Assembly (NCBI RefSeq): GCF_016101585.1
Contig: NZ_JACFQG010000002.1
Span: forward strand, 310,001-374,000
DNA length: 64,000 nt
From: Bifidobacterium polysaccharolyticum
GTDB taxonomy: Bacteria > Actinomycetota > Actinomycetes > Actinomycetales > Bifidobacteriaceae
Reading direction: 5' to 3'
The notes beneath the pieces are model-generated. The model was not told where the DNA came from. It was given only the letters and a program-made list of their open reading frames with translations, and did no database searches. A program made the position numbers and the translations under genes. This document shows, one piece after another, positions 1 to 64,000 of this stretch (the stretch's first letter is position 1; each line of letters starts with the position of its first letter).

Positions 1-539
1 GACACCGGGGATCCCGCCTGGCAGTCACCTACCCCGCCATCGCCCGCATGCAGACCCGGGCCGTGGTGGAAGACGCCATCCAGGTCAAGCGCCAACACCC
101 CGACTGGTCCCTTGCTCCAGAGATCATGGTGCCTCTGGTCAGCGAGCCGGCGGAATTCGAATATGTCAAGCAGATCGTGGAGGAGACGGCAAACCGTGTC
201 ATCAGGGGATCCGGGCTTCCCATGTACTGCTCGGTCGGAACCATGATCGAAACCCCCAGGGCTACACTGCTGGCCGGTGATATAGCAGCCGGCGCTGAAT
301 TCTTCTCTTTCGGCACCAATGACCTTACCCCGATGACCTTCGGGCTCAGCCGGGACGATGCCGGCTCCTTCCTCCAGGACTATTACGACAAGGGGCTTCT
401 GCAGGAGGATCCCCCCTCCATCGAATTCTGCGAGCGCGTTGGCCTGGACTATGTATCCTGCTCAGCCTACCGGGTGCCGGTGGCGAGACTGGCCGCAGCC
501 CAGGCCAGTCTGGGCAGGCATGCGCCCGAACGCAGGTAG
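1..539 (+). CDS. ppdK: Pyruvate, phosphate dikinase, C-terminal end, with internal deletion
   Basis: The start lies outside the window; the visible frame begins at base 3 and ends with TAG at 537-539. PPDK interconverts pyruvate, ATP and phosphate with PEP, AMP and pyrophosphate. The PEP/pyruvate-binding domain is clear: RLAVTYP near the left edge, TMIETPRA, the Mg-binding FSFGTNDLT, and near the end YVSCSAYRVPVARLAAAQ. In the family, about 39 residues separate the YYDKG...DP stretch from the SIEFC stretch, and they contain the catalytic cysteine motif (ICGEHGGDP). Here EDP is joined directly to PSIEFC around bases 407-425 with the frame intact. The Mg ligands remain but the catalytic Cys is absent, so the enzyme is probably inactive. 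The transketolase genes follow 69 bp downstream on the same strand. Confidence 0.85.
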   Translation, partial: HRGSRLAVTYPAIARMQTRAVVEDAIQVKRQHPDWSLAPEIMVPLVSEPAEFEYVKQIVEETANRVIRGSGLPMYCSVGTMIETPRATLLAGDIAAGAEFFSFGTNDLTPMTFGLSRDDAGSFLQDYYDKGLLQEDPPSIEFCERVGLDYVSCSAYRVPVARLAAAQASLGRHAPERR

Positions 540-608
540 GACAGCAATCAGGAAAACCAAACACCGCCGCAATAAGAACCGATCTACAAGAATAGTAAGG
601 AAATCAAC

Positions 609-1472
609 ATGAACGAAAGCACCGATGCGGACAAGGTCAGAGAACTCAAACAGTTCGCTGGTCGGATCAGACAGGAGACGGTCAAGGAAATCTCGGCCTT
701 TGGGACCGGCCACGTAGGGGGATCCCTGTCGATAGCCGACCTTTTGGCCGTCCTGTACGGGCAGGAGATGAATATCAAGCCCGAGGATCCACAGTGGGCC
801 GACCGGGACTGGTTCGTCCTGTCCAAGGGCCACTGCGCCCCGGCCCTATACGCCACACTCGCCTTGCGCGGATACTTCCCCATGGATTGGTTGAATACCC
901 TCAACCGCAACGGGACCAACCTTCCCAGCCATGCCGACAGACTCAAGGTTCCCGGAGTGGACGTAACCGCTGGGTCCCTGGGTCAGGGGGCCTCAGTAGC
1001 CGTCGGCGTTGCCCTGGGACTGAAAATGGATGGTCGGGACAACAAGGTCTATCTGGTCATAGGAGACGGCGAGAGCCAGGAGGGGCAGATTTGGGAGATG
1101 GCCCTTTTCGCCGCCCAACATCGCCTGGGCAATCTGATTGCTTTCATAGATTATAACGGCCTGCAACTGGACGGATACTGCAAGGACATCTGCTCCTTGG
1201 GAGATGCCACAGCCAAGTTCGAGGCTTTTGGGTGGCAGGTCGTTGACGTTCCCGATGGCAATGACGTCCCCTCCATTCTTCAAGCTTTGGAGACAGTCCG
1301 CAGCAAGGCACAAAAGGCCGACGACCGACCTTCAATGATCGTGCTTCATACGGTCAAGGGCCTGGGATGGTCTGAGATTGCCGGAACTCCGAAGAGTCAT
1401 TCAACATCAATCAACGAGCAGCAGCGCGACCAGGCTTTGGCTGAAATCCAAACAATGATGAATGCAGCCTGA
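609..1472 (+). CDS. Transketolase, N-terminal subunit
   Basis: This is the thiamine-pyrophosphate-binding half of a two-subunit transketolase (287 aa, usual size for the split form). Transketolase moves two-carbon ketol units between sugar phosphates in the pentose phosphate pathway. Visible features are the substrate histidine context SKGHCAPALYATLA near residue 75 and the TPP motif GDGESQEGQIWE followed by IDYNG near residues 150-180. The start is ATG 609 after TAAGGAAA. The partner subunit follows directly, and the ORFs nearly touch. A split transketolase beside carbohydrate genes often serves one sugar pathway, separately from the full-length housekeeping transketolase; that role is inference. 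Confidence 0.92.
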   Translation: MNESTDADKVRELKQFAGRIRQETVKEISAFGTGHVGGSLSIADLLAVLYGQEMNIKPEDPQWADRDWFVLSKGHCAPALYATLALRGYFPMDWLNTLNRNGTNLPSHADRLKVPGVDVTAGSLGQGASVAVGVALGLKMDGRDNKVYLVIGDGESQEGQIWEMALFAAQHRLGNLIAFIDYNGLQLDGYCKDICSLGDATAKFEAFGWQVVDVPDGNDVPSILQALETVRSKAQKADDRPSMIVLHTVKGLGWSEIAGTPKSHSTSINEQQRDQALAEIQTMMNAA

Positions 1473-1530
1473 GCGTGAGATCCATGCGCACGAGCCCAAT
1501 TGCACACGGACAGATGAAAAGGGAAGAGGA

Positions 1531-2511
1531 ATGATAGAACATACTTTGGAAAACGAGAAACAGGAAATGCGACAGGCCTTCTGCCAGTGCCTCCTCGATC
1601 TGGCGGCCGACGAGGAGCGCCTGGTTCTGCTGGATGCTGATTTGATGAGTGCCATGGGCACCAAGCCCTTCCAGGAAGCCTACCCCGAACGGACAGTGGA
1701 CTGCGGCATCCAGGAAGCCAATATGATCGGCACTGCAGTAGGGCTCTCCCTTACCGGCAAAATACCGTTCGCACACACCTTCGCTTCCTTCATGAGCCGA
1801 AGGGCCCTGGACCAGATCTTCATTTCCGGCGCCTACAGCAAGGCCAATGTCAAACTCATTGGCTCCGACCCGGGAATCACCGCCAAGACCAATGGCGGCA
1901 CCCACATGTCCTTTGAGGATATGGGGATCATGAGGGGCATCCCCACAATGACCGTCCTGGAAGCCACCGACATCACCATGCTGAAATGGATAATGGGTTG
2001 GATGGCCCGAACCTACGGCATGCAATACATGCGGTTGGTGCGCAAGCAGTGCGTCAAAATCTACCGGGATGGAACTGATTTTCAAATAGGAAAAGCCGTG
2101 CAGGTCATGAACCAGTTCGATGCACAGGCGACCATCATCGCCAGCGGCGTCTGCGTGGCTGAATCCATCAAAGCCGCCCGCACCCTGAGCGATGAAGGCA
2201 TAGGGGTCCGCATCCTCGACATGTTCACCTGGAAGCCATTGGACAATCAGGCCGTGATCGATGCAGCCAAGCAGACCGGGGCTATCGTGACCGCCGAGAA
2301 CCACAATGTCAACACAGGCCTGGGCGCTGCCGTCAGCGAAGCAGTGGCAAGCAGCTGTCCGGTTCCTATCGAATTCATTGGAGTGCACGACCGATTCGGC
2401 CAGGTCGGCGACCAGGACTATCTGGCTCAGCAGTACGGAATGACCGCAAAAGACATTGTAGAAGCCGTCAGAAAAGTCGTCGATAGAAAACGCCTGTATC
2501 TTCACCGCTGA
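1531..2511 (+). CDS. Transketolase, C-terminal subunit
   Basis: This is the pyrimidine-binding and C-terminal half of the split transketolase (326 aa from the chosen start). It carries the catalytic glutamate region DCGIQEANMIGTAVGLSL, the aromatic stretch FAHTFASFMSRRALDQI, and a C-terminal domain ending in GVHDRFGQVGDQDYL. The frame is open from ATG 1462, inside the end of the upstream gene, but ATG 1531 sits right after GGGAAGAGGA and matches the usual N-terminus, so I prefer it. It is co-transcribed with the N-terminal subunit and followed by a strong terminator hairpin. Confidence 0.9.
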   Translation: MIEHTLENEKQEMRQAFCQCLLDLAADEERLVLLDADLMSAMGTKPFQEAYPERTVDCGIQEANMIGTAVGLSLTGKIPFAHTFASFMSRRALDQIFISGAYSKANVKLIGSDPGITAKTNGGTHMSFEDMGIMRGIPTMTVLEATDITMLKWIMGWMARTYGMQYMRLVRKQCVKIYRDGTDFQIGKAVQVMNQFDAQATIIASGVCVAESIKAARTLSDEGIGVRILDMFTWKPLDNQAVIDAAKQTGAIVTAENHNVNTGLGAAVSEAVASSCPVPIEFIGVHDRFGQVGDQDYLAQQYGMTAKDIVEAVRKVVDRKRLYLHR

Positions 2512-2540
2512 CGTCTAAGACGTCACCGGAGCACAGAAGA

Positions 2541-2574
2541 GGGGCAGGGTGTCGGATTGCCGGCACCCTGCCCC
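2541..2574. terminator. Bidirectional intrinsic terminator between transketolase and rho
   Basis: A 15-bp stem (GGGGCAGGGTGTCGG pairing with CCGGCACCCTGCCCC, one wobble) with a 4-nt loop lies between two convergent genes. It is followed by TTATTG on the plus strand. Confidence 0.8.
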
Positions 2575-2652
2575 TTATTGACCTGTGGCTTAACGCGCGA
2601 ACTCTAGCCTGCAGCCCTGGACCGGGTTGCACGCACGTTTACCGGATCATTC

Positions 2653-4545
2653 CTATTTCTGAGCCAGCATGGACTGGTTGATCGCCGCCAGGAAGTCCCG
2701 GTTGGTGGCGGTCTTCTTCAGCCTGGGCACCAAGGTCTGGTAGGCCTGCTCGGTCTCCATACCGCCCAGGAGGCGACGCAGCCGGTAGACCACAGCCAGC
2801 TCCTCGGGTGCGGTAATCAGCTCCTCGCGCCGGGTGCCGGAGGCGTTGATGTCGATGGCGGGGAACATGCGCTTGTCGGCCAAATCCCTGGTCAGCCTCA
2901 GCTCCATATTGCCGGTGCCCTTGAACTCCTCGAAAATGACCTCATCCATCTTGGACCCGGTCTCCACCAAGGCCGATGAGATGATGGTCAAAGAGCCGCC
3001 GTTCTCGATGTTGCGTGCGGCACCGAAGAAGCGCTTGGGCGGATAGAGGGCCTGAGCATCCACGCCGCCGGAGAGGATGCGTCCGGAGGCGGGAGCCGAG
3101 ATGTTGTAGGCGCGGGCCAGACGGGTCATGGAATCCAGAAGGACCACCACATCTTGTCCCAGTTCCACCAGGCGCTTGGCCCGTTCGATGGCCAGCTCGG
3201 CCACGGTGGTGTGATCGCTGGCGGGACGGTCGAAGGTGGAGGAGATGACCTCGCCCTGAACCGTGCGCTCCATGTCAGTGACCTCCTCGGGCCGCTCATC
3301 CACCAGGACCACCATCAGGTGCACCTCGGGGTTGTTGGCGGTGATGGAGTTGGCTATGGACTGCAGGGTCAGGGTCTTGCCGGCCTTGGGCGGCGAAACG
3401 ATCAAACCGCGCTGACCCTTGCCAATGGGAGCGACAATGTCGATCAGACGACCGGTGATGTTCTTGGGCTGGGTCTCCATCCGCATACGCTCCTGCGGGT
3501 AGAGGGGAGTCAGCTTGTTGAAGTGAGGGCGCCCTGCAGCGTCCTCCACGCTCATGCCGTTGATAGTGTCAATGGCCTGAAGAGGAACGAATTTCTGCCG
3601 CTGATTGCGATGCTCGCCCTCGCGGGGAGGACGGATGGAGCCATGGACGGCATCGCCCTTGCGCAGGCCATACTTCTTGACCTGGCCCATGGAGATGTAG
3701 ACATCGTTAGGGCCGGGCAGGTAGCCGGAGGTGCGCACGAAAGCATAGGAGTCCAGCACATCCACAATGCCTGCCACGGGGACCAAATCCTCGGGCTTGA
3801 AGTTCTCCCTGGGCTCATAGTCACGATCCCGGCCGCTGCTGCGATGGTTGTTGCGGTTGCGTCGGTCGTTGCGATCGTTGCGGTCATTGCGGTCGCTTCG
3901 GTTTCGGCGATCATAGCCGTTGTGACGGTAGTCGCGTCCTTCCTCGCCGCGATCCTCATAGCTGCGCCGACGGGGCCGGTCATTCCGTGAAGGCAATGCT
4001 GCCAGAATGTCGTCTAAATTGCGCACTGAACCTGAGCCGGAACCTTCGCGCTCTTCACCATGCTCACGCTCGCTCCGGCCGCGGTTGACGTGGGAGCCTC
4101 GGGATGAATCCGTGCTGCGGTGACGGCGACGGGATATGACCACGTTCTCCTCGTCGGCCACGGTGTGGGGGAAGCGGTTCCGATGCTCGGTATGACCGCT
4201 CTTATGATCGTCAATGCCTAAAACATCGAAGAGGTCTCCGACAGGACTATCACCCTTGGATTCCTGGGTTTCCGTGGACTCCTGTCCGCTTTCCGCGGAG
4301 GACTTCGCCTCCTGCTTTGTCGGCTGCTGCTGATCGGCAGCCTGGCCTCCCTTGGCCACGGCGGCCGCAGCCTTGGGCTTGCCAACGGTTACTCCCTCAG
4401 GGGCCTTGCCGCCCGAGCGTGCCGCCTCGATCGTCTCGATCAGGACCGGCTTGCGCATGCCGGAAATACCGCGCAACCCCAGCTGCCTGGCCAATTCCTT
4501 GAGTTCGGGCAGCTTCATGGAATGAATATCTTGGCTTGTTGCCAC
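2653..4545 (-). CDS. rho: Transcription termination factor Rho
   Basis: Hexameric RNA-dependent ATPase that terminates transcription (630 aa; the E. coli protein is about 420). The order is an N-terminal SAP-like helical region (LPELKELARQLGLRGISG), an acidic/basic low-complexity insertion of about 200 residues with DRN repeats near residues 200-240, the RNA-binding cold-shock fold (DLVPVAGIVDVLDSYAFVR), the P-loop SPPKAGKTLTLQ, Walker B VVVLLDSMTRLARAYN, and the R-loop region GGVDAQALYPPKRFFGAARN. Large insertions of this kind are typical of actinobacterial Rho. The start is GTG 4545, with AAGGAAAGG upstream. A hairpin lies in the leader just before the start. Confidence 0.97.
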   Translation of the reverse strand: MATSQDIHSMKLPELKELARQLGLRGISGMRKPVLIETIEAARSGGKAPEGVTVGKPKAAAAVAKGGQAADQQQPTKQEAKSSAESGQESTETQESKGDSPVGDLFDVLGIDDHKSGHTEHRNRFPHTVADEENVVISRRRHRSTDSSRGSHVNRGRSEREHGEEREGSGSGSVRNLDDILAALPSRNDRPRRRSYEDRGEEGRDYRHNGYDRRNRSDRNDRNDRNDRRNRNNHRSSGRDRDYEPRENFKPEDLVPVAGIVDVLDSYAFVRTSGYLPGPNDVYISMGQVKKYGLRKGDAVHGSIRPPREGEHRNQRQKFVPLQAIDTINGMSVEDAAGRPHFNKLTPLYPQERMRMETQPKNITGRLIDIVAPIGKGQRGLIVSPPKAGKTLTLQSIANSITANNPEVHLMVVLVDERPEEVTDMERTVQGEVISSTFDRPASDHTTVAELAIERAKRLVELGQDVVVLLDSMTRLARAYNISAPASGRILSGGVDAQALYPPKRFFGAARNIENGGSLTIISSALVETGSKMDEVIFEEFKGTGNMELRLTRDLADKRMFPAIDINASGTRREELITAPEELAVVYRLRRLLGGMETEQAYQTLVPRLKKTATNRDFLAAINQSMLAQK

Positions 4546-4565
4546 TGTTGTAATGCCTTTCCTTC

Positions 4566-4594
4566 GCTATGCCTAATTCGGCTAGGCAAATAGC
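4566..4594 (-). promoter_or_regulatory. Hairpin in the rho leader
   Basis: Imperfect inverted repeat GCTATGCCTA / TAGGCAAATAGC with a 2-nt bulge, 20 nt upstream of the GTG start of rho. It lies next to the likely ribosome binding site (4550-4558) and could affect translation. Rho is autoregulated in several bacteria; a role for this hairpin is inference. Confidence 0.35.
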
Positions 4595-4740
4595 TTGAGA
4601 ATAGTGCGGGGGTACCGCTCATGAAAATTCGATGCCGACTCGGCTTATCGAACTTCCATAAGCCTACAACGACTGCCCGACCGGTGCAAGGAACAGCCTG
4701 CGTGTCCAAAAATTCATAGGTAAACCTCTAGACTAGGCAT

Positions 4741-5403
4741 ATGAATGATCGAGCATCTCTGCGTGAGCAACGGCGGAGCGAATTCGTAACCACCGCCATG
4801 CGGGTCTTCGACCGGAAAGGTGCCGCAAACACCTCCCTGCGCGACGTCATCCACGCCATGAACCACGGCAAGGGCGTGGGCATGAGCGTTTTCTATTACT
4901 ACTTCAAATCCAAGGACGATCTGATAGATGCCTGCGTGCGCACTTACCTGGCCTCCTACGTGGATCATGTGGTCGACATTCTGCATGATTCTGACCTGAG
5001 CGTTCAAGAGGCGCTGGACGACATCTGCCCACATCTGATAAGGGCCATCTGGAAGATGGACGTGATCTTCGCGGACAAGGCCAACTGGTACAGCTACCTG
5101 AGCACCAACAGCAATGTGATGGAGGGCTTCGTCACACAGATTATCGACCCTTTGACCAAGGCGCTGGACCGCTGGCTGAATCGGGGCGACCTACCGCAGA
5201 CCCAGCTGATGCAAACAGCCGGCACCCGCACTGTAGCCTGGCTGATGGCCGACGGGCTCTCGTCCATCGTCAGCAACGGCAGAGGAGCCGCCGGAAACCC
5301 GCAGATCAGAGAGGTGGTCCGCCAACGTGTCCGCGAGAGCGTGGCCTTCTTCTCGCAGTTGCTGGGCCTGCCCCTGAAGGCGCCGGCCATCGCCCTGTCG
5401 TGA
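4741..5403 (+). CDS. TetR family transcriptional regulator
   Basis: A 220-aa protein with an N-terminal TetR helix-turn-helix (TTAMRVFDRKGAANTSLRDV followed by GVGMSVFYYYFKSKDDLIDA, residues about 17-65) and a variable helical ligand-binding domain. There is no Shine-Dalgarno before ATG 4741. A TAGACT box at 4729-4734 lies 6 nt upstream, which would place the transcript start at or next to the ATG, so leaderless expression is plausible. It faces the flavoprotein gene tail to tail and is divergent from rho. The ligand and targets are unknown. Confidence 0.88.
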   Translation: MNDRASLREQRRSEFVTTAMRVFDRKGAANTSLRDVIHAMNHGKGVGMSVFYYYFKSKDDLIDACVRTYLASYVDHVVDILHDSDLSVQEALDDICPHLIRAIWKMDVIFADKANWYSYLSTNSNVMEGFVTQIIDPLTKALDRWLNRGDLPQTQLMQTAGTRTVAWLMADGLSSIVSNGRGAAGNPQIREVVRQRVRESVAFFSQLLGLPLKAPAIALS

Positions 5404-5408
5404 TGGCA

Positions 5409-5436
5409 AAGCCCCCGAACTTTCGATCGGAGGCTT
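5409..5436. terminator. Probable terminator between the TetR and flavoprotein genes
   Basis: Stem AAGCCCCCGA / TCGGAGGCTT with one mismatch between two convergent stop codons, followed by AAAACG on the plus strand. Confidence 0.5.
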
Positions 5437-5462
5437 AAAACGAAACGAAAGCCGAGGTTTGT

Positions 5463-7052
5463 CTACTTCTCCTCGTGATAAGACTTCTCGGTATTGACGT
5501 TCCAGACGTTGGTCTTGTCGGCACGCCCAGATTTGATGTTGGCCACGGCTTCCATGGATGTAGCCATGGAGTGGTCCTGGTTGTTGTAGTGGTGCTGCCC
5601 GTTGCGACCCACGCAGTAGAGGTTGCCGAAGGAGTCCAGCCATTTGACCAGCTCTGGCATCTGGGCGTAGGTATCGAAGTAGGCCGGGTAGGCCTTGACC
5701 ACCCGCTCCCGGTGGGAATCCAGCACGTCGGCAGGGCCGTTGATGATGCCCATCCGGGTCAGTTCCTTGATGGCGAAGTCAGTCGTCTGCTGATCGCTCA
5801 TGCTCCAGAAGTCATCACCCTCTTTGCAGAAGTACTCCAGGCCGATCCAGACAGTTCCGTCCACGTTCTTGACCATGTAGGGGCTCCAGTTGTTGAAGAT
5901 CTGGATGCGGCCCATCTTGTAGCCGGGATCCTGCACATAAATCCAGCAGTCGGGAACAATGGGCGGATCACCCAAGGTCTTGATGGAGGTGGTGTTGCGG
6001 ATGCGCAGGTGGCGGACCAGCAGGCCAACGGTCACGAAATCGCGATAGGGCAGCCCCTGAGCCACCCTGACCATTTCCTTGTCGGTGGACGGCTCCTCGT
6101 GGGCGATGGCCTCCACCAGGTCCTTGATGGGCATGGAGGAGATGATCTGGTCGGCTTGCAGAGTCACTTCTTTGCCATCAGCGTTGCGATAGATGACACC
6201 GGTCATGTGGCCGTCATGCTGAGTCAGTCCGATTACGCGGGCATCGGTGATCACGTGGACCCCGTGCTCCACATTGCGACGCTCCACGGTCTCCCAGAGC
6301 TGGCCCGGACCCAGCTTGGGGTACCAGAACTCCTCGATCAGGCTGGTTTCGACCTGATGAGCATCGCGCTTCTTGGGCAACAGCTTCTGGAAGGCGTTCT
6401 TGAGCACGCCCATGATGCTGAGCCCCTTGACTCGCTGGGCGCCCCAGTCGGCGCTAATCTCGCGGGGGTGACGGCCCCAGAGCTTTTCGGTGTAGCCCTC
6501 GAAGAACATGGAGTAGAGCTTGCGGCCGAAGCGGTTGATATAGAAGTTCTCCAGGTTGTCCTCAGGCAGCTTGTGGACGACGGACTTCAGGTAGCTGAAC
6601 CCGGCCTGCATGGTCAGCTTGAAGCCCATGGCCCTGAGGGTGTTGAGCGTCAAGGAGATGGGATAGTCGAAGAAGTGGTGATTCCAGTAAATCCTGGAGA
6701 CGCGGTGACGCTTGAGCATGACCCGGTCGGTCTTCTCCGGATCAGGGCCGCCGGGTTCCAGGTCGTGGTGGCGGCCAAGTTTTTTATCGTCATAGGAGGG
6801 CGCGCCCTGCAGAGGCAGGACCTCCTTCCACCAGTCCATGATCCGGTCATCCTTGGAGAAGAACCGATGGCCGCCAATATCCATGCGATTGCCGTTATGC
6901 CGGACCGTGCGGGAGATGCCGCCAAAGGCATCGGTGGCCTCCAGAACAGTGACGTCATAGCGCTCGTCGCCGCCGTCCTTGACCAGTTCCCATGCCGCTG
7001 TCAAGCCGGCGGGCCCTCCGCCGATGACGATCACGGACTGCTTGCGCTCCAT
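5463..7052 (-). CDS. FAD-dependent oxidoreductase, UDP-galactopyranose-mutase-like
   Basis: A 529-aa flavoprotein with an N-terminal Rossmann dinucleotide motif [17 protein letters not shown] (residues about 7-23) and the downstream [12 protein letters not shown] and [13 protein letters not shown] stretches of the NAD(P)-binding amine-oxidase/UGM-like group. The ORF extends upstream to 7136, but ATG 7052 has a perfect AGGAGG 5 nt before it. It is larger than and distinct from the true UDP-galactopyranose mutase at 47186. Proteins of this type often act in cell-envelope sugar or lipid metabolism; the substrate cannot be read from the sequence. A DUF2469 gene lies 138 bp upstream on the same strand. 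Confidence 0.75.
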
Positions 7053-7190
7053 GCCAACCTCCTGAAAACCGTATGAAATCACCACTACTGTACCTGGCTC
7101 GTCCCAGGCCAGAGGCTGCCGAGGGACTTCCCACACGAATTCCCGCCATTGCGTGGAACAAACGTGATGATGCTCGCCCCTGAGCGATAT

Positions 7191-7505
7191 TTAGCCCAAC
7201 GCATCGGGGATGTCGATATCCGTCTTTTGCACTTCCTCCACATTGACATCCTTAAAGGTGACGATGCGGACATTCTTGACGAACCGGCTGGACCGGTAGA
7301 CATCCCAGACCCAGGCATCGGTCAGCCGGACGTCGAAGTAGACATCCTGCCCAGCGGACCGGACGTTGAAGTCCACCTTGTTGGCCAGGTAAAATCGCCG
7401 CTCGGTCTCGACCACATAGGTGAACAGCTTGATCACGTCCCGGTACTCGCGGTACAGGGCCAGTTCAGCGTTGGTCTCGTAGTTGTCGAGATCCTCAGCA
7501 CTCAT
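7191..7505 (-). CDS. DUF2469 family protein
   Basis: A small conserved actinobacterial protein (104 aa) of unknown function, matching the Rv2901c-type family from memory. Characteristic segments are YETNAELALYREYRDV, YVVETERRFYLANKVD, VYFDVRLTDAWVWDVYR and NVRIVTFKDVNVEE. Its ATG overlaps the stop of the GNAT gene by 4 bp (ATGA, 7502-7505), so the two are translationally coupled. No catalytic motif is visible. Confidence 0.88.
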   Translation of the reverse strand: MSAEDLDNYETNAELALYREYRDVIKLFTYVVETERRFYLANKVDFNVRSAGQDVYFDVRLTDAWVWDVYRSSRFVKNVRIVTFKDVNVEEVQKTDIDIPDALG

Positions 7506-8641
7506 CGACTACCTCCATTCGCGCGATCACGGCCATGACCAAGCGTACGCCACCAAGCACGCTTGGAACGTTTGGCCTCAGCCGACCCATAGGCCCAATC
7601 AGATGCCGTATGCTCCTCGCCGGACTGCTCGGCAACAGATTCGTCAGAATCAGGCTTATCCACGGCATCTGTGACGTCCGTCTGACCAGAGTCTGCCCTC
7701 TCATCATTCCTGCTGTCAGATCCTGCATGGTCTTCAGCAGGTTTGTCTGAATGCGGGCCACCCGATGCAGACGAATCCTGAGATGCCGAGGTGGACTCCC
7801 CAGGCTCGGACCCGCTTATGCCGCCATTCTCATCCGCGGCGTATCCGTGTGCAACAAGAGCTTCGGCCACACCGGGGTTTTCGCGGATGACGTGCATGCC
7901 GAAAGCATTCAAAGAACGGATGGGATCATACTCGTCAACCAAAGCGTCCATGACGATCTGATCCTGATACTTGCCGTTCTCGGCATCCCAGAGCGCATCA
8001 CGGGAGGTACCCGAAATCATGAATCCCAGAGACTGGTAGACAGAGATCGAGCGAGTGTTTTTCTCTGGCACAGCCACCCAGATCCGGTGCAGGCCCAGAC
8101 CCGTAGGAGCAGCCGCGTACCCGTAGGTCATGATTCTGGGCATGGCATCCCGGGAGTAGCCACGCCCGCGGAAGTGCCTGCCCAGGACCACCTGGATTCT
8201 GGCCGAGCGTGACCAGCCGTCCACGTCGATCAGGAAGATCATACCAATGACCCCCTTGGTGGCATCAGCATCGGGCGAGCCGTCCTGGTCGGTGTCCGCA
8301 TCAGTGACCATGGCCCAAGCCAGGGTGCGGCGGGACTCGGGATCGCCCACGCCCGAATCACGGGCAGCCAGACCCTTGGACCAGGCCACCGATCGACGTA
8401 CCCAGGCATTGACCACGGCTCGTTCAGCGCTAGGCCCCTTACCGGTGATGCCGGTGGAATTGTAAAAGGCCTCCAGCTGGTCCATTGCCGTCAGATCGGC
8501 GATGACCGCCGGACGCAGGTGCAACATCTCGCCCCGGATGTAGGGAATCTCAATCCGGTCGGGTAGCTGTCTGTCCGCCACGTCGTCAGGTCCCTCGGAT
8601 TGCATTTGCGGTCGGTCATTGCCCCTGCCGCTCATAGACAT
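7502..8641 (-). CDS. GNAT family N-acetyltransferase with acidic C-terminal tail
   Basis: Predicted acyl-CoA-dependent N-acetyltransferase (379 aa from ATG 8641, preceded by GGAGGTGACGTG). The GNAT core covers roughly residues 40-240, with the acetyl-CoA loop VLGRHFRGRGYSRDAMPRI and the RimJ-like C-terminal motif WVAVPEKNTRSISVYQSLGF. From about residue 275 the protein becomes a Ser/Asp/Glu-rich low-complexity tail of about 80 residues, then a short basic end (SKRAWWRTLGHGRDR). The tail is not part of the enzyme fold and may mediate interactions. Its stop overlaps the DUF2469 start. The substrate is unknown. Confidence 0.82.
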   Translation of the reverse strand: MSMSGRGNDRPQMQSEGPDDVADRQLPDRIEIPYIRGEMLHLRPAVIADLTAMDQLEAFYNSTGITGKGPSAERAVVNAWVRRSVAWSKGLAARDSGVGDPESRRTLAWAMVTDADTDQDGSPDADATKGVIGMIFLIDVDGWSRSARIQVVLGRHFRGRGYSRDAMPRIMTYGYAAAPTGLGLHRIWVAVPEKNTRSISVYQSLGFMISGTSRDALWDAENGKYQDQIVMDALVDEYDPIRSLNAFGMHVIRENPGVAEALVAHGYAADENGGISGSEPGESTSASQDSSASGGPHSDKPAEDHAGSDSRNDERADSGQTDVTDAVDKPDSDESVAEQSGEEHTASDWAYGSAEAKRSKRAWWRTLGHGRDRANGGSR

Positions 8642-8772
8642 CACGTCACCTCCATGATCGCCACCTTGCGATGGCAATCAATTGTAATCCCTCGCCCCTG
8701 GGAAAACCATGAGAGGCTGGGCAGGTCCGCCGGTCCAAATCCGATGGAACCAGGTCGGCGGACCGGGCGTGG

Positions 8773-10275
8773 TCAGGACTTAGCGATGCGCTCCATGACG
8801 ATCTTGCTGACAGCCTTGGCATCGGCCTGGCCCTTGGTGGCCCTCATGACCGCTCCGATAATAGCGCCCATGGGCTTCATATTGCCGCCTTTGAGCTTGG
8901 CCACGATGTCCGGGTTGTCCTTAAGGGCCTGGTCGACGGCAGCATCCAGAGCCCCGTCGTCCGAAACCACCTGGTAGCCGTGCTTCTTGACGACCTCGCT
9001 GGGCTTGCCCTCGCCTGCCAGCACGCCGGAGACGGTCTGCTTGGCCAGCTTGTCATTGAGTTTGCCGTCGGCAATCAGCTGCTCCACATCGGCAACATCC
9101 TGAGCCGAAATGGGCAGCTCCTGCAGGCTGACCCCACGGGCGTTAGCTTCGCGGGAGATCTCGCCCAGCCACCACTTGCGGGCTCCGGCAGCCGTAGCGC
9201 CGGCCTTGACCGTATCCTCGATCAGGTCCACGGCATCGGCGTTGACCGCATCCTGCATTTGTCTGTCGGTGAAATCCCACTCCTTCTTGAGACGGGCGCG
9301 GCGTTCGCGCGGCATCTCCGGCATCTGAGCCTTGAGCTCTTCGATATGATCCTTGGTCACATGGACCATGACCAGATCAGGGTCGGGGAAGTACCGGTAA
9401 TCGTTGGCATCGGTCTTGACACGGCCGCCCGCCGTGGTCTGTGTGGACTCATCCCAGTGGCGGGTCTCTTGCAGCACCTCCCCGCCGGACTCCAGCAGGG
9501 CTGCCTGACGGCGGATCTCGTAGGTCAGCGTCTTCTCGATGCCCTTGAAGGTGTTGACGTTCTTGGTTTCCGATCGGGTTCCCAGAGGGGCGTCCGGCCC
9601 GGCGTGCAGGGAGACGTTGACGTCGGCGCGCATATTGCCCTGCTCCATCCGGGCGTGGGAGATGCCCAGGGCCCGGACGATGTCTCGGATGGCCCGGACG
9701 TAGGCCCCTGCCACCTCGGGGGTACGCGCCCCGGCGCCCTCGATAGGCTTGGTCACGATCTCGACCAGAGGGACACCAGCACGGTTGTAGTCCACCAGGG
9801 AGTGATCGGCACCCTCAATGCGGCCGTCAGCCCCGCCTACGTGGGTGTTCTTGCCGGCATCGTCCTCCACATGGGCCCGCTCGATGGGCACGCGGAAGAT
9901 GCTGCCGTCGTCCAGCTCCACATCCAGATAGCCCTCGCCATTCAGGGGCTTGTCATATTGGGAGATCTGATAGTCACGGGGCATGTCCGGATAGAAATAG
10001 TTCTTTCTGGCGAACTGGCTCCACTCATTGACCTTGCAGTGCAGGGCCAGGCCCAGCTTGACCGCATAGTCGATGGCGGTCTTGTTGACCACAGGCAGGC
10101 TGCCGGGCAGGCCCAGGGAGACCGGAGTCAGCTGGGTGTTGGGCTCGCCGCCGAACTCGATATGGGCCGGGCAGAAGAGCTTGGTGTTGGTGCAGAGCTC
10201 GACATGGACCTCCAGGCCGAACACCGGGTCGTACTTGGCCACGGCATCGGCGTACTTCATCAGTTTTTCAGCCAT
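8773..10275 (-). CDS. gatB: Asp-tRNA(Asn)/Glu-tRNA(Gln) amidotransferase subunit B
   Basis: Subunit B of GatCAB (500 aa, normal length), which converts Glu-tRNA(Gln) and Asp-tRNA(Asn) to the correctly amidated forms. It binds the misacylated tRNA and activates the carboxylate with ATP. Visible features are the family N-terminus [31 protein letters not shown], the [20 protein letters not shown] block and the C-terminal YqeY-like helical domain ending in [23 protein letters not shown] 10275 is preceded by AAGGAAACGG. It lies 24 bp after gatA in the gatC-gatA-gatB operon. Confidence 0.97.
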
Positions 10276-10299
10276 TGTGATTCCGTTTCCTTCCGATGC

Positions 10300-11853
10300 C
10301 TACTTGTTCGATCCCTGGGCCAGGCCATCCAGCCAGGGGGTGGACAACTTCTGGGAGATGGGTCCGCCCCACTGCTCCTCCAGGGCCGCCTCAAGAGCGG
10401 CGGCAGGCCGGTACATGACCTCATCGCGCATCTGGGGGGCAAAGAACTGGAAGCCGACAGGCAGCCCGTCGTCGCTGAGCCCGGCGGGAATCGACATGGC
10501 CGGAGTGCCGGCCAGATTGGCCGGAATGGTGGCCACATCGTTCAGGTACATGGCCAGCGGATCGTCCATCTTCTCGCCGAAACGGAAGGCCGTGGTCGGC
10601 GAAGTGGGCGATACCAGGACATCGGCCTGCTCGAAGGCCTTCTCAAAGTCGCGGATGACCAGGGTGCGGACCTTCTGAGCTGAGCCGTACCAGGCATCAT
10701 AGTAGCCGGCGGAGAGGGCGTAGATACCCAGGATGATCCTGCGCTTGACCTCGTCGCCGAACCCGGCCTCACGTGTGGCGGCCATCATATTGGCTGCCGT
10801 CTGGGGGACGCCATCGGGAGGCATGACCCGCAGGCCGTAGCGCATGCCGTCGTAACGGGCCAGGTTGGAGGAGACCTCAGAGGGCATGATGATGTAGTAA
10901 GCAGCCAGCGCGTATGGGAAGTGCGGGCAGGAGACCTGAACCACCTCGGCGCCCATGGATTCCAGCAGCGAGACAGCCTCGTTGAAACGTGCTTCGACGC
11001 CGGGCTGATAGCCCTCGCCGCCCAGCTCCTTGACCAGGCCCACCTTGAGGCCCTTCAGATCGCGCTTCTGGCCCTGACGAGCAGCCTGGGCCAGAGGGGG
11101 AACCGGCTTGGGAATCGAGGTGGAGTCTCGGCGGTCATACCCACCAATGATCTCCTGCAGCAGGGCGGCGTCCAACACTGACCTGGAGACCGGACCAATC
11201 TGATCCAGGGAGGATGCCATGGCGATGGCCCCGAACCTGGAAACACCGCCATAGGTGGGTTTGACACCCACGGTGCCGGTCAGGGATCCGGGTTGGCGAA
11301 TGGACCCACCAGTGTCGGTGCCCAGGGCCAGCGGAGCCTCAAAGGCGCCGACAGCCGAAGCCGAACCGCCGCCTGAACCGCCCGGGACCCGCTCGGTATC
11401 CCAGGGGTTGTGTGTGGGCTTGAAGGCCGAGTGCTCAGTGGAAGACCCCTGGGCGAACTCATCCAGATTGGTCTTGCCCAGAATAGGCATGCCTGCGGCC
11501 TTGAGCTTCTTGATGACGGTGGCATCGTAAGGTGGTACCCAGCCCTCGAGGATCTTGGAAGCAGCCGTAGTGGGAATGCCCTTGGTGACGATCATGTCCT
11601 TGATGGCAATGGGAACGCCGGCCAGTTCCGGCAGCCCTTCGGCGCCTTCATGGGCCATGCGCTTATCAAAAGCGTCAGCCTGCTCCAGAGCCTGATCAGC
11701 GCTGACCTGCAGAAATGCATCAATGCTGGGCTCGGCGGCTTCGATCACATCCAGATGAGCCTGAACCAGCTCGCGGCTGGAGACCTGCCCCGACCGCAGC
11801 TGTGCGGCCATGTCGGAGGCGGATTGTTTGACCAATTCTTCCTGTGCACTCAT
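10300..11853 (-). CDS. gatA: Asp-tRNA(Asn)/Glu-tRNA(Gln) amidotransferase subunit A
   Basis: The glutaminase subunit of GatCAB (517 aa), of the amidase signature family. It releases ammonia from glutamine for the GatB site. The Ser-cisSer-Lys triad context is present: Lys in [14 protein letters not shown], the glycine/serine block [13 protein letters not shown], and nucleophile region [17 protein letters not shown] 5 codons upstream (11868) is possible, but ATG 11853 has GAGGAG 7 nt before it. It starts 4 bp after the gatC stop. Confidence 0.97.
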
Positions 11854-11857
11854 CGTC

Positions 11858-12154
11858 TCACTCCTCACCCAGAATGCGCGGGGCCACGAACATACCGGAC
11901 TCAGTTACCGGCGCCCCCGAAAGGGCAGCCTCCTGGGTCAGCGGCTCTTCAGCCTCATCGGGACGCAGATAGGCCTCCAGGGGGATGGGATTGGCAGTGG
12001 GGGGCACATCATCGCCGGCCACCTCCTGGACCTTGGTGATGGAATCGGCGATCACGTTGAGTTCGCCCTTGAGGCGGTCGGCCTCCTGATCGGTCAAGGC
12101 AATACGGGCCAGATCGCCCAAGTGCTTGATCTCTTCACGTGTAAAAGTTGGCAT
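11858..12154 (-). CDS. gatC: Asp-tRNA(Asn)/Glu-tRNA(Gln) amidotransferase subunit C
   Basis: The small stabilising subunit of GatCAB (98 aa) that clamps GatA and GatB together. The N-terminus [20 protein letters not shown] and the later [20 protein letters not shown] match the family. An in-frame ATG four codons upstream (12166) exists; neither start has a good Shine-Dalgarno, and I chose the one matching the family N-terminus. It leads the gatCAB block, 43 bp after the ABC permease. Confidence 0.92.
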
Positions 12155-12197
12155 ACCACTTATCATATGGGTGCTCTATGACACGCAGAAGACAGGG

Positions 12198-13187
12198 TCA
12201 ACCGATGTCTGCGCGCCGGAAGACCAGGGTTCCCAGAGCACAGCATAGGGCTGTCCAGACCATCATGATCAGGCCGGCCTGCCACCAGGTGGGCCACCAT
12301 CCGCGACCTGCTTCTGCAGTCCGGCCCACGCCCGAGAGGAAGGTGACCAGCAGGCTGGTTGGGGTCAGTCTGAAGGGAATCTGCAGCCAGCCGACATGAG
12401 GGGTCAAACCTCGCAGGATGCCCAGAATCAATGGCAGGATCAAGGTCAGTCCAAGAAACAGGCCGATCCCACCGGCCTTGGATCGGCTCAAGGCTCCCAG
12501 GCCTAGACCCATCAAGGCGAAGAGGACCAGCATGAGCGGGCCGCCCAGCAAATCAATCAGGGCCAGACCAGGATTGGAGGCAGGCGAGGTGCCGGATCTG
12601 ACTGATAGAAGCAGGGTCGCCAGTATCCAGCTGAGCAGCAGGCCCACCTGTGCCGCCAGCCAAGTCAGCAAGGCCAGAACAAAGCCCTTGGCCATAAGAA
12701 CCATGCCTCGACGAGGATTGGCCGTCAGCGTGCTCTCAATGGTGGCGCCGGAAAATTCACGCGCAAAGACCAGAACCCCAAGAATGCCCGCCACGATCAT
12801 GGCCGGAAACAGGCCAGCTGCGACGGCCGACCAGAAAACGTCACCGGAGGCAGGCATGAGGCGGGCCGGGTATTGGCTGGTCTGTCGCCCCAGGCCAGCC
12901 AATACCCGGGGCGCACAAGCCATCAGGCCAGTGGTCAACGGCTGCAAGAGCATGACGATCAGCAGCAGAACCCAGGTCGATCGCAGGGAGAACATCTTGC
13001 GCAGCTCCCCTCGGACCGCCCCGGAAAGGGTCAAGTGACCGGATGGCCGATGCAAATCCATCAAGGACAGCCCCGAGGTCCGACGCAACCTGGTAAAGGC
13101 GGAGCCATGCCGTGGAGTTGCGTAATCAAGTCCTGCGGGTACCTCTCGCCGACTCCGACGGGCCCGACGACCGTTGTCAGCACTCAC
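12198..13187 (-). CDS. ABC-2 type transporter permease
   Basis: An integral membrane protein of 329 aa with about six hydrophobic segments (for example STWVLLLIVMLLQPLTTGL, FPAMIVAGILGVLVFA and IGLFLGLTLILPLILGIL) after a basic cytoplasmic N-terminus of about 70 residues. It has the ABC-2 permease layout, including GATIESTLTANPRRG after the second membrane segment. It starts with GTG and overlaps the stop of the ATPase gene by 4 bp (GTGA, 13184-13187), so the two form a pair. Because the partner ATPase has degenerate motifs, transport activity is uncertain. The substrate is unknown. Confidence 0.8.
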   Translation of the reverse strand: MSADNGRRARRSRREVPAGLDYATPRHGSAFTRLRRTSGLSLMDLHRPSGHLTLSGAVRGELRKMFSLRSTWVLLLIVMLLQPLTTGLMACAPRVLAGLGRQTSQYPARLMPASGDVFWSAVAAGLFPAMIVAGILGVLVFAREFSGATIESTLTANPRRGMVLMAKGFVLALLTWLAAQVGLLLSWILATLLLSVRSGTSPASNPGLALIDLLGGPLMLVLFALMGLGLGALSRSKAGGIGLFLGLTLILPLILGILRGLTPHVGWLQIPFRLTPTSLLVTFLSGVGRTAEAGRGWWPTWWQAGLIMMVWTALCCALGTLVFRRADIG

Positions 13188-14131
13188 AGTCTTGCCTCTG
13201 AATCACTCTGCCGCGCGCCCCTTCTCCCATGGATGATGTCCTTGTAAGCCTGTTCCAGGGAAACCTCCTCCTGCTGGAAGTCGTAAAGAACCACACCCTC
13301 CTGGGCCAGAATCGAGGCTGTGGATGCCAAGGGCGCACCCTGGATGCGGAAGCGGGCGGCATCTGGCGGACAGTTCTCGTCTGGCGGCAGACGAGTGATG
13401 CTGATTCCGGCAGCCGTTGCCAGAGCGGCCTTTAATTGGTCGGGCTGCGGCGTCACCGCATAGATGGAGTCACGGGAGTGCTCGCCAATGAACCGGGCCA
13501 CGGTCGTTCTCTCCAGTATCTGCCCCTTGGCGATGATGACCAGATCGTCAGCGATTTCAGCCAACTTGTTTATCTTACGGGAGCTTAGGAGGACTGCCTT
13601 TCCCTGTGAGGCAAGGCTGTGCCAGATGCCCCTCATCCTCTCGGCTCCCTCCGGATCCAGTCCATCAAAGGAATCCTCCAGAACCATGTTGCGTGGGTCG
13701 CCCAGGAGGGCTGCGGCCAGGGCCAGCCGCTGACTCATCCCCAAAGAAAAAGAACCCGTCGATTTATCGGCGACCGATTGCAGGCCAACCATCTCCAGTA
13801 CCTGGTTCACCCGACGCTGATCGATGCCATTGACTGCAGCCAGGGCCAGCAGGTGGTTCCTGGCATTGCATGCAGGATGGGCATTGCGTGGATTCAGTAC
13901 TGCTCCTACTGTCCGCATGGGCGATGAGAGCCGGACGAACGGCTGGCCGTCGAACAGGGCTCTGCCTGAATCAGGACGAACCAGCCCTAGAGCGATGCGC
14001 AGTGTGGTCGACTTGCCAGCGCCTTTAGGCCCCACAAACCCGGTCACCCGACCGTCTCTGGCCGTGAAGGAGACACGGTCCAGTGCTTTGCGGGAGCCGA
14101 AACGCTTGGTCAGTGAGTCGATGACAATCAT
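13184..14131 (-). CDS. ABC transporter ATP-binding protein with degenerate catalytic motifs
   Basis: A nucleotide-binding domain of an ABC-2 type exporter (315 aa) plus about 100 C-terminal residues. The fold is clear, but key positions are altered: Walker A is GPKGAGKST (residues 34-42, usual Asn replaced by Lys), the Q-loop position reads VLNPRN, the signature is SLGMSQ instead of LSGGQ, Walker B reads MVLEDSFDGLDP so the usual Asp-Glu pair is Glu-Asp (residues 152-153), and the switch histidine is Arg185 (LLSSRKINK). The Walker A lysine is kept, so nucleotide binding is possible, but hydrolysis is probably weak or absent. Its start overlaps the SpoU stop (ATGA) and its stop overlaps the permease start. 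Confidence 0.85.
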   Translation of the reverse strand: MIVIDSLTKRFGSRKALDRVSFTARDGRVTGFVGPKGAGKSTTLRIALGLVRPDSGRALFDGQPFVRLSSPMRTVGAVLNPRNAHPACNARNHLLALAAVNGIDQRRVNQVLEMVGLQSVADKSTGSFSLGMSQRLALAAALLGDPRNMVLEDSFDGLDPEGAERMRGIWHSLASQGKAVLLSSRKINKLAEIADDLVIIAKGQILERTTVARFIGEHSRDSIYAVTPQPDQLKAALATAAGISITRLPPDENCPPDAARFRIQGAPLASTASILAQEGVVLYDFQQEEVSLEQAYKDIIHGRRGARQSDSEARL

Positions 14132-14832
14132 GGACCCGCCACCTCCGCATGCTGGCAGATCCAGGAGTGCATGGCCACGGCAGCCGCAGCCCCCGCATTG
14201 ATGGATCGCACCGATCCAAACTGGGAGATGTAGACCACATCGTCGGCCAACTCCAAGGCCTTTTCGGAGAGCCCCGGCCCCTCTGCGCCGAACATGAGCA
14301 GGCAGCGACGAGGAAAACTATAGGTTTCCAAGGGAACGGCCCCCGGGACATTGTCGATGGCGATCATACGAGGCATGGACTCCCCCTGCCCCGCTGCCTC
14401 TTCTTGCAGGGTGGTTGCCATGGTCGCTATGTCGGGATCGTGGACCACGTGCTGGTAGAGCTCTGTCATCAGGGAGCCCTTGCGGTTCCATTTGTGAGGA
14501 CCAACTATATGGACGCGGCGGGCGGCAAAGGCATTGGCGGTTCTGACCATGGAGCCGATATTGAAGTCGTGTGTCCAGTTCTCCACAGCCACCTCGAAAT
14601 CATGACGGCCTCGGCGATCCAAGTCGTCCCGAATGGCCTCGACCTTCCAGTAGCGGTACTGGTCCAGGACGTTGCGGCGGTCCCCCTGATCCAGCAGTTC
14701 ACGGTCATAGCGCGGGTCTATCGGAAGAGGCTGCTCAGGATGTTCTTCCTGCCAGGGGCCAACCCCCACTTGCCGGAAGACCGGCTCATCCGAGGCCATG
14801 GCCGCTCGGGTGACTGGATCAGGCTCCCTCAT
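14128..14832 (-). CDS. SpoU/TrmH family RNA 2'-O-ribose methyltransferase
   Basis: A 234-aa SPOUT-fold methyltransferase with all three family motifs: motif 1 NIGSMVRTANAF (Asn and Arg present), motif 2 CLLMFGAEGPGL, and motif 3 ISQFGSVRSINAGAAAAVAM. It would methylate the ribose 2'-OH of a tRNA or rRNA nucleotide using S-adenosylmethionine; the target nucleotide cannot be assigned. The N-terminal 70 residues lack the L30e-like substrate-binding domain seen in TsnR-type members. Both ends overlap neighbours by 4 bp (PRTase-like gene upstream, ABC ATPase downstream). Confidence 0.9.
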   Translation of the reverse strand: MREPDPVTRAAMASDEPVFRQVGVGPWQEEHPEQPLPIDPRYDRELLDQGDRRNVLDQYRYWKVEAIRDDLDRRGRHDFEVAVENWTHDFNIGSMVRTANAFAARRVHIVGPHKWNRKGSLMTELYQHVVHDPDIATMATTLQEEAAGQGESMPRMIAIDNVPGAVPLETYSFPRRCLLMFGAEGPGLSEKALELADDVVYISQFGSVRSINAGAAAAVAMHSWICQHAEVAGP

Positions 14833-15506
14833 GATCGCTCCGGCGAACCGTCGGCAGTGCCGGCGAACTGATCCTCCTGGTAGGCGCAGATGAAGGGCAG
14901 CTGCTGCCGGGATCCGTCCACCGGATCGACCACCTGAATGCTGCCGTCTGTCCGGCCGCCCACCAGCGAAGCGATAGCCAACGTCTTCGCGCCCTGGCGC
15001 TGAATGATCCCGCAGTCAAGATTCAGCTCGTTATTCTTGCCCAAGGTAACCAGGGATGAAGTTTGCACATAGGACTTCCGGCCCAGCCAGGCATCCAGCA
15101 GGATGACCCGCCTGCCTTCGATGGATGGGCCCTTGATGGAGGGGTAGACGAAGTCCATGACGAAGGCGTCCAGATCCTGCCCGCGCGAGGCTGCGGCATG
15201 AAGCATGGCATCAGCCAGTGGCACGGCAGCGGCGGTCAGGGCCCCGACCGCATCGAAATCGTCGACTGAATAGCCCGCATCCTCCAGGGTATCCAGAAGA
15301 ACGTGCCCGGCAAGTTCGGCCCCGCGGTGGTGGAAGGTGACCCCGCTCAGCTCGGTGAAGGGACGCCCGCCGATCTCCTGGGCCAGGAGTTCGCGCAACT
15401 GATCGACCGGCTCAGGCAGGTCCGTGTCGGATTTGCGCCCGACCAGATCAGGCGACCCAGTGGGCCTGAAGGATGAACCCTCTTGTCTCTTCGATGCCTC
15501 GTTCAT
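14829..15506 (-). CDS. Phosphoribosyltransferase-like protein, degenerate PRPP loop
   Basis: A 225-aa protein resembling orotate phosphoribosyltransferase: the segment VGALTAAAVPLADAMLHAAA followed by IEGRRVILLDAWLGRKS occupies the positions of the OPRT hood and PRPP-binding loop. In active enzymes that loop reads hydrophobics then (E/D)D-x-x-T-T-G; here it is VILLDAWLGRKSY, without the second acidic residue and without TTG. The fold is likely type I PRTase, but orotate conversion is doubtful. It is not a confident pyrE. It starts 37 bp after rmuC and overlaps the SpoU gene by ATGA. Confidence 0.6.
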   Translation of the reverse strand: MNEASKRQEGSSFRPTGSPDLVGRKSDTDLPEPVDQLRELLAQEIGGRPFTELSGVTFHHRGAELAGHVLLDTLEDAGYSVDDFDAVGALTAAAVPLADAMLHAAASRGQDLDAFVMDFVYPSIKGPSIEGRRVILLDAWLGRKSYVQTSSLVTLGKNNELNLDCGIIQRQGAKTLAIASLVGGRTDGSIQVVDPVDGSRQQLPFICAYQEDQFAGTADGSPERS

Positions 15507-15543
15507 GCTTATCAGACTAGCGCCGGAGGCCCCTAAGCGGCAC

Positions 15544-16896
15544 TCACTGCCCTTGGTCAGGCAAAACTTCCGGCGCGGTCAGCTCCCTGATATTGCCCTT
15601 GTCTGAATCGATCATGTCGACCGAATCGATGACCTTGGAAGGGTCCATCTGCTGCAATTTGCGGGCGGTAACCAGAACCCGCGATTCCAAAGAGGATGCG
15701 AACTTGTTGTAGGCAGTCACCGTGGCAGTGATGGAACGGCCTAGTTTGTTGGCACGATCACCCAGGACCACAAAGCGTTCATAGAGCTCGTGGGTCAACG
15801 TGAATAGGGTGCGAGCGTCCTCGGACAGGTTCTGCTGCTGCCAGGCATAGGCCACCGACTTGAGCACAGCCCAGAGGGTCACCGGCGAGGTCAGAGCCAC
15901 CTTTTGGGCAAAGGCGTCATCCATCAGGGTGGGATCGACCTCCAGAGCGGCCTGCAGAAGGGAATCGTTGGGGATGAAGGCCACCACGAAGTCCGGGGCC
16001 GTCTCGAAGGCGTTCCAGTACTCCTTATCGGCCAGGGCCTTGACGTGCTCGCGCAGAGCACGGGCATGTGCCTTGAGCAGCTCGTCCCGGCGGCGCAACT
16101 CGTCATCCGACGCAGTGTCGGGGATCTCACAGGCCCGCTGATAGTCGGAATAGGGAGCCTTGGCATCAATAGGAATAGTCTTGCCGCCGGGCAGGTGGAC
16201 CACCATATCGGGGCGCAGAACGCGACCATCCGAGGCCGTGACCACAACCTGAGTGTCGAAGTCCACATGCTCCAAGAGCCCTGCAGACTCGACGATATTC
16301 CTGAGCTGAGCCTCTCCCCAGGCGCCGCGCACCTTGTTGTTGCGCAGAGCCGAAGCCAGAGAGCTGGTCTCCTTGTCCAGCCGCCCCTGCTGCTCACCCA
16401 AACTCTTCAGCTGCTGCCCTAAGGACCCCATCTCCTGCTTGCGACCCTCCTCGATTTGGGCCACCTTATGCTGGAGGGCATCCAGATTCTTCTGCACGGG
16501 AGCCAGGGCCGAGAGCACCTTGCTCTCCTCCTCCATGCTCTGAGCCTGCCTGCGCCGCTTCTCCTCCTCCTGAGCCTGTGTACGGCGGCGCTCCTGCTCG
16601 ATTCTGATTTGCTCGGCCTGTTGGGCCTGGGCCAGCTGGGACTTGACAAAGGAGAGCTCACGGTTCAGGCCGTCCACCTTGGTCCGTGCCTCCACTAGAG
16701 CCGCCTCGGATCCGTGAAGCCTGTCCTGAGCCTGGTCCAGCTGCGAACGCAGCTCATCCACCTGGCCGTCAGACCCCGTGCCAACGGCCCTTCGACCCTG
16801 GGCCCGACCCAGCGCATATCCGGCCAATCCTCCCAGGACCATACCGATCAGCAGGAGAAGCACAACCATGACTACCGATGACGTAGAATCGAACAT
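15544..16896 (-). CDS. rmuC: DNA recombination protein RmuC
   Basis: A 450-aa protein with an N-terminal membrane anchor (VVMVVLLLLIGMVLGGLAGY), a long Gln/Glu/Arg-rich coiled coil (residues about 40-165), and the RmuC nuclease-like domain (GAWGEAQLRNIVESAGL, VHLPGGKTIPIDAKAPYSDY, FVVAFIPNDSLLQAALEVDP). RmuC proteins limit inversions and short-repeat recombination and have a PD-(D/E)XK-like core; IPIDAKAPY fits that. The frame is open to 17019, but ATG 16896 gives the normal N-terminal anchor and has GGAGG upstream. It may lead the minus-strand run through the PRTase-like, SpoU and ABC genes. Confidence 0.92.
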   Translation of the reverse strand: MFDSTSSVVMVVLLLLIGMVLGGLAGYALGRAQGRRAVGTGSDGQVDELRSQLDQAQDRLHGSEAALVEARTKVDGLNRELSFVKSQLAQAQQAEQIRIEQERRRTQAQEEEKRRRQAQSMEEESKVLSALAPVQKNLDALQHKVAQIEEGRKQEMGSLGQQLKSLGEQQGRLDKETSSLASALRNNKVRGAWGEAQLRNIVESAGLLEHVDFDTQVVVTASDGRVLRPDMVVHLPGGKTIPIDAKAPYSDYQRACEIPDTASDDELRRRDELLKAHARALREHVKALADKEYWNAFETAPDFVVAFIPNDSLLQAALEVDPTLMDDAFAQKVALTSPVTLWAVLKSVAYAWQQQNLSEDARTLFTLTHELYERFVVLGDRANKLGRSITATVTAYNKFASSLESRVLVTARKLQQMDPSKVIDSVDMIDSDKGNIRELTAPEVLPDQGQ

Positions 16897-17072
16897 ATGT
16901 TCTAGTAAACCTCCACGACTGGACCCGAAAGTCAGATCGGCACGGCAGGCTGTCGGCGATAATTCCAGAATTCGTTTTTTCCGCAAGGAATCGGCCTTAA
17001 GACCAGTGCCGAACCGCAATGACGGGCAGAATAGGAAATATTGAGGGGTTGGAGCAAGACCGAAGGAGATCC

Positions 17073-19148
17073 GTGGGTATCGATATCTTCCTGGCGATAG
17101 CCGATCTGGTCGTGGCCTGTGCGGTCACCTGGCTGATCATCTGGTACTTCCTTATGCCTTCGGCTCATGTCAGCGACCAAGATGCAGGCGCAGACTCCCC
17201 GGCCAACCGCCCCTGGCGCGATCCCGAGGATTGGGGCAAATGGGGGGCCGATCTGGACTCTCGCAGCCACCGTCTGCTCAGGCCTACCATCATTAGCGCC
17301 CTGCTGACCGCACCAGTTTTGGTTCTGGATCTGTTTGATCGCTTCGGCCCCGAACTGATTCCCTCCTGGCTGACCAGCCCCTGGGTCCAGGCCATTCTGA
17401 TAACCCCAGTCATCTTCTATTGCGGCCGTGGAATACTCATGGACGGGTGGAAGTCCATGACCGAGCACCGCTGCAGCCCCGATCTTTTGGCCATGCTGGC
17501 CACAAGCCTGGCCTACCTGTACAGCCTGGCCACCTGCCTGGCCGGGTCCCTGCTGCCGGAGGGCTCCCGATCCCCATACTTCGATCTGATCGGCGTAGTC
17601 ATCACCCTCCTATTGCTGGCCCGGGTCATCGGCACCAGAATGGAAGCCTCCCTGGTGGCCTCTTTGAACCATCTGACAGAAATCCGACCAGCCTCAGGCC
17701 TGGTGGCTGATCCCAAGCATCCGCAGACAGTCCCCGCCCAGATTCTTGCACGTGACCGGATTCGCCCAGGCGATTTGCTCCTGGTGCGCACAGGAGAGCG
17801 CCCAGCCGCGGACGGGGTTGTGGAGTCAGGGTCGGCCCTGGTGGACGACAGCGAGCTGACCGGCGGCGACCGACCCCGGCCTTGCGGACCCGGCGACCGG
17901 ATCCTGGCCTCCAGCAAGATTCTAGAGGGTCGACTGTCCATCCGCGTGGATGCCGCCGGCGACAACACCTATGCAGCCAGACTCGTGAAGATCATCCCTC
18001 AGGCCCTGGTCGAACGCTCCCCCGCCATGCGCAGAATGGATCGGATTGTCAACACAGCCATCGCCCTGATCATGATCCTGGCTGTCTGGACCTTCATGCT
18101 CTGGCTCATGCTGGGACCGCAACCCCACTTGGCCCACGCTGTAGGCAATGCGGTCTGCGTACTGACCATCGCCTGTCCCGCTGTCGCAGCCATGACCATC
18201 CCCATGGCCTTCCGAACCAGCTTGGAGACCGGCCTGGCCCATGGTCTGCTCTTCACTTCGCCAAGAGCCATGAACCACCTGGGCCGCGTGCGCACGCTGA
18301 TTCTGGACGACTCCTCTCTGCTGGATCCCGACGACTCGGAGAGCCAGGGTGTCCACGCGGAATCCCTGACCCGTACCGCCACCCATCTACGCTCCTTGCG
18401 AGTGAGTAGCCTGATCCTGGATGGAAGCCGCCAGCCGGATGACAGGATTGAGCGGGCGGCCCGTCAGGCGGGCGTGGATATGCTGATCACGCGACTGACC
18501 CCCGAACGCAAGCGCGAATGTATGGATCGTCTCATCCACGACCTGACCCGGACCAGCAGAGGCGTTCCAGCGGATCGGACTGGTCAAGGCACCGCATCCG
18601 CCGGGGAGCAGGGCCGAACCAGCCTGGTGGCTCTGGCAGCTGGGACCACAGCGGATCCCAAGCTGGCGGCCAGAGCTCATGTGAGCATCACTTTGGGTCC
18701 AAAACTTCAGGCTGACACAGACGATGCCACGGACGACATTGACCTGCCGCACCCGGATCTGATCCTGCACCAAGGCGACCTTGATGGGACAGGCAGGGCC
18801 ATTGAACTGAGCCGGGCCACCACCCAGGTCATCAGGCAGAACCTAACCTGGTCCACTGTCTACAACGTCATCGCCCTGGCCATTGCCACCGGAATCTGCC
18901 AACCCTTCTTGGGCTGGATGCTCAACCCCATGATTGCAGCAGTAACAGGGGCCCTGTCCACCATCCTTGCCATGCTCAATGTTCGTCGCCTGCATCGGCT
19001 CCGGCACCTGCGCCGTCGCTGGCTGCACCTCGCCCTGATCGACACAGACCAGCTACCGACTGTAGCGGCACGACGCCCCCAAGTCATCGTCGACAGCCAG
19101 TGGGAGTCCATGCAAGAGGGCAAGGATCCGGCGGCCGCTATGGACTGA
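17073..19148 (+). CDS. Catalytically dead P-type ATPase homologue (pseudo-CopA-like)
   Basis: A 691-aa membrane protein with the membrane layout of a heavy-metal P1B ATPase, including SPDLLAMLATSLAYLYS and the actuator region GDLLLVRTGERPAADGVVESG. All signature residues differ. Actuator TGE is TGG (263-265), the intramembrane CPC is CPA (368-370), and phosphorylation motif DKTGT is DDSSL (D412). The nucleotide-binding domain is almost entirely missing, the usual TGD reads DGS, and GDGxNDxP reads AAGTTADP (522-529). The frame is open throughout. I chose GTG 17073 because AAGGAGAT ends 2 nt before it; ATG 17019 is also open but has no such signal. It is divergent from rmuC and convergent with clpB. 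ATP-driven transport is not expected; a sensor, chaperone or regulatory role is speculation. Confidence 0.8.
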   Translation: MGIDIFLAIADLVVACAVTWLIIWYFLMPSAHVSDQDAGADSPANRPWRDPEDWGKWGADLDSRSHRLLRPTIISALLTAPVLVLDLFDRFGPELIPSWLTSPWVQAILITPVIFYCGRGILMDGWKSMTEHRCSPDLLAMLATSLAYLYSLATCLAGSLLPEGSRSPYFDLIGVVITLLLLARVIGTRMEASLVASLNHLTEIRPASGLVADPKHPQTVPAQILARDRIRPGDLLLVRTGERPAADGVVESGSALVDDSELTGGDRPRPCGPGDRILASSKILEGRLSIRVDAAGDNTYAARLVKIIPQALVERSPAMRRMDRIVNTAIALIMILAVWTFMLWLMLGPQPHLAHAVGNAVCVLTIACPAVAAMTIPMAFRTSLETGLAHGLLFTSPRAMNHLGRVRTLILDDSSLLDPDDSESQGVHAESLTRTATHLRSLRVSSLILDGSRQPDDRIERAARQAGVDMLITRLTPERKRECMDRLIHDLTRTSRGVPADRTGQGTASAGEQGRTSLVALAAGTTADPKLAARAHVSITLGPKLQADTDDATDDIDLPHPDLILHQGDLDGTGRAIELSRATTQVIRQNLTWSTVYNVIALAIATGICQPFLGWMLNPMIAAVTGALSTILAMLNVRRLHRLRHLRRRWLHLALIDTDQLPTVAARRPQVIVDSQWESMQEGKDPAAAMD

Positions 19149-19176
19149 ATCCACAGAGCACAACATGTGGCACAAA

Positions 19177-19215
19177 AAGGGTCGGCACCCGGGATTACCC
19201 CGGGTGCCGACCCTT
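19177..19215. terminator. Strong bidirectional terminator before clpB end
   Basis: Perfect 17-bp inverted repeat (AAGGGTCGGCACCCGGG) with a 5-nt loop between the convergent P-type ATPase homologue and clpB; AAAAA precedes and TTAATTG follows. Confidence 0.88.
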
Positions 19216-19223
19216 AATTGATC

Positions 19224-22013
19224 TCAGTGAGACTGGGCCTGACCCTGATCGTCGCCACGAGCGGCATGACGGCCACGACCACCGTCGCGTCCGCCATCGC
19301 CGGCATCAGCATCAGCATCGGCATCGCCATCAGCCGTCACATCGTCGACTGTGACTGAGTCATCGACCAGATTTTCAGTGGGCCAAGCGGTCAGCTCCAG
19401 GTGGTCGCCGCCGGTCTGATCCACCAGGACTGTGTCGCCGTCGTGAACCTTGCCAGCCAGCAACATCCTGGCCAGCTGATCGCCCACCTCGGTCTGGACC
19501 AGCCGACGCAAAGGCCGAGCGCCGAAGGCCGGGTCATAGCCCATGTTGGCCAGCCACTCCCGAGCGGAGTCGGTGACATCAAGGGTGATGCGCCGGTCGG
19601 TCAGCCGCTGGGCCACCTGCTTGACCTGGATGTCCACAATAGAACCCAGCTCGTCGCGGGTCAGCGGGTGGAAGATGACCAGATCGTCCAGCCGGTTGAT
19701 GAACTCAGGCTTGAAGTTGGCATGCACCGCATCCATAACGGCCTTGCGCTTGCCATCCTCGTCCAGGTCGTCCCGGACCAGGAACTGCGAGCCCAGGTTG
19801 GAGGTCATGATCAGAATGGTGTTCTTGAAGTCCACCGTCCTGCCCTGGCCATCGGTCAGCCGACCGTCATCCAGAACCTGCAGGAGCAGGTCGAAGACCT
19901 CAGGGTTGGCCTTCTCCACTTCGTCGAAGAGGACCACCGAGTAGGGCCGCCGACGTATGGCCTCGGTCAGCTGGCCACCCTCCTCATAGCCCACATAGCC
20001 GGGGGCAGCACCAATCAGACGCGAGACCGAGGCCTTCTCCATGTACTCTGACATGTCGATGCGGACCATGGCCTTCTCGTCGTCGAAGAGGAAGTCAGCC
20101 AAAGCCTTGGCCAGCTCCGTCTTGCCCACGCCGGTGGGGCCCAGGAACATGAAGGATCCTGTAGGCCGATCGGGATCGGCGATGCCGGCACGCGAGCGCC
20201 GGACCGCGTCGGATACCGCATGGATGGCCTCCTGCTGGCCGACCACCCGCTTGCCCAGGTAGTCCTCCATATGCAGGAGCTTCTCGTTCTCGCCCTCCAT
20301 GAGCCGTCCCACAGGGATACCGGTCCAGTCCGAAACGATCTCCGCTACGGAATCCGCATCAACATGGTCAGGAACCATGGGCTCCTGGGCCGGTCCCCCG
20401 GCGATGTCAGCCCCATCGGGACCAGCGTCATTGGAGGCGTTCTTGGCCTGCTCGGCCGCGTTCTCCGCCTGGGCCAGCTGCTTACGAATGCCGGGGATCT
20501 CCCCGTAGAGGATGCGGGAAGCCTTCTCCAGGTCGCCCTCGCGGGTGGCCTTGTCAGCCTCGACCCGCTTGGCATCCAGCTGGGCACGCAGATCGCCGAC
20601 CTTGTTGTGGCCGGCCTTCTCGTTCTCCCAACGAGCCTTGAGGCCGCCCAGCTTCTCGCGAGAGTCCGCCAGCTCGGCCTGCAGCTTGCTCAGACGGTCC
20701 TTGGAGGCTGGGTCATCGGCCTTCTTCAGCTGCATCTCCTCCATCTCCAGACGGGTGACGCGACGTTGAAGCTCGTCGATTTCCTCAGGCTGGGAATCCA
20801 GCTCCATCCTCAGGTGGGCAGCGGCCTCGTCAACCAGGTCGATGGCCTTGTCTGGCAGCTGACGACCCGAGATATACCGGTTGGACAACGTAGCTGCCGC
20901 CACCAGGGCATCATCCCCGATGGTCACCTTGTGGTGAGCCTCGTAACGCTGCTTGAGACCACGCAGGATGGCCACGGTATCCTCCACGGAGGGCTCGCCC
21001 ACGAAGACCTGCTGGAAGCGGCGCTCCAGAGCCGGGTCCTTCTCGATGTTCTCACGGTACTCGTCCAGGGTGGTGGCGCCGATCAGGCGCAGTTCTCCCC
21101 TGGCCAGCATGGGCTTGAGCATGTTGCCTGCATCCATGGATCCCTCTGCGGCACCCGCACCGACAATGGTATGGATCTCATCAATGAAGGTGATGACCTG
21201 ACCGTTGGCGCTCTTGATCTCGTTGAGAACAGCCTTGAGTCGTTCCTCGAATTCGCCACGGTACTTGCTGCCAGCCACCATGGAGCTCAGATCCAGGGAG
21301 ATCAGCCTCTTGCCCTGCAGGGTGGTAGGCACGTCGCCGGCTACGATGCGTTCGGCCAGGCCTTCGACCACGGCTGTCTTACCCACGCCAGGCTCGCCGA
21401 TAAGGACGGGGTTGTTCTTGGTCCGCCGGGACAGGATCTGCATGACACGACGAATCTCCTGATCCCTGCCGATGACCGGGTCCAGCTTGCCCTCCTTGGC
21501 CTGGGCGGTCAGATCGGTGGAGTACTTCTCCAGAGCCTTGTAAGTGCCCTCGGCATCCGGGCTGGTCACCTTGGCACCGCCGCGCACCTGGGGCACGGCC
21601 TTACGCAGGGTATCGGCCTGCAGACCGTTCCGGTTCAGAATATCAGCAGCCTGCGAAGGACCCTGGGCGATGGCGATAAGCAAATGCTCGGTGGACACGT
21701 ATTCGTCCCCCATGGCCTGCATTTCCTTCTCTGCCTGAGCCAAGGCCATGCTGAGCTGACGGCTGGCATCGGGCTGCGATGCCGTGGATCCGCTGGCCGA
21801 CGGCAGAGCCACCAGGGCCTGACGGACCTCGGCTCCGACCCGTTGGCTGTCACCACCAGCGGCTTGAATCAGTCCAGGCACCACTCCGGACTGCTGACGC
21901 AGCAGGGAGTCCAACAGATGGAGCACATCCACCTGGGGGTTGCCAGCCGCCGAGGCCGACTGGATAGCATCGCCTATGGCCTGCTGAGCCATGGTGGTGA
22001 AGTTTTCGTTCAT
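19224..22013 (-). CDS. clpB: ATP-dependent chaperone ClpB
   Basis: Hexameric AAA+ disaggregase that works with DnaK (929 aa from ATG 22013, preceded by GGAGG). The order is a double Clp N-domain repeat, AAA-1 with Walker [17 protein letters not shown], the coiled-coil middle domain (residues about 390-530), AAA-2 with [15 protein letters not shown], and the C-terminal D2 small domain. After it comes a non-conserved tail of about 40 residues with an Asp-Ala repeat ([14 protein letters not shown]) and a basic Gly/Arg/His end, making it longer than usual (about 860). A HAIR operator lies 110 bp upstream, so heat-shock control by HspR is likely. Confidence 0.97.
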
Positions 22014-22122
22014 AGAGCATCCTCCAACATTCTTCGGCGGGGCCAGCCGAATCATTCGACCAGACCCCGTCACGGGTTCATCTGCCTTCTACAACAGCGA
22101 AAGGAGGATGCCTATTCCCAAA

Positions 22123-22143
22123 CTTGAGCCTAAATGACTCAAG
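22123..22143 (-). promoter_or_regulatory. HAIR operator (HspR-binding inverted repeat) of clpB
   Basis: CTTGAGC-N7-ACTCAAG, differing in one base from the consensus CTTGAGT-N7-ACTCAAG of the actinobacterial HspR repressor. It lies 110 bp upstream of clpB, where clpB control is expected. HspR itself is not in the window. Confidence 0.88.
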
Positions 22144-22173
22144 TTTTTATATCGCTTGTTTTCCTGCTATTCG

Positions 22174-22989
22174 CTACTCGTCGATGACCACATTGCGCAG
22201 GTATCCGATTCCCTCAACCTGAACCGTGGCCTCGTCTCGGTTTTCCAGGGAACCTGTGGCGTGCGGCGTGCCGGTCATGATGACATCGCCGGGCAGCAGG
22301 GTGGCGAAGCTGGAGATGAAGGCGATCTGCTCAGGAATGGAGTGGATCAGGTTAGCGGTGGTGCCGCTGGCCTCCGGCACCTCTTCCCCATTGAGTTTGA
22401 AGGAAATCTTCGCGTCACGATAGTCCAGGTCGGTCTCGATCCAGGGCCCGAGGGGGCAGGCGGTGTCAAAGCCCTTGCAACGGGTCCACATAGGATCGTT
22501 CTTCTGCAGGTCACGCAGGGTTACGTCATTGACACAGGTGTAGCCCAGCACATAGTCCATGGCCTCGTTGACGCTCACCTTCCGGGCCATCCTGCCCATG
22601 ACGACGGCAACCTCGGGCTCATAGTTCATGTCCTTGCTGTAAGAGGGCTTGACGATGGGGTCGTCAGGGCCGATGACTGAGGTGGAGGGCTTCATGAAGA
22701 GCATGAGATTCTCCGGAGGCTCCGGATTCGAGGACTGGCCATGCTCGGCCATGTAGGCGGCATGGGCGCGGTAGTTCTTGGCCGCTCCGTAGATCTTGGA
22801 GGGGATGACCGGGGCCAGCAGCCGCACATCCTCGTCGTCCAGAGGGTAGCGCTGACCGGTGGGCTCGACCTGCTGGCCGGTCAGAGGGTAGCCGCTCAGC
22901 TCAACCAGATAGTCCTTGCCGTCCTGCTTGTCAGTTTGGACAAAAGCGTATCGTGGGGTGTCCTTGTAGGAAAAACGCGCGATTCTCAT
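22174..22989 (-). CDS. Fumarylacetoacetate hydrolase family protein
   Basis: A 271-aa member of the FAH superfamily (hydrolases and decarboxylases acting on 2-oxo acids, with one divalent metal). The first metal/catalytic segment reads MNYEPEVAVVMGRMARKVS, followed by DYVLGYTCVNDVTLRD, KGFDTACPLGPWIETD and the C-terminal LLPGDVIMTGTPHATG. The N-terminal 60 residues form the small cap found in many actinobacterial members. The physiological substrate cannot be assigned. It sits between yggS and the clpB promoter on the same strand. Confidence 0.9.
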   Translation of the reverse strand: MRIARFSYKDTPRYAFVQTDKQDGKDYLVELSGYPLTGQQVEPTGQRYPLDDEDVRLLAPVIPSKIYGAAKNYRAHAAYMAEHGQSSNPEPPENLMLFMKPSTSVIGPDDPIVKPSYSKDMNYEPEVAVVMGRMARKVSVNEAMDYVLGYTCVNDVTLRDLQKNDPMWTRCKGFDTACPLGPWIETDLDYRDAKISFKLNGEEVPEASGTTANLIHSIPEQIAFISSFATLLPGDVIMTGTPHATGSLENRDEATVQVEGIGYLRNVVIDE

Positions 22990-23055
22990 AGGGCACAGTC
23001 TAGCCCCAGGCCGGGCCTCTTAACAGAATCTGGTTCCGAAACAGGCAATGGCTGG

Positions 23056-23874
23056 TCAGATAAAAGCCCGCGGGCCGAAGATCGCTGTGCCTACACGGAC
23101 CTCGGTCGACCCCTCAGCTACGGCATACTCCATGTCTCCGGTCATTCCCATGGACAGCATGGTGCAGGTGTCAGTGCCCGGCTCCCCCGAATCCCTGATG
23201 CGGTCGCGCAGACCGCGCAGGTGAGCGAATCCGCTCCTGATAATGGCCTCATCATCCACATGTGCACCGACGGTCATCAGACCCTTAAGCTGAATCCCCT
23301 CCATGGCAGCCAGTTCATAAGCCAGATCCAGGGCCTGGTCGGGAGCGCATCCCGACTTGGCCTGCTCGCCGGACTCGTTGACCTCCAGGAGTATGCCCAC
23401 AGTTCTGCCTGCAGCCAGTGCCCGCGTGGCCAGCTTCCGAGCCAGCGAGAGCCCGTCGACCGACTCGACCGTGTCGACATATGGCAGGATCTTATTGATC
23501 TTGTTGGATTGGAGCTGCCCAATAAGATGGAAGCCAACGCTGGCGCTTGATGAATCACTGTCTGTAGTGTCAGTGCCGAGGGACAACCCCCTGTCCCGAC
23601 AAAGTTCCAACAACCCCTGGGCCTTGGCGGTGACTTCCTGAGGACGGTTCTCGCCAATCCGACGCACCCCGGTATCGATGGCTGCCATGATTTCGCCCAC
23701 ATCGCGGGTCTTGGTGGCCGCCAGCAGAGTCACCGAGCCTTCTTTTCGACCGGCGGAGTCCTCCGCTTTGGCGATTCTTTCAGCTACACGCTTGACCCCA
23801 TCCGCGATCTGCCCAGCTCGTTCCCTGCTGATCTGCCGATTGCCCAGATCCTTGTGGTCCATATAGGCGACCAT
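23056..23874 (-). CDS. YggS family pyridoxal-phosphate homeostasis protein
   Basis: A PLP-binding TIM-barrel protein without known catalytic activity, needed for vitamin B6 and amino-acid homeostasis (272 aa, somewhat longer than the usual 230). The PLP lysine is in TLLAATKTRD; further motifs are RRIGENRPQEV, HLIGQLQSNK, LLEVNESGEQAKSG, LKGLMTVGAH and the phosphate-binding LSMGMTGDMEYAVAEGSTEVRVGT region. ATG 23874 has AGGAGGT upstream. Extra residues near 100-110 (TDTTDSDSSS) form a lineage-specific loop. It is 66 bp upstream of the FAH gene. Confidence 0.93.
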   Translation of the reverse strand: MVAYMDHKDLGNRQISRERAGQIADGVKRVAERIAKAEDSAGRKEGSVTLLAATKTRDVGEIMAAIDTGVRRIGENRPQEVTAKAQGLLELCRDRGLSLGTDTTDSDSSSASVGFHLIGQLQSNKINKILPYVDTVESVDGLSLARKLATRALAAGRTVGILLEVNESGEQAKSGCAPDQALDLAYELAAMEGIQLKGLMTVGAHVDDEAIIRSGFAHLRGLRDRIRDSGEPGTDTCTMLSMGMTGDMEYAVAEGSTEVRVGTAIFGPRAFI

Positions 23875-24117
23875 GACCCGCTACCTCCTTAAAATCCGGA
23901 AGCCTTGACTGAGGCCATGGTAGCCAGTGGCTCATACCGGAATTCGCTCCGATCCCGAGCACCAAACGGCAAAACTAATGAACCAGGATCGATGAGTCAC
24001 ATTGCACGGTCACGAATATTGCTATTCAGCAGTCACTAAACAATAATTCCCGCAAGCCTGAAAGCCGGCAGGTAAACACACGCCGTAAATAATCGGCGCG
24101 GCTGAGTACCGGAGAAC

Positions 24118-25182
24118 TCAAAGATTCGGCTTTGCTCCGGAAACGTTCAGCTTGCTCAGATCCAGCTTTCTGTCCTTCCGGTCAGCAGCCAACATGTTCC
24201 ACGTGAAACCATCCAGCAGCTCCTGCACACTCACGGGTCTGGGTCGATCCATGAGTCCCAGGAGCCATCCACAGACCCCAAGCACCTGCCTTGCCGTCCA
24301 GCCGTCTCTTCTGAGCGATCCCAGATCCGGCGATCCGAAGCGCTTGGACATCCTTCTGCCGTCCACGCCGTCAATCAGAGGCAGATGCGCATACTGAACA
24401 CGAGGAGCCTGCGGTTGAAGATGATTCCGGATCCACATCTGAATGGCCGTGGACCTCAGCAGGTCCCGTCCTCGCACAATCTGATTGACGCCCATAGCCA
24501 GGTCATCCACCGTCACCGCCAGCTGGTAGGAAACCAAGCCATCCGAGCGTTGGACGACCACATCACCGACCTGTCTGGGCAAGTTGAAGGACTGCGGGCC
24601 AAATATCAGATCGTCGAAGCGACAGGTGGCATCCGACTCGTCGGGCTGGTCAGGGACTGCAATCCGAAGGCTGTGTCTCTGCCCCCGGGCCAGCCTTTCA
24701 TCGACTATCCGATGGGAAAGTCCTCGGCAGGTGCCCGGGTAGACAATGAACCCGTCGCCTTCATTCGGCGCCGATGCCGCGCGGATGTCAGCACGGGAGC
24801 AGAAGCAGGGGTAAACCAGAGGCTGCCCGCCGATCAATTGCTGCGATTCCAGCAATTTCAATGCCTGACTGTAAGCATCAGCGCGCTGGGACTGGTAGAC
24901 CACCTCGCCATCCCAATCCAATCCCAACCATGCCAGGTCGTCCATGATCCAGCGACCGGCATCCTTGACCACACGCGGCGTATCTATGTCTTCAATGCGA
25001 AGCCGCAGAACCCCGCAAGACCCTTGCGACCTGACACCCAGCCAGGCCGCAAGACATGCATAGATATTGCCCAGATGCATTCGCCCAGTCGGCGAAGGTG
25101 CCAACCTTCCTACAACCTTGGCCGGGCCGACCTGATCCACTCTCGGTTCTCCCATTTGCATACCGACATGCTTGCATACCAC
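24118..25182 (-). CDS. gluQ: Glutamyl-Q tRNA(Asp) synthetase (GluQ-like)
   Basis: A shortened class I glutamyl-tRNA synthetase homologue (354 aa) without the anticodon-binding domain. Family members load glutamate onto queuosine 34 of tRNA(Asp). Motifs seen are the HIGH-type PSPTGRMHLGN, the RIEDIDTPRV stretch, a zinc site made by CFCSRAD and YPGTCRG, and the KMSKS-type RRMSKRFG. The start is uncertain: GTG 25182 opens the frame, and ATGs follow at codons 8 and 10, none with a clear ribosome binding site. It stands alone between yggS and the amidohydrolase. Confidence 0.9.
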   Translation of the reverse strand: MVCKHVGMQMGEPRVDQVGPAKVVGRLAPSPTGRMHLGNIYACLAAWLGVRSQGSCGVLRLRIEDIDTPRVVKDAGRWIMDDLAWLGLDWDGEVVYQSQRADAYSQALKLLESQQLIGGQPLVYPCFCSRADIRAASAPNEGDGFIVYPGTCRGLSHRIVDERLARGQRHSLRIAVPDQPDESDATCRFDDLIFGPQSFNLPRQVGDVVVQRSDGLVSYQLAVTVDDLAMGVNQIVRGRDLLRSTAIQMWIRNHLQPQAPRVQYAHLPLIDGVDGRRMSKRFGSPDLGSLRRDGWTARQVLGVCGWLLGLMDRPRPVSVQELLDGFTWNMLAADRKDRKLDLSKLNVSGAKPNL

Positions 25183-25249
25183 CCGGTCATCGGGAAGCCA
25201 TCAGCCGGCCAAACTATTGCACGCTTCTGAATGGCCCTAAAGCAAATGA

Positions 25250-26596
25250 TCAGAAGCTGTCGAGCAGGCGATCGATCTCCTCGAAGTGCTTGACCTCAGG
25301 CCGCCATACCGGCTTGCCGCGGACGATTACCAGCTTGGGATCAGCCAGGGTCCGCACATTCTTGGCAGGGTCCTCGTCAAGGACGATCAGATCTGCATCC
25401 TTGCCCGTGTCGACCGAACCGGTGACATTGTCGAAGCCCAGGTTTCGTGCATTGACCTGAGTGGCGGCGTGGAAGGCCTGCGCCGGGGTGAAGTCCGCGT
25501 ACCGCACCAGATAATCGAGCTCTCGCCAAGTACCGTACTGGGGCACGAAGGTCATGCCTGTGTCGGTACCGACTCCGACGGCAATGCCGTTCTCATGAGC
25601 CTGCTTGGCACTCTTGACCATGCCGTCAACGACCAGCTCAGAATTACCGCGAACTATATCGCTGATCCCCAGCTCCTGCTGACTGATCTTGACCAGAGGC
25701 AGTCCGGCGGACAGGGTGGGATCCAAAGCCGAGAAGCCACGAAGCGAGCGCGGATTGTCAAGGAAGAGACCGATCATCTCGTCATCCAGAGCGCTGCCAT
25801 GCTCGATAGTATCCACGCCTGCCTTGAGAGCCGCCTTGACACCCTCAGGGCTCTGGGCGTGTGCTGCGACCAACACACCAAACTCATGGGCCTCATCGCA
25901 GACGGCGGCCATCTCCTCCTCGGTCATCTGCGGGCTGCCGGCCTCGCCAAGCTTGGTGGCATCGGTGACGCCGCCGGTCGCAGCCACCTTGATGGCATTG
26001 ACCCCATGGTCCAGGTTCTCCCTGGTCCGACGCCTGGCCTCTTCTGGAGAGGAGCAGGACAGGGCAATGAAGGGATCGCCATGCCCTCCGGGAATCGCCA
26101 GGAGGGGACCAGCAGCCAGCATACGAGGGCCGGTCAGCTCGTCGGCATCGATCTTGTCACGCAGACGAACCGCCTCATAACCCACATCACCCAAGGTACG
26201 AATGGTTGTTACTCCTGAGTTCAACAGCGTGGAAACGTTGCCTTTGATCCTGGCATCCATAATGACTTTGCCTGCAGGACTGTGCATTACCTTCAAACCG
26301 GCATCGACCACACGCGGCGACAGGTCAGTACCGCCAGACAAGGGCTTGCCGTCGGCAAAGAGATGGGTATGGGCATTGATGAGTCCAGGTGCCACGAACT
26401 TGCCCGTAGCGTTGATTCGGTGATATCCGGAGGGCACGTAGGCCAGCGGAGTCGGGCAGACCTGCTCTATCCGGCCGTCCGCGGACACCAGAACAGACAT
26501 ATCCTTCTGAACCGTGCCTTTTTCATCACCGGTCGCGATACTGGCATGCTCGAGCACAAACGGCTCGCGCTCTTTCCTGCCTTGAAGACGCCCCAT
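25250..26596 (-). CDS. Metal-dependent amidohydrolase (imidazolonepropionase/prolidase-like)
   Basis: A 448-aa amidohydrolase-superfamily enzyme. All metal-site elements are visible: INAHTHL (first HxH), the carboxylated-lysine context NAIKVAATGG, VAAHAQSPEG, TIEHGSALDD and the terminal aspartate in VGVGTDTGM. The closest type is the Xaa-Pro dipeptidase/imidazolonepropionase-like group, which hydrolyses cyclic amides or dipeptides; the substrate is unknown. The frame is open to 26683, but ATG 26596 with AAGGCAGG upstream gives a normal N-terminus. It lies 223 bp downstream of the GntR gene and may belong to the same regulon. Confidence 0.88.
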   Translation of the reverse strand: MGRLQGRKEREPFVLEHASIATGDEKGTVQKDMSVLVSADGRIEQVCPTPLAYVPSGYHRINATGKFVAPGLINAHTHLFADGKPLSGGTDLSPRVVDAGLKVMHSPAGKVIMDARIKGNVSTLLNSGVTTIRTLGDVGYEAVRLRDKIDADELTGPRMLAAGPLLAIPGGHGDPFIALSCSSPEEARRRTRENLDHGVNAIKVAATGGVTDATKLGEAGSPQMTEEEMAAVCDEAHEFGVLVAAHAQSPEGVKAALKAGVDTIEHGSALDDEMIGLFLDNPRSLRGFSALDPTLSAGLPLVKISQQELGISDIVRGNSELVVDGMVKSAKQAHENGIAVGVGTDTGMTFVPQYGTWRELDYLVRYADFTPAQAFHAATQVNARNLGFDNVTGSVDTGKDADLIVLDEDPAKNVRTLADPKLVIVRGKPVWRPEVKHFEEIDRLLDSF

Positions 26597-26819
26597 GGTC
26601 GTACCTGCCTTCCCATCTCCGATGCACTCATTGCGAGGAATCGGGCATATATGTTCAATACTATCCACTGCAGGACGAACCATTCAAGCCTGACGCACAA
26701 GCAAATGAGGCCATTCAAAAGCAGCCCGGCAGCAGAAGCAGGGGCGAAATGGCCGAAACGCAGCAGACACATTCGAAGTCATGACCACTAACCGTTGACG
26801 ACCTCTCTGAGCGCGGTGA

Positions 26820-27551
26820 TCATCTGGAGTCCGGCATGCTGTTGATGACGAACTCTATTTCGGAATATGCAGGCGGTTGAAGAGCTATGCCGAATGCCAC
26901 CACCGAGCCGAATCCGTCGAAGACGGTGGAGTCCATGGCCAGCACGGGCCGGCCCCTGTCCACATGAAAGTATCCGGCGATCCGCGAATCGACATTCTCG
27001 ATGCGGACCACAACCTCGTTTCTGGCGAGCCTGACGTCGTATTGTTCCTCGATGAAGCTATAGAGGGAGCCATCGGAGAAATCATGCTCGAGTATTTCCG
27101 GAAACTGGACAGCCGACAGGTAGGTGCAGACATATTGATGCAGATTGCCATCGACATAACGCAGTCGTTCCAGTTCGATCAGGTCTGCATCAGCATCGAT
27201 ACCCAACTTGGACGCAAAATCGGCATTCTTGACAATCCTGTTGCCAAGCACCCGGGTCTTGACTGTTTTGCCTAGGTCACGCTGCTGGCGCCAGAATCCC
27301 CTGATGTGGCCGTTGATCACCTCACGAGAGGATGAGGGCGATTTCAACTTGAAGGTACCCTTGCCCTGACTGCGAACGATCAACCCTTCACGAATCAAAT
27401 CTTCTATGGCATGACGAACCGTAATCCGACTGACGTTGTAGCGTGTGCAAAGTTCGGACTCCGTGGGCAGCTGCGCCCCATCCTTCATCCGTTTGATGCT
27501 TCCGCGCAGATGGTCTCGCACGGACACATACTTGGGAATTCCATCTACCAT
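26820..27551 (-). CDS. GntR family regulator with UTRA domain
   Basis: A 243-aa HutC-type regulator, of normal length. The N-terminal winged helix reads LPTESELCTRYNVSRITVRHA and LIREGLIVRSQGKGTF (residues about 28-68). The C-terminal UTRA effector domain runs from about residue 85 to the end (RLRYVDGNLHQYVCTYL, VLAMDSTVFDGFG). The frame is open to 27686; ATG 27551 gives the standard N-terminus MVDGIPKYVSVRDHLR, though only AGGTGG 14 nt upstream supports it. It follows the PTS EIIC gene on the same strand and is the likely local regulator of that PTS; the effector would be a sugar phosphate, by family precedent. Confidence 0.9.
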   Translation of the reverse strand: MVDGIPKYVSVRDHLRGSIKRMKDGAQLPTESELCTRYNVSRITVRHAIEDLIREGLIVRSQGKGTFKLKSPSSSREVINGHIRGFWRQQRDLGKTVKTRVLGNRIVKNADFASKLGIDADADLIELERLRYVDGNLHQYVCTYLSAVQFPEILEHDFSDGSLYSFIEEQYDVRLARNEVVVRIENVDSRIAGYFHVDRGRPVLAMDSTVFDGFGSVVAFGIALQPPAYSEIEFVINSMPDSR

Positions 27552-27796
27552 TGCAAAACCGACCCACCTGATTTCATTGCCCTCATGAATCGAAATCCCG
27601 CGACCTGCGTTAACCAGAGGCCTGCTGCCTTCAATGATTGTAAAAGCCCCTACCTGTTTCTGCCCAATACAGGAGCCAAGCAGCAATATTCTCCGGCTAC
27701 GGATGGGTCATGGAACTGATATTGAAAAGTCCGTTAGTCCCATGACCCCTCTCCATCGCTGTCCCTGCCGGCTTCAGATTGGACAGGGGATTCAAT

Positions 27797-29203
27797 TCAG
27801 GCGACGGCCTTGGCCTTGTCAGCCGAGTCAGCTGCAGCGGCAATGGTCTTCTTGCGCTTGTTCATGAAGTAGGAGACCACATAGACCAGGATCAGCACAA
27901 CAATGATTCCCACGATGATCGCAATCTGGCCGCCAGCCTTGTTGAGGTAGCCCAGGAAGATGCCGGCCACACCAAAATCGGCATCCGAGTATGTGGCGGC
28001 GCCCTTGCCTACAGATCCCAGCACCGGCAGAAGCAGGAGCGGCAGGAAGGTTATGGCCAGGCCGTTAACGAAGGAACCGAGAATGGCTCCACGCCGACCA
28101 CCTGCACCGTTGCCGATTACGCCCGTAGCACCGCCGGTCATGAAGTGGGCCACGACACCGGGAATGATGACGGTGGTTCCGGCCAGGGCCATGATGGCCA
28201 TGCCTACGATGCCGCCGACGAAGCTGGACAGGAACCCAATCAGAACGGCGTTAGGAGCGAAGGTGAAGGTGACGGGAACGTCCAGTGCAGGCTTGGCGTT
28301 CTTGACCAGGTGCTCACTGATGCCCTTGAAGGCAGGAACAATCTCTCCCAGGACCACACGAACACCTGCCAGGATGATGTAGACGCCGGCAGAGAAAGTG
28401 GCGGCCTGCAAGACCACATAGACGATGAAGTTCTGTCCGTCACTGAGCTTGCTCTCGATATAGGCGGGGCCGGCGAAGAGTGCCACGATGACATAGATCA
28501 CAGCCATGGACAGGGCCACGATGACTGTTGTATCGCGCAGGAAGCCCAGGTTCTTGGGGAAGTTGATATCCTCAGTTGATTTGGACGGATGCTTCTTGCT
28601 GCGGGTGAGCGTAGCCACCAGACCACCTAGGGCGATGCCCGAGCCGCCGGTGTGGCCCAGGGCCACATCATCGGTGCCAGTCACCTTTTTCATGAAAGGC
28701 TGCACGACTGCGGGCGAAAGGGTCACAACCAGGCCCTGAGCGATTGAACCCCAAAGCAGGGTCTGCCAGGTGGAGAAACCGGCTGCCACGAAGATGACCG
28801 TTATCATCGTGGCCATATAGAAGGCCACGTGTCCTGATAGGTAAACATATTTGAAATATGAGGTTGCAGAAAGAATGATATTGACAATCATTCCGAAGAA
28901 GAAGATGAGCGCAGCTACGGATCCGTACTTGACCAGTACCGTGCCGACTATGGCCTCGTTATTGGGAACAACGCCCTGGACATGGAAGGCATGCTGGAAC
29001 ATATCCCCAAAGGGGGTCAATGCGTTGGTCACCACGCCAGCGCCAGCGGCCAGGACCAGAAAGCCCACGAACGTGCGTATGGTCCCCTTCATGACATCCG
29101 TGGCAGACTTGCGTTGCAGAGTCAGGCCGAGCAGGGAGATCAGCGCGACGATGACGGAAGGTTGTCGGAAAATGTCCAAAAGGACTTTTAATACCCCGTT
29201 CAT
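27797..29203 (-). CDS. PTS transporter EIIC, ascorbate (UlaA/SgaT) family
   Basis: The membrane permease of a PTS of the L-ascorbate family (468 aa, normal length), with about ten hydrophobic segments and conserved elements GAGVVTNALTPFGDMFQHAF, SGHVAFYM, the cytoplasmic TEDINFPKNLGFLRDT, and VVAHFMTGGATGVIGNGAGGRRGA. It takes up a sugar or sugar acid while EIIB phosphorylates it. The exact substrate is not fixed by the family. Its ATG overlaps the EIIB stop by 4 bp (29200-29203). A close paralogue is encoded at 34836. Confidence 0.92.
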   Translation of the reverse strand: MNGVLKVLLDIFRQPSVIVALISLLGLTLQRKSATDVMKGTIRTFVGFLVLAAGAGVVTNALTPFGDMFQHAFHVQGVVPNNEAIVGTVLVKYGSVAALIFFFGMIVNIILSATSYFKYVYLSGHVAFYMATMITVIFVAAGFSTWQTLLWGSIAQGLVVTLSPAVVQPFMKKVTGTDDVALGHTGGSGIALGGLVATLTRSKKHPSKSTEDINFPKNLGFLRDTTVIVALSMAVIYVIVALFAGPAYIESKLSDGQNFIVYVVLQAATFSAGVYIILAGVRVVLGEIVPAFKGISEHLVKNAKPALDVPVTFTFAPNAVLIGFLSSFVGGIVGMAIMALAGTTVIIPGVVAHFMTGGATGVIGNGAGGRRGAILGSFVNGLAITFLPLLLLPVLGSVGKGAATYSDADFGVAGIFLGYLNKAGGQIAIIVGIIVVLILVYVVSYFMNKRKKTIAAAADSADKAKAVA

Positions 29204-29505
29204 GCCGCCTGCCCCCCTTCAGGAACATCCATGCCATGGCGCTTCAGGGCCTCGGCAAGCTTTTCTTTGATCTCATTCATGTCGATCAGACTGTTCAAAA
29301 CGACTACGTCTCCCAGATCCTTGGCAGCATCAGCGATGTCACGCCCGACAAAAATAATATCGGCATCGCCCTTGTTGACCGAACCCAGATCGCTATGGTT
29401 GGTCTCGACCCCAGTCACGCCAAGCTCTTTCAGCGCCTTGTCAATATTGAGCTGGGTAATGAAGCTCGACCCCAGTCCAGTGCTGCAAACCGTCAGAATC
29501 TTCAT
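29200..29505 (-). CDS. PTS EIIB component, ascorbate/lactose-type fold
   Basis: The soluble EIIB phosphocarrier (101 aa) that passes phosphate from EIIA to the sugar. The phosphocysteine is Cys7 in the loop VCSTGLGSSF. ATG 29505 has GAAAGGTAATCAAC upstream. It starts 5 bp after EIIA and overlaps EIIC by ATGA, so the three are one operon. Confidence 0.93.
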   Translation of the reverse strand: MKILTVCSTGLGSSFITQLNIDKALKELGVTGVETNHSDLGSVNKGDADIIFVGRDIADAAKDLGDVVVLNSLIDMNEIKEKLAEALKRHGMDVPEGGQAA

Positions 29506-29510
29506 GTTGA

Positions 29511-29960
29511 TTACCTTTCTTCCTCGAGGATCGTCCTCAATTCCTCAACGTTCGCGGCCTTGCCCAGCCGTTCCTGATTCTTCGCGTCACTCAGGAAGGT
29601 CGCCAGCGATTGCATCAGGCTTAGATGGCTGTTCGAGTCCTGCGCCGCCAGGCAGAAGAGCGTGCTGATCGGGTGGTCCTGAGAATCGGCCAACAGGAAG
29701 GGACTGCCAACCTTCAGCACCGATAGAGAGGTGGTCACAACGCCTGCCTCGGGCCTGGCATGGGCCATGGCAATGCCTTGACCCAGATCAATATAGGTGC
29801 CGCCTGGTTTGCGTATCGAAGCCTTGATGGCATCGACATAAGAGGGTTTGATCCTTCCAAGATCAACCAGCGGACCGGTGACCACGTCCACCGCTTCTTC
29901 CCAACCGGCTACGCCGTCCCTGTACATGACGGTGCCTTCCGGGAAATACTCGTTCAGCAA
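29511..29960 (-). CDS. PTS EIIA component, fructose/mannitol-ascorbate type
   Basis: The EIIA phosphocarrier (149 aa from the proposed start), receiving phosphate from HPr on His67 in GIAMAHARPEAG. The frame is open upstream to 30056, but that region contains the promoter. TTG 29960 has a perfect AGGAGG 4 nt before it and yields the normal family length, so I prefer TTG over ATG 29975, which would lie on top of the Shine-Dalgarno. It is the first gene of the operon and is followed by EIIB and EIIC. No enzyme I or HPr is present here; they would come from ptsI and ptsH at 37-39.5 kb. Confidence 0.88.
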   Translation of the reverse strand: MLNEYFPEGTVMYRDGVAGWEEAVDVVTGPLVDLGRIKPSYVDAIKASIRKPGGTYIDLGQGIAMAHARPEAGVVTTSLSVLKVGSPFLLADSQDHPISTLFCLAAQDSNSHLSLMQSLATFLSDAKNQERLGKAANVEELRTILEEER

Positions 29961-30054
29961 TTTGCCTCCTCGCATACGATGAAGCCCATCCGCTTCGGAG
30001 CGAATGATCGTGGGAGAATACCTCCCCGGAACTTCAACCTCGAATTCCGCAAAC

Positions 30055-30083
30055 ATTATAACAACATGACAATATGATGTCTA
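30055..30083 (-). promoter_or_regulatory. Promoter of the first PTS operon
   Basis: A -35 box TAGACA (30078-30083) and a consensus -10 box TATAAT (30055-30060) with a 17-nt spacer, reading toward EIIA. Transcription would start near 30048, giving a leader of about 88 nt. Confidence 0.75.
30068..30081. promoter_or_regulatory. Candidate GntR operator
   Basis: Inverted repeat GACA-N6-TGTC covering the -35 box and part of the spacer of the PTS promoter. The position suits a repressor, and the GntR/UTRA protein encoded at 26820 is the obvious candidate; binding is inference. Confidence 0.45.
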
Positions 30084-30286
30084 AACGTGCGTGTTCAAAT
30101 ACCGTATTGCTCAGGCACCATATTCCGAGTCTTTGACTAAGACCCGGGCCCTTGGCACAGGCAAGATCCGGTGAAGTGAGCGCGGCAACAGGTTGCATAC
30201 GGATTCAGACCGGGGCCGCTGGGATCGCTCAAATAAGCGATCAGCCTCCACATAATCAAGCCAGCATCGATGGAGGCGGCAGTTAA

Positions 30287-30296
30287 CCCCCCCCCC
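30287..30296. repeat. C10 homopolymer tract
   Basis: Ten consecutive C (ten G on the minus strand) about 204 bp upstream of the -35 box of the first PTS promoter. Tracts of this kind can change length by slipped-strand mispairing. Confidence 0.7.
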
Positions 30297-30535
30297 TACC
30301 CCTGCAGACAGCAGAGGATTCCTATTCCAGCGCAAGGCTCACATACCCTTCTACCAGTCAGAAATGAACGGCTTCTGTTCTTGCGGGTTTTATGCTCAGC
30401 ATGCACGGAACGGTGCGTCAGGGCCGAGATCCTTGGCCAAGGAAAGCAGCAGGCGGCAGACTTGAGGCGCATTTGTTGATTAATAGATAGATTTTGCATT
30501 TCACAACAGAGCGGCTTTTCTTTTACGAAGACTTT

Positions 30536-30555
30536 TGTCACACAGATGTCACACA
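30536..30555. repeat. Direct repeat TGTCACACA x2, 11-bp period
   Basis: TGTCACACA occurs at 30536-30544 and again at 30547-30555. The 11-bp period equals about one helical turn, as expected for two protein subunits on one DNA face. No bound protein is known. Confidence 0.5.
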
Positions 30556-30590
30556 AAATCATGTTTCAAGCAAATCACTTAAGCAAAGGA

Positions 30591-30623
30591 AAAGCCCCGC
30601 AGCCTTTGCGGCTGTAGGGCTTT
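30591..30623 (-). terminator. Terminator of tRNA-Lys
   Basis: Hairpin AAAGCCCTACAGCC / GGCTGCGGGGCTTT read on the minus strand (two mismatched or wobble positions), followed by TCCTTTGC, 7 bp after the tRNA 3' end. Confidence 0.7.
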
Positions 30624-30630
30624 GACTCTG

Positions 30631-30704
30631 TGCCCCCACGGGGGCTCGAACCCCGGACACGCTGATTAAGAGTCAGCTGCTCTAGCCAACTGAGCTATAG
30701 GGGC
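30631..30704 (-). tRNA. tRNA-Lys (anticodon CTT)
   Basis: A complete cloverleaf on the minus strand: acceptor GCCCCTA pairs with TGGGGGC (one G-U) with discriminator A, D-arm AGCTCAGTTGGCTAGAGC, anticodon loop CTCTTAA, T-arm GGGGTTCGAGCCCC. CCA is not encoded. The anticodon 5'-CTT-3' reads AAG lysine codons. Confidence 0.96.
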
Positions 30705-30730
30705 TGGGCACTTTCAAGAGCCAAGTAGAT

Positions 30731-30758
30731 ACTATACACGGTTTCGGCAGGCCCGCAA
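30731..30758 (-). promoter_or_regulatory. Promoter of tRNA-Lys
   Basis: A -35-like TTGCGG (30753-30758), 16-nt spacer and -10 TATAGT (30731-30736), ending 26 nt before the tRNA 5' end. Confidence 0.6.
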
Positions 30759-30783
30759 CACGGCGCGTCACAGGCCTGCCGAA
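30743..30783 (-). terminator. Hairpin after fhs
   Basis: Perfect 11-bp stem TTCGGCAGGCC / GGCCTGCCGAA with a long loop just downstream of fhs, without a T run. It overlaps the -35 region of the tRNA-Lys promoter. Confidence 0.5.
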
Positions 30784-30801
30784 TCCATATGCATGGCCTG
30801 C

Positions 30802-32322
30802 TCAGACGATCTTGGGCATGGGCGTGGTCAGGGAAGTGGTCAGATTCACCTGCAGGAGGCCAGCACCCGTATGGGCCTCGACCTTCTTCAGGGTGACTGT
30901 GCGCTTGTCCTGGTCGGCCCGGTCATCGTCGGTCATGGTAGCCGGAGATTTGACCGCCACTACGACCAGATCCTCGAGGGAAATGCCAGCTTTGCTGCAC
31001 AGGTCGGAGGCTGCCTGGAGGCTGTCTTGGAAGCCCTCACGCTCGACGACCCGATCAGCCGGTACCCCATAAGCGCTCTTGGCGATCCAGCGAATCCGAT
31101 CCGGCACGGACATATCATGCAGGCTGGCTGTATCCATCTGGGCTTTCGCGGGTTCCTGCAGGGCCTTGATCAAATCATCCAGCTGAGACTCCAGGGCCTT
31201 GCCCCCGTCCCGGAAGAGGTTGCCCGCGATAGGCCTGCGGAAGCCCAGGCCGTCGGCGGTCTCCCGCAAGGAATCCACCTGGTCGTCCTCGCCCTCCCAG
31301 AGGTTGATCAGAGGGAAGGTGGGGATACCCAGTCCTTCAAGACGGTGCACGTGGAAGGGATAACGCCAGCTCAGCTTGGGATCGTCCCGCCAGGTGGTGG
31401 CACGGGTGACGACCACGGCGGCGGCCGGCCACTGGGCCCCATACTCGCGGGCGGCGATGTCCAGCCACTTCTGGGCGCCGGCATCGGCTCCGTAGCCCGC
31501 CTCGACGACGACCACATCGTGTCGGGCACAGGCCATCTCCACGGACACCAGGCTGGGAATGCCGATGGAGACGTTGGCGAATGGCCCCCCATGCACGTAG
31601 ACCGGAGAACCCTCCAGGGTCTGGGTGAAAGCGGGCTTGACCGCATCGGTCAGGATGCCGGTGATCCGCCACAGGTCCACAAACTCTCCGAAGGTGACGG
31701 GACGGCCATCCAAGGTCCCCGCGACCATGGCGGCCACGCGCCGTTTGATCTCATCCATGCTCCGGGAGAGCACTACGATCTGCATGAGCTCACAGGTGGG
31801 CGTCAACACGGTCCGTTCGGGCAGATCGCCCTTGCCGCGGTCCACGGTGATCTGGCGCAGGGACCGCGAAGGCACCTCGCTGACCCTAGGCACCAGGACG
31901 GTGTCCAACCGACCCTCGTCCACAGCCTTCTCTGCAAAGGAGACCAGCAGGTTCTGGGCGGATTCGATGGCCGCCATCTCCCCGCACAGGCCCCAGTCCA
32001 CCAGCTCAGGATGGGTCAGGGAGGACTTGCCCCCACCAGAGGCGCCACCCTTGGAACCGGCAGCGGTAATGCCCATGCTGGGCTGACGCAGGACAGCTGC
32101 GGCATCCACTCCCCGGGCGCGCAGGGCATCAATCAGCGCGATGGTGGTGGTGGTCTTGCCCTCCCCTCGCGAAGCCTTGAGCGGGGTGTCTGCGGTAACA
32201 AGCAGCACCCGGCCATGCTTGCGCGGCATATCCGGATGATCCTGCAGATCCTTCAGGTAGCCGAAGGCATCGATCTTGTCAAACAGACCGTATGGCCTGA
32301 CGTAATCATCGAAGCCCGTCAT
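30802..32322 (-). CDS. fhs: Formate-tetrahydrofolate ligase
   Basis: ATP-dependent synthesis of 10-formyl-tetrahydrofolate from formate for one-carbon metabolism (506 aa; many homologues are about 550). Visible are the nucleotide loop SRGEGKTTTTIALIDAL, LRQPSMGITAAGSKGGASGGG (split here), the PTCELMQIVVLSRSMDEIK segment and the GGPFANVSIGIPSLVSVEMA block. I chose ATG 32322, preceded by AGGAGGAGAGCCTC, over an open frame to 32352. In organisms that make formate by pyruvate formate-lyase it recycles formate into purines; that context is inference. It starts 39 bp after the C69 dipeptidase gene, probably in one transcript. Confidence 0.95.
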   Translation of the reverse strand: MTGFDDYVRPYGLFDKIDAFGYLKDLQDHPDMPRKHGRVLLVTADTPLKASRGEGKTTTTIALIDALRARGVDAAAVLRQPSMGITAAGSKGGASGGGKSSLTHPELVDWGLCGEMAAIESAQNLLVSFAEKAVDEGRLDTVLVPRVSEVPSRSLRQITVDRGKGDLPERTVLTPTCELMQIVVLSRSMDEIKRRVAAMVAGTLDGRPVTFGEFVDLWRITGILTDAVKPAFTQTLEGSPVYVHGGPFANVSIGIPSLVSVEMACARHDVVVVEAGYGADAGAQKWLDIAAREYGAQWPAAAVVVTRATTWRDDPKLSWRYPFHVHRLEGLGIPTFPLINLWEGEDDQVDSLRETADGLGFRRPIAGNLFRDGGKALESQLDDLIKALQEPAKAQMDTASLHDMSVPDRIRWIAKSAYGVPADRVVEREGFQDSLQAASDLCSKAGISLEDLVVVAVKSPATMTDDDRADQDKRTVTLKKVEAHTGAGLLQVNLTTSLTTPMPKIV

Positions 32323-32361
32323 GAGGCTCTCCTCCTCTATGATCCTTGTCAATCGGATGGC

Positions 32362-33888
32362 TCAGTTATCGGACAGATGGTAGCCGTTGCGCATGCCCAT
32401 GCTGGCCGTGTAGAGCACCTGGCTCAGCAGGTCGTCGGTCTCCTTGCGCAGACGGTCGGCCATATCCTGGTTGGCAGCCTCCAGCACCTGGCGAACCTCG
32501 GGGTTGTCAGTGCCTTTATCGGCACCTTCCAAGCGGGCCACCTGTTCATCTGTGGCGGCAATCATGCGATGACCCTCAGCGCCAACGCCCTGTTGGTAAC
32601 GTTCGACTGCCGCCAGTGTGCCGGCAAAGGCCGAGTCGCACAAGGCGGCGATCAGTCGGTCGGACCAGTAGAGGCTGTCGGTGGAAACCCGGCCCGTGGT
32701 GTTGGCCAGATAGTCGGGCGTACGATCCACATTTGCATAGAAGGGAACCAGGGCATTGAAGGCGTTGGACCCGTATGAAATCCACTGGATGGCCCGGCAG
32801 GATTCAGGCTGGTAGGGGCGCAGCTGGATCAGGGACAGCTGGTCGTTGCGATTGATGCCGATGGGGCGGTAAAGCCCCTTGGTGTGCTCGTCGCCGGTCC
32901 GCCCATAGGGATCGTAGGGTGTGCCCTGGTAGTGAGAGCTGAGCAAGTATTTGACATCCTCCACGGTAATCAGCCACTCAGGCTGACGGCACCAAGGGAT
33001 GTTGTCGCTGGTGGGAGTGTGATCGGCGTCCGGCCCGTCCCAGATCTCGTCATAAGGGTTGAGGAAGCGCTGCATGTACCAGGCCCGAGGCGTGTTGTAC
33101 ACATGGTCCGAGTCGCTGTGGGATCCAAAGGCATCGCGCGGGTTGAAGGGCGAAGTTGACTCCACGGACAGGTCCAGGTAGTTGTCGGCGATGAACTCCC
33201 GCAGGTCGGCCGAGCAAAGGTGGTCGGTCTGGTCTCCGAAGGCATCGTCCAAATCAAACTCGTCAATGCCCAGCTGGTTGGGCATGGTCACATAGGAATC
33301 GTCAGGCACACGCTTGGCGATCCAGTGATGGCCGCCCACGGTTTCCATCCACCAGATCTCGTCCACGTCGCTGAAAGCGATGCCATTCATCTCGTAGGTA
33401 CCGTAGCGCTCCAACAGGGAACCCAGCCGCTGGACGCCCTCCCGAGCCGAGTGGATATAAGGCAGGACAATGGTGACGAAGTCCTCCTCGCCGATGCCTC
33501 CGGGCACCGCGGCCAGATAGTCCTTATCCCCGGGACGGCCCTGGGCGGGTGTGGGCTCAACCAGCGGATCTGCACCCAGAACACGTTCGTTGGTGGTGAT
33601 GGTCTCGGTGGCTGACATGGCCACATTGGCGCTGTTGACGCCTGCAGCAGCCCAGAGCCCCTGATTGTGCAAAGCATCGGGCACCGAGGTATAGCGCATG
33701 GGCTCTTCGGGCAGGTCTATTTCCAGATGGCTGATCACACTGTGGTAGTGCCGCGGCTGCTGGTCGGGAGCCACTACCACGAAGCGCTTGGGACGAAACT
33801 CTCCGTTGGACGAATCCTCATCCCGAGCGATGATGGTGGACCCGTCGTAACTGGCATTCTTGCCTATCAGAAGCGTGGTGCAGGGCAT
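32362..33888 (-). CDS. pepD: C69 family dipeptidase (PepD type)
   Basis: An N-terminal-nucleophile cysteine dipeptidase (508 aa, normal length). With ATG 33888 the mature nucleophile is Cys3 (MPCTTLLIGKNASYDGS), exposed by removal of the first residues, followed by the conserved ARDEDSSNGEF. Other family blocks are GVNSANVAMSATETITTN and DVDEIWWMETVGGHHW. The ORF extends to 33930, but the family N-terminus and AAAGGAAG upstream favour 33888. There is no signal peptide, so it acts in the cytoplasm on imported peptides. It lies between the YbhB gene and fhs. Confidence 0.93.
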   Translation of the reverse strand: MPCTTLLIGKNASYDGSTIIARDEDSSNGEFRPKRFVVVAPDQQPRHYHSVISHLEIDLPEEPMRYTSVPDALHNQGLWAAAGVNSANVAMSATETITTNERVLGADPLVEPTPAQGRPGDKDYLAAVPGGIGEEDFVTIVLPYIHSAREGVQRLGSLLERYGTYEMNGIAFSDVDEIWWMETVGGHHWIAKRVPDDSYVTMPNQLGIDEFDLDDAFGDQTDHLCSADLREFIADNYLDLSVESTSPFNPRDAFGSHSDSDHVYNTPRAWYMQRFLNPYDEIWDGPDADHTPTSDNIPWCRQPEWLITVEDVKYLLSSHYQGTPYDPYGRTGDEHTKGLYRPIGINRNDQLSLIQLRPYQPESCRAIQWISYGSNAFNALVPFYANVDRTPDYLANTTGRVSTDSLYWSDRLIAALCDSAFAGTLAAVERYQQGVGAEGHRMIAATDEQVARLEGADKGTDNPEVRQVLEAANQDMADRLRKETDDLLSQVLYTASMGMRNGYHLSDN

Positions 33889-34043
33889 ATAAGCGTCTTC
33901 CTTTGTCTGATCGCGGTCAACTGTCATCACCAGTCCGGAAGTCGGGGGATGTCATGGTACCGACTGCGTGGGCAGGCAGGGATGACGGCCGTCTGCGCAC
34001 TTAGGGCATGACCTCACTCTAGTGCTAGACCGCCCCAACCAGA

Positions 34044-34616
34044 TCAGGCATCAGCTGGCAGCCAGGCCCGGGCTGCTGCGGCCACCGGCTGGGCGGAATG
34101 GATGGCATGGGCCAGGGCATTGAGCCAGAACCCCTCCTCCAGGCCGGGCAAGATCTTCTGTGTGGCCCAGACCGACAGCACATAGTCATGAACCCGGTCC
34201 GGAGGCGTGGGGCCGTTGTAACGCATAAGCACGGCGGGATCGTCAGCGATCTCCTCCTCCATAACCAGGGGCGAGGCTGCCGAGGTACGCCCTTGGGGCA
34301 CACCGGGAATCAGATCAGACAGATTTCTGGAGAAGTCCTCAGGAATCGCCAGCACGGAGCTTTCGGTCCCCTCAGGCTGCAAGGCGAGCAAAGCCTCAAC
34401 GGGCAGGTTGGCCAGGGACCAGTGAATCCAGGGGAAGCCACACACGGGCACGGAATCAGGATCCACCAGCATCCAGTGCAGGTAGCGGGCCTCCTGGGGC
34501 ACATCCTCGAGCCGGAAGGGGAAGGAGACTACAGGACGTCCCTTGCGGGTAAGGGACTGAGGGGCGCGCTTGGCGTACCGATCGGGAATAGTGCCGAAAT
34601 CAGTGATAATCCTCAT
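34044..34616 (-). CDS. YbhB/YbcL family (PEBP-like) protein
   Basis: A 190-aa phosphatidylethanolamine-binding-protein-fold member. It shows the ligand-site motif VDPDSVPVCGFPWIHW, the RYNGPTPPDRVHDYVLSVWA block and the C-terminal helix typical of bacterial YbhB. ATG 34616 matches the family N-terminus (MRIITDFGTIPDRYA), though no clear Shine-Dalgarno is seen. It is cytoplasmic with no signal sequence. The function of bacterial members is unknown. Confidence 0.88.
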   Translation of the reverse strand: MRIITDFGTIPDRYAKRAPQSLTRKGRPVVSFPFRLEDVPQEARYLHWMLVDPDSVPVCGFPWIHWSLANLPVEALLALQPEGTESSVLAIPEDFSRNLSDLIPGVPQGRTSAASPLVMEEEIADDPAVLMRYNGPTPPDRVHDYVLSVWATQKILPGLEEGFWLNALAHAIHSAQPVAAAARAWLPADA

Positions 34617-34721
34617 GATTCGATTCTCGCCCGCCCAGCCGACGAGGTCAAGTTCTTCCGTGAAACCGGCCGCAAACAGCACTCCGCACGATAAATTCCA
34701 CTACCCTGCGCAAAAAGTGCA

Positions 34722-34766
34722 AGAGCCGCCCGGATCCTTCCACATGGAAACGATCCGGGCGGCTCT
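34722..34766 (-). terminator. Terminator of the second PTS operon
   Basis: Perfect 15-bp inverted repeat AGAGCCGCCCGGATC with a 15-nt loop, 70 bp after the EIIC stop; the minus strand continues TGCACTTTTTGCG. Confidence 0.85.
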
Positions 34767-34835
34767 AAATCGGACTAGGAGAAAGGAATCAGCAATACCC
34801 CTCTCCCGGCGCTTATACGGCGAGCTTGTGCATGC

Positions 34836-36374
34836 CTATTCGGCCTTTGCGGCCTTGGCCTGTGCACGAGCGGCCTTGGCGGCTGCACGAGCCTGAGCCT
34901 TGGCCTCCTTCTCTTCAGCCTCGACGCTGGCGATGAACTCAGCATGCTTGGCGGCAGGCAACCATCCGGTGTTGACCACCTTGACCTGCCAGACCCAGGC
35001 CAGGGCGAAGATCACCACTGCCAGAATCACCAGGACCACGGCCCCAACGGGGATGCCCAGCTGGGACAGCTTGCCAACCACAGTGCCGTACCAGGCAAAG
35101 TCGGCATCGCCGAAGGTGGCGTTGGACAGACCGAAGCTGCCCAGAACCGTCATCAGGATGGCGGGCAGGAAGGTGATCAGCAGACCATTGATGAAGCCGC
35201 CGACCATAGCCCCGATGCGGCCGCCGGTCGCGTTGCCGAAGACACCGGCACCGCCACCATCGAAGAAGTGGGGAACCATGCCCGGCAGAATCAGGGCCAG
35301 ACCCCAGACGGGCCCGAGCCAGACGGCGATGATGACCAGGGCCACCAGACCGCCGGCAAAGGAGGCCAGGAAGCCAATCAGGGATGCGTTGGCACCGTAG
35401 GGGAAGACGATGGGGATGTCCAGAGCGGGACGGGCGCCGGGGACCACCTTGTTGGCGATGCCTTGGAAGGCAGGCACCAGCTCACCCAAGATGATACGGA
35501 CGCCGTAGAGGATGATGCTCACGCCGATGCCGAACTGCAGGGCCTGGGCGAAGGCGGCCATGAAGAAGGATCCCCAGTTGGCCGGATGGGAGGGGAAGAC
35601 GGCGAAGGCGGCCTTGGCCGGCACCACAAAGGCGGTCCAGACGGCGAAGACCAGGTAGAGAACGACCATGAGCAGGGTGGTGGAGACCATGGAATCACGC
35701 AGGAAGCTCAGCCCCTTGGGGAAGTCGATATCCTCGGTGGAACGCGACTTCTTGCCCACGGCGCTGCCGACCGCGCCCGAAACCACGTAGCCCAAGGTGT
35801 TGAAGTGGCCGATGGACAGCTTGTCGCTGCCCGTCACCCGGTTCATGTATGGCTGGGCGAAAGCGGGCATGGCCACCATGATCACGCCCATGAGCAGGGA
35901 GCCGATCAGCACGATGAGCAGGTTGTTGCCCTTGCCGAACCCGATCGAAAGGACCAGGGCCAGCAGGGTTGACATGAAGACCATATGGTGGCCGGTCAGG
36001 AAGACGTACTTGAGCGGGGTGAACCGTGCCAGCAGGATCATGACGATGAAGCTGAGCACGATGATGTAGGCGGAGGCTGCACCGAACTGGCTGGAGGCCT
36101 GGGCCACGATCACCTCGTTGGTGGGGACGACCCCATGGGCGCCAGTGGCCTTGAAGACCAGCTTGCCGAAGGGATCCAGGGCATTGGTCACCACGGTGGC
36201 GCCGGCGCCCAGAATCAGATAGCCCATGGCCGCCTTGAGGGCGCCCGAAATGACCTGGCCTGCGCTCCGTTTCAAGGCGATCAGACCGATGGCCGCCACA
36301 ATGCCAATCAGATAGGCGGGCACATTCAGAATCTCCTGGCTGATGAAGTTCAGCACCGCAAGGAAGACATTCAT
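34836..36374 (-). CDS. PTS transporter EIIC, ascorbate (UlaA/SgaT) family, second copy
   Basis: A 512-aa permease paralogous to the one at 27797. Shared motifs are GATVVTNALDPFGKLVFKA, LTGHHMVFMS, the cytoplasmic TEDIDFPKGLSFLRDS and GMVPHFFDGGGAGVFGNATG. About ten membrane segments are visible. It carries a long charged Ala/Lys/Glu tail (residues about 485-512) that could form an extended helix. It is the last gene of the operon ptsI-EIIA-EIIB-EIIC and is followed by a strong terminator. The substrate is undetermined; a sugar acid or pentitol-like compound would fit the family. Confidence 0.92.
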   Translation of the reverse strand: MNVFLAVLNFISQEILNVPAYLIGIVAAIGLIALKRSAGQVISGALKAAMGYLILGAGATVVTNALDPFGKLVFKATGAHGVVPTNEVIVAQASSQFGAASAYIIVLSFIVMILLARFTPLKYVFLTGHHMVFMSTLLALVLSIGFGKGNNLLIVLIGSLLMGVIMVAMPAFAQPYMNRVTGSDKLSIGHFNTLGYVVSGAVGSAVGKKSRSTEDIDFPKGLSFLRDSMVSTTLLMVVLYLVFAVWTAFVVPAKAAFAVFPSHPANWGSFFMAAFAQALQFGIGVSIILYGVRIILGELVPAFQGIANKVVPGARPALDIPIVFPYGANASLIGFLASFAGGLVALVIIAVWLGPVWGLALILPGMVPHFFDGGGAGVFGNATGGRIGAMVGGFINGLLITFLPAILMTVLGSFGLSNATFGDADFAWYGTVVGKLSQLGIPVGAVVLVILAVVIFALAWVWQVKVVNTGWLPAAKHAEFIASVEAEEKEAKAQARAAAKAARAQAKAAKAE

Positions 36375-36461
36375 TGTTTGTCCTTACTATTTCTCTCTTG
36401 TTGTCAAGTTAAAGAGCGGGTATTCCATCGGCCTGGCGATGATGAATGTCCGCCGGACTCA

Positions 36462-36734
36462 TCAGTCGGCGTACTGCTCCAGGATGCCCTTGATCTCGTC
36501 CTTGTCCATGAAGTTCTGGACGGTCTCGACCGGAGTGGTGGTCCCCTCCAGCTCGGGCGCCAGCTGAGGCGAAGTCAGCACCAGGTCGTTCATGTTGGCC
36601 GTGCCCTTGGCGCTGCCCGCGTCGGAGGTGGTCACAGTCACATCCATGCCCAGCTCCGATGCCACCTGCTCGACGTTGACCTTGAGCAGAACCGAAGTGC
36701 CGATGCCATTGCCACATACGCAGAGAATATCCAT
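36462..36734 (-). CDS. PTS EIIB component, second Ula-type system
   Basis: The EIIB phosphocarrier (89 aa) with phosphocysteine Cys7 in ILCVCGNGIGTS. The frame is open to 36785, but ATG 36734 has AAAGGAG 7 nt upstream and gives the normal family length. It lies 78 bp after EIIA and 87 bp before EIIC. Confidence 0.92.
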   Translation of the reverse strand: MDILCVCGNGIGTSVLLKVNVEQVASELGMDVTVTTSDAGSAKGTANMNDLVLTSPQLAPELEGTTTPVETVQNFMDKDEIKGILEQYAD

Positions 36735-36812
36735 GAGTTGCTCCTTTGTTCCTTGTTTGTTCCTACTACTTCTTGCGTTTGCCATACTGGGATCCGCAAA
36801 AGCGGGTCCTCC

Positions 36813-37259
36813 TCACGATTCGAGAATGGCGCGAACCTCGTCAGGTGTGCCTGCCTTGGCCAGCTGCTCGGTCTTCTTCGCGTCGGTCAGAGCACCGGCG
36901 ATGGCGGACATCACCTGCAGGTGCTCCTGCTCATCCCGTCCGGCCAGGCCGATTACCAGGGAGACCGGATCATTGGCCTTGTTGCCGAACTCAACAGGTG
37001 TGGACAGCCTTACCCAGCTCAGGCCGGTTCCCAGGACCGCCTCGCTGGGCCTGGAATGAGCCAGGGCCAAACCGGGCGCGATGACAATGTAGGGACCCAT
37101 CTTCTCGACGGTCTCGATCATCTGGTCCGTGTAGGCATCGGTGGTGAACCCGGATGCCACCAGCCTGTCGCCCGCCTTGCGGATGGCATCCCGCCAGTCA
37201 GATGCCGGTACATCCAGGGCGAAGGATGTGTCGGGAAGGAAGGCTTGGAAATCCGTCAT
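36813..37259 (-). CDS. PTS EIIA component, second Ula-type system
   Basis: The EIIA phosphocarrier (147 aa) with phosphohistidine His68 in GLALAHSRPSEAV. ATG 37259 follows AAGGAGCAGAC. It is similar in size and layout to the EIIA at 29511, though clearly diverged. It lies 77 bp after ptsI in the same operon. Confidence 0.92.
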   Translation of the reverse strand: MTDFQAFLPDTSFALDVPASDWRDAIRKAGDRLVASGFTTDAYTDQMIETVEKMGPYIVIAPGLALAHSRPSEAVLGTGLSWVRLSTPVEFGNKANDPVSLVIGLAGRDEQEHLQVMSAIAGALTDAKKTEQLAKAGTPDEVRAILES

Positions 37260-37336
37260 GTCTGCTCCTTGCTCGTGCTGTTTGATTTGATCGACGGCTC
37301 CGGATCCGATGGATTTGCACAAATCCGGCCGGCTGC

Positions 37337-38986
37337 TCACCATCCCTGGGGATGGTAGAACTCTCCGTCCAGAGCCTTGGCGGCGAGGGCCTTGGCCTCA
37401 TCCATGGTGTGCCTGGCCAGTTCGGCGCGAACATCATCCAGGGCGACCGGAGTCATGGACAGGCTGGTCACGCCGATGCCGGCAAGAACCACAGCCAGAT
37501 CCGGATCGGCAGCAGCCTCGCCGCAGACTCCGACAGGCATGTTATTGGCCTGACCGGCATCAGCGATGAGCTTGATGGCCCTGAGGACGGCAGGATGCCA
37601 GGCGGTCTGATAGGAGGCGACCGAGCCCAGCGTGCGGTCGGCGGCCAGCGTGTACTGGGTCAGATCGTTGGTGCCGATGCTGACGAAGTCGGCCACCTTG
37701 GCCACTTTGTCGGCCATCAGTGCAATCGAAGGAACTTCGGCCATGACACCCACGCGCTTGAGCCCCTTGCTCTTGCCCAAACGGACGAAATAGTCAGCCT
37801 CATGTTCGTCGGCGACCATTGGCGCCATGACCCATAGGTCGGCATTGGTCTCGGCATCGGCCCGAGCAAGGGCCTCCAGCTGATCCTCCAGAACCTGGCT
37901 GTGGACCTTGAGCGTACGCAGACCACGCAACCCCAGGGCAGGATTAGGCTCGTCGGCCTGCGTCAGGAAAGGCAGCGGCTTGTCAGCACCGGCATCCAAC
38001 AGGCGGATGACCACCTTGCGGCCAGGGAAGCGTTCAAGAAGAGCACGGTAGGCCTCGGCCTGCTCCTCGACGCCGGGCGCCTGCTCGTTACCCAGAAAGA
38101 GGAACTCCGAACGGAAGAGTCCAACCCCTTCGGCTCCATATTCCAGGGCAGGATCGGCATCCGCAGGCTTGCCGACATTGGCCAGGAGGGGAATCCTTGT
38201 TCCGTCCTTGAGCTGGCCTGGACGGCCCCGCAAAGCCTTGGCCTGATCCGCTTCGCGACGAGCCTGCTCAGCTTTCTCAATCTGTTCCTGGGTGGGATCA
38301 GCCGTCACCTTGCCGGCAGCGGCATCGACGATGACTGTCTGTCCGTCGGACAGCCCGGCTGCGTCCTGAGCGCCCACGACGGCGACGATCCCCCTGGACC
38401 GGGCCAGAATGGCGGTATGACTGGTCGGACCGCCCTCAATGGTGACAATGGCCAGAACCTTGGTCATATCCAAGCTGGAGGTGTCGGCCGGAGACAGGTC
38501 AGGGGCGACCAGGACGAATGGCTTGTCGCTTTCTGGCACGCCCGGTGCCGGGACACCGAGCAGATGGGCGATGACACGCTGGCCAACATCATGCAGATCG
38601 TTGGCCCGCTCCCCCATGTAGCCGCCGATTGCCTGGAGTTTTTCCTCGAAGTCGGCAAAGGCCTCATAGACGGAACGCTCGGCGGTCTTGCCACCGTCCA
38701 GCAGGGATCGGATCGAGGTCTTCAGAGCCGGGTCCTGGGCCATCTGGGCCAGGGCTGTCAGAATCGGAGCAGCGTCCTTGGCCCCCTGCCCATCTTGGGC
38801 GGCCTTGGCGCGCGCGAGCAGGTCCTTGTTGACCGATGCCAGAGCGGATTCAACCCTACCGAATTCAGCATCCGCCGTCAGGTTCTCAGGTCTCGCCTCA
38901 TCGCCGGGCACGTCCAGCCCGGCCGCCATATGGATAACCGGGCCAACGGCGACGCCGCGGCCAATGCCCACGCCTTGGATCTCCAT
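37337..38986 (-). CDS. ptsI: PTS enzyme I (phosphoenolpyruvate-protein phosphotransferase)
   Basis: The general PTS protein that takes phosphate from PEP and passes it to HPr (549 aa, usual 550-580). The phosphohistidine is His190 in EGGPTSHTAILARSRGI. The PEP-binding barrel shows LFRSEFLFLG, SIGTNDLTQYTLAADR and the conserved cysteine in PVGVCGEAAADP, the segment missing from the dikinase at 1-539. ATG 38986 with AAGGAGTGCGAC upstream is preferred over the open frame to 39100. It heads the operon with a complete EIIA-EIIB-EIIC set and is divergent from ptsH. Confidence 0.97.
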   Translation of the reverse strand: MEIQGVGIGRGVAVGPVIHMAAGLDVPGDEARPENLTADAEFGRVESALASVNKDLLARAKAAQDGQGAKDAAPILTALAQMAQDPALKTSIRSLLDGGKTAERSVYEAFADFEEKLQAIGGYMGERANDLHDVGQRVIAHLLGVPAPGVPESDKPFVLVAPDLSPADTSSLDMTKVLAIVTIEGGPTSHTAILARSRGIVAVVGAQDAAGLSDGQTVIVDAAAGKVTADPTQEQIEKAEQARREADQAKALRGRPGQLKDGTRIPLLANVGKPADADPALEYGAEGVGLFRSEFLFLGNEQAPGVEEQAEAYRALLERFPGRKVVIRLLDAGADKPLPFLTQADEPNPALGLRGLRTLKVHSQVLEDQLEALARADAETNADLWVMAPMVADEHEADYFVRLGKSKGLKRVGVMAEVPSIALMADKVAKVADFVSIGTNDLTQYTLAADRTLGSVASYQTAWHPAVLRAIKLIADAGQANNMPVGVCGEAAADPDLAVVLAGIGVTSLSMTPVALDDVRAELARHTMDEAKALAAKALDGEFYHPQGW

Positions 38987-39080
38987 GTCGCACTCCTTAG
39001 TGCCTGGCCACTGCACGCGAGCCGCCCCTGAGGCGGACTGAACATCGGCAGTGGAAACGTTCTTCATGCAACGATGTTCA

Positions 39081-39108
39081 GTATACACATATTCATTCAT
39101 TTTTCAAC
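39081..39108 (-). promoter_or_regulatory. Promoter of the ptsI operon
   Basis: -35 TTGAAA (39103-39108), 16-nt spacer, -10 TATACT (39081-39086), both one base from consensus, reading toward ptsI. The transcript would begin near 39075, with a leader of about 90 nt. Confidence 0.75.
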
Positions 39109-39119
39109 GGTAATCGTTT
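39107..39119. promoter_or_regulatory. Candidate LacI-family operator
   Basis: AACG-GTAAT-CGTT, an interrupted palindrome that overlaps the upstream edge of the ptsI -35 box. It lies between ptsI and ptsH, and the LacI-family gene is the second gene on the other side. The odd 5-bp centre is unlike classical LacI sites, so this is tentative. Confidence 0.4.
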
Positions 39120-39219
39120 TCTGTAATTTCCCTTCTGCAGTGGTAGGATATCCAGCGTATCCACCACTAGACATGCCGGTTCAACAAGACCGACCATATA
39201 TTCAGGAAAGCTGGTCATC

Positions 39220-39486
39220 ATGGCAACAGCACAACGTTCCACCATCATCACCGACCCGGTCGGCATCCATGCCAGGCCTGCTTCGGAATTTTCGCAGGCC
39301 GCCGCATCCAGCGGTTGCAAGGTCACCATAGCCAAGGGCGAGGGGAATCCCGTAGACGCCGGCAGCATTCTGATGGTCATGAGCCTGGGCATCGCAAAGG
39401 GCGACAAGGTCACCGTGACTGTCGAGGGCGACGAAGCCGAGTCTGTAGCCGACTCCCTGGTCACTAAGCTGACCCAGGCTGAGTGA
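39220..39486 (+). CDS. ptsH: Phosphocarrier protein HPr
   Basis: The small general PTS carrier (88 aa) that moves phosphate from enzyme I to EIIA proteins. The active histidine is His17 in DPVGIHARPAS, and a serine (Ser49 in DAGSILMVMS) lies at the position of the regulatory Ser46 of Gram-positive HPr. It is divergent from ptsI across a 233-bp intergenic region, and followed 51 bp later by a LacI-family gene on the same strand. Confidence 0.96.
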   Translation: MATAQRSTIITDPVGIHARPASEFSQAAASSGCKVTIAKGEGNPVDAGSILMVMSLGIAKGDKVTVTVEGDEAESVADSLVTKLTQAE

Positions 39487-39537
39487 CCCGCCGCTAGCTG
39501 CAGCCGACATCGACGGAAAGAGCCTTCGAGGGAAACG

Positions 39538-40596
39538 ATGGGACACACGGCGGACAATAAGCCTTCCATTGCCAACGTCGCAGCCCTGGCCGGAGTTTCG
39601 ACAGCGACCGTGTCCCGCGTCCTTTCCGGTCATAGACGCAAGAACGACGACATCAGCCGCAGGGTCAGAGCTGCTGCCGAAAAGCTCAACTACTCGGCCA
39701 ACTTCGCTGCCAGCACCCTCCGATCAGACCGCAGCAGAACCATAGGGCTGATCCTGTGCGGCACTTCCACGGGCATAGACGGGTCCATCCTGGATCTGCT
39801 CAGCAGGAGGCTGACAGAACAGGGCCGCTATTTGCTGGTCATATCCGTCAGGAGCGATCAGGAACGAGAGGCGGCCATCAGGTCCATGGCAGCCCGACAA
39901 GTCGAAGGAATCATCATCGTTCCTTCGCTGGACGACGATCCGGTCGGTATGCCCGTCGACCTGCCGTCCGGACTACCCATCGTCCAGGTCGGCGGCAGAC
40001 CGCTCTCCTACCACACCAGCTGGGTCGGCATGGACCAGGCGGCCTCCATGCGGCTGATCATCGCCCACCTGGCCGAGCAGAACGCACATTCGGTGGCCTA
40101 TCTAAGCCGTGAACTGAACACCAGTGCGGCCGCTGAGCTCTTCACGACCTTCTCCACTCTGACCAACACCCTAGGGATGACGCCTCAGCCGGACTGGATC
40201 CAGTTCGGCCCCTGCAGCATGCGCCGCGGCCATGATGCCGTCATGACCATACTCGCTGAGGGAAACGACCGTCCCGATGCCATCATCTGCGGGGACGACT
40301 CGCTGGCCCTGGGCGCTCTGATGGCCTGTGACCAACTGGGGTTCCAGGTTCCCGACCAAGTCAAGGTGGCCACCTTCGTGGACAGCCCAGCCTGTCTGAT
40401 CAGCAGTCCGACCTTGACCGCAGTCAAGGCTCCCCTGAATGACATTGTCCAGGAGGCACTGCGGCTGGTCGACGCCAAGGGACAGTCCATTCTGCCCTCC
40501 CACGTGGCTCTGCCGCCAGCGCTTGAATGCAGGGAATCGACCTGGTCGCCAAGAATTGGCAGCAGCGACATGACCTCGCCAGGTACTTTTGCCTGA
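39538..40596 (+). CDS. LacI family transcriptional regulator
   Basis: A 352-aa regulator with an N-terminal LacI helix-turn-helix (SIANVAALAGVSTATVSRVL, residues 10-29), a hinge near residue 60 (FAASTLRSDRSRTIGLIL) and a periplasmic-binding-protein-like effector domain with the family signature DAIICGDDSLALGALMAC. Adjacent to ptsH and the divergent ptsI operon, it is the best candidate for local control. Many actinobacterial PTS genes are governed by LacI-type regulators; the effector here is unknown. It converges with holB. Confidence 0.93.
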   Translation: MGHTADNKPSIANVAALAGVSTATVSRVLSGHRRKNDDISRRVRAAAEKLNYSANFAASTLRSDRSRTIGLILCGTSTGIDGSILDLLSRRLTEQGRYLLVISVRSDQEREAAIRSMAARQVEGIIIVPSLDDDPVGMPVDLPSGLPIVQVGGRPLSYHTSWVGMDQAASMRLIIAHLAEQNAHSVAYLSRELNTSAAAELFTTFSTLTNTLGMTPQPDWIQFGPCSMRRGHDAVMTILAEGNDRPDAIICGDDSLALGALMACDQLGFQVPDQVKVATFVDSPACLISSPTLTAVKAPLNDIVQEALRLVDAKGQSILPSHVALPPALECRESTWSPRIGSSDMTSPGTFA

Positions 40597-40614
40597 TAAA
40601 CCCTTAGGGTCTAC

Positions 40615-41775
40615 TCAGACCAGCAGAGTGCAGAAGAGCGCCTCGAAGACCAGGAGCGGCGAACCGTTGGCAGCCAGCCTCCTGCGAGCTCGAGCGATCA
40701 GCTGAATGCGGTCAATGGCCCCCTGTCTGGAGAGCCTGACGGACAGAGCAGCAATAGCCGCCCGATTCTCCAAATTGACCAAGCCAGCCTTCTCTTCGGC
40801 ACCGTTCTGGAGGACGCCCACATCCCGGTAAACGCTGGCCAGGGTACTCAGGTTGCGGTCCAGCACGTCCCGGGTCAGTCTGGTAACCCGTCGGCGGACC
40901 TGATCCTTGCCCCCCAATGCATGGTAGGCTCCACGCAACTGCCGGGGAATACGTTCCTTGTCTCTGAGACCGTTGATCTGCCGAAACTCCCGCTCGTCCT
41001 TGGCCACCTCATCGTCCACGGTGGCGGTGGCTTGATCCCGGGCCGCATCAACCACCCGGCCAGCCAGAATCACAGCATCCGAAGCGCGCCGCAGCCCCAG
41101 CAGGCCCACCACCAGCTCATCACGGTCAGCCAGGACCTGATCCCTGGTGGCATAGAGACGAGCGATGCCGATGTGTCCCTGAGCCAGACGAGCGGCCTTG
41201 GCGGCCAGAGGCCGGTCCACCCCCACCTGATCAGTCAGGAAATCCGCCACTGCGGTGTTGGATGGCACTGCTAGGTTGAGCACCCTCGTCCGTGAGCGGA
41301 TGGTGGGCAGCACATCCTGGGCGCTGGGTGCGCACAGAAGCCAGATGGTATGCTCGGCCGGCTCCTCGATCTCCTTGAGCAACACATTGGTAGTTCGCTC
41401 CAGCATCCGGTCCACATCTTCAATGATGATGACCCGCCAGCGTGAGGTTGAGGGCATCTGCTCCGAGGTCATGATCAGATCCCTGACCTCGTTGATACCG
41501 ATGGTGACTTTATTGGTTGATAGTACGGTCACATCCGGATGGGTTCCGGCCAAGACCTGCTGAGTGACGCGGGTGGGCTGATCGCTCAATCCCTGGTCAG
41601 GACTGATCAGGGCCGCCGCGAAAGCTCGGGCCAGATTGGATCGCCCTGATCCTGGAGGACCACAAATCAGCCAGGATTGCGCAACCTCGTCATGCCCCTG
41701 CGCCTGAGCGGCCACCGTCCGCTTGAGCAAATCGACCGTGGGCTGCTGACCCACAATGGCATCCCAGACGCTCAT
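40615..41775 (-). CDS. holB: DNA polymerase III subunit delta'
   Basis: The clamp-loader delta' subunit (386 aa). The AAA+ fold is visible: [12 protein letters not shown], a modified P-loop [18 protein letters not shown], the Walker B-like [31 protein letters not shown] and sensor region [10 protein letters not shown]. Delta' does not hydrolyse ATP, so a Walker A with Arg in place of Lys (GSGRS) is expected. The C-terminal collar domain follows. Its ATG overlaps the tmk stop by 4 bp, making topA-tmk-holB one operon. Confidence 0.92.
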
Positions 41776-42728
41776 CGGGTCTTCCGCAAGAGCCGGGGCC
41801 GGAGCAGCCAGCGAGCGCGGGAACCCACAGGAACCGAATCGTCGTCAGCATCCCCGCCGGCTGTTCCTGACTCCATGGACTGGTCATCCTGATCAGACGT
41901 ATCCGCAGACTCAGTCCAATCCGTCTCGGTAGCCTGCTCATCGTCCTCATATCCTGCAGCCGATTCATCCTTGTCGGCATCGTCCTGAGCACCAGTGTCA
42001 TCATTCTCATCATCGACATCTGGAAGATCATCGCCGACCTGCGGCAGATCTGGCTCGCGCCCTTCGACTAACTTGTCCAAATCGTCTTGGATGATCTGCC
42101 AGACCTGCTCGATGGACTGGGTGGCGTCGATAACCAGGAACCGATCGGGTTCCCTCTGCGCCAGTTGCAGGAATGCCTGACGCACATGCTGCTGAAAGTC
42201 GTCGCCAGCCGATTCCAGCCGATCGGGCTCATGATCCAAACGCGACTTGGACTGTGACGGATCCGCGTCCAGCAGGTAGGTGCGCTTGGGCAGAAGGTCC
42301 TGACTGGCCCACAGACTCAACCGACGAATCACATCCACTGACAGATCACGGCCTCCGGCCTGATAAGCCAATGAGGAATCCAAGTAACGGTCGCAGAGCA
42401 CAATGTCTCCGCGTTCCAGAGCCGGACGCACCACCTGGGCTACATGCTCAGCCCGGTCCGCCGCATAGAGCAGGGCCTCGGTCCTGGGGGCAAGATCGTC
42501 GGAGGCGTCAACCACATCGGTACCTCCGGTCACGGCAACCGAGGGGAAGGCGGCCAATCCATGCAGAACGAGTTCCCGTATGGTCAATCCGACGGGGGTG
42601 CCGCCTGGCTCGCGGGTGACCAGAGATCGCAAGCCACGCTCCTGCAGATAGTTGTGTGCTTGTTGGACCTGGGTGGTTTTGCCTACACCATCCACGCCCT
42701 CGAAGGAAATGAACAAACCATCGCTCAT
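41772..42728 (-). CDS. tmk: Thymidylate kinase with acidic C-terminal extension
   Basis: Phosphorylates dTMP to dTDP. The kinase core (residues 1-225) has the P-loop [11 protein letters not shown], the DRY-type [12 protein letters not shown] and the lid region [10 protein letters not shown]. From about residue 226 the protein continues for about 90 residues with a strongly acidic, Asp/Glu/Ser-rich tail, then a short basic end ([15 protein letters not shown]). A usual Tmk is about 210 aa (318 here). It is translationally coupled on both sides: ATGA overlaps with topA upstream and holB downstream. Confidence 0.94.
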
Positions 42729-45592
42729 GCCTGACGCTCCGTAGTTTTGGAAGTCTTGGAAGTCTTTGTCTTCTTTGTGGTTTTGCGAGCGCGGGTAGCC
42801 GACTTGCCAGCCGTAGTTTTGCTGGACGCCGACTTTCGTGCAGTCGACTTGCGGGTGGTCCTGCCACGCCTCTTGGTGGGTCCGGCCGCGCGCTTCTCTG
42901 CCAGCAGACGGAAGGCCACCTCCGGCTCGATGGACTGGGCCGTGTACTGCTTGGGCAGGGTCCTGTTGGTCTGCCCGTCGGTAATGTAGACACCGTAGAA
43001 CCCATCCTTGATGGTGACGGGTTTGCCGCTGTCAGGGTCCGTACCCAGCTCACGGAGAGGAGGCTTGGCAGCGCTCCGGGAACGTCGTCCGTACTTAGGC
43101 TGGTCGAAGAGGACCTTGGCCCCGGCCTGGTCGATAGTAAAAATCTGCCCCTCGTCGGTCAGCGAACGCGTCTCGGTGCCACCGTCGGCCTTAGTGGCCG
43201 TCAGATAGGGACCGTAACGGCCGTTGCTGGCCGTGACGGTGGCTTGGCTGGTTTCTCCCGTCTTGGCATCGGTCAGTTCGATGCTGCCCACCGTCCTAGG
43301 CAGGCTGAGCAGCTTCAGAGCGTCCTCCAGGGTGACCGTGTCTGGATCCATGGTCTTGAATAGCGAGGCCATCTTGGGCTTAGGACCAGTCTGCTTGGCC
43401 GTCCGTGCAGTCTTGCCAGTCGGCTTTTTCTGCTCTGCTGCTTCCTCTTCAGGGCTGATCAGGGCCACATAGGGACCGAATCTACCTTTGCGCACCTCGA
43501 CCCGACCGCCGGTCTGCGGATCCTTGCCCAGCTGACGGGGACCGCCGGCATTTGCGGCAATCAGCTCATGACCCGCCGCCACTGTCAGCTCATCCGGAGC
43601 CATGGTGGGCGGCAACGAGGCTCGCTTGGGGTTTCCGTCGGCATCCAGGTCGGCCGTATCCTCAAGATAGGGACCGTAGCGACCGACCCTCACCTGCAGG
43701 CCATCACCGATCTCGATGGTATTGATTTTGCGGGCGTCGATGTCCCCTAGCTGGGCCACCTGCTCCTGTAGGCCCTGATGGGCCTGGTCAGCGTTTTGGG
43801 CAGCGCCCGGGCCCGAACCGAAGTAGAACCGGGTCAGCCAGTCCTTGCCTCGTTCCTTGCCATGGGCGATCATATCCAGGCCGTTCTCCATCTGCGCCGT
43901 GAACTGGTAATCCACGTACTTGGGGAAATTGGTCTCCAACAATCTGACTACCGAAAAGGCCAACCAGGAGGGAATCAGTGCACGGCCACGCTCGTAGACG
44001 TATCCTCGGTCGATGATGGTCGAAATGATGCTGGCATAAGTGGAAGGCCTGCCAATCTCCTTGGCCTCCAGGGTCTTGACCAGAGAGGCCTCAGTGTAAC
44101 GTGCAGGTGGTTGGGTCTCATGGCCCTCGGGATCGACAGAGGCAGCACGAAGCACGTCACCCTGCTGGACCGGAGGCAGGGAAGAGTCCTCATCGTTCTG
44201 CTCAGAGCCTGCACCGCCACCCATGGCCTTGAGGAACCCGGGGAACTTGATGACAGTACCTGAAGCCTGGAAGAGGGCCATACCCTCCTTGCCAGCCTGC
44301 GCCGACAGGTGGATAGTGGCTGTGGACCCGGTGGCGTCGGCCATCTGCGAAGCCAGGGTGCGCCGCCAGATCAGGGTGTAGAGCTTGAGCTGGTCAGGGG
44401 CCAGACGGTCGGCAAGATCCTGAGGCCTGTGGAAGGTGGAACCGGCGGGCCGAATGCACTCGTGGGCCTCCTGGGCGCCAGCAGTCTTGGTCACATACTG
44501 TTTGGACTCGGCCGAAAGGTATTCGGCCCCATACTCACGCTCGACTCCCTTGCGGGCAGCAGCGATGGCCTCCTGGGAGAGAGTGACCGAATCGGTACGC
44601 ATGTAGGTGATGAACCCGTTCTCATAGAGCCCCTGGGCAGCCCGCATGGTGGCTCGTGAACTCATACCTAACCGATTGCCGGCCGTCTGCTGCAGGGTAG
44701 ACGTGGTGAAGGGGGGCTGAGGACGCCGACGGTAAGGCTTGGTCTCCATACCCGTCACTGTGAAGTCCTGATCCTTCAGCGTTTCAGCCAGGCTTCGAGC
44801 ATGCTGCTCATCCAGCTGCAGGACCTGCTCCTTGGCGGCCGCTTCCGTCAGTCGACCCTTGGAGGTGAAATCCTTGGAAACCGCCAGCCGCTGCTCCCCG
44901 AGGCTGATCATTCGGGCGTGAAAACCACCTGGCGACGCCGATTCCCCGGCATCCTCCTGCACCAGACGCGCCAGCAGATCCCAGTAGGAGGCCTTGACGA
45001 AGGCCATGCGCTCACGCTCGCGCTCCACAATCAGCCGAGTCGCCACAGACTGCACACGCCCTGCACTCAGTCCCGGACCCACCTTGCGCCAGAGCACCGG
45101 TGAAAGCTCGTAGCCATAGAGGCGATCCAGCACCCTGCGGGTCTCCTGGGCATCGACCATGTGGGCATCCACGTCCCTGGTGTGCTTGAGCGAATTCTTG
45201 ATGGCCTCTGGGGTGATCTCGTGAAAGACCATGCGCTTTACCGGAACCTTGGGTTTAAGGGTCTGGACCAGATGCCAGGCGATGGCCTCCCCCTCCCGAT
45301 CCTCATCAGTGGCCAGATAAAGCTCGTCGGCGTTCTTCAGCGCCTTCTTGAGCTCGGAGACCGTGTGTTTCTTTTTATCGTCCACGATGTAGTAGGGCTT
45401 GAAGCCATCATTCACGTCTACGCCGAACTTGCCGTAGGCCTTCTTCTGGGAGGCCGGGATCTGCGATGGTTGGGCCAGGTCGCGGATATGGCCCACCGAG
45501 GCCATGACCGTGTAGCCCTTGCCCAGGTACCCGCCGATCTTCTTTGCCTTGGTTGGCGACTCAACAATGACGAGCTTATTGCCGGATGCCAT
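42725..45592 (-). CDS. topA: DNA topoisomerase I
   Basis: Type IA topoisomerase that relaxes negative supercoils (955 aa). The Toprim domain shows [17 protein letters not shown] and [13 protein letters not shown]; the catalytic tyrosine lies in [13 protein letters not shown] near residue 330. Instead of zinc fingers the C-terminal part carries repeated GRYGPYL/GRFGPYV-type topoisomerase C-terminal modules, as in other actinobacteria. The last 50 residues are a Lys/Arg/Thr/Ser-rich basic tail like those that raise processivity in mycobacterial TopA. ATG 45592 has AAGGAGAGG upstream. Confidence 0.97.
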
Positions 45593-45740
45593 GGCCTCTC
45601 CTTATATTGTTGTCTTTCGCACGCCATCTTACTCACGGGGTTCCGTAACCATGCAAATCAAGGGGTCATGTGCACGGGCGTGGATCCCTAGGCCCGATGG
45701 TGGATGAATCAGAGACGTTCAGTACGCCCAGAGTTCGACC

Positions 45741-46760
45741 TCAGTCATTTTTAGGCGGAGCCGGGGGCCGACCGACAAGGCCCATCCTGGTCAGAGGCGA
45801 GGCCGTAATCTGCCTCATCGCTAGAACCAGACCCAGGGTCAGAGACAGAACCGAGGCCATCAGTATGACCGCTGAGCAGTGAACACCGTAGGCCGTCCAC
45901 CGGGCACCGATCTCCAGACCAGGGCTGACCTGCCAGATGACATAGCAGGCGTAAATAATCCCTAGGAACCCAGCTACCAGCATCATCGTGGAGACAATCT
46001 GAATCGAAGCCGAGGACATCCTGGTCCCAGGAACATCCATACCGGTCCCCCGAGTGGCAGCCAGTGCAATAAGGCAGAGACCGGTAGGAATGAGAATGCC
46101 CATGACCACGTCTGAAGGGCGATGCCACCCACCCTGCACCAGCGAGCAGCCCACGGACAGGTCAAAGGCGAATCCCACCAAGGCAACAAAGGCCCTCCAA
46201 ACCCGGGGCACCACACAGAGCAGGGCCAGGACCACCGCCAGAGCGAGGATGGTGTGTCCCGAGGGGGCTGAATTGGCAGCGGAAGCCTGAACGTGGATCA
46301 GCACAGGGCGAGGCAGGTAACGTTTGAGAATGCGTGCCGCCCCGTAGACCACCAGTGCATAAACAGCAACCTGGCCAAGCAGCCACCACCGGCGTCGCAC
46401 TAGAACCACCACCAGGGCGACAAGGCCCAGCACTACGCAGATCGCCACAGTCACGAAAGGAATGGTGAACAGTCCCAGATAAGCCTTGACAAGTGGCGCC
46501 TGGTCAAGGAAGCCACGGAAGTTGGTCAGGGCCATGTCGTCATAGGTCTGCCCGGGAACAGTCCAGACAGCCGCCCACCAGACCAAAGCCGCCAGACCCA
46601 GGCAGGCCAGGCCTGCGACCAGGCACAAAACCAAGGCTGAGATCCGGGGGCGAGACATCAAGGGATCCCGGTCAACATGACTGCTGGCCGCTTCGGTCTG
46701 CTCATTCGGGTCCCGGTACCAGGCTTGCCGTACTTCGCCCTGCTTGCGCTTGTTGGTCAT
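45741..46760 (-). CDS. PAP2 superfamily membrane phosphatase
   Basis: A 339-aa membrane protein with about six transmembrane segments and the three phosphatidic-acid-phosphatase motifs: LKRYLPRP, SAPSGHT and a third with the catalytic histidine in GGWHRPSDVVMG. It would dephosphorylate a lipid phosphate such as undecaprenyl pyrophosphate or phosphatidate at the membrane; the substrate is uncertain. ATG 46760 has AGAGG very close, and a TAGAGT box 8 nt upstream suggests a very short leader. An internal ATG at residue 35, just before the first membrane segment, is an alternative start. Confidence 0.88.
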   Translation of the reverse strand: MTNKRKQGEVRQAWYRDPNEQTEAASSHVDRDPLMSRPRISALVLCLVAGLACLGLAALVWWAAVWTVPGQTYDDMALTNFRGFLDQAPLVKAYLGLFTIPFVTVAICVVLGLVALVVVLVRRRWWLLGQVAVYALVVYGAARILKRYLPRPVLIHVQASAANSAPSGHTILALAVVLALLCVVPRVWRAFVALVGFAFDLSVGCSLVQGGWHRPSDVVMGILIPTGLCLIALAATRGTGMDVPGTRMSSASIQIVSTMMLVAGFLGIIYACYVIWQVSPGLEIGARWTAYGVHCSAVILMASVLSLTLGLVLAMRQITASPLTRMGLVGRPPAPPKND

Positions 46761-46860
46761 ACCTCTAGACTCTATCCAACCCCTGGGTCGACATCCGACA
46801 CCCCGTCCGACGAATGCGCTCCCTTCACGACTCCAACCGGTTCAGTCAGGGCGAATATGG

Positions 46861-46947
46861 AAAACTCCCACGCACCCGCCAGAGGCCACTTACCCTTGCT
46901 GCATTCCTGCCCTGGGGGGATTGGGTGACATAACGCCACGTGAGAGC
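46861..46947 (-). ncRNA. ffs: Signal recognition particle RNA (small 4.5S type)
   Basis: RNA component of SRP, which binds Ffh and targets membrane proteins. On the minus strand the apex reads CAGGGCAGGAATGCAGCA: a GGAA tetraloop closed by GCA/TGC and flanked by the conserved CAGG and AGCA internal-loop halves. Outer arms pair as CTCTCACG with CGTGGGAG and CACCC with GGGTG. It ends at a TTTT run. The length is about 87 nt. Ends are approximate. Confidence 0.85.
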
Positions 46948-46955
46948 AAGTCACC

Positions 46956-46983
46956 ATGATAGCAGACAGGCTCCACTTGTCCA
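46956..46983 (-). promoter_or_regulatory. Promoter of the SRP RNA
   Basis: -35 TGGACA (46978-46983), 16-nt spacer, -10 TATCAT (46956-46961), with the -10 ending about 9 nt before the RNA 5' end. Confidence 0.65.
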
Positions 46984-47185
46984 CTGACAAGCGCCGACCC
47001 ATCGACACCAGGTGCGTATTCAGTCGATATTGCTGCCCGCCGCTTCCCTGACCAGACCTGTCCGCTAGCATGTAGGCAACAGGATCGCCGTACTCCAGCG
47101 GTTGATCACGGATCGAGCCGGACCCTGGCGGTAGACAGTAGAGAGCCCGGCATCACAGCGACAAGGGATGGATGGCTGAAGACGA

Positions 47186-48364
47186 ATGGCTGACATGGAT
47201 GCTGATTTGGTGATTGTGGGCGCTGGCTTGTTCGGTCTGACCGTGGCCCAGCAGGCGGTCGAGCACAGCGGGGCCCGGGTACGGATCATCGACGTGCGCG
47301 ACCACATCGGGGGCAATGCTTACTCCTATATGGACGAGGAGACCGGGGCCGAAATCCACAAGTATGGGGCCCACCTCTTCCACACCTCCAATCGAAAGGT
47401 CTGGGAGTACGTCAATCGCTTCACCGAATTCACCGACTACACCCACCGGGTCTACACCACCCACAAGGGCGAGGTCTACCCCCTGCCCATCAACCTGGGC
47501 ACCATCAACCAGTTCTTCCACGCCCACTACACGCCCCAGCAGGCCCGTGAACTGATCCGCGAACAGGCTGGCGAACTGGCCGGGACCGACCCGGGCAACC
47601 TGAACGACCAGGGCATCTCCCTGATTGGCCGGCCTCTGTATGAGGCCTTCATCAAGAACTACACGGCCAAGCAGTGGCAGACCGACCCCTCTCAGTTGCC
47701 GGCTTCGATCATCAAACGGCTCCCGGTGCGATTCAATTACGACAACCACTACTTCAAGGACACCTGGGAGGGCCTGCCCAAGGACGGCTACACGGCCTGG
47801 TTCGAGAGGATGATCGACGACCCGCGCATCCAGGTGAGCCTGAAGACCGACTTCTTCGACAACTCCCAGCCCTGGAACCGGGATGCTTTGGTGGGCCAGG
47901 TCCCCGTGGTCTACACCGGCCCGGTCGACCGCTACTTCGACTACCGTCTGGGCGAGCTCAAGTGGCGGACCGTGGACTTCAAGGAGCGCCGCTACGACGA
48001 AGACGACCACTTCGGCTGCCCGGTCATGAACTTCTCCGATCCTGACGTCCCCTACACCCGTGCCATCGAGTTCAAGAACTTCAACCCTGAGCGTTACGAC
48101 CAGCAGAACCATGAGCGCACCGTGGTCTGGGAGGAGTACAGCCGCTTCGCCGGCAAGGGCGACGAACCCTACTACCCCATCAATACAGGCGACGACCGGG
48201 CCCTCTATACCCAGTACAAGCAGCTGGCAGCCCAACAGCCGAAGGTCGTCTTCGGCGGTCGCCTGGGCACCTATGCCTACTACGACATGCACCAGGTCAT
48301 CAACTCGGCCCTGGACGCCTGGGACAAGCGAATCGCCCCCCTGGTAGGCCACGCCAAGGACTGA
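47186..48364 (+). CDS. glf: UDP-galactopyranose mutase
   Basis: Flavoenzyme converting UDP-galactopyranose to UDP-galactofuranose for cell-surface glycans (392 aa, normal length). The N-terminal FAD motif is LVIVGAGLFGLTVAQQ, then VIDVRDHIGGNAYSY-like sequence, the substrate region KYGAHLFHTSN, and the conserved YDNHYF and EEPYYPIN-like GDEPYYPINT segments. The C-terminal GGRLGTYAYYDMHQVI is diagnostic. It faces the inositol-1-phosphate synthase gene tail to tail across a strong terminator. No glycosyltransferase genes accompany it. Confidence 0.97.
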   Translation: MADMDADLVIVGAGLFGLTVAQQAVEHSGARVRIIDVRDHIGGNAYSYMDEETGAEIHKYGAHLFHTSNRKVWEYVNRFTEFTDYTHRVYTTHKGEVYPLPINLGTINQFFHAHYTPQQARELIREQAGELAGTDPGNLNDQGISLIGRPLYEAFIKNYTAKQWQTDPSQLPASIIKRLPVRFNYDNHYFKDTWEGLPKDGYTAWFERMIDDPRIQVSLKTDFFDNSQPWNRDALVGQVPVVYTGPVDRYFDYRLGELKWRTVDFKERRYDEDDHFGCPVMNFSDPDVPYTRAIEFKNFNPERYDQQNHERTVVWEEYSRFAGKGDEPYYPINTGDDRALYTQYKQLAAQQPKVVFGGRLGTYAYYDMHQVINSALDAWDKRIAPLVGHAKD

Positions 48365-48483
48365 AACCGGAACCTGATTCCTAACGCCCTTCCAAGGTAA
48401 TCCTTAAAGGGGGCATGAGACTGAAGTTCCCAGCATCAGGCGAAGTTAGCTAATCCGAACTGCTATTTCAATCCGAATACGAG

Positions 48484-48518
48484 AAGGCCGGCCACTCACG
48501 AAAGCGGCCGGCCTTTTT
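48484..48518. terminator. Bidirectional terminator between glf and ino1
   Basis: Perfect 10-bp stem AAGGCCGGCC / GGCCGGCCTT with a 12-nt loop, followed by TTT on the plus strand, between two convergent genes. Confidence 0.85.
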
Positions 48519-48599
48519 AGACCAAGCATCTGCCATTCATACCTCCGGGACACCCTTCGAAGAGGCGCCTCAGAAATCAAACAGGCAGGATCTGCAGGC

Positions 48600-49742
48600 T
48601 CAGGCGTGCCAGACGTCCTTGCCGTTCTCCTTGGCAGCCTTGACATCGGCATCCAGGGCGCTCTCGTCGCCCTCCACCTTGCCGGCGATGTAGTCCTCGA
48701 CCAACTGGCGGGCCTCGTTATCCTCATGCTGGACAGCAGGGGACTTCATGAAGTAGGAGCTGGGTGCCAGCACTGGGCCGGCCAGATGGCGGTCCAGGGC
48801 AATCTTGGCGGCACGCAGTGCGTCGATGACGATGCCGGCCGAGTTGGGCGAATCCCAGACCTCCAGCTTGTACTCCAGGTTCAGCGGGACATCACCGAAG
48901 GTGGTGCCTTCCAGACGCACGAAGGCGAACTTGCGGTCATCCAGCCAGGCCACATAGTCGGAAGGACCGATGTGGACGTTGTGGGGATCCATGTCGTGAG
49001 GAACGATGGAGGTGACTGCACGGGTCTTGGAAACCTTCTTGGACTCCAGACGAGTGCGCTGCAGCATGTTCATGAAGTCCATGTTGCCGCCCACGTTCAG
49101 CTGGTAGGTGCGGTCCAGACGCACGCCGCGATCCTCGAAGAGGCGGGCCATGACCCTGTGGGTAATGGTGGCGCCCACCTGGCTCTTGATGTCGTCGCCC
49201 ACGATGGGCAGGCCGGCATCGCGGAACTTCTGAGCCCACTCGGGGTCGGAGGCGATGAAGACGGGCAGGCAGTTGACGAAGGCGCAACCGGCCTCGATGG
49301 CGGCGGTGGCGTAGGCCTTGTCGGCCTGCTCAGAGCCGACGGGCAGGTAGGAGACCAGCACATCGACCTTCTTGTCGCGCAGGACCTGGGCCACATCCAC
49401 AGGCTCGGCATCCGACTCGGTGATCATCTTCTTGTAGTACTCGCCCAGCCCGTCACCAGTCGGCCCGCGCAGGACTTCCACGCCCTTGTTGGGGACATCG
49501 CAGAACTTGTAGGTGTTGTTTTGCGAGGCAAAGATGGCCTCGCTCAGGTCCTTGCCGACCTTAAGTGAATCCACATCGAAGGCGGTCACGAACTCCACGT
49601 CACGAATGCGGTAGCCGCCGAAGTTGGCGTGCATGATGCCAGGAATCTTGTCATCATCCTTGGCGTCCTTGTAATACTCGACTCCCTGTACCAGCGAGGA
49701 AGCGCAGTTGCCCACGCCCGCTATAGCTACACGGATGCTCAT
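48600..49742 (-). CDS. ino1: Inositol-1-phosphate synthase
   Basis: Converts glucose 6-phosphate to inositol 1-phosphate using NAD (380 aa; the short actinobacterial form, versus about 500 in eukaryotes). The NAD-binding start is [20 protein letters not shown]; diagnostic blocks are [45 protein letters not shown] and [13 protein letters not shown] 49742 has AGAGGAG upstream. The product feeds inositol phospholipids or related compounds in actinobacteria. It is divergent from the penicillin-binding protein gene. Confidence 0.95.
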
Positions 49743-49934
49743 ACAAACTCCTCTGATTTACTGAGTTATTCCAACCTAAGCATACCTTCTCCCGGTAGAT
49801 AGCATGATGGAATGGGCCTCATATGCGCGCCCGCCGACAGTACAGACCTCCAAGGATGGCGCAAACGTACGAAAATGATGAACGTTCAGCCTTAGGTCGA
49901 ACAGTTTTCAGCCCTGCCGGATAGCGTGGTTGGC

Positions 49935-52157
49935 ATGGCCAATCAGACTCGTTCAGTCAGTTCGACCTCGCCCACCCGCAGGGTCCGGTCCGGGTCACGC
50001 GGTGGCAGCAATCGCGCCGACAGACTCACCTCGCGACATGCCGACCGCAATCCCCGGGGCGGCGGACCTCGTCGCAGGCGGCGCCGCAAGTCACATCGTC
50101 TGCTCAAGTGGACCCTGGGTCTGCTGGGACTGGTGCTTGTCGTCGGGGCAGCAGCTTTCGCCTACCTATACCTGACTACTGAGATCATCCCGCCGGAGAA
50201 GCAGGCCCTGGCACAAAAGACCACGGTCTACTATGCTGACGGCTCCACCCCTATCGGCACTTACGCCGACCAGAACCGGGAGATCATCGACTGCGCAGTC
50301 CTGCCCAAGTATGTAGGAAACGCGGTCGTCTCCTCAGAGAACCGCTCCTTCTATAAGGATAACGGCATCGACCTCAAGGGCATCGGCCGGGCCCTGCTCA
50401 ACAACGTGACCAAGGGCACCCGGCAGGGCGGATCAACCATCACCCAGCAGTACGCCGAGCGCTACTATCTGGGTGAGACCACCACCTACAAAGGCAAGCT
50501 GCGCGAGGCCATCCTCTCTTTGAAGATCTCCAGGACCGAGAGCAAGGAAACAGTCCTGTGCAACTATATGAACACCATCTACTTCGGCCGCGGAGCCTAC
50601 GGGATCCAGGCCGCCGCGCAGAACTACTTTGGCAAGGACGCCAAGGATCTGACCATGCCCGAGTCGGCCATGCTGGCCGGCATCATCCCCGCCCCGGCCT
50701 CCTGGGATCCGGCGATTAACCCCAAGCAGGCCGAGTCGCGCTTCCACCGGGTGCTGGGCATCATGGAGGAGGACCACTACATCAGCCACAAGGACCGGGT
50801 CGGCGCCCAGATGCCCCAGACCATCAAGTACTCGCCGCAGAACGTCTATCAGGGGCCCAACGGCTACCTGCTGCGCATGGTCCGCAATGAGCTGTCCACC
50901 GGCAAAAAGGCCCCCTTTACCGCGGACGACCTGGATACTGGCGGCTACCGAATCATCACCACCATCCAAAAGGACAAGCAGGATCTGATGTTCCAGGTGG
51001 CGAGCCCGTCCACAGGCAACAAGCGTCAGCCACCCACCCTGCAGACCGGTGGGCTCTCGGTCGATCCCAAGACCGGGGCCATCATCTCCCTGTATGCCGG
51101 TGACGACTACCTGACCCACCCGCTCAACAACGTGGATCAGGCGACCTACCAGGTGGGTTCGACCATGAAGGCCTACACGCTTCTGGCCGCCATCCAGGAT
51201 GGAGTCAACCTGAACACAGTCTTCAACGGCAATTCGCCGCGCACCTTCTCCAGCGTGGGCAAGTCCGTCGCCAACGACGGAAACGTCAGCTACGGGTACA
51301 TCAATCTCTATTCGGCCTTCGCCAGATCGGTCAACACGGTCTTCATGGACCTGGGCGAACACGTGACCTCACAAAAAATCGCCCAGGTGGCCCACACTGC
51401 TGGCATCACCGGCAAAATCGACGACACGACCACCTTCGACACCCTGGGCCTGGATGCCCTCTCGGTCTATGACGTGACACAGGGGTATGCCACGCTGGCC
51501 AATGGCGGCAAGCGGCCCAAGCTGCATCTGGTGGCACAGGTCAAGGATGCCAAGGATCAGGAGCTCTACACGGCCGCGATCCAGTCGGATCAGGTCTTCA
51601 ATGTTGACCAGGTGGCCCTGCTACAGAAAGCCATGAGCACCACAGTTCAATACGGCACCGCCACCTATGCGCGTTCCCTAGGCAGGCCCATCGCCAGCAA
51701 GACAGGCACGGCCAACGACCAGACAGCCATCTCCTTCATCGGATTCACCCCCTCGGTTCTGACCACCTTCGCTGTCTGGAACCAAGGACAGGACGGCAGT
51801 GCACTCAAGGTGCCCGAGGTCTATCAGAATGAGTTTTTACCGGTCCCGCTGTTCACCCAGTACATGAAGTCCGCCTTGGGCGACAGCCCAGTTGAGCGCT
51901 TCCCTGCGGCCGAAGACCATGGCAAGATCGGCGGCCCGGATGGCAGCTGGGGCACCGGATATAGACGGAGCTACTCTTATACGCCCAGGCGCAGCTACAA
52001 CTATGAATATATGCCTCAGCGACGCACCCAACAGCAGACAACTCCTAAGGAGGAGTCAGGAGCCAGCAGTGGTTCGGGTTCAGGCAACGGAGGCGAGGCC
52101 GAGAGCAGCAACAGCACAACCACTGAGGGCAACTCCGAGTCAGAGCAATCCCAGTAG
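49935..52157 (+). CDS. Bifunctional penicillin-binding protein (transglycosylase/transpeptidase)
   Basis: Class A PBP that polymerises and cross-links peptidoglycan (740 aa). The order is a basic cytoplasmic tail (residues 1-55), one membrane anchor (LGLLGLVLVVGAAAFAYLYL), the GT51 domain with SSENRSFYKDNGID and RQGGSTITQQYAERYYL, then the transpeptidase with SxxK (GSTMKAYTLL), SxN (ARSVNTVF) and KTG (ASKTGTAND). The last 80 residues are Tyr/Arg-rich then Ser/Gly/Glu-rich and disordered. A GTG at 49926 is also open; neither start has a Shine-Dalgarno. It converges with leuA. Confidence 0.93.
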   Translation: MANQTRSVSSTSPTRRVRSGSRGGSNRADRLTSRHADRNPRGGGPRRRRRRKSHRLLKWTLGLLGLVLVVGAAAFAYLYLTTEIIPPEKQALAQKTTVYYADGSTPIGTYADQNREIIDCAVLPKYVGNAVVSSENRSFYKDNGIDLKGIGRALLNNVTKGTRQGGSTITQQYAERYYLGETTTYKGKLREAILSLKISRTESKETVLCNYMNTIYFGRGAYGIQAAAQNYFGKDAKDLTMPESAMLAGIIPAPASWDPAINPKQAESRFHRVLGIMEEDHYISHKDRVGAQMPQTIKYSPQNVYQGPNGYLLRMVRNELSTGKKAPFTADDLDTGGYRIITTIQKDKQDLMFQVASPSTGNKRQPPTLQTGGLSVDPKTGAIISLYAGDDYLTHPLNNVDQATYQVGSTMKAYTLLAAIQDGVNLNTVFNGNSPRTFSSVGKSVANDGNVSYGYINLYSAFARSVNTVFMDLGEHVTSQKIAQVAHTAGITGKIDDTTTFDTLGLDALSVYDVTQGYATLANGGKRPKLHLVAQVKDAKDQELYTAAIQSDQVFNVDQVALLQKAMSTTVQYGTATYARSLGRPIASKTGTANDQTAISFIGFTPSVLTTFAVWNQGQDGSALKVPEVYQNEFLPVPLFTQYMKSALGDSPVERFPAAEDHGKIGGPDGSWGTGYRRSYSYTPRRSYNYEYMPQRRTQQQTTPKEESGASSGSGSGNGGEAESSNSTTTEGNSESEQSQ

Positions 52158-52177
52158 TAAACCAGCGTGGACAACCT

Positions 52178-52216
52178 GGCCCGATCCGAACCAATCAGCT
52201 GCGTTCGGATTGGGCC
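52178..52216. terminator. Hairpin between PBP and leuA
   Basis: 14-bp stem GGCCCGATCCGAAC / GTTCGGATTGGGCC with one G-T wobble and an 11-nt loop, between convergent stop codons; no T run. Confidence 0.65.
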
Positions 52217-52252
52217 GTGAGGCTGACGAGAGTTGCTGCCTCTCTATGACTT

Positions 52253-54163
52253 CTAGCCGCGCTGGAAGCGGTTGAGCGCCGAAATAATGGCCTTGAGGGA
52301 GCTGGTGGAGATGGACGAATCGATGCCCACGCCCCAAATCACGCGGGACCTGGCCGGTTCGCCCACCTGGCATTCCACGTAGGAAGCCGCCAGAGCATCC
52401 GTGCCGGCGGTCATGGCATGCTCGGCGTAATCCAGAACCGAGACGGTCTGATCCAGGGACTTGAGCGCGTCCAGGAAGGCCGCGATTGGGCCATTTCCAT
52501 GTCCCTGAACACGCCGCCTCACCTCAGGATCACCCGGGGCAAGCCCCCGGTCCAACAGGGTGGCATCCAGGACGGTGTCGGATCCGTCCTCGCCGGAGGT
52601 GACTGCGACATTCAGCAGCTTGAAGCGTCCCCACTGGCGCAGGGTCTCATCGCGCTGATCGGCCATGGACTCTCCGCCGACCACGCTCCCGCCAGCTTCC
52701 ACGGGCAGGTACTCGTCCTTGAAGAGCCGCCAGATGTCGGCATCCTTGACCTCGCGCTTGGTCCTGTCGGCATAGCTCTGGACCAGCCGTTCGAACTCCA
52801 CCTGGAGACGCTTGGGCAGGTCCAGATGATGGTTGGCCTTGAGCAGGTAAGCCATGCCACCCTTGCCCGACTGGGAGTTGACCCGGATGATGGCCTCGTA
52901 GTTACCACCCACATCCTTGGGGTCGATGGGCAGATAGGGCACCAGCCAAAGGAAGTCGTCAGGGTTGGCATTGGCGCGCAGTGCGGCCTGCTGCCGAGCG
53001 TCCAGACCCTTCTTGATGGCATCCTGATGGGAGCCGGAGAAGGCCGTAAAGACGAAGTTGCCGACGTAGGGGTGCCGCTCGGAGACGGCGATCTGGTTGC
53101 AGTACTCCACCGTCCGACGGATGCCGGGCATGTCGGAGAAGTCCAGCTGGGGATCGATCCCCTGGACCAGCAGGTTCAGCCCCACCGTGCAAATGTCGAC
53201 GTTGCCGGTGCGCTCACCATTGCCCAGCAGGCAACCCTCCACCCGGTCAGCCCCGGCCAGCAGACTGAGCTCGGTGGCAGCCACGGCCATACCCTCGTCG
53301 TTGTGGGGGTGCAGGGAGAGCACCACCGCATCCCGGTCCTTGAGGTTGGTGGATATGTACTCCACCTCGTCGGCGAAGACGTTGGGGGTGGTCATCTCCA
53401 CGGTGTTGGGCAGGTTGATGATCATGGGATGCTCAGGCGTAGGCCGGATCACGTCGATGACCGCGTTGCAGACCTCCAGCGAATACTCAGGCTCGGCACC
53501 GGAGAAGGACTCAGGCGAGTACTCATAGGAGAGATCAGTACCCCCGGCATCGGCCTCCAGGGAGCGGCAGAGCTCGGCTGCGTCGGTGGCCAGCTTCTTG
53601 ATCCCGGCCTTGTCCTTGTGGAAGACGACCTCCCGTTGCAGAACCGAGACCGAGTTATAGAAGTGGACCACGGCCCTCTTGGCTCCACGCAGGGCCTCGT
53701 AGGTGCGACGGATCAGATGTTCGCGAGCCTGGGTCAGGACCACGATAGTCACATCGTCGGGAATCAGCTCGCGCTCTATCAGGAGGCGGATGAAGTCGTA
53801 ATCAGTCTCGGAGGCCGAGGGGAAGCCCACCTCAATCTCCTTGAAGCCCATGGATATCAGCAGATTCCAGAATCTCAGCTTGCGCTCGGAATCCATAGGG
53901 TCGACCAGGGCCTGGTTGCCGTCGCGAAGATCCACCGAACACCAACGAGGCGCCCGCTTCAGGGTCTTGCCCGGCCAGGTGCGCTGCGGATAGTCGAAAG
54001 GCACCTGCTTGTTATAGGCCACATACTTGTTGTAGGGCATGGCACTGGGCTTCTGCGGCGAACCCACAAACCTGGGGGGAGGCAGCAGCAGGTCGTTGTT
54101 CCCTCCATTGGACGCCGCGGCCTGGGCCGCAAGATCAAACACGGATGCACGATCCTGATCCAT
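52253..54163 (-). CDS. leuA: 2-isopropylmalate synthase
   Basis: First committed enzyme of leucine synthesis, condensing acetyl-CoA with 2-oxoisovalerate (636 aa, the long actinobacterial form). It carries the family start RWCSVDLRDGNQALVDPM, the divalent-metal HxH in SLHPHNDEGMAVAATE, the C-terminal regulatory leucine-binding domain, and the end FQRG. ATG 54163 has AAGGAGGAG upstream. The 250-bp leader contains no leucine-rich open frame, so attenuation by a leader peptide is not visible. Confidence 0.96.
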   Translation of the reverse strand: MDQDRASVFDLAAQAAASNGGNNDLLLPPPRFVGSPQKPSAMPYNKYVAYNKQVPFDYPQRTWPGKTLKRAPRWCSVDLRDGNQALVDPMDSERKLRFWNLLISMGFKEIEVGFPSASETDYDFIRLLIERELIPDDVTIVVLTQAREHLIRRTYEALRGAKRAVVHFYNSVSVLQREVVFHKDKAGIKKLATDAAELCRSLEADAGGTDLSYEYSPESFSGAEPEYSLEVCNAVIDVIRPTPEHPMIINLPNTVEMTTPNVFADEVEYISTNLKDRDAVVLSLHPHNDEGMAVAATELSLLAGADRVEGCLLGNGERTGNVDICTVGLNLLVQGIDPQLDFSDMPGIRRTVEYCNQIAVSERHPYVGNFVFTAFSGSHQDAIKKGLDARQQAALRANANPDDFLWLVPYLPIDPKDVGGNYEAIIRVNSQSGKGGMAYLLKANHHLDLPKRLQVEFERLVQSYADRTKREVKDADIWRLFKDEYLPVEAGGSVVGGESMADQRDETLRQWGRFKLLNVAVTSGEDGSDTVLDATLLDRGLAPGDPEVRRRVQGHGNGPIAAFLDALKSLDQTVSVLDYAEHAMTAGTDALAASYVECQVGEPARSRVIWGVGIDSSISTSSLKAIISALNRFQRG

Positions 54164-54417
54164 CTCTCCTCCTTCTTTCGTTCGTCGGAAACCGCAATAT
54201 CACCCGGCCATGGGTGTTCGGACAGGCCGAAACCGTGTCGGGGGTGCCATTATTTTACCGGAGGAGAGCCAGGACATGCGGTCCGGGTCCGCATTACGAC
54301 GCAGAGGAAGGCGAGGGCACAAAGTCTTGCGTAATTCGCAAGGTTATCCAAGCTGCAAACTCCAGACTAGGCAAGCACTTACAGAGTGCTCGCTGCATAA
54401 GATTCAGTTGAAGAGCC

Positions 54418-55038
54418 TCACTGGAAGAGTGAGACACCACGACGGCCCTCGCAGTAGGCGTTGCCCAGCCAGGTGTGGCGCGAGTTAGGCCAGACGGAAC
54501 CCAGACGGGGGGCGTTCTGGCTCATCCAGATGCTGGGCACGCGTCCATCGGCGCTGTGAGAACCCAGCAGGTTGAAACCGTTCTTGACCGCCAGCCAGTC
54601 GGGATGCTGGGTGGCGATGGCCAGACCCTCCTCCAAGGTCAGAGGGAGACGGTCGTCTGAGTCGATCAGCTTGCGGGCCACGTCCGGCTCGCGGTTGGTG
54701 TAGCAGGTCCCGGTGTGCGGTTCCAGGACGATGTAAAAGGGCCCCTCGGGGGGCTCGAACCCGTTCTGCGGTAGGAAGCTGGCAATGTCGCGCGGAGGCA
54801 TAGTGGTAAAGCCAGCCATGCGATTGATGCTGGTCCGGGCGATCAGCGACTCAGGCGAAACCAGCTCCCTGGTGGGGATGAGCAGGATCTGCTCGCCCAG
54901 CTCAGTGGACTCCAGTGCAGAGATCAGGGGCTGGGCCAAGGCTCTGAAAGCGGCGGCGCTGATGTCCGCCACATCCGGATAACCCAAGGCCACGATCCGA
55001 TCCAGTTGCCGCTTCACTTCTTGGGAAGATCTGGTCAT
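54418..55038 (-). CDS. DUF5701 family protein
   Basis: A 206-aa actinobacterial protein of unknown function. From memory the C-terminal blocks LTLEEGLAIATQHPDWLAVKN-like, RVPSIWMSQNAPRLG and SRHTWLGNAYCEGRRG match DUF5701. There is no signal peptide or membrane segment. It starts 42 bp after asd on the same strand, so it may be the last gene of the recR-lysC-asd run. Confidence 0.75.
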   Translation of the reverse strand: MTRSSQEVKRQLDRIVALGYPDVADISAAAFRALAQPLISALESTELGEQILLIPTRELVSPESLIARTSINRMAGFTTMPPRDIASFLPQNGFEPPEGPFYIVLEPHTGTCYTNREPDVARKLIDSDDRLPLTLEEGLAIATQHPDWLAVKNGFNLLGSHSADGRVPSIWMSQNAPRLGSVWPNSRHTWLGNAYCEGRRGVSLFQ

Positions 55039-55080
55039 GGCCTCCAGTCTAATCGGTGCCCCGCAGGCGGACCGATCATC

Positions 55081-56746
<1,666 letters not shown>

Positions 56747-56750
<4 letters not shown>

Positions 56751-57580
56751 GACCTTCCTTCCGTCATATCCCGTTGCCTGTCGGTGTGTGCAGCGGGGCG
56801 GTCCGGCAACTGGCCGGTCTCCAGATTGGGAATCTTGTCGACATCGACATCGTCGGGCATGATCAGCGTGCCAGGACGATGGGAAAAGGAACTGCGCACA
56901 TGAATGGGCATGCGGAAGCGCTGGGCATACTCCACGCAGCGCAGTGCCAGCACCTTGGATCCGCCGGCCGCCATCTCCAGCATCTCCTCGTATGAGATGC
57001 GGGCAATTCTTCGGGCGGTGGGCACAATGCGCGGGTCGGCAGTAAAAACGCCATCCACGTCAGTATAAATCTCGCAGACATCCGCATTGAGCGCCACAGC
57101 CAGGGCCACAGCCGAGGTGTCCGAGCCGCCGCGGCCCAAGGTGGTGGCATCGCCGTCGGAGTTGACCCCCTGGAAGCCTGCCACAATTCCCACTTCGCCC
57201 CGGTCCAGGGCCTTCATGACTCGCTGGGGTCGAACATGGCGGATGTGGGCTGCCCCGTAGCGTGCATCAGTCATAAATCCCGCCTGCGAACCGGTGAAGG
57301 AATGGGCATGCTCGCCTTGTGCATGGATACTCATGGCCAGCAGGCTCATGGAAATGCGCTCCCCCGCAGTCATGAGCATGTCCATCTCGCGGGCCGGAGG
57401 ATTGGAGTCCACATCCATGGCCTGATCGATCAGATCGTCAGTGGTGTCACCCATGGCGGAAACCACCACTGCGATGTCATTGCCAGCGCGCTTGGTATCA
57501 ATGATGCGCTTGGCCACACGCTTGATGGAGTCCGAGTCTGCCACCGAGGACCCGCCATATTTCTGAACGATAAGTGCCAC
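56747..57580 (-). CDS. lysC: Aspartokinase, catalytic subunit
   Basis: Phosphorylates aspartate, the first step to lysine, threonine and methionine (277 aa: only the kinase domain). The N-terminus is [20 protein letters not shown], followed by [14 protein letters not shown], the [17 protein letters not shown] nucleotide loop and the [17 protein letters not shown] segment. It ends with about 40 residues of linker instead of ACT domains, which are on a second cistron. In many actinobacteria one ORF encodes both parts with an internal start for the beta chain. It lies 157 bp downstream of recR. Confidence 0.95.
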
Positions 57581-57737
57581 TGCTGTTCCATCCCGCGACG
57601 GTTAAGCCACTAGACCATCATCTGCAACATGTTGATTACATGGATTATACGAACGACACCGTTCTATCAGACCCCCTCCACCAATATGCGAAACAATGAC
57701 GGCAACCGGGGAAGCCGTGAATCAGTGACTACGTGCC

Positions 57738-58340
57738 TTACAGATCCCGACGGCCGGAAATCGCCCGGCCGAGGGTGATCTCGTCAGCATATTCCAGATC
57801 ACTACCGACAGGCAGGCCGCTGGCCAGCCTGGTGACCCGAAGATCTAGAGGACCCAGCAGCCGTCCCAGGTAGGTGGTGGTTGCCTCGCCTTCAATGTTG
57901 GGATCAAGGGCCAGCATGACCTCCTTGACCTGATCCGTGCCCAACCGCTTCAAGAGCTCGGGAATGCGCAGATCACCAGGCCCGACGTTGGACATGGGGT
58001 CGATGGCCCCACCCAGCACATGATATAAACCCCGGTATTCTCCGGTACGCTCGATGCTCATGACATCCTTGGGCTCTTCGACTACGCAGATGATGCTACG
58101 GTCACGACGTGGATCCTGGCAGATGGGACATGGACTGGTCTCGCAAACATTGCCACAGATCTCGCAAAACCGAACCTTCTCCTTGGCGGTAACAATGGCA
58201 TCAGCCAGGTCCTGAGCACTGCGCCGATCGGCTCCCAGAATATAGAAGGCGATACGCTGCGCCCCCTTGGGGCCAATGCCCGGCAGCTGGGCAAAAGCAT
58301 CAATCAGCTCTTGAATGGCTCCATCATAGGTAGCAGCCAT
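57738..58340 (-). CDS. recR: Recombination protein RecR
   Basis: Zinc-finger and Toprim protein of the RecFOR gap-repair pathway (200 aa, normal length). The helix-hairpin-helix region is [17 protein letters not shown]; the C4 zinc finger is [16 protein letters not shown]; the Toprim region includes [19 protein letters not shown] chose ATG 58340, which overlaps the dnaX stop by one base (TGATG) and has GGAGG upstream; the ATG directly before it (58343) is also possible. It follows dnaX as in many bacteria. Confidence 0.96.
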
Positions 58341-61267
58341 CATTCACCTCCCTGTCGCTGCGCCTGTTCCTGCCGGCGCTTTTGGACGTTAATCGGATTC
58401 TGGGGGTCGTCAGCAGCAAAATCCTCCACCTTAGTCACGTCAAACATTTTGGTCAGTTCATCCTGGTTCATGGCATTGTCCGCCCCGAGCCGGGCATCGT
58501 CCATGGAATAGACATCGTCCTCGGGATCCACGGAAGGCCCCGAATCCTGGGAGGCAGCCACAGCGGATGAAGCATCCTGACCGAGACCACTGGAGGCCGA
58601 GCTAGCGAAGCCTGCTGGCATCCTCCTGTCCTCAGATCCGGATGCCTTTGTCATTGCTCGGGAATCATCCGAGCCGCCTGCGGTACCCGAACCGCGATCG
58701 TCGCTCTGCATATCCGGCGAGGTTGGGATGCCAGTCGCCATGGTCCCTTCGTCAGCAACCGATCCGGTCCCCAATGTCGGAGCCGAGGTTGCACCCGAGG
58801 CGCTTCCCTGACCCGACGAATCAACCGATTTCGAAACTCCAGGCCCGTGGTCTGAAGCTTCATGGCTTTGACTGTTGGAGGACTCCGTAGAAACTGCAGC
58901 GGTGATTCCGGAATCGGGCAGGGCCCAAGGATCCGTGTCATCGCTCATGTCCGGCAGAGCAACTTTTTTGGACTCGTGGTCTTTCTGAATAGTGGTCCCG
59001 TCGCTGCCATCACCAGGCTGCCGGGTCTTTTGCGGCGCATGAGTCGCTGGAATGGGGTGAGCCCAGGGATCGTCGTCCGGCAACACCGTTGAAGCGGTTG
59101 AGCCGAAGCCTGCAGCCGGCAACGGTTCCGGAGACGAATGGACCGGGCCGCCGACCGGGTGGTGAGCGTCGTCGGAGTTTCCGTCGCCTGCAGCTTCTCC
59201 AGAGGTGGACCTTCCGTCCGACGTCGATGCTCCGGTCTCACCCTGGTGACCCGCCGAGGCCGTCATCTCCCTAGGGGCATGCCCTTGCTCCGTGGCCGCA
59301 TGAGGCATGACCGCCGCTCCAAGGTTCATGGTGGCCAAGCCAGCCCGAGCCAGAGCCACCTCCTTCTTGACCTCTGCCCGACGCTGGGGGGACATCTTGT
59401 TGACGGACTCTACCGTCTCGCCGTTAGCAGCCGTCCCTGATGGGGCGATCATAGTGTCCTGCCCGAACTCCTGGCGAGCGCGAACCATGACAATACGTGG
59501 AACTTTGGTCTCCCCGTCAACCGACTGCGCAGCCACGGCCATGGCGAAGGCATGCTGGCTGAGTGGACGGTCGAAGGTCATAGACAGTCGTTTGCGGCCG
59601 GAGGGGTCTGCTTTCATGTCCACGGCAGGCACCCGGTCCCGCACCACATATTGGCGGACCTCCTCCGGCAGGGCAGCCACCAGAGCATCCCAGCGCTTAT
59701 TCAGCTCTGTGCCGGTTGGAATCTCTGTTCCCTGTCCTCGCGTAGCCTCCGGTTGTACAGACTGCGGCGGTTCCGTAGACCGGGCAGGCCCGGAAGGATT
59801 GGTTGATTCGGTCTGCCCAGTTGGCGAGGAAGGGGCTTGCTTGCGCTCGGGTTGGGCAGAGCCTGAGCCGGAATGGGTGGGCAGTCCTTCGCCCTTTTGC
59901 CGTCCGCCAGCAGAGGAATCGGAATGAGAGCCTGCCATGCTCTGCGGCCCGGCAAAGGAGACAGGCGCTGCTGCAGACGATGATCCTGCTCTGCCAGGTT
60001 GTTCAGAGCGATCAGCCTCGTCAGCACGCCCAGACCGGGATGCTCTGGCCGGCCGACCGTTCTGCTGTGATCTGTCAGCGCCGATGAACCCGCTACGGGC
60101 GGGTGCCGGGGCCATGCCACCGGCGGAAGTTGCCCCTGGGGCCGGTGCCTGCTCCATAGGCTCGCAACCAATTGCCAGTAGCCTGGCAGCCAGCAGCTCC
60201 AAGCGCATCCTGGGCGAGGTGGCTCCGTTCATACCCGCCAGTGCATCATTGATGATGTCAGCCATTCTGGTCAGGACCTGCAGATCCAGAGCATTCGCCT
60301 GCCGATGCAGATCAGCCACCTGGTCGTCGTCGGCGTCCTCGCTCAGCACGCTCTCAGCACGCTCTCCCGCCAGTTTGAGAACCAGCAGGTCGCGGACATG
60401 GGCTAGCAGATCCTCAACGAAGCGCTGAGGCTCGAACCCGCCGACGACCACCTTTTGAATGACCCCGTAGAGGCCAGCCCCATCGTGGGCGATCAACGCA
60501 TCCACAGCTTCGCTGATGAGTGCGGCAGGAGTGAACCCCAGCAGCGCTACAGCCGCATCATAGGTAATGGTGTGCTCGTCAGCGCCTACCATGAGCTGGT
60601 CCAGCACGGAAAGAGTGTCACGCACCGATCCGCCTCCAGCCCGCATGGCCAGCTTGAGCACACCAGGCTCGGCCTTGATGTTCTCCTTTTCACAAATGCC
60701 CTCCAAGTAAGGCCCCATGACTTCCTGGGGCACCAGACGGAAGGGGTAATGGTGGGTGCGGGAACGGATGGTGCCGATCACTTTCTCCGGCTCTGTGGTG
60801 GCGAAGATGAACATAACATGTTCCGGCGGCTCCTCGACGATCTTCAGCAGGGCATTGAATCCTTGCTGGGTGACCATATGAGCCTCGTCCAAAATGAAGA
60901 TCTTGTAGCGGTCACGCACAGGGGCGAAACCTGCCCGCTCCCTAAGCTCCCTAGCATCGTCGACCCCATTGTGGCTGGCGGCGTCAATCTCCACCACATC
61001 GATGGAACCGGGGCCTCCTGTGGCCAGATCCCTGCAGCTGTCGCATTCGCCACAGGGATGGCTGGTCGGCCCCTTGGCGCAGTTGACGCAGCGGGCGAAA
61101 ATCCTGGCACTGCTGGTTTTTCCGCATCCCCTGGGACCGGAGAAGAGGTAGGCGTGGGTCAGCCGGTTCTCATCCAGAGCTCGGGTGAGAGGGACCGTGA
61201 CCTGCTTCTGACCGATTATGCCGTCAAAAGTGTCAGGCCGATACCGCCGATAGAGTGCTAGTGCCAT
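58340..61267 (-). CDS. dnaX: DNA polymerase III subunits gamma and tau
   Basis: Clamp-loader ATPase (975 aa). The N-terminal 370 residues are the AAA+ part: [18 protein letters not shown]-loop [18 protein letters not shown], zinc-binding cysteines in CGECDSC, Walker [32 protein letters not shown], and the collar. From about residue 375 to 930 there is a long Ser/Gly/Thr/Gln/Ala-rich linker interrupted by a folded segment near 510-610 ([20 protein letters not shown]), likely the tau C-terminal module. The extreme C-terminus is conserved ([19 protein letters not shown]). No slippery heptamer was seen, so a gamma form is not predicted. Confidence 0.95.
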
Positions 61268-61337
61268 GGTTCAAGGCTATCCATTTCTTTAGACACGCTC
61301 GCTTACCTTCCTAAGGCTTTCGCCCCGCTTCCTTCCC

Positions 61338-61733
61338 TCATCCACAGGGCTCGGGGCCTGCCCGGGCAGACTGGACCAAACGGGGCATCATCGGGACTCC
61401 GGTGTCTACGCCTACCGAGACCCTCACATCACCTCCATCCACCTGACAATCCGTCAGGACGCCACGGTTGAGCCGGGCGACCCGGGAGGCCAGATTACAT
61501 GGCTGAGCCTGTCCTTCGTCCAGGGCAGAAGCTGCAGCAAGAGCCGAAACATCGGCACCGGTACGTGCACGCGTCCGGCAGATCATGAGATTGCCCAGAA
61601 GCGCCGCCAGAACCAGACCCAGGCCGACCAGAGTCATCAGCATGATGCCCAGAACCGTGCCGGAACCCGGATCCGAACCCCTTATCCATGAACCGGAACG
61701 CTTCAGGCGCGTCTTTCTGGCATGTCCAGGCAT
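61338..61733 (-). CDS. TadE-like protein of the Rv3654c type
   Basis: A 131-aa protein with one N-terminal hydrophobic segment (TVLGIMLMTLVGLGLVLAALL, after GSG) and then RARTGADVSALAAASALDEGQAQPC, the arrangement of Rv3654c-like minor pilins. It lacks the Glu that follows the usual prepilin cleavage glycine. Its start is 3 bp after the stop of the TadE gene upstream. It is the last gene of the Tad cluster, 70 bp from dnaX. Confidence 0.8.
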   Translation of the reverse strand: MPGHARKTRLKRSGSWIRGSDPGSGTVLGIMLMTLVGLGLVLAALLGNLMICRTRARTGADVSALAAASALDEGQAQPCNLASRVARLNRGVLTDCQVDGGDVRVSVGVDTGVPMMPRLVQSARAGPEPCG

Positions 61734-61736
61734 GAC

Positions 61737-62114
61737 TCATTCCTCCCAGATGGCCACGGCAATGCCATGGACCTGTGCAGGCAGCACGCCCATTGGGCCG
61801 GCAACCACTGGACATGACACACTGACTGTCGTCTGTCCGGCTGATGGGCTCAGCCTCACCTGGGCATGCGGCCCAGCCATCCGGTGCACCAACTCTTGGG
61901 AATCGCTCTTGCCGCGAGTGATGATCAGGTCTCTGGCAGCCGCGTTGGCCGCATCCTGACAGACCATGCCAATCCTGATCGTCTGGGTCAGCGTTAGCAG
62001 TATGAGAGCCAGGACCATGACAGCAGGAAGAATGATGGCGAACTCGGCCGTTACCGTGCCATTATCGGATTGCCACCCTCGTCTCCGTCCATACCGTCTT
62101 TCAGCCGACGGCAC
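61737..62114 (-). CDS. TadE-like pilus assembly protein
   Basis: A 125-aa pseudopilin with a short basic leader, the prepilin-like DNG-TVTAEFAIILPAVMVLALIL segment (cleavage after Gly, Glu at +5) and a small periplasmic domain. TadE proteins assist Tad pilus assembly. It overlaps the Flp-like pilin gene upstream by 14 bp, so the two frames are close-packed. Confidence 0.85.
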   Translation of the reverse strand: MPSAERRYGRRRGWQSDNGTVTAEFAIILPAVMVLALILLTLTQTIRIGMVCQDAANAAARDLIITRGKSDSQELVHRMAGPHAQVRLSPSAGQTTVSVSCPVVAGPMGVLPAQVHGIAVAIWEE

Positions 62115-62481
62115 TGAGCGCCTTCTTCACCAGCCCCATCAGCAAAGTGCGTGTGGAAGGGGATTTGACAATTGCCAGCAATACACCGGCCAGCGTAGCG
62201 GCCGCCACCATGATCACGGCGTATTCAGCAGTGATGGCCCCGGATTCAGGCCTAGCCAGAACCACGCTCAGCCGCACATGCAGGGCACGCACTCCAGAAT
62301 CCATAGCCTGGCTGATGCGGACGTACAAAGCCGTCATGAACCGGTTGGAACGTTGCCTTATTCTTTGCAACCATTGTGATCCGGCACTTGCAGCAGACCA
62401 TGTCGTAGCCGACACCAATTGGCCTCCTGCCTGCCTTGTCTGTAGATGGAAGACCGTTGCAACCTCTTGTGGATATGTCAT
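62101..62481 (-). CDS. Flp-type pilin (DUF4244-like), unusually long leader
   Basis: The likely major pilin. The C-terminal 45 residues carry the prepilin sequence ESG-AITAEYAVIMVAAATLAGVLL, with cleavage after Gly and Glu-Tyr at +5/+6. Starting at ATG 62481 (AAAGGTGAG upstream) gives 126 aa with about 80 residues before the cleavage site, much longer than the usual leader of under 30. The frame is open to 62538. Later in-frame ATGs at residues 49 and 60 from this start would give a more normal leader but have no ribosome binding site. Confidence 0.78.
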   Translation of the reverse strand: MTYPQEVATVFHLQTRQAGGQLVSATTWSAASAGSQWLQRIRQRSNRFMTALYVRISQAMDSGVRALHVRLSVVLARPESGAITAEYAVIMVAAATLAGVLLAIVKSPSTRTLLMGLVKKALSAVG

Positions 62482-62667
62482 CGTTCTCACCTTTGTCTTT
62501 CCTCGTCTTCCCCACCCCGGCGAATAGCCATTCCTCAAAGAATCGGCATCCGATATCTTTCACTGTGCCCGTTCCAGCACGTCTCTGTCGCCTTGTCGGA
62601 TGCATGTGGACGAGTGGACCTGCATCGGCAACCTGTGGACAACTGTGCCCGTGAGAGCTCCACACCA

Positions 62668-63210
62668 TCAGGACATCCCACCCGCAAAGGCCGCAATGCA
62701 AGGGATGACTCCGATCAGCACGAAGGCCGGCAGAATACACAGCCCGGTCGGCACCAGCAGCCTGACCGCGATCGTCGCCGTGGTCTGGGCCAGCGCGCTG
62801 CGGGCATGGTGATCCAGTTGACGGATGGTTGTCTCGATACGCGTCAGAGGCGATGATCCCAAACGCCAGGACGGCTCCAAACAGTCAGCCAGGACCTGCA
62901 TGAACTGCCCGTAATCAGAATCGCCGATCGCCCCCGACCAGGACAGATCCCATCCGTTACCGCGTTCGAGCAGGTGAGCCACTTGAACCATCCGAAGCCC
63001 GTAAGGGCCTGGCAACAGCCCGCCAATAACCCCCAGAGCTCTGGGCAGAGAAGCCCCCTGACGAACAGCGACCCCCAGCAAGGCTAATACCAGGCTCAAA
63101 GGCGGAGTTGATACCTGCTCATCGGCTAATCGCTCACCAAAGCCGTCGAATTCCATGAGCAGAAAGGCCAGTATGGTCGACACAGCGGCAATCAGCGGTT
63201 TCAAATCCAT
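62668..63210 (-). CDS. Tad secretion inner-membrane protein TadC-like
   Basis: A 180-aa type II secretion F-domain protein of the short actinobacterial kind, with hydrophobic segments near the N-terminus (LIAAVSTILAFLLMEF) and C-terminus (LVPTGLCILPAFVLIGVIPC) and the helical F-domain between them. ATG 63210 with GGGAGG upstream is preferred over the open frame to 63318. Its start overlaps the stop of TadB by 10 bp, so the pair is coupled. It belongs to the Tad platform with TadB. Confidence 0.8.
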   Translation of the reverse strand: MDLKPLIAAVSTILAFLLMEFDGFGERLADEQVSTPPLSLVLALLGVAVRQGASLPRALGVIGGLLPGPYGLRMVQVAHLLERGNGWDLSWSGAIGDSDYGQFMQVLADCLEPSWRLGSSPLTRIETTIRQLDHHARSALAQTTATIAVRLLVPTGLCILPAFVLIGVIPCIAAFAGGMS

Positions 63211-63863
63211 AGATCCTCCCTGCCCAGCTCGTTCATCAGCTGATGTATCCAAACCAGACCAACAACATAGAAGGCCGCTCCAAGAATCAGACATATGGTT
63301 CCCGGGCCCGGGCGACATAGGAAGGTCAACGGTCGCGCACCCATGAACTCTCCCATGATGATTGTCAACACCGGCAAGGTCGACAGGAGCCGGATCGTGG
63401 CCCTGGGCACAGCAAAGGCTTTTTCCCGGGCCTCATCCAGCGCCGCCCGCCGCCTCTGCATAACCGCCACGGTCCGCAGTCCATCAGAAGCCCGGCAACC
63501 CATGATGGCGCTGAGCCCATAACAGGCCATCAGAGCCTGGGCCATAATTGTCAGAGTCGGCCCCCGTTCCTGAGGCAGGCATCGGTTCTCCAACATGGCC
63601 ATGACACGTTCCCGCGTGACCTCTTGGGTGGCGAACCGCCGCCCGGATGCCTCCTCGAAAGCCTCTATCAGACCGCCTCCATTGTCGACAAAGGCAAGCA
63701 GGGAAGTGATCAGCACCGCCAGGCCGGGCCGATCCGACTGTGCAGAGGGCTTGACTGACATGGCCTTGAGCCTTGCGGCCACGTCGCCTCTATGCGGAAG
63801 CAGGGCCAAACAGGCAACAGACGTTATCATCGCAGCCAACCAAGCTGCAGTCTCGCCATTCAT
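63201..63863 (-). CDS. Tad secretion inner-membrane protein TadB-like
   Basis: A 220-aa F-domain protein, likely the partner of TadC in the inner-membrane platform that drives pilin secretion. Hydrophobic segments occur near residues 5-25, 55-65 and 150-205; the central helical part contains MAQALMACYGLSAIMGC. ATG 63863 with GAGGTGG upstream is used. A TTG four codons upstream is possible. It overlaps TadC by 10 bp. Confidence 0.78.
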   Translation of the reverse strand: MNGETAAWLAAMITSVACLALLPHRGDVAARLKAMSVKPSAQSDRPGLAVLITSLLAFVDNGGGLIEAFEEASGRRFATQEVTRERVMAMLENRCLPQERGPTLTIMAQALMACYGLSAIMGCRASDGLRTVAVMQRRRAALDEAREKAFAVPRATIRLLSTLPVLTIIMGEFMGARPLTFLCRPGPGTICLILGAAFYVVGLVWIHQLMNELGREDLWI

Positions 63864-63901
63864 AATCCACCTCAACTACGCAGCGTTCGCCGAGGCGCTG
63901 G

Positions 63902-64000
63902 TCACAATGCCCCACCGCCTGGCAAATTTCGACCAGGCCGTTCCATATGTAGCTGCACCTCGGCCCGGCCAGGTACAGACAGCCTCCCCCAAAAGCCGAC
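63902..64000 (-). CDS. Possible C-terminal end of the TadA ATPase
   Basis: One minus-strand frame enters from the right edge and ends at TGA 63902-63904. Its last residues include AEVQLHMERPGR, resembling the end of TadA/CpaF ATPases (hydrophobic-H-L-x-R then Gly-Arg). It lies 38 bp upstream of tadB, where tadA is expected. Only about 32 residues are visible, so this is tentative. Confidence 0.35.
   Translation of the reverse strand, partial: VGFWGRLSVPGRAEVQLHMERPGRNLPGGGAL

Follow-up and report, generated by a model that had tools for sequence, protein, structure and literature searches.

A conserved, stepwise reduced pseudo-pump of copper P1B-type ATPase descent in the Bifidobacteriaceae

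Results

The locus and the predicted fold of its product

The window, the whole 64,000-nucleotide stretch of DNA that was analysed, covers positions 310001-374000 of contig C7 in a 2.23 Mb genome. Among named organisms, this genome has Bifidobacterium asteroides, B. mellis, B. choladohabitans, B. mizhiense and B. apousia as near relatives. The Bifidobacterium family is common in bee and human guts. The gene of interest occupies positions 17073-19148 of the forward strand and is an uninterrupted frame of 691 codons closed by a stop. A Shine-Dalgarno-like AAGGAG (17063-17068, forward strand) lies four bases 5' of its GTG start at 17073, and a purine-rich site is found 5' of the homologous start (GTG, ATG or TTG) in all 17 genus loci inspected. 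Two genes mark the slot: a divergent rmuC (15544-16896, reverse strand; the listed frame runs to 17019 from a TTG, and the ATG at 16896 is our choice of start) and a convergent clpB (19224-22073, reverse strand).

The frame, Pfam, NCBIfam and a homologue search identify the gene as that of a dead P1B-type pump. The sole Pfam domain is E1-E2_ATPase (PF00122, 107 bits), and the score against the NCBIfam copper ATPase family TIGR01511 is 203 bits, under the cut-off of 397, with the best stretch at residues 118-413. An AlphaFold2 model from 23 genus sequences is of middling confidence (mean pLDDT 71.9, pTM 0.68); we read its secondary structure as an extra N-terminal helix, helices MA to M6, the β part of an actuator domain and a remnant of the phosphorylation (P) domain. 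The best PDB matches in a Foldseek search are CopA structures (LpCopA 4bbj, E 4e-28; AfCopA 7r0g, TM 0.66-0.70). Pfam, Foldseek and AlphaFold2 agree that the protein is a P1B ATPase by descent and by fold (MA/MB plus M1-M6, actuator and P folds). The first-pass annotation, which had described a 691-codon frame with the architecture of a P1B metal pump and had proposed the comparison with CopA, is borne out on this point by the frame, Pfam, TIGR01511 and the model.

The protein begins with an extra helix that has a conserved G-[IFV]-D-I-F start (residues 2-27; 17076-17153, forward strand, as are all features below). The membrane helices MA, MB, M1 and M2 follow (residues 63-206; 17259-17690), then an actuator-domain remnant (residues 207-325; 17691-18047), helices M3-M4 with their link (residues 326-411; 18048-18305), a P-domain remnant from which the nucleotide-binding (N) domain is missing (about residues 406-568; 18288-18776) and helices M5-M6 (residues 571-641; 18783-18995). 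With the CopA-type P1B-1 ATPases (LpCopA, 3rfu and 4bbj; AfCopA, 7r0g; TIGR01511) the protein shares the fold, the order MA/MB plus M1-M6 and, in the model, the actuator and phosphorylation-domain folds, but it lacks the N domain, DKTGT, the actuator Glu, GDGxND and a full CPC. The same genome encodes a full-length CopA (contig C10, matches within 85454-87493), a distant paralogue with 32% identity over query residues 64-418. This CopA also begins with an N-terminal helix but, unlike the window protein, it has a cupredoxin-like and a YHS-like end and all motifs, and its N domain is complete, with 166 residues separating DKTGT and TGD.

Catalytic and metal-path motifs

Five motifs of the pump are altered in the window protein, each as the first-pass annotation had stated and as sequence and alignment confirm: the actuator TGE is TGG (T263, residues 263-265; 17859-17867), CPC is CPA (C368, residues 368-370; 18174-18182), DKTGT is DDSSL with the Asp, D412, kept (residues 412-416; 18306-18320), TGD/SGD is DGS (D450, residues 450-452; 18420-18428) and GDGxNDxP is AAGTTADP (A522, residues 522-529; 18636-18659). 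None of the hallmarks of an active P-type ATPase (DKTGT, the actuator TGE, the GDGxNDxP Mg site) is present. Of the P1B-1 copper pump signature (CPC in M4, Y-N in M5, M and S in M6) YN is kept, CPC has become CPA and the M6 Met is Gly. There is no N domain with an HP motif, and 33 residues separate the DKTGT and TGD places.

The same losses run through the genus. Counts refer to 26 aligned members; the 27th, from genome G016, is split in two frames and was left out. The aligned members fall into clades A (13 genomes, including the window's), B (3), C (5), D (2) and E (3). DKTGT and GDGxNDxP are each intact in 0/26, and the actuator Glu is found in one of the 21 members that still possess the domain. 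Neither frame of the split member has DKTGT or GDGxNDxP; in the second, DQSAI stands where DKTGT would be. Judged from sequence and by established P-type chemistry, the window protein is unable to run a pump cycle, since the N domain, the DKTGT loop, an intact GDGxND and (in nearly all members) the actuator Glu are missing.

The metal path has fared unevenly. The M5 Asn is retained in 26/26 dead members, the second CPC Cys in 5/26, and the copper entry Met is gone in 25/26. None of the 21 members of clades A, B and C retains a second CPC Cys, an M1 entry Met or an M6 Met, and three of them have Ser for the first CPC Cys. In clades D and E, where DKTGT is also gone, CPC and the M6 Met persist (5/5).

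The earlier statement that every catalytic motif is lost is correct for the motifs and too strong for single residues: the nucleophile position (D412) is Asp, and the HAD motif III Lys (K480; 18510-18512) is kept, in 24/26 members each. These two residues might be taken to form a repurposed phosphatase-like site that does HAD chemistry or binds a phosphorylated ligand. Against this, in a loosely aligned stretch the first Asp of GDGxND is present in 7/26, the second in 16/26 and both only in the three members of clade E, two of which have Glu as the nucleophile. No dead member keeps the complete HAD set (nucleophile Asp, Lys, GDGxND Asp) in its motif context, and we regard this reading as very improbable indeed.

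Conservation and selection across the genus

A homologue is present in 27/27 genomes of the genus (the Bifidobacterium asteroides group and relatives), flanked by rmuC and clpB in 18/18 loci and then in the remaining 9/9. The frame is open in 26 of the 27. In the exception, G016 (L061, 5714-7562), a frameshift in the M2-to-actuator linker yields frames of 231 and 450 codons, either by sequencing error or as a real break. A TAG at residue 660 of the G006 copy is the gene's own stop. In clade C the entire actuator domain is deleted in 5/5 members, with open frames. The N-terminal G-x-D-I-F does not vary among 23 genus sequences, whose identities go as low as 30%.

The 13 clade A genomes give a dN/dS of 0.126 (Nei-Gojobori; bootstrap 0.104-0.146, 60 replicates). 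By part, the values are 0.084 for the A domain, 0.086 for MA-M2, 0.074 for M3-M4, 0.168 for the P remnant, 0.149 for M5-M6, 0.081 for the C-tail and 0.170 for the linker; the five parts that were bootstrapped lie at 0.07-0.17. The P remnant is thus under looser constraint than most of the membrane part, yet far from neutral, in the comparison of membrane segments and P domain that the first-pass annotation had proposed. Variable nucleotide sites number 156, 101 and 457 at the three codon positions; with 457/714 at third positions, the frame is conserved beyond chance. In a four-genome comparison the gene has a dN/dS of 0.141 and its six neighbours 0.035, 0.048, 0.063, 0.106, 0.161 and 0.206. 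Pairwise values within clades B, C and E are 0.08-0.30 for pairs with unsaturated dS; 4/10 pairs in clade C and the single D pair yielded no ratio. The gene is kept open under purifying selection.

A recent pseudogene can be rejected on these grounds (homologues in every genome, the low dN/dS of clade A, one broken frame), and so can a loss limited to the window's strain, as DKTGT and GDGxNDxP are absent across the genus. The claim that selection rather than chance has preserved the frame therefore stands; the contrary case, an eroded copy among intact relatives with a dN/dS near 1, is excluded.

Two side observations concern the same DNA. The N-terminal helix has a dN/dS of 0.348 at a low dS of 0.14 in clade A, and residues 1-40 (17073-17192) show this dS of 0.14 against 0.36 overall, as if the DNA at the gene start were also constrained, for example by a regulatory or translation signal. 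A nearby ABC ATPase gene (13184-14131, reverse strand) reads VLEDSFDGLDP where 12/12 loci inspected from other clades or genera have [LF]DEPxNGLDP, so that the Walker B Asp and the catalytic Glu look swapped. Three other clade A loci have VLDDPLEGLDP, VLDELLDGLAS and VLDEPLKGLDS at the same place, so erosion in the window's clade extends to this second ATPase motif.

Orthologues with intact motifs and no N domain

A P-domain profile lacking the N domain (A3) was searched against 162 family genomes from outside the genus. It matched contiguously in 53 genomes at E<=7e-64 and with a long insert in three more, giving 56/162. These 56 orthologues have intact TGE, CPC, DKTGT and GDGxND (56/56) and no HP pattern (0/56), and their DKTGT-to-SGD spacing is 43-64 residues, against 150-166 in the four CopA sequences measured. 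In an alignment of 26 dead, 56 N-domain-less (N-less) and 15 full CopA sequences, the entry Met, M2 Glu, M3 Asp, CPC, M5 Tyr-Asn, M6 Met and Ser and the motif III Lys are each present in 56/56 N-less sequences. One N-less orthologue scores 507 bits against TIGR01511, over the cut-off; its kind was modelled poorly by AlphaFold2 in the one case run (pLDDT 58.9, pTM 0.41).

The N-less orthologues share with the window protein the rmuC slot, the Cys residues of MB and M1 described below, the missing N domain and a C-terminal P-x-[VI]-I-x-D segment. They differ from it in their tested catalytic and transport residues, all of which are intact, and in having cupredoxin and YHS domains (found by Pfam in one orthologue, and by pattern in 54 and 55 of 56, respectively). 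At 24 of the 27 loci checked among the 56, rmuC lies beside the gene, with clpB too in 14 of these; the other three have neither in the stretch read.

Two N-less sequences (L211 and L212, from G070 and G081) carry long repetitive inserts before GDGIND and every motif tested. In L070, L039 and L034, the three inspected, an in-frame ATG with AAGGAG upstream stands just before the C-terminal YHS domain, which may also be made as a separate small protein.

The first-pass annotation was right that the nucleotide-binding domain is gone, but counted this as part of the decay. We reject that reading: 56 orthologues with intact motifs also lack the domain, which argues that the N domain was lost first and catalysis later. 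In a tree of these sequences, CopA forms one clade (100/100), the dead forms another (82/72) and the N-less forms two groups; long branches meet in this tree, which has no outside root, and it does not itself fix which event came first. One loss of the N domain is enough if the tree is rooted on the CopA branch. As the dead forms are one clade, the loss of catalysis in the genus may have been a single event.

N-less pumps are not a widespread known kind by the samples searched. An order-wide sample of 297 genomes gave four matches at E<=1e-35, all in this family. In a phylum sample of 396 genomes, with at most ten candidates per genome scored, the matches listed all start at profile position 9 or later; the best listed has E 3.8e-40, against E<=7e-64 for the 53 contiguous hits in the family. 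We read thirteen of these genomes, including the three that start earliest among the matches listed; the spacing from DKTGT to xGD is 123-173 residues in 13/13, indicating that the N domain is present there.

How could such a pump be phosphorylated? Large amounts of acetyl phosphate arise in bifidobacteria from the phosphoketolase shunt, their main sugar pathway. For the SR Ca2+-ATPase, the available part of PMC7961605 reports that acetyl phosphate drives Ca2+ transport like ATP; the part available of PMC12842023 holds nothing helpful on acetyl phosphate and ATPases. By analogy, the N-less pumps are perhaps phosphorylated by a donor other than N-domain-bound ATP, perhaps acetyl phosphate. The window gene would then derive, by retirement, from a pump able to work before then with no N domain; in genomes that also have a normal CopA, the copy would have been pared back to a conserved membrane protein that serves another function. 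As a whole, this extended scenario strikes us as unlikely, though worth stating.

Reduced forms and the full-length pump

A family-wide search with seven of the reduced proteins as queries, followed by inspection of frames, found reduced forms of the slot gene in 40 genomes. In a neighbouring genus the slot carries a smaller, mostly membrane-only protein, and the reduced forms as read are 281-515 residues long. Slot markers lie beside all 40: both in 30, clpB only in nine and rmuC only in one. DKTGT and GDGxND are found in 0/40 and CPC in 4/40. Most, as read, consist of the N-terminal helix, MA, MB, M1, M2, a linker, M3 and part of M4. They match the MA-M2 part of the window protein, and this bundle is common to the dead, N-less and reduced states.

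Among them, a group of seven has a dN/dS of 0.14-0.38 and a group of five one of 0.29-0.50; two groups of three have 0.31-0.45 and 0.23-0.26, and two pairs 0.16 and 0.29. The reduced forms are under purifying selection, weaker in places. No internal stop occurs in the 40 rows, which were chosen partly by their open frame.

Across the family, the form of the slot gene correlates with whether the genome also encodes a full-length pump. One N-domain profile and one threshold were used for all genomes (A4, E<=0.001; a P1B ATPase whose N domain differs strongly could escape it). A P1B N domain was found in 27/27 dead-form genomes, 39/40 reduced-form genomes and 10/56 N-less genomes; that is, in 66 of the 67 genomes with a dead or reduced copy, and not in 46 of the 56 with an N-less pump. 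These counts are per genome rather than per independent event, and the genomes are not independent. Another search, with a different query and E<=1e-30, gave the same picture for the 27 and, as we read it, for the 39. In each of the ten N-less genomes the N domain lies in a frame of 639-867 codons, and G088 has others of 644-704. A CopA-like N domain encoded elsewhere can be dismissed as a general feature of N-less genomes, ten of 56 being the extent of it by this profile.

Two slots stand apart. The one reduced-form genome in which no P1B N domain was found, G068, has a reduced slot protein with CPC (L233, 3752-4879). In G045 (L219, 3775-6873) the gene directly next to rmuC is that of a full-length CopA with its N domain, which shows that a complete pump can occupy the slot as well.

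Two Cys residues mark the slot proteins. C117 in MB (FYCG; 17421-17423) is present in 24/26 dead, 51/56 N-less and 29/40 reduced forms, and C155 in M1 (YSLxxC; 17535-17537) in 26/26, 52/56 and 36/40; both are found in 0/15 CopA. They are the best candidates for a chemical function common to the three forms.

These residues bear on one of the roles proposed in the first-pass annotation, a membrane metal sensor (or a buffer), which would bind and signal metal without pumping. A sensor built on the pump's own metal path is weakened by the complete losses in clades A-C, clades D and E being the ones that keep CPC and the M6 Met. The MB and M1 Cys, kept in most forms, suggest a possible metal site other than that path, and this part of the proposal survives. 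The MB place is Ser or Gly in 11/40 reduced forms, though, and no regulator gene is found among the six neighbours compared. We consider a sensor or buffer improbable.

The reduced forms also bear on residual passive transport, with the membrane domain as an uncoupled channel or facilitator. M1-M6 are predicted to be complete in the window protein, and the M5 Asn is invariant in the dead forms. An M5-M6 signature is present in just 10/40 reduced orthologues, so the full path is not a common feature, and the metal-path residues are gone in clades A-C. Passive transport is accordingly a quite improbable role.

Discussion

We have shown that the window's gene belongs to a group of orthologues anchored at one locus (rmuC-X-clpB), which descends from copper-type P1B-ATPases and is found in the Bifidobacteriaceae. 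The best explanation of its descent, dead catalysis and purifying selection taken together is that it encodes a retired pump kept for its membrane module, a reading to which we give a probability of roughly 55%. The ancestor at the locus was probably an otherwise complete pump without an N domain. With a full-length CopA serving the cell, the slot copy would likely have been freed from pumping; it would then have lost catalysis and, in some clades, the actuator domain too, and would have been retained for something that its membrane module (the N-terminal helix and MA to M4) does.

Slow, frame-preserving decay is the main competitor: CopA would have rendered the gene redundant and set it on a course to loss, and the membrane part would stay constrained merely to avoid toxic misfolding. 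A graded series can be laid out that fits it, from catalytic N-less pumps through dead forms of 617-700 residues and reduced forms to slots with no homologue beside rmuC (2/9 slots read; G097 and G144). The weaker selection in some reduced forms (dN/dS up to 0.50 in one group) and the G016 frameshift also fit slow decay. Against it stand the open frame in all dead forms save that one, the absence of internal stops in the reduced rows (with the selection of rows noted above), the low dN/dS that all five bootstrapped parts have in clade A, and the invariance of segments such as the N-terminal G-x-D-I-F among divergent sequences. We think decay unlikely, if not negligibly so.

If the retired pump is indeed kept for its membrane module, what might the module do? 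In AfCopA, according to the part of PMC9433437 that is available, MA-M2 and M3-M6 move against each other as two bundles, and an MB' platform between MB and M1 is the proposed docking place of CopZ. An MA-M2 bundle could dock, hold or stabilise a partner without itself moving metal. Our best guess, a tentative one that we would not bet on at even odds, is that the module acts with CopA or in copper delivery as a partner that does not pump. The full-length P1B ATPase in 27/27 dead-form genomes makes the partner reading compatible with the data, as co-occurrence only. The loss of the entry Met in 25 of the 26 dead members argues against a simple hand-over of copper from a chaperone to the pump. 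Taken as a whole, the earlier interpretation is partly supported.

Pseudoenzymes that keep a fold, lose catalysis and are conserved, such as inactive rhomboids or pseudokinases, are well known. A literature search in which subscription journals were mostly outside reach found no P-type ATPase pseudoenzyme and none without an N domain or DKTGT; in the parts available, PMC6244367 and PMC12110750, on Bifidobacterium and P-type ATPases, merely mention annotated genes.

The lineage is a conserved, stepwise reduced pseudo-pump. If our reading is true, a P-type ATPase fold can be selected for a job unrelated to pumping, and a single locus shows the steps: chemistry that is complete though the N domain is missing, then loss of catalysis and of the actuator domain, and a membrane-only remnant. 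This raises two testable questions: what use is made of a pump's membrane shell alone, and whether a P-type pump can run without an N domain.
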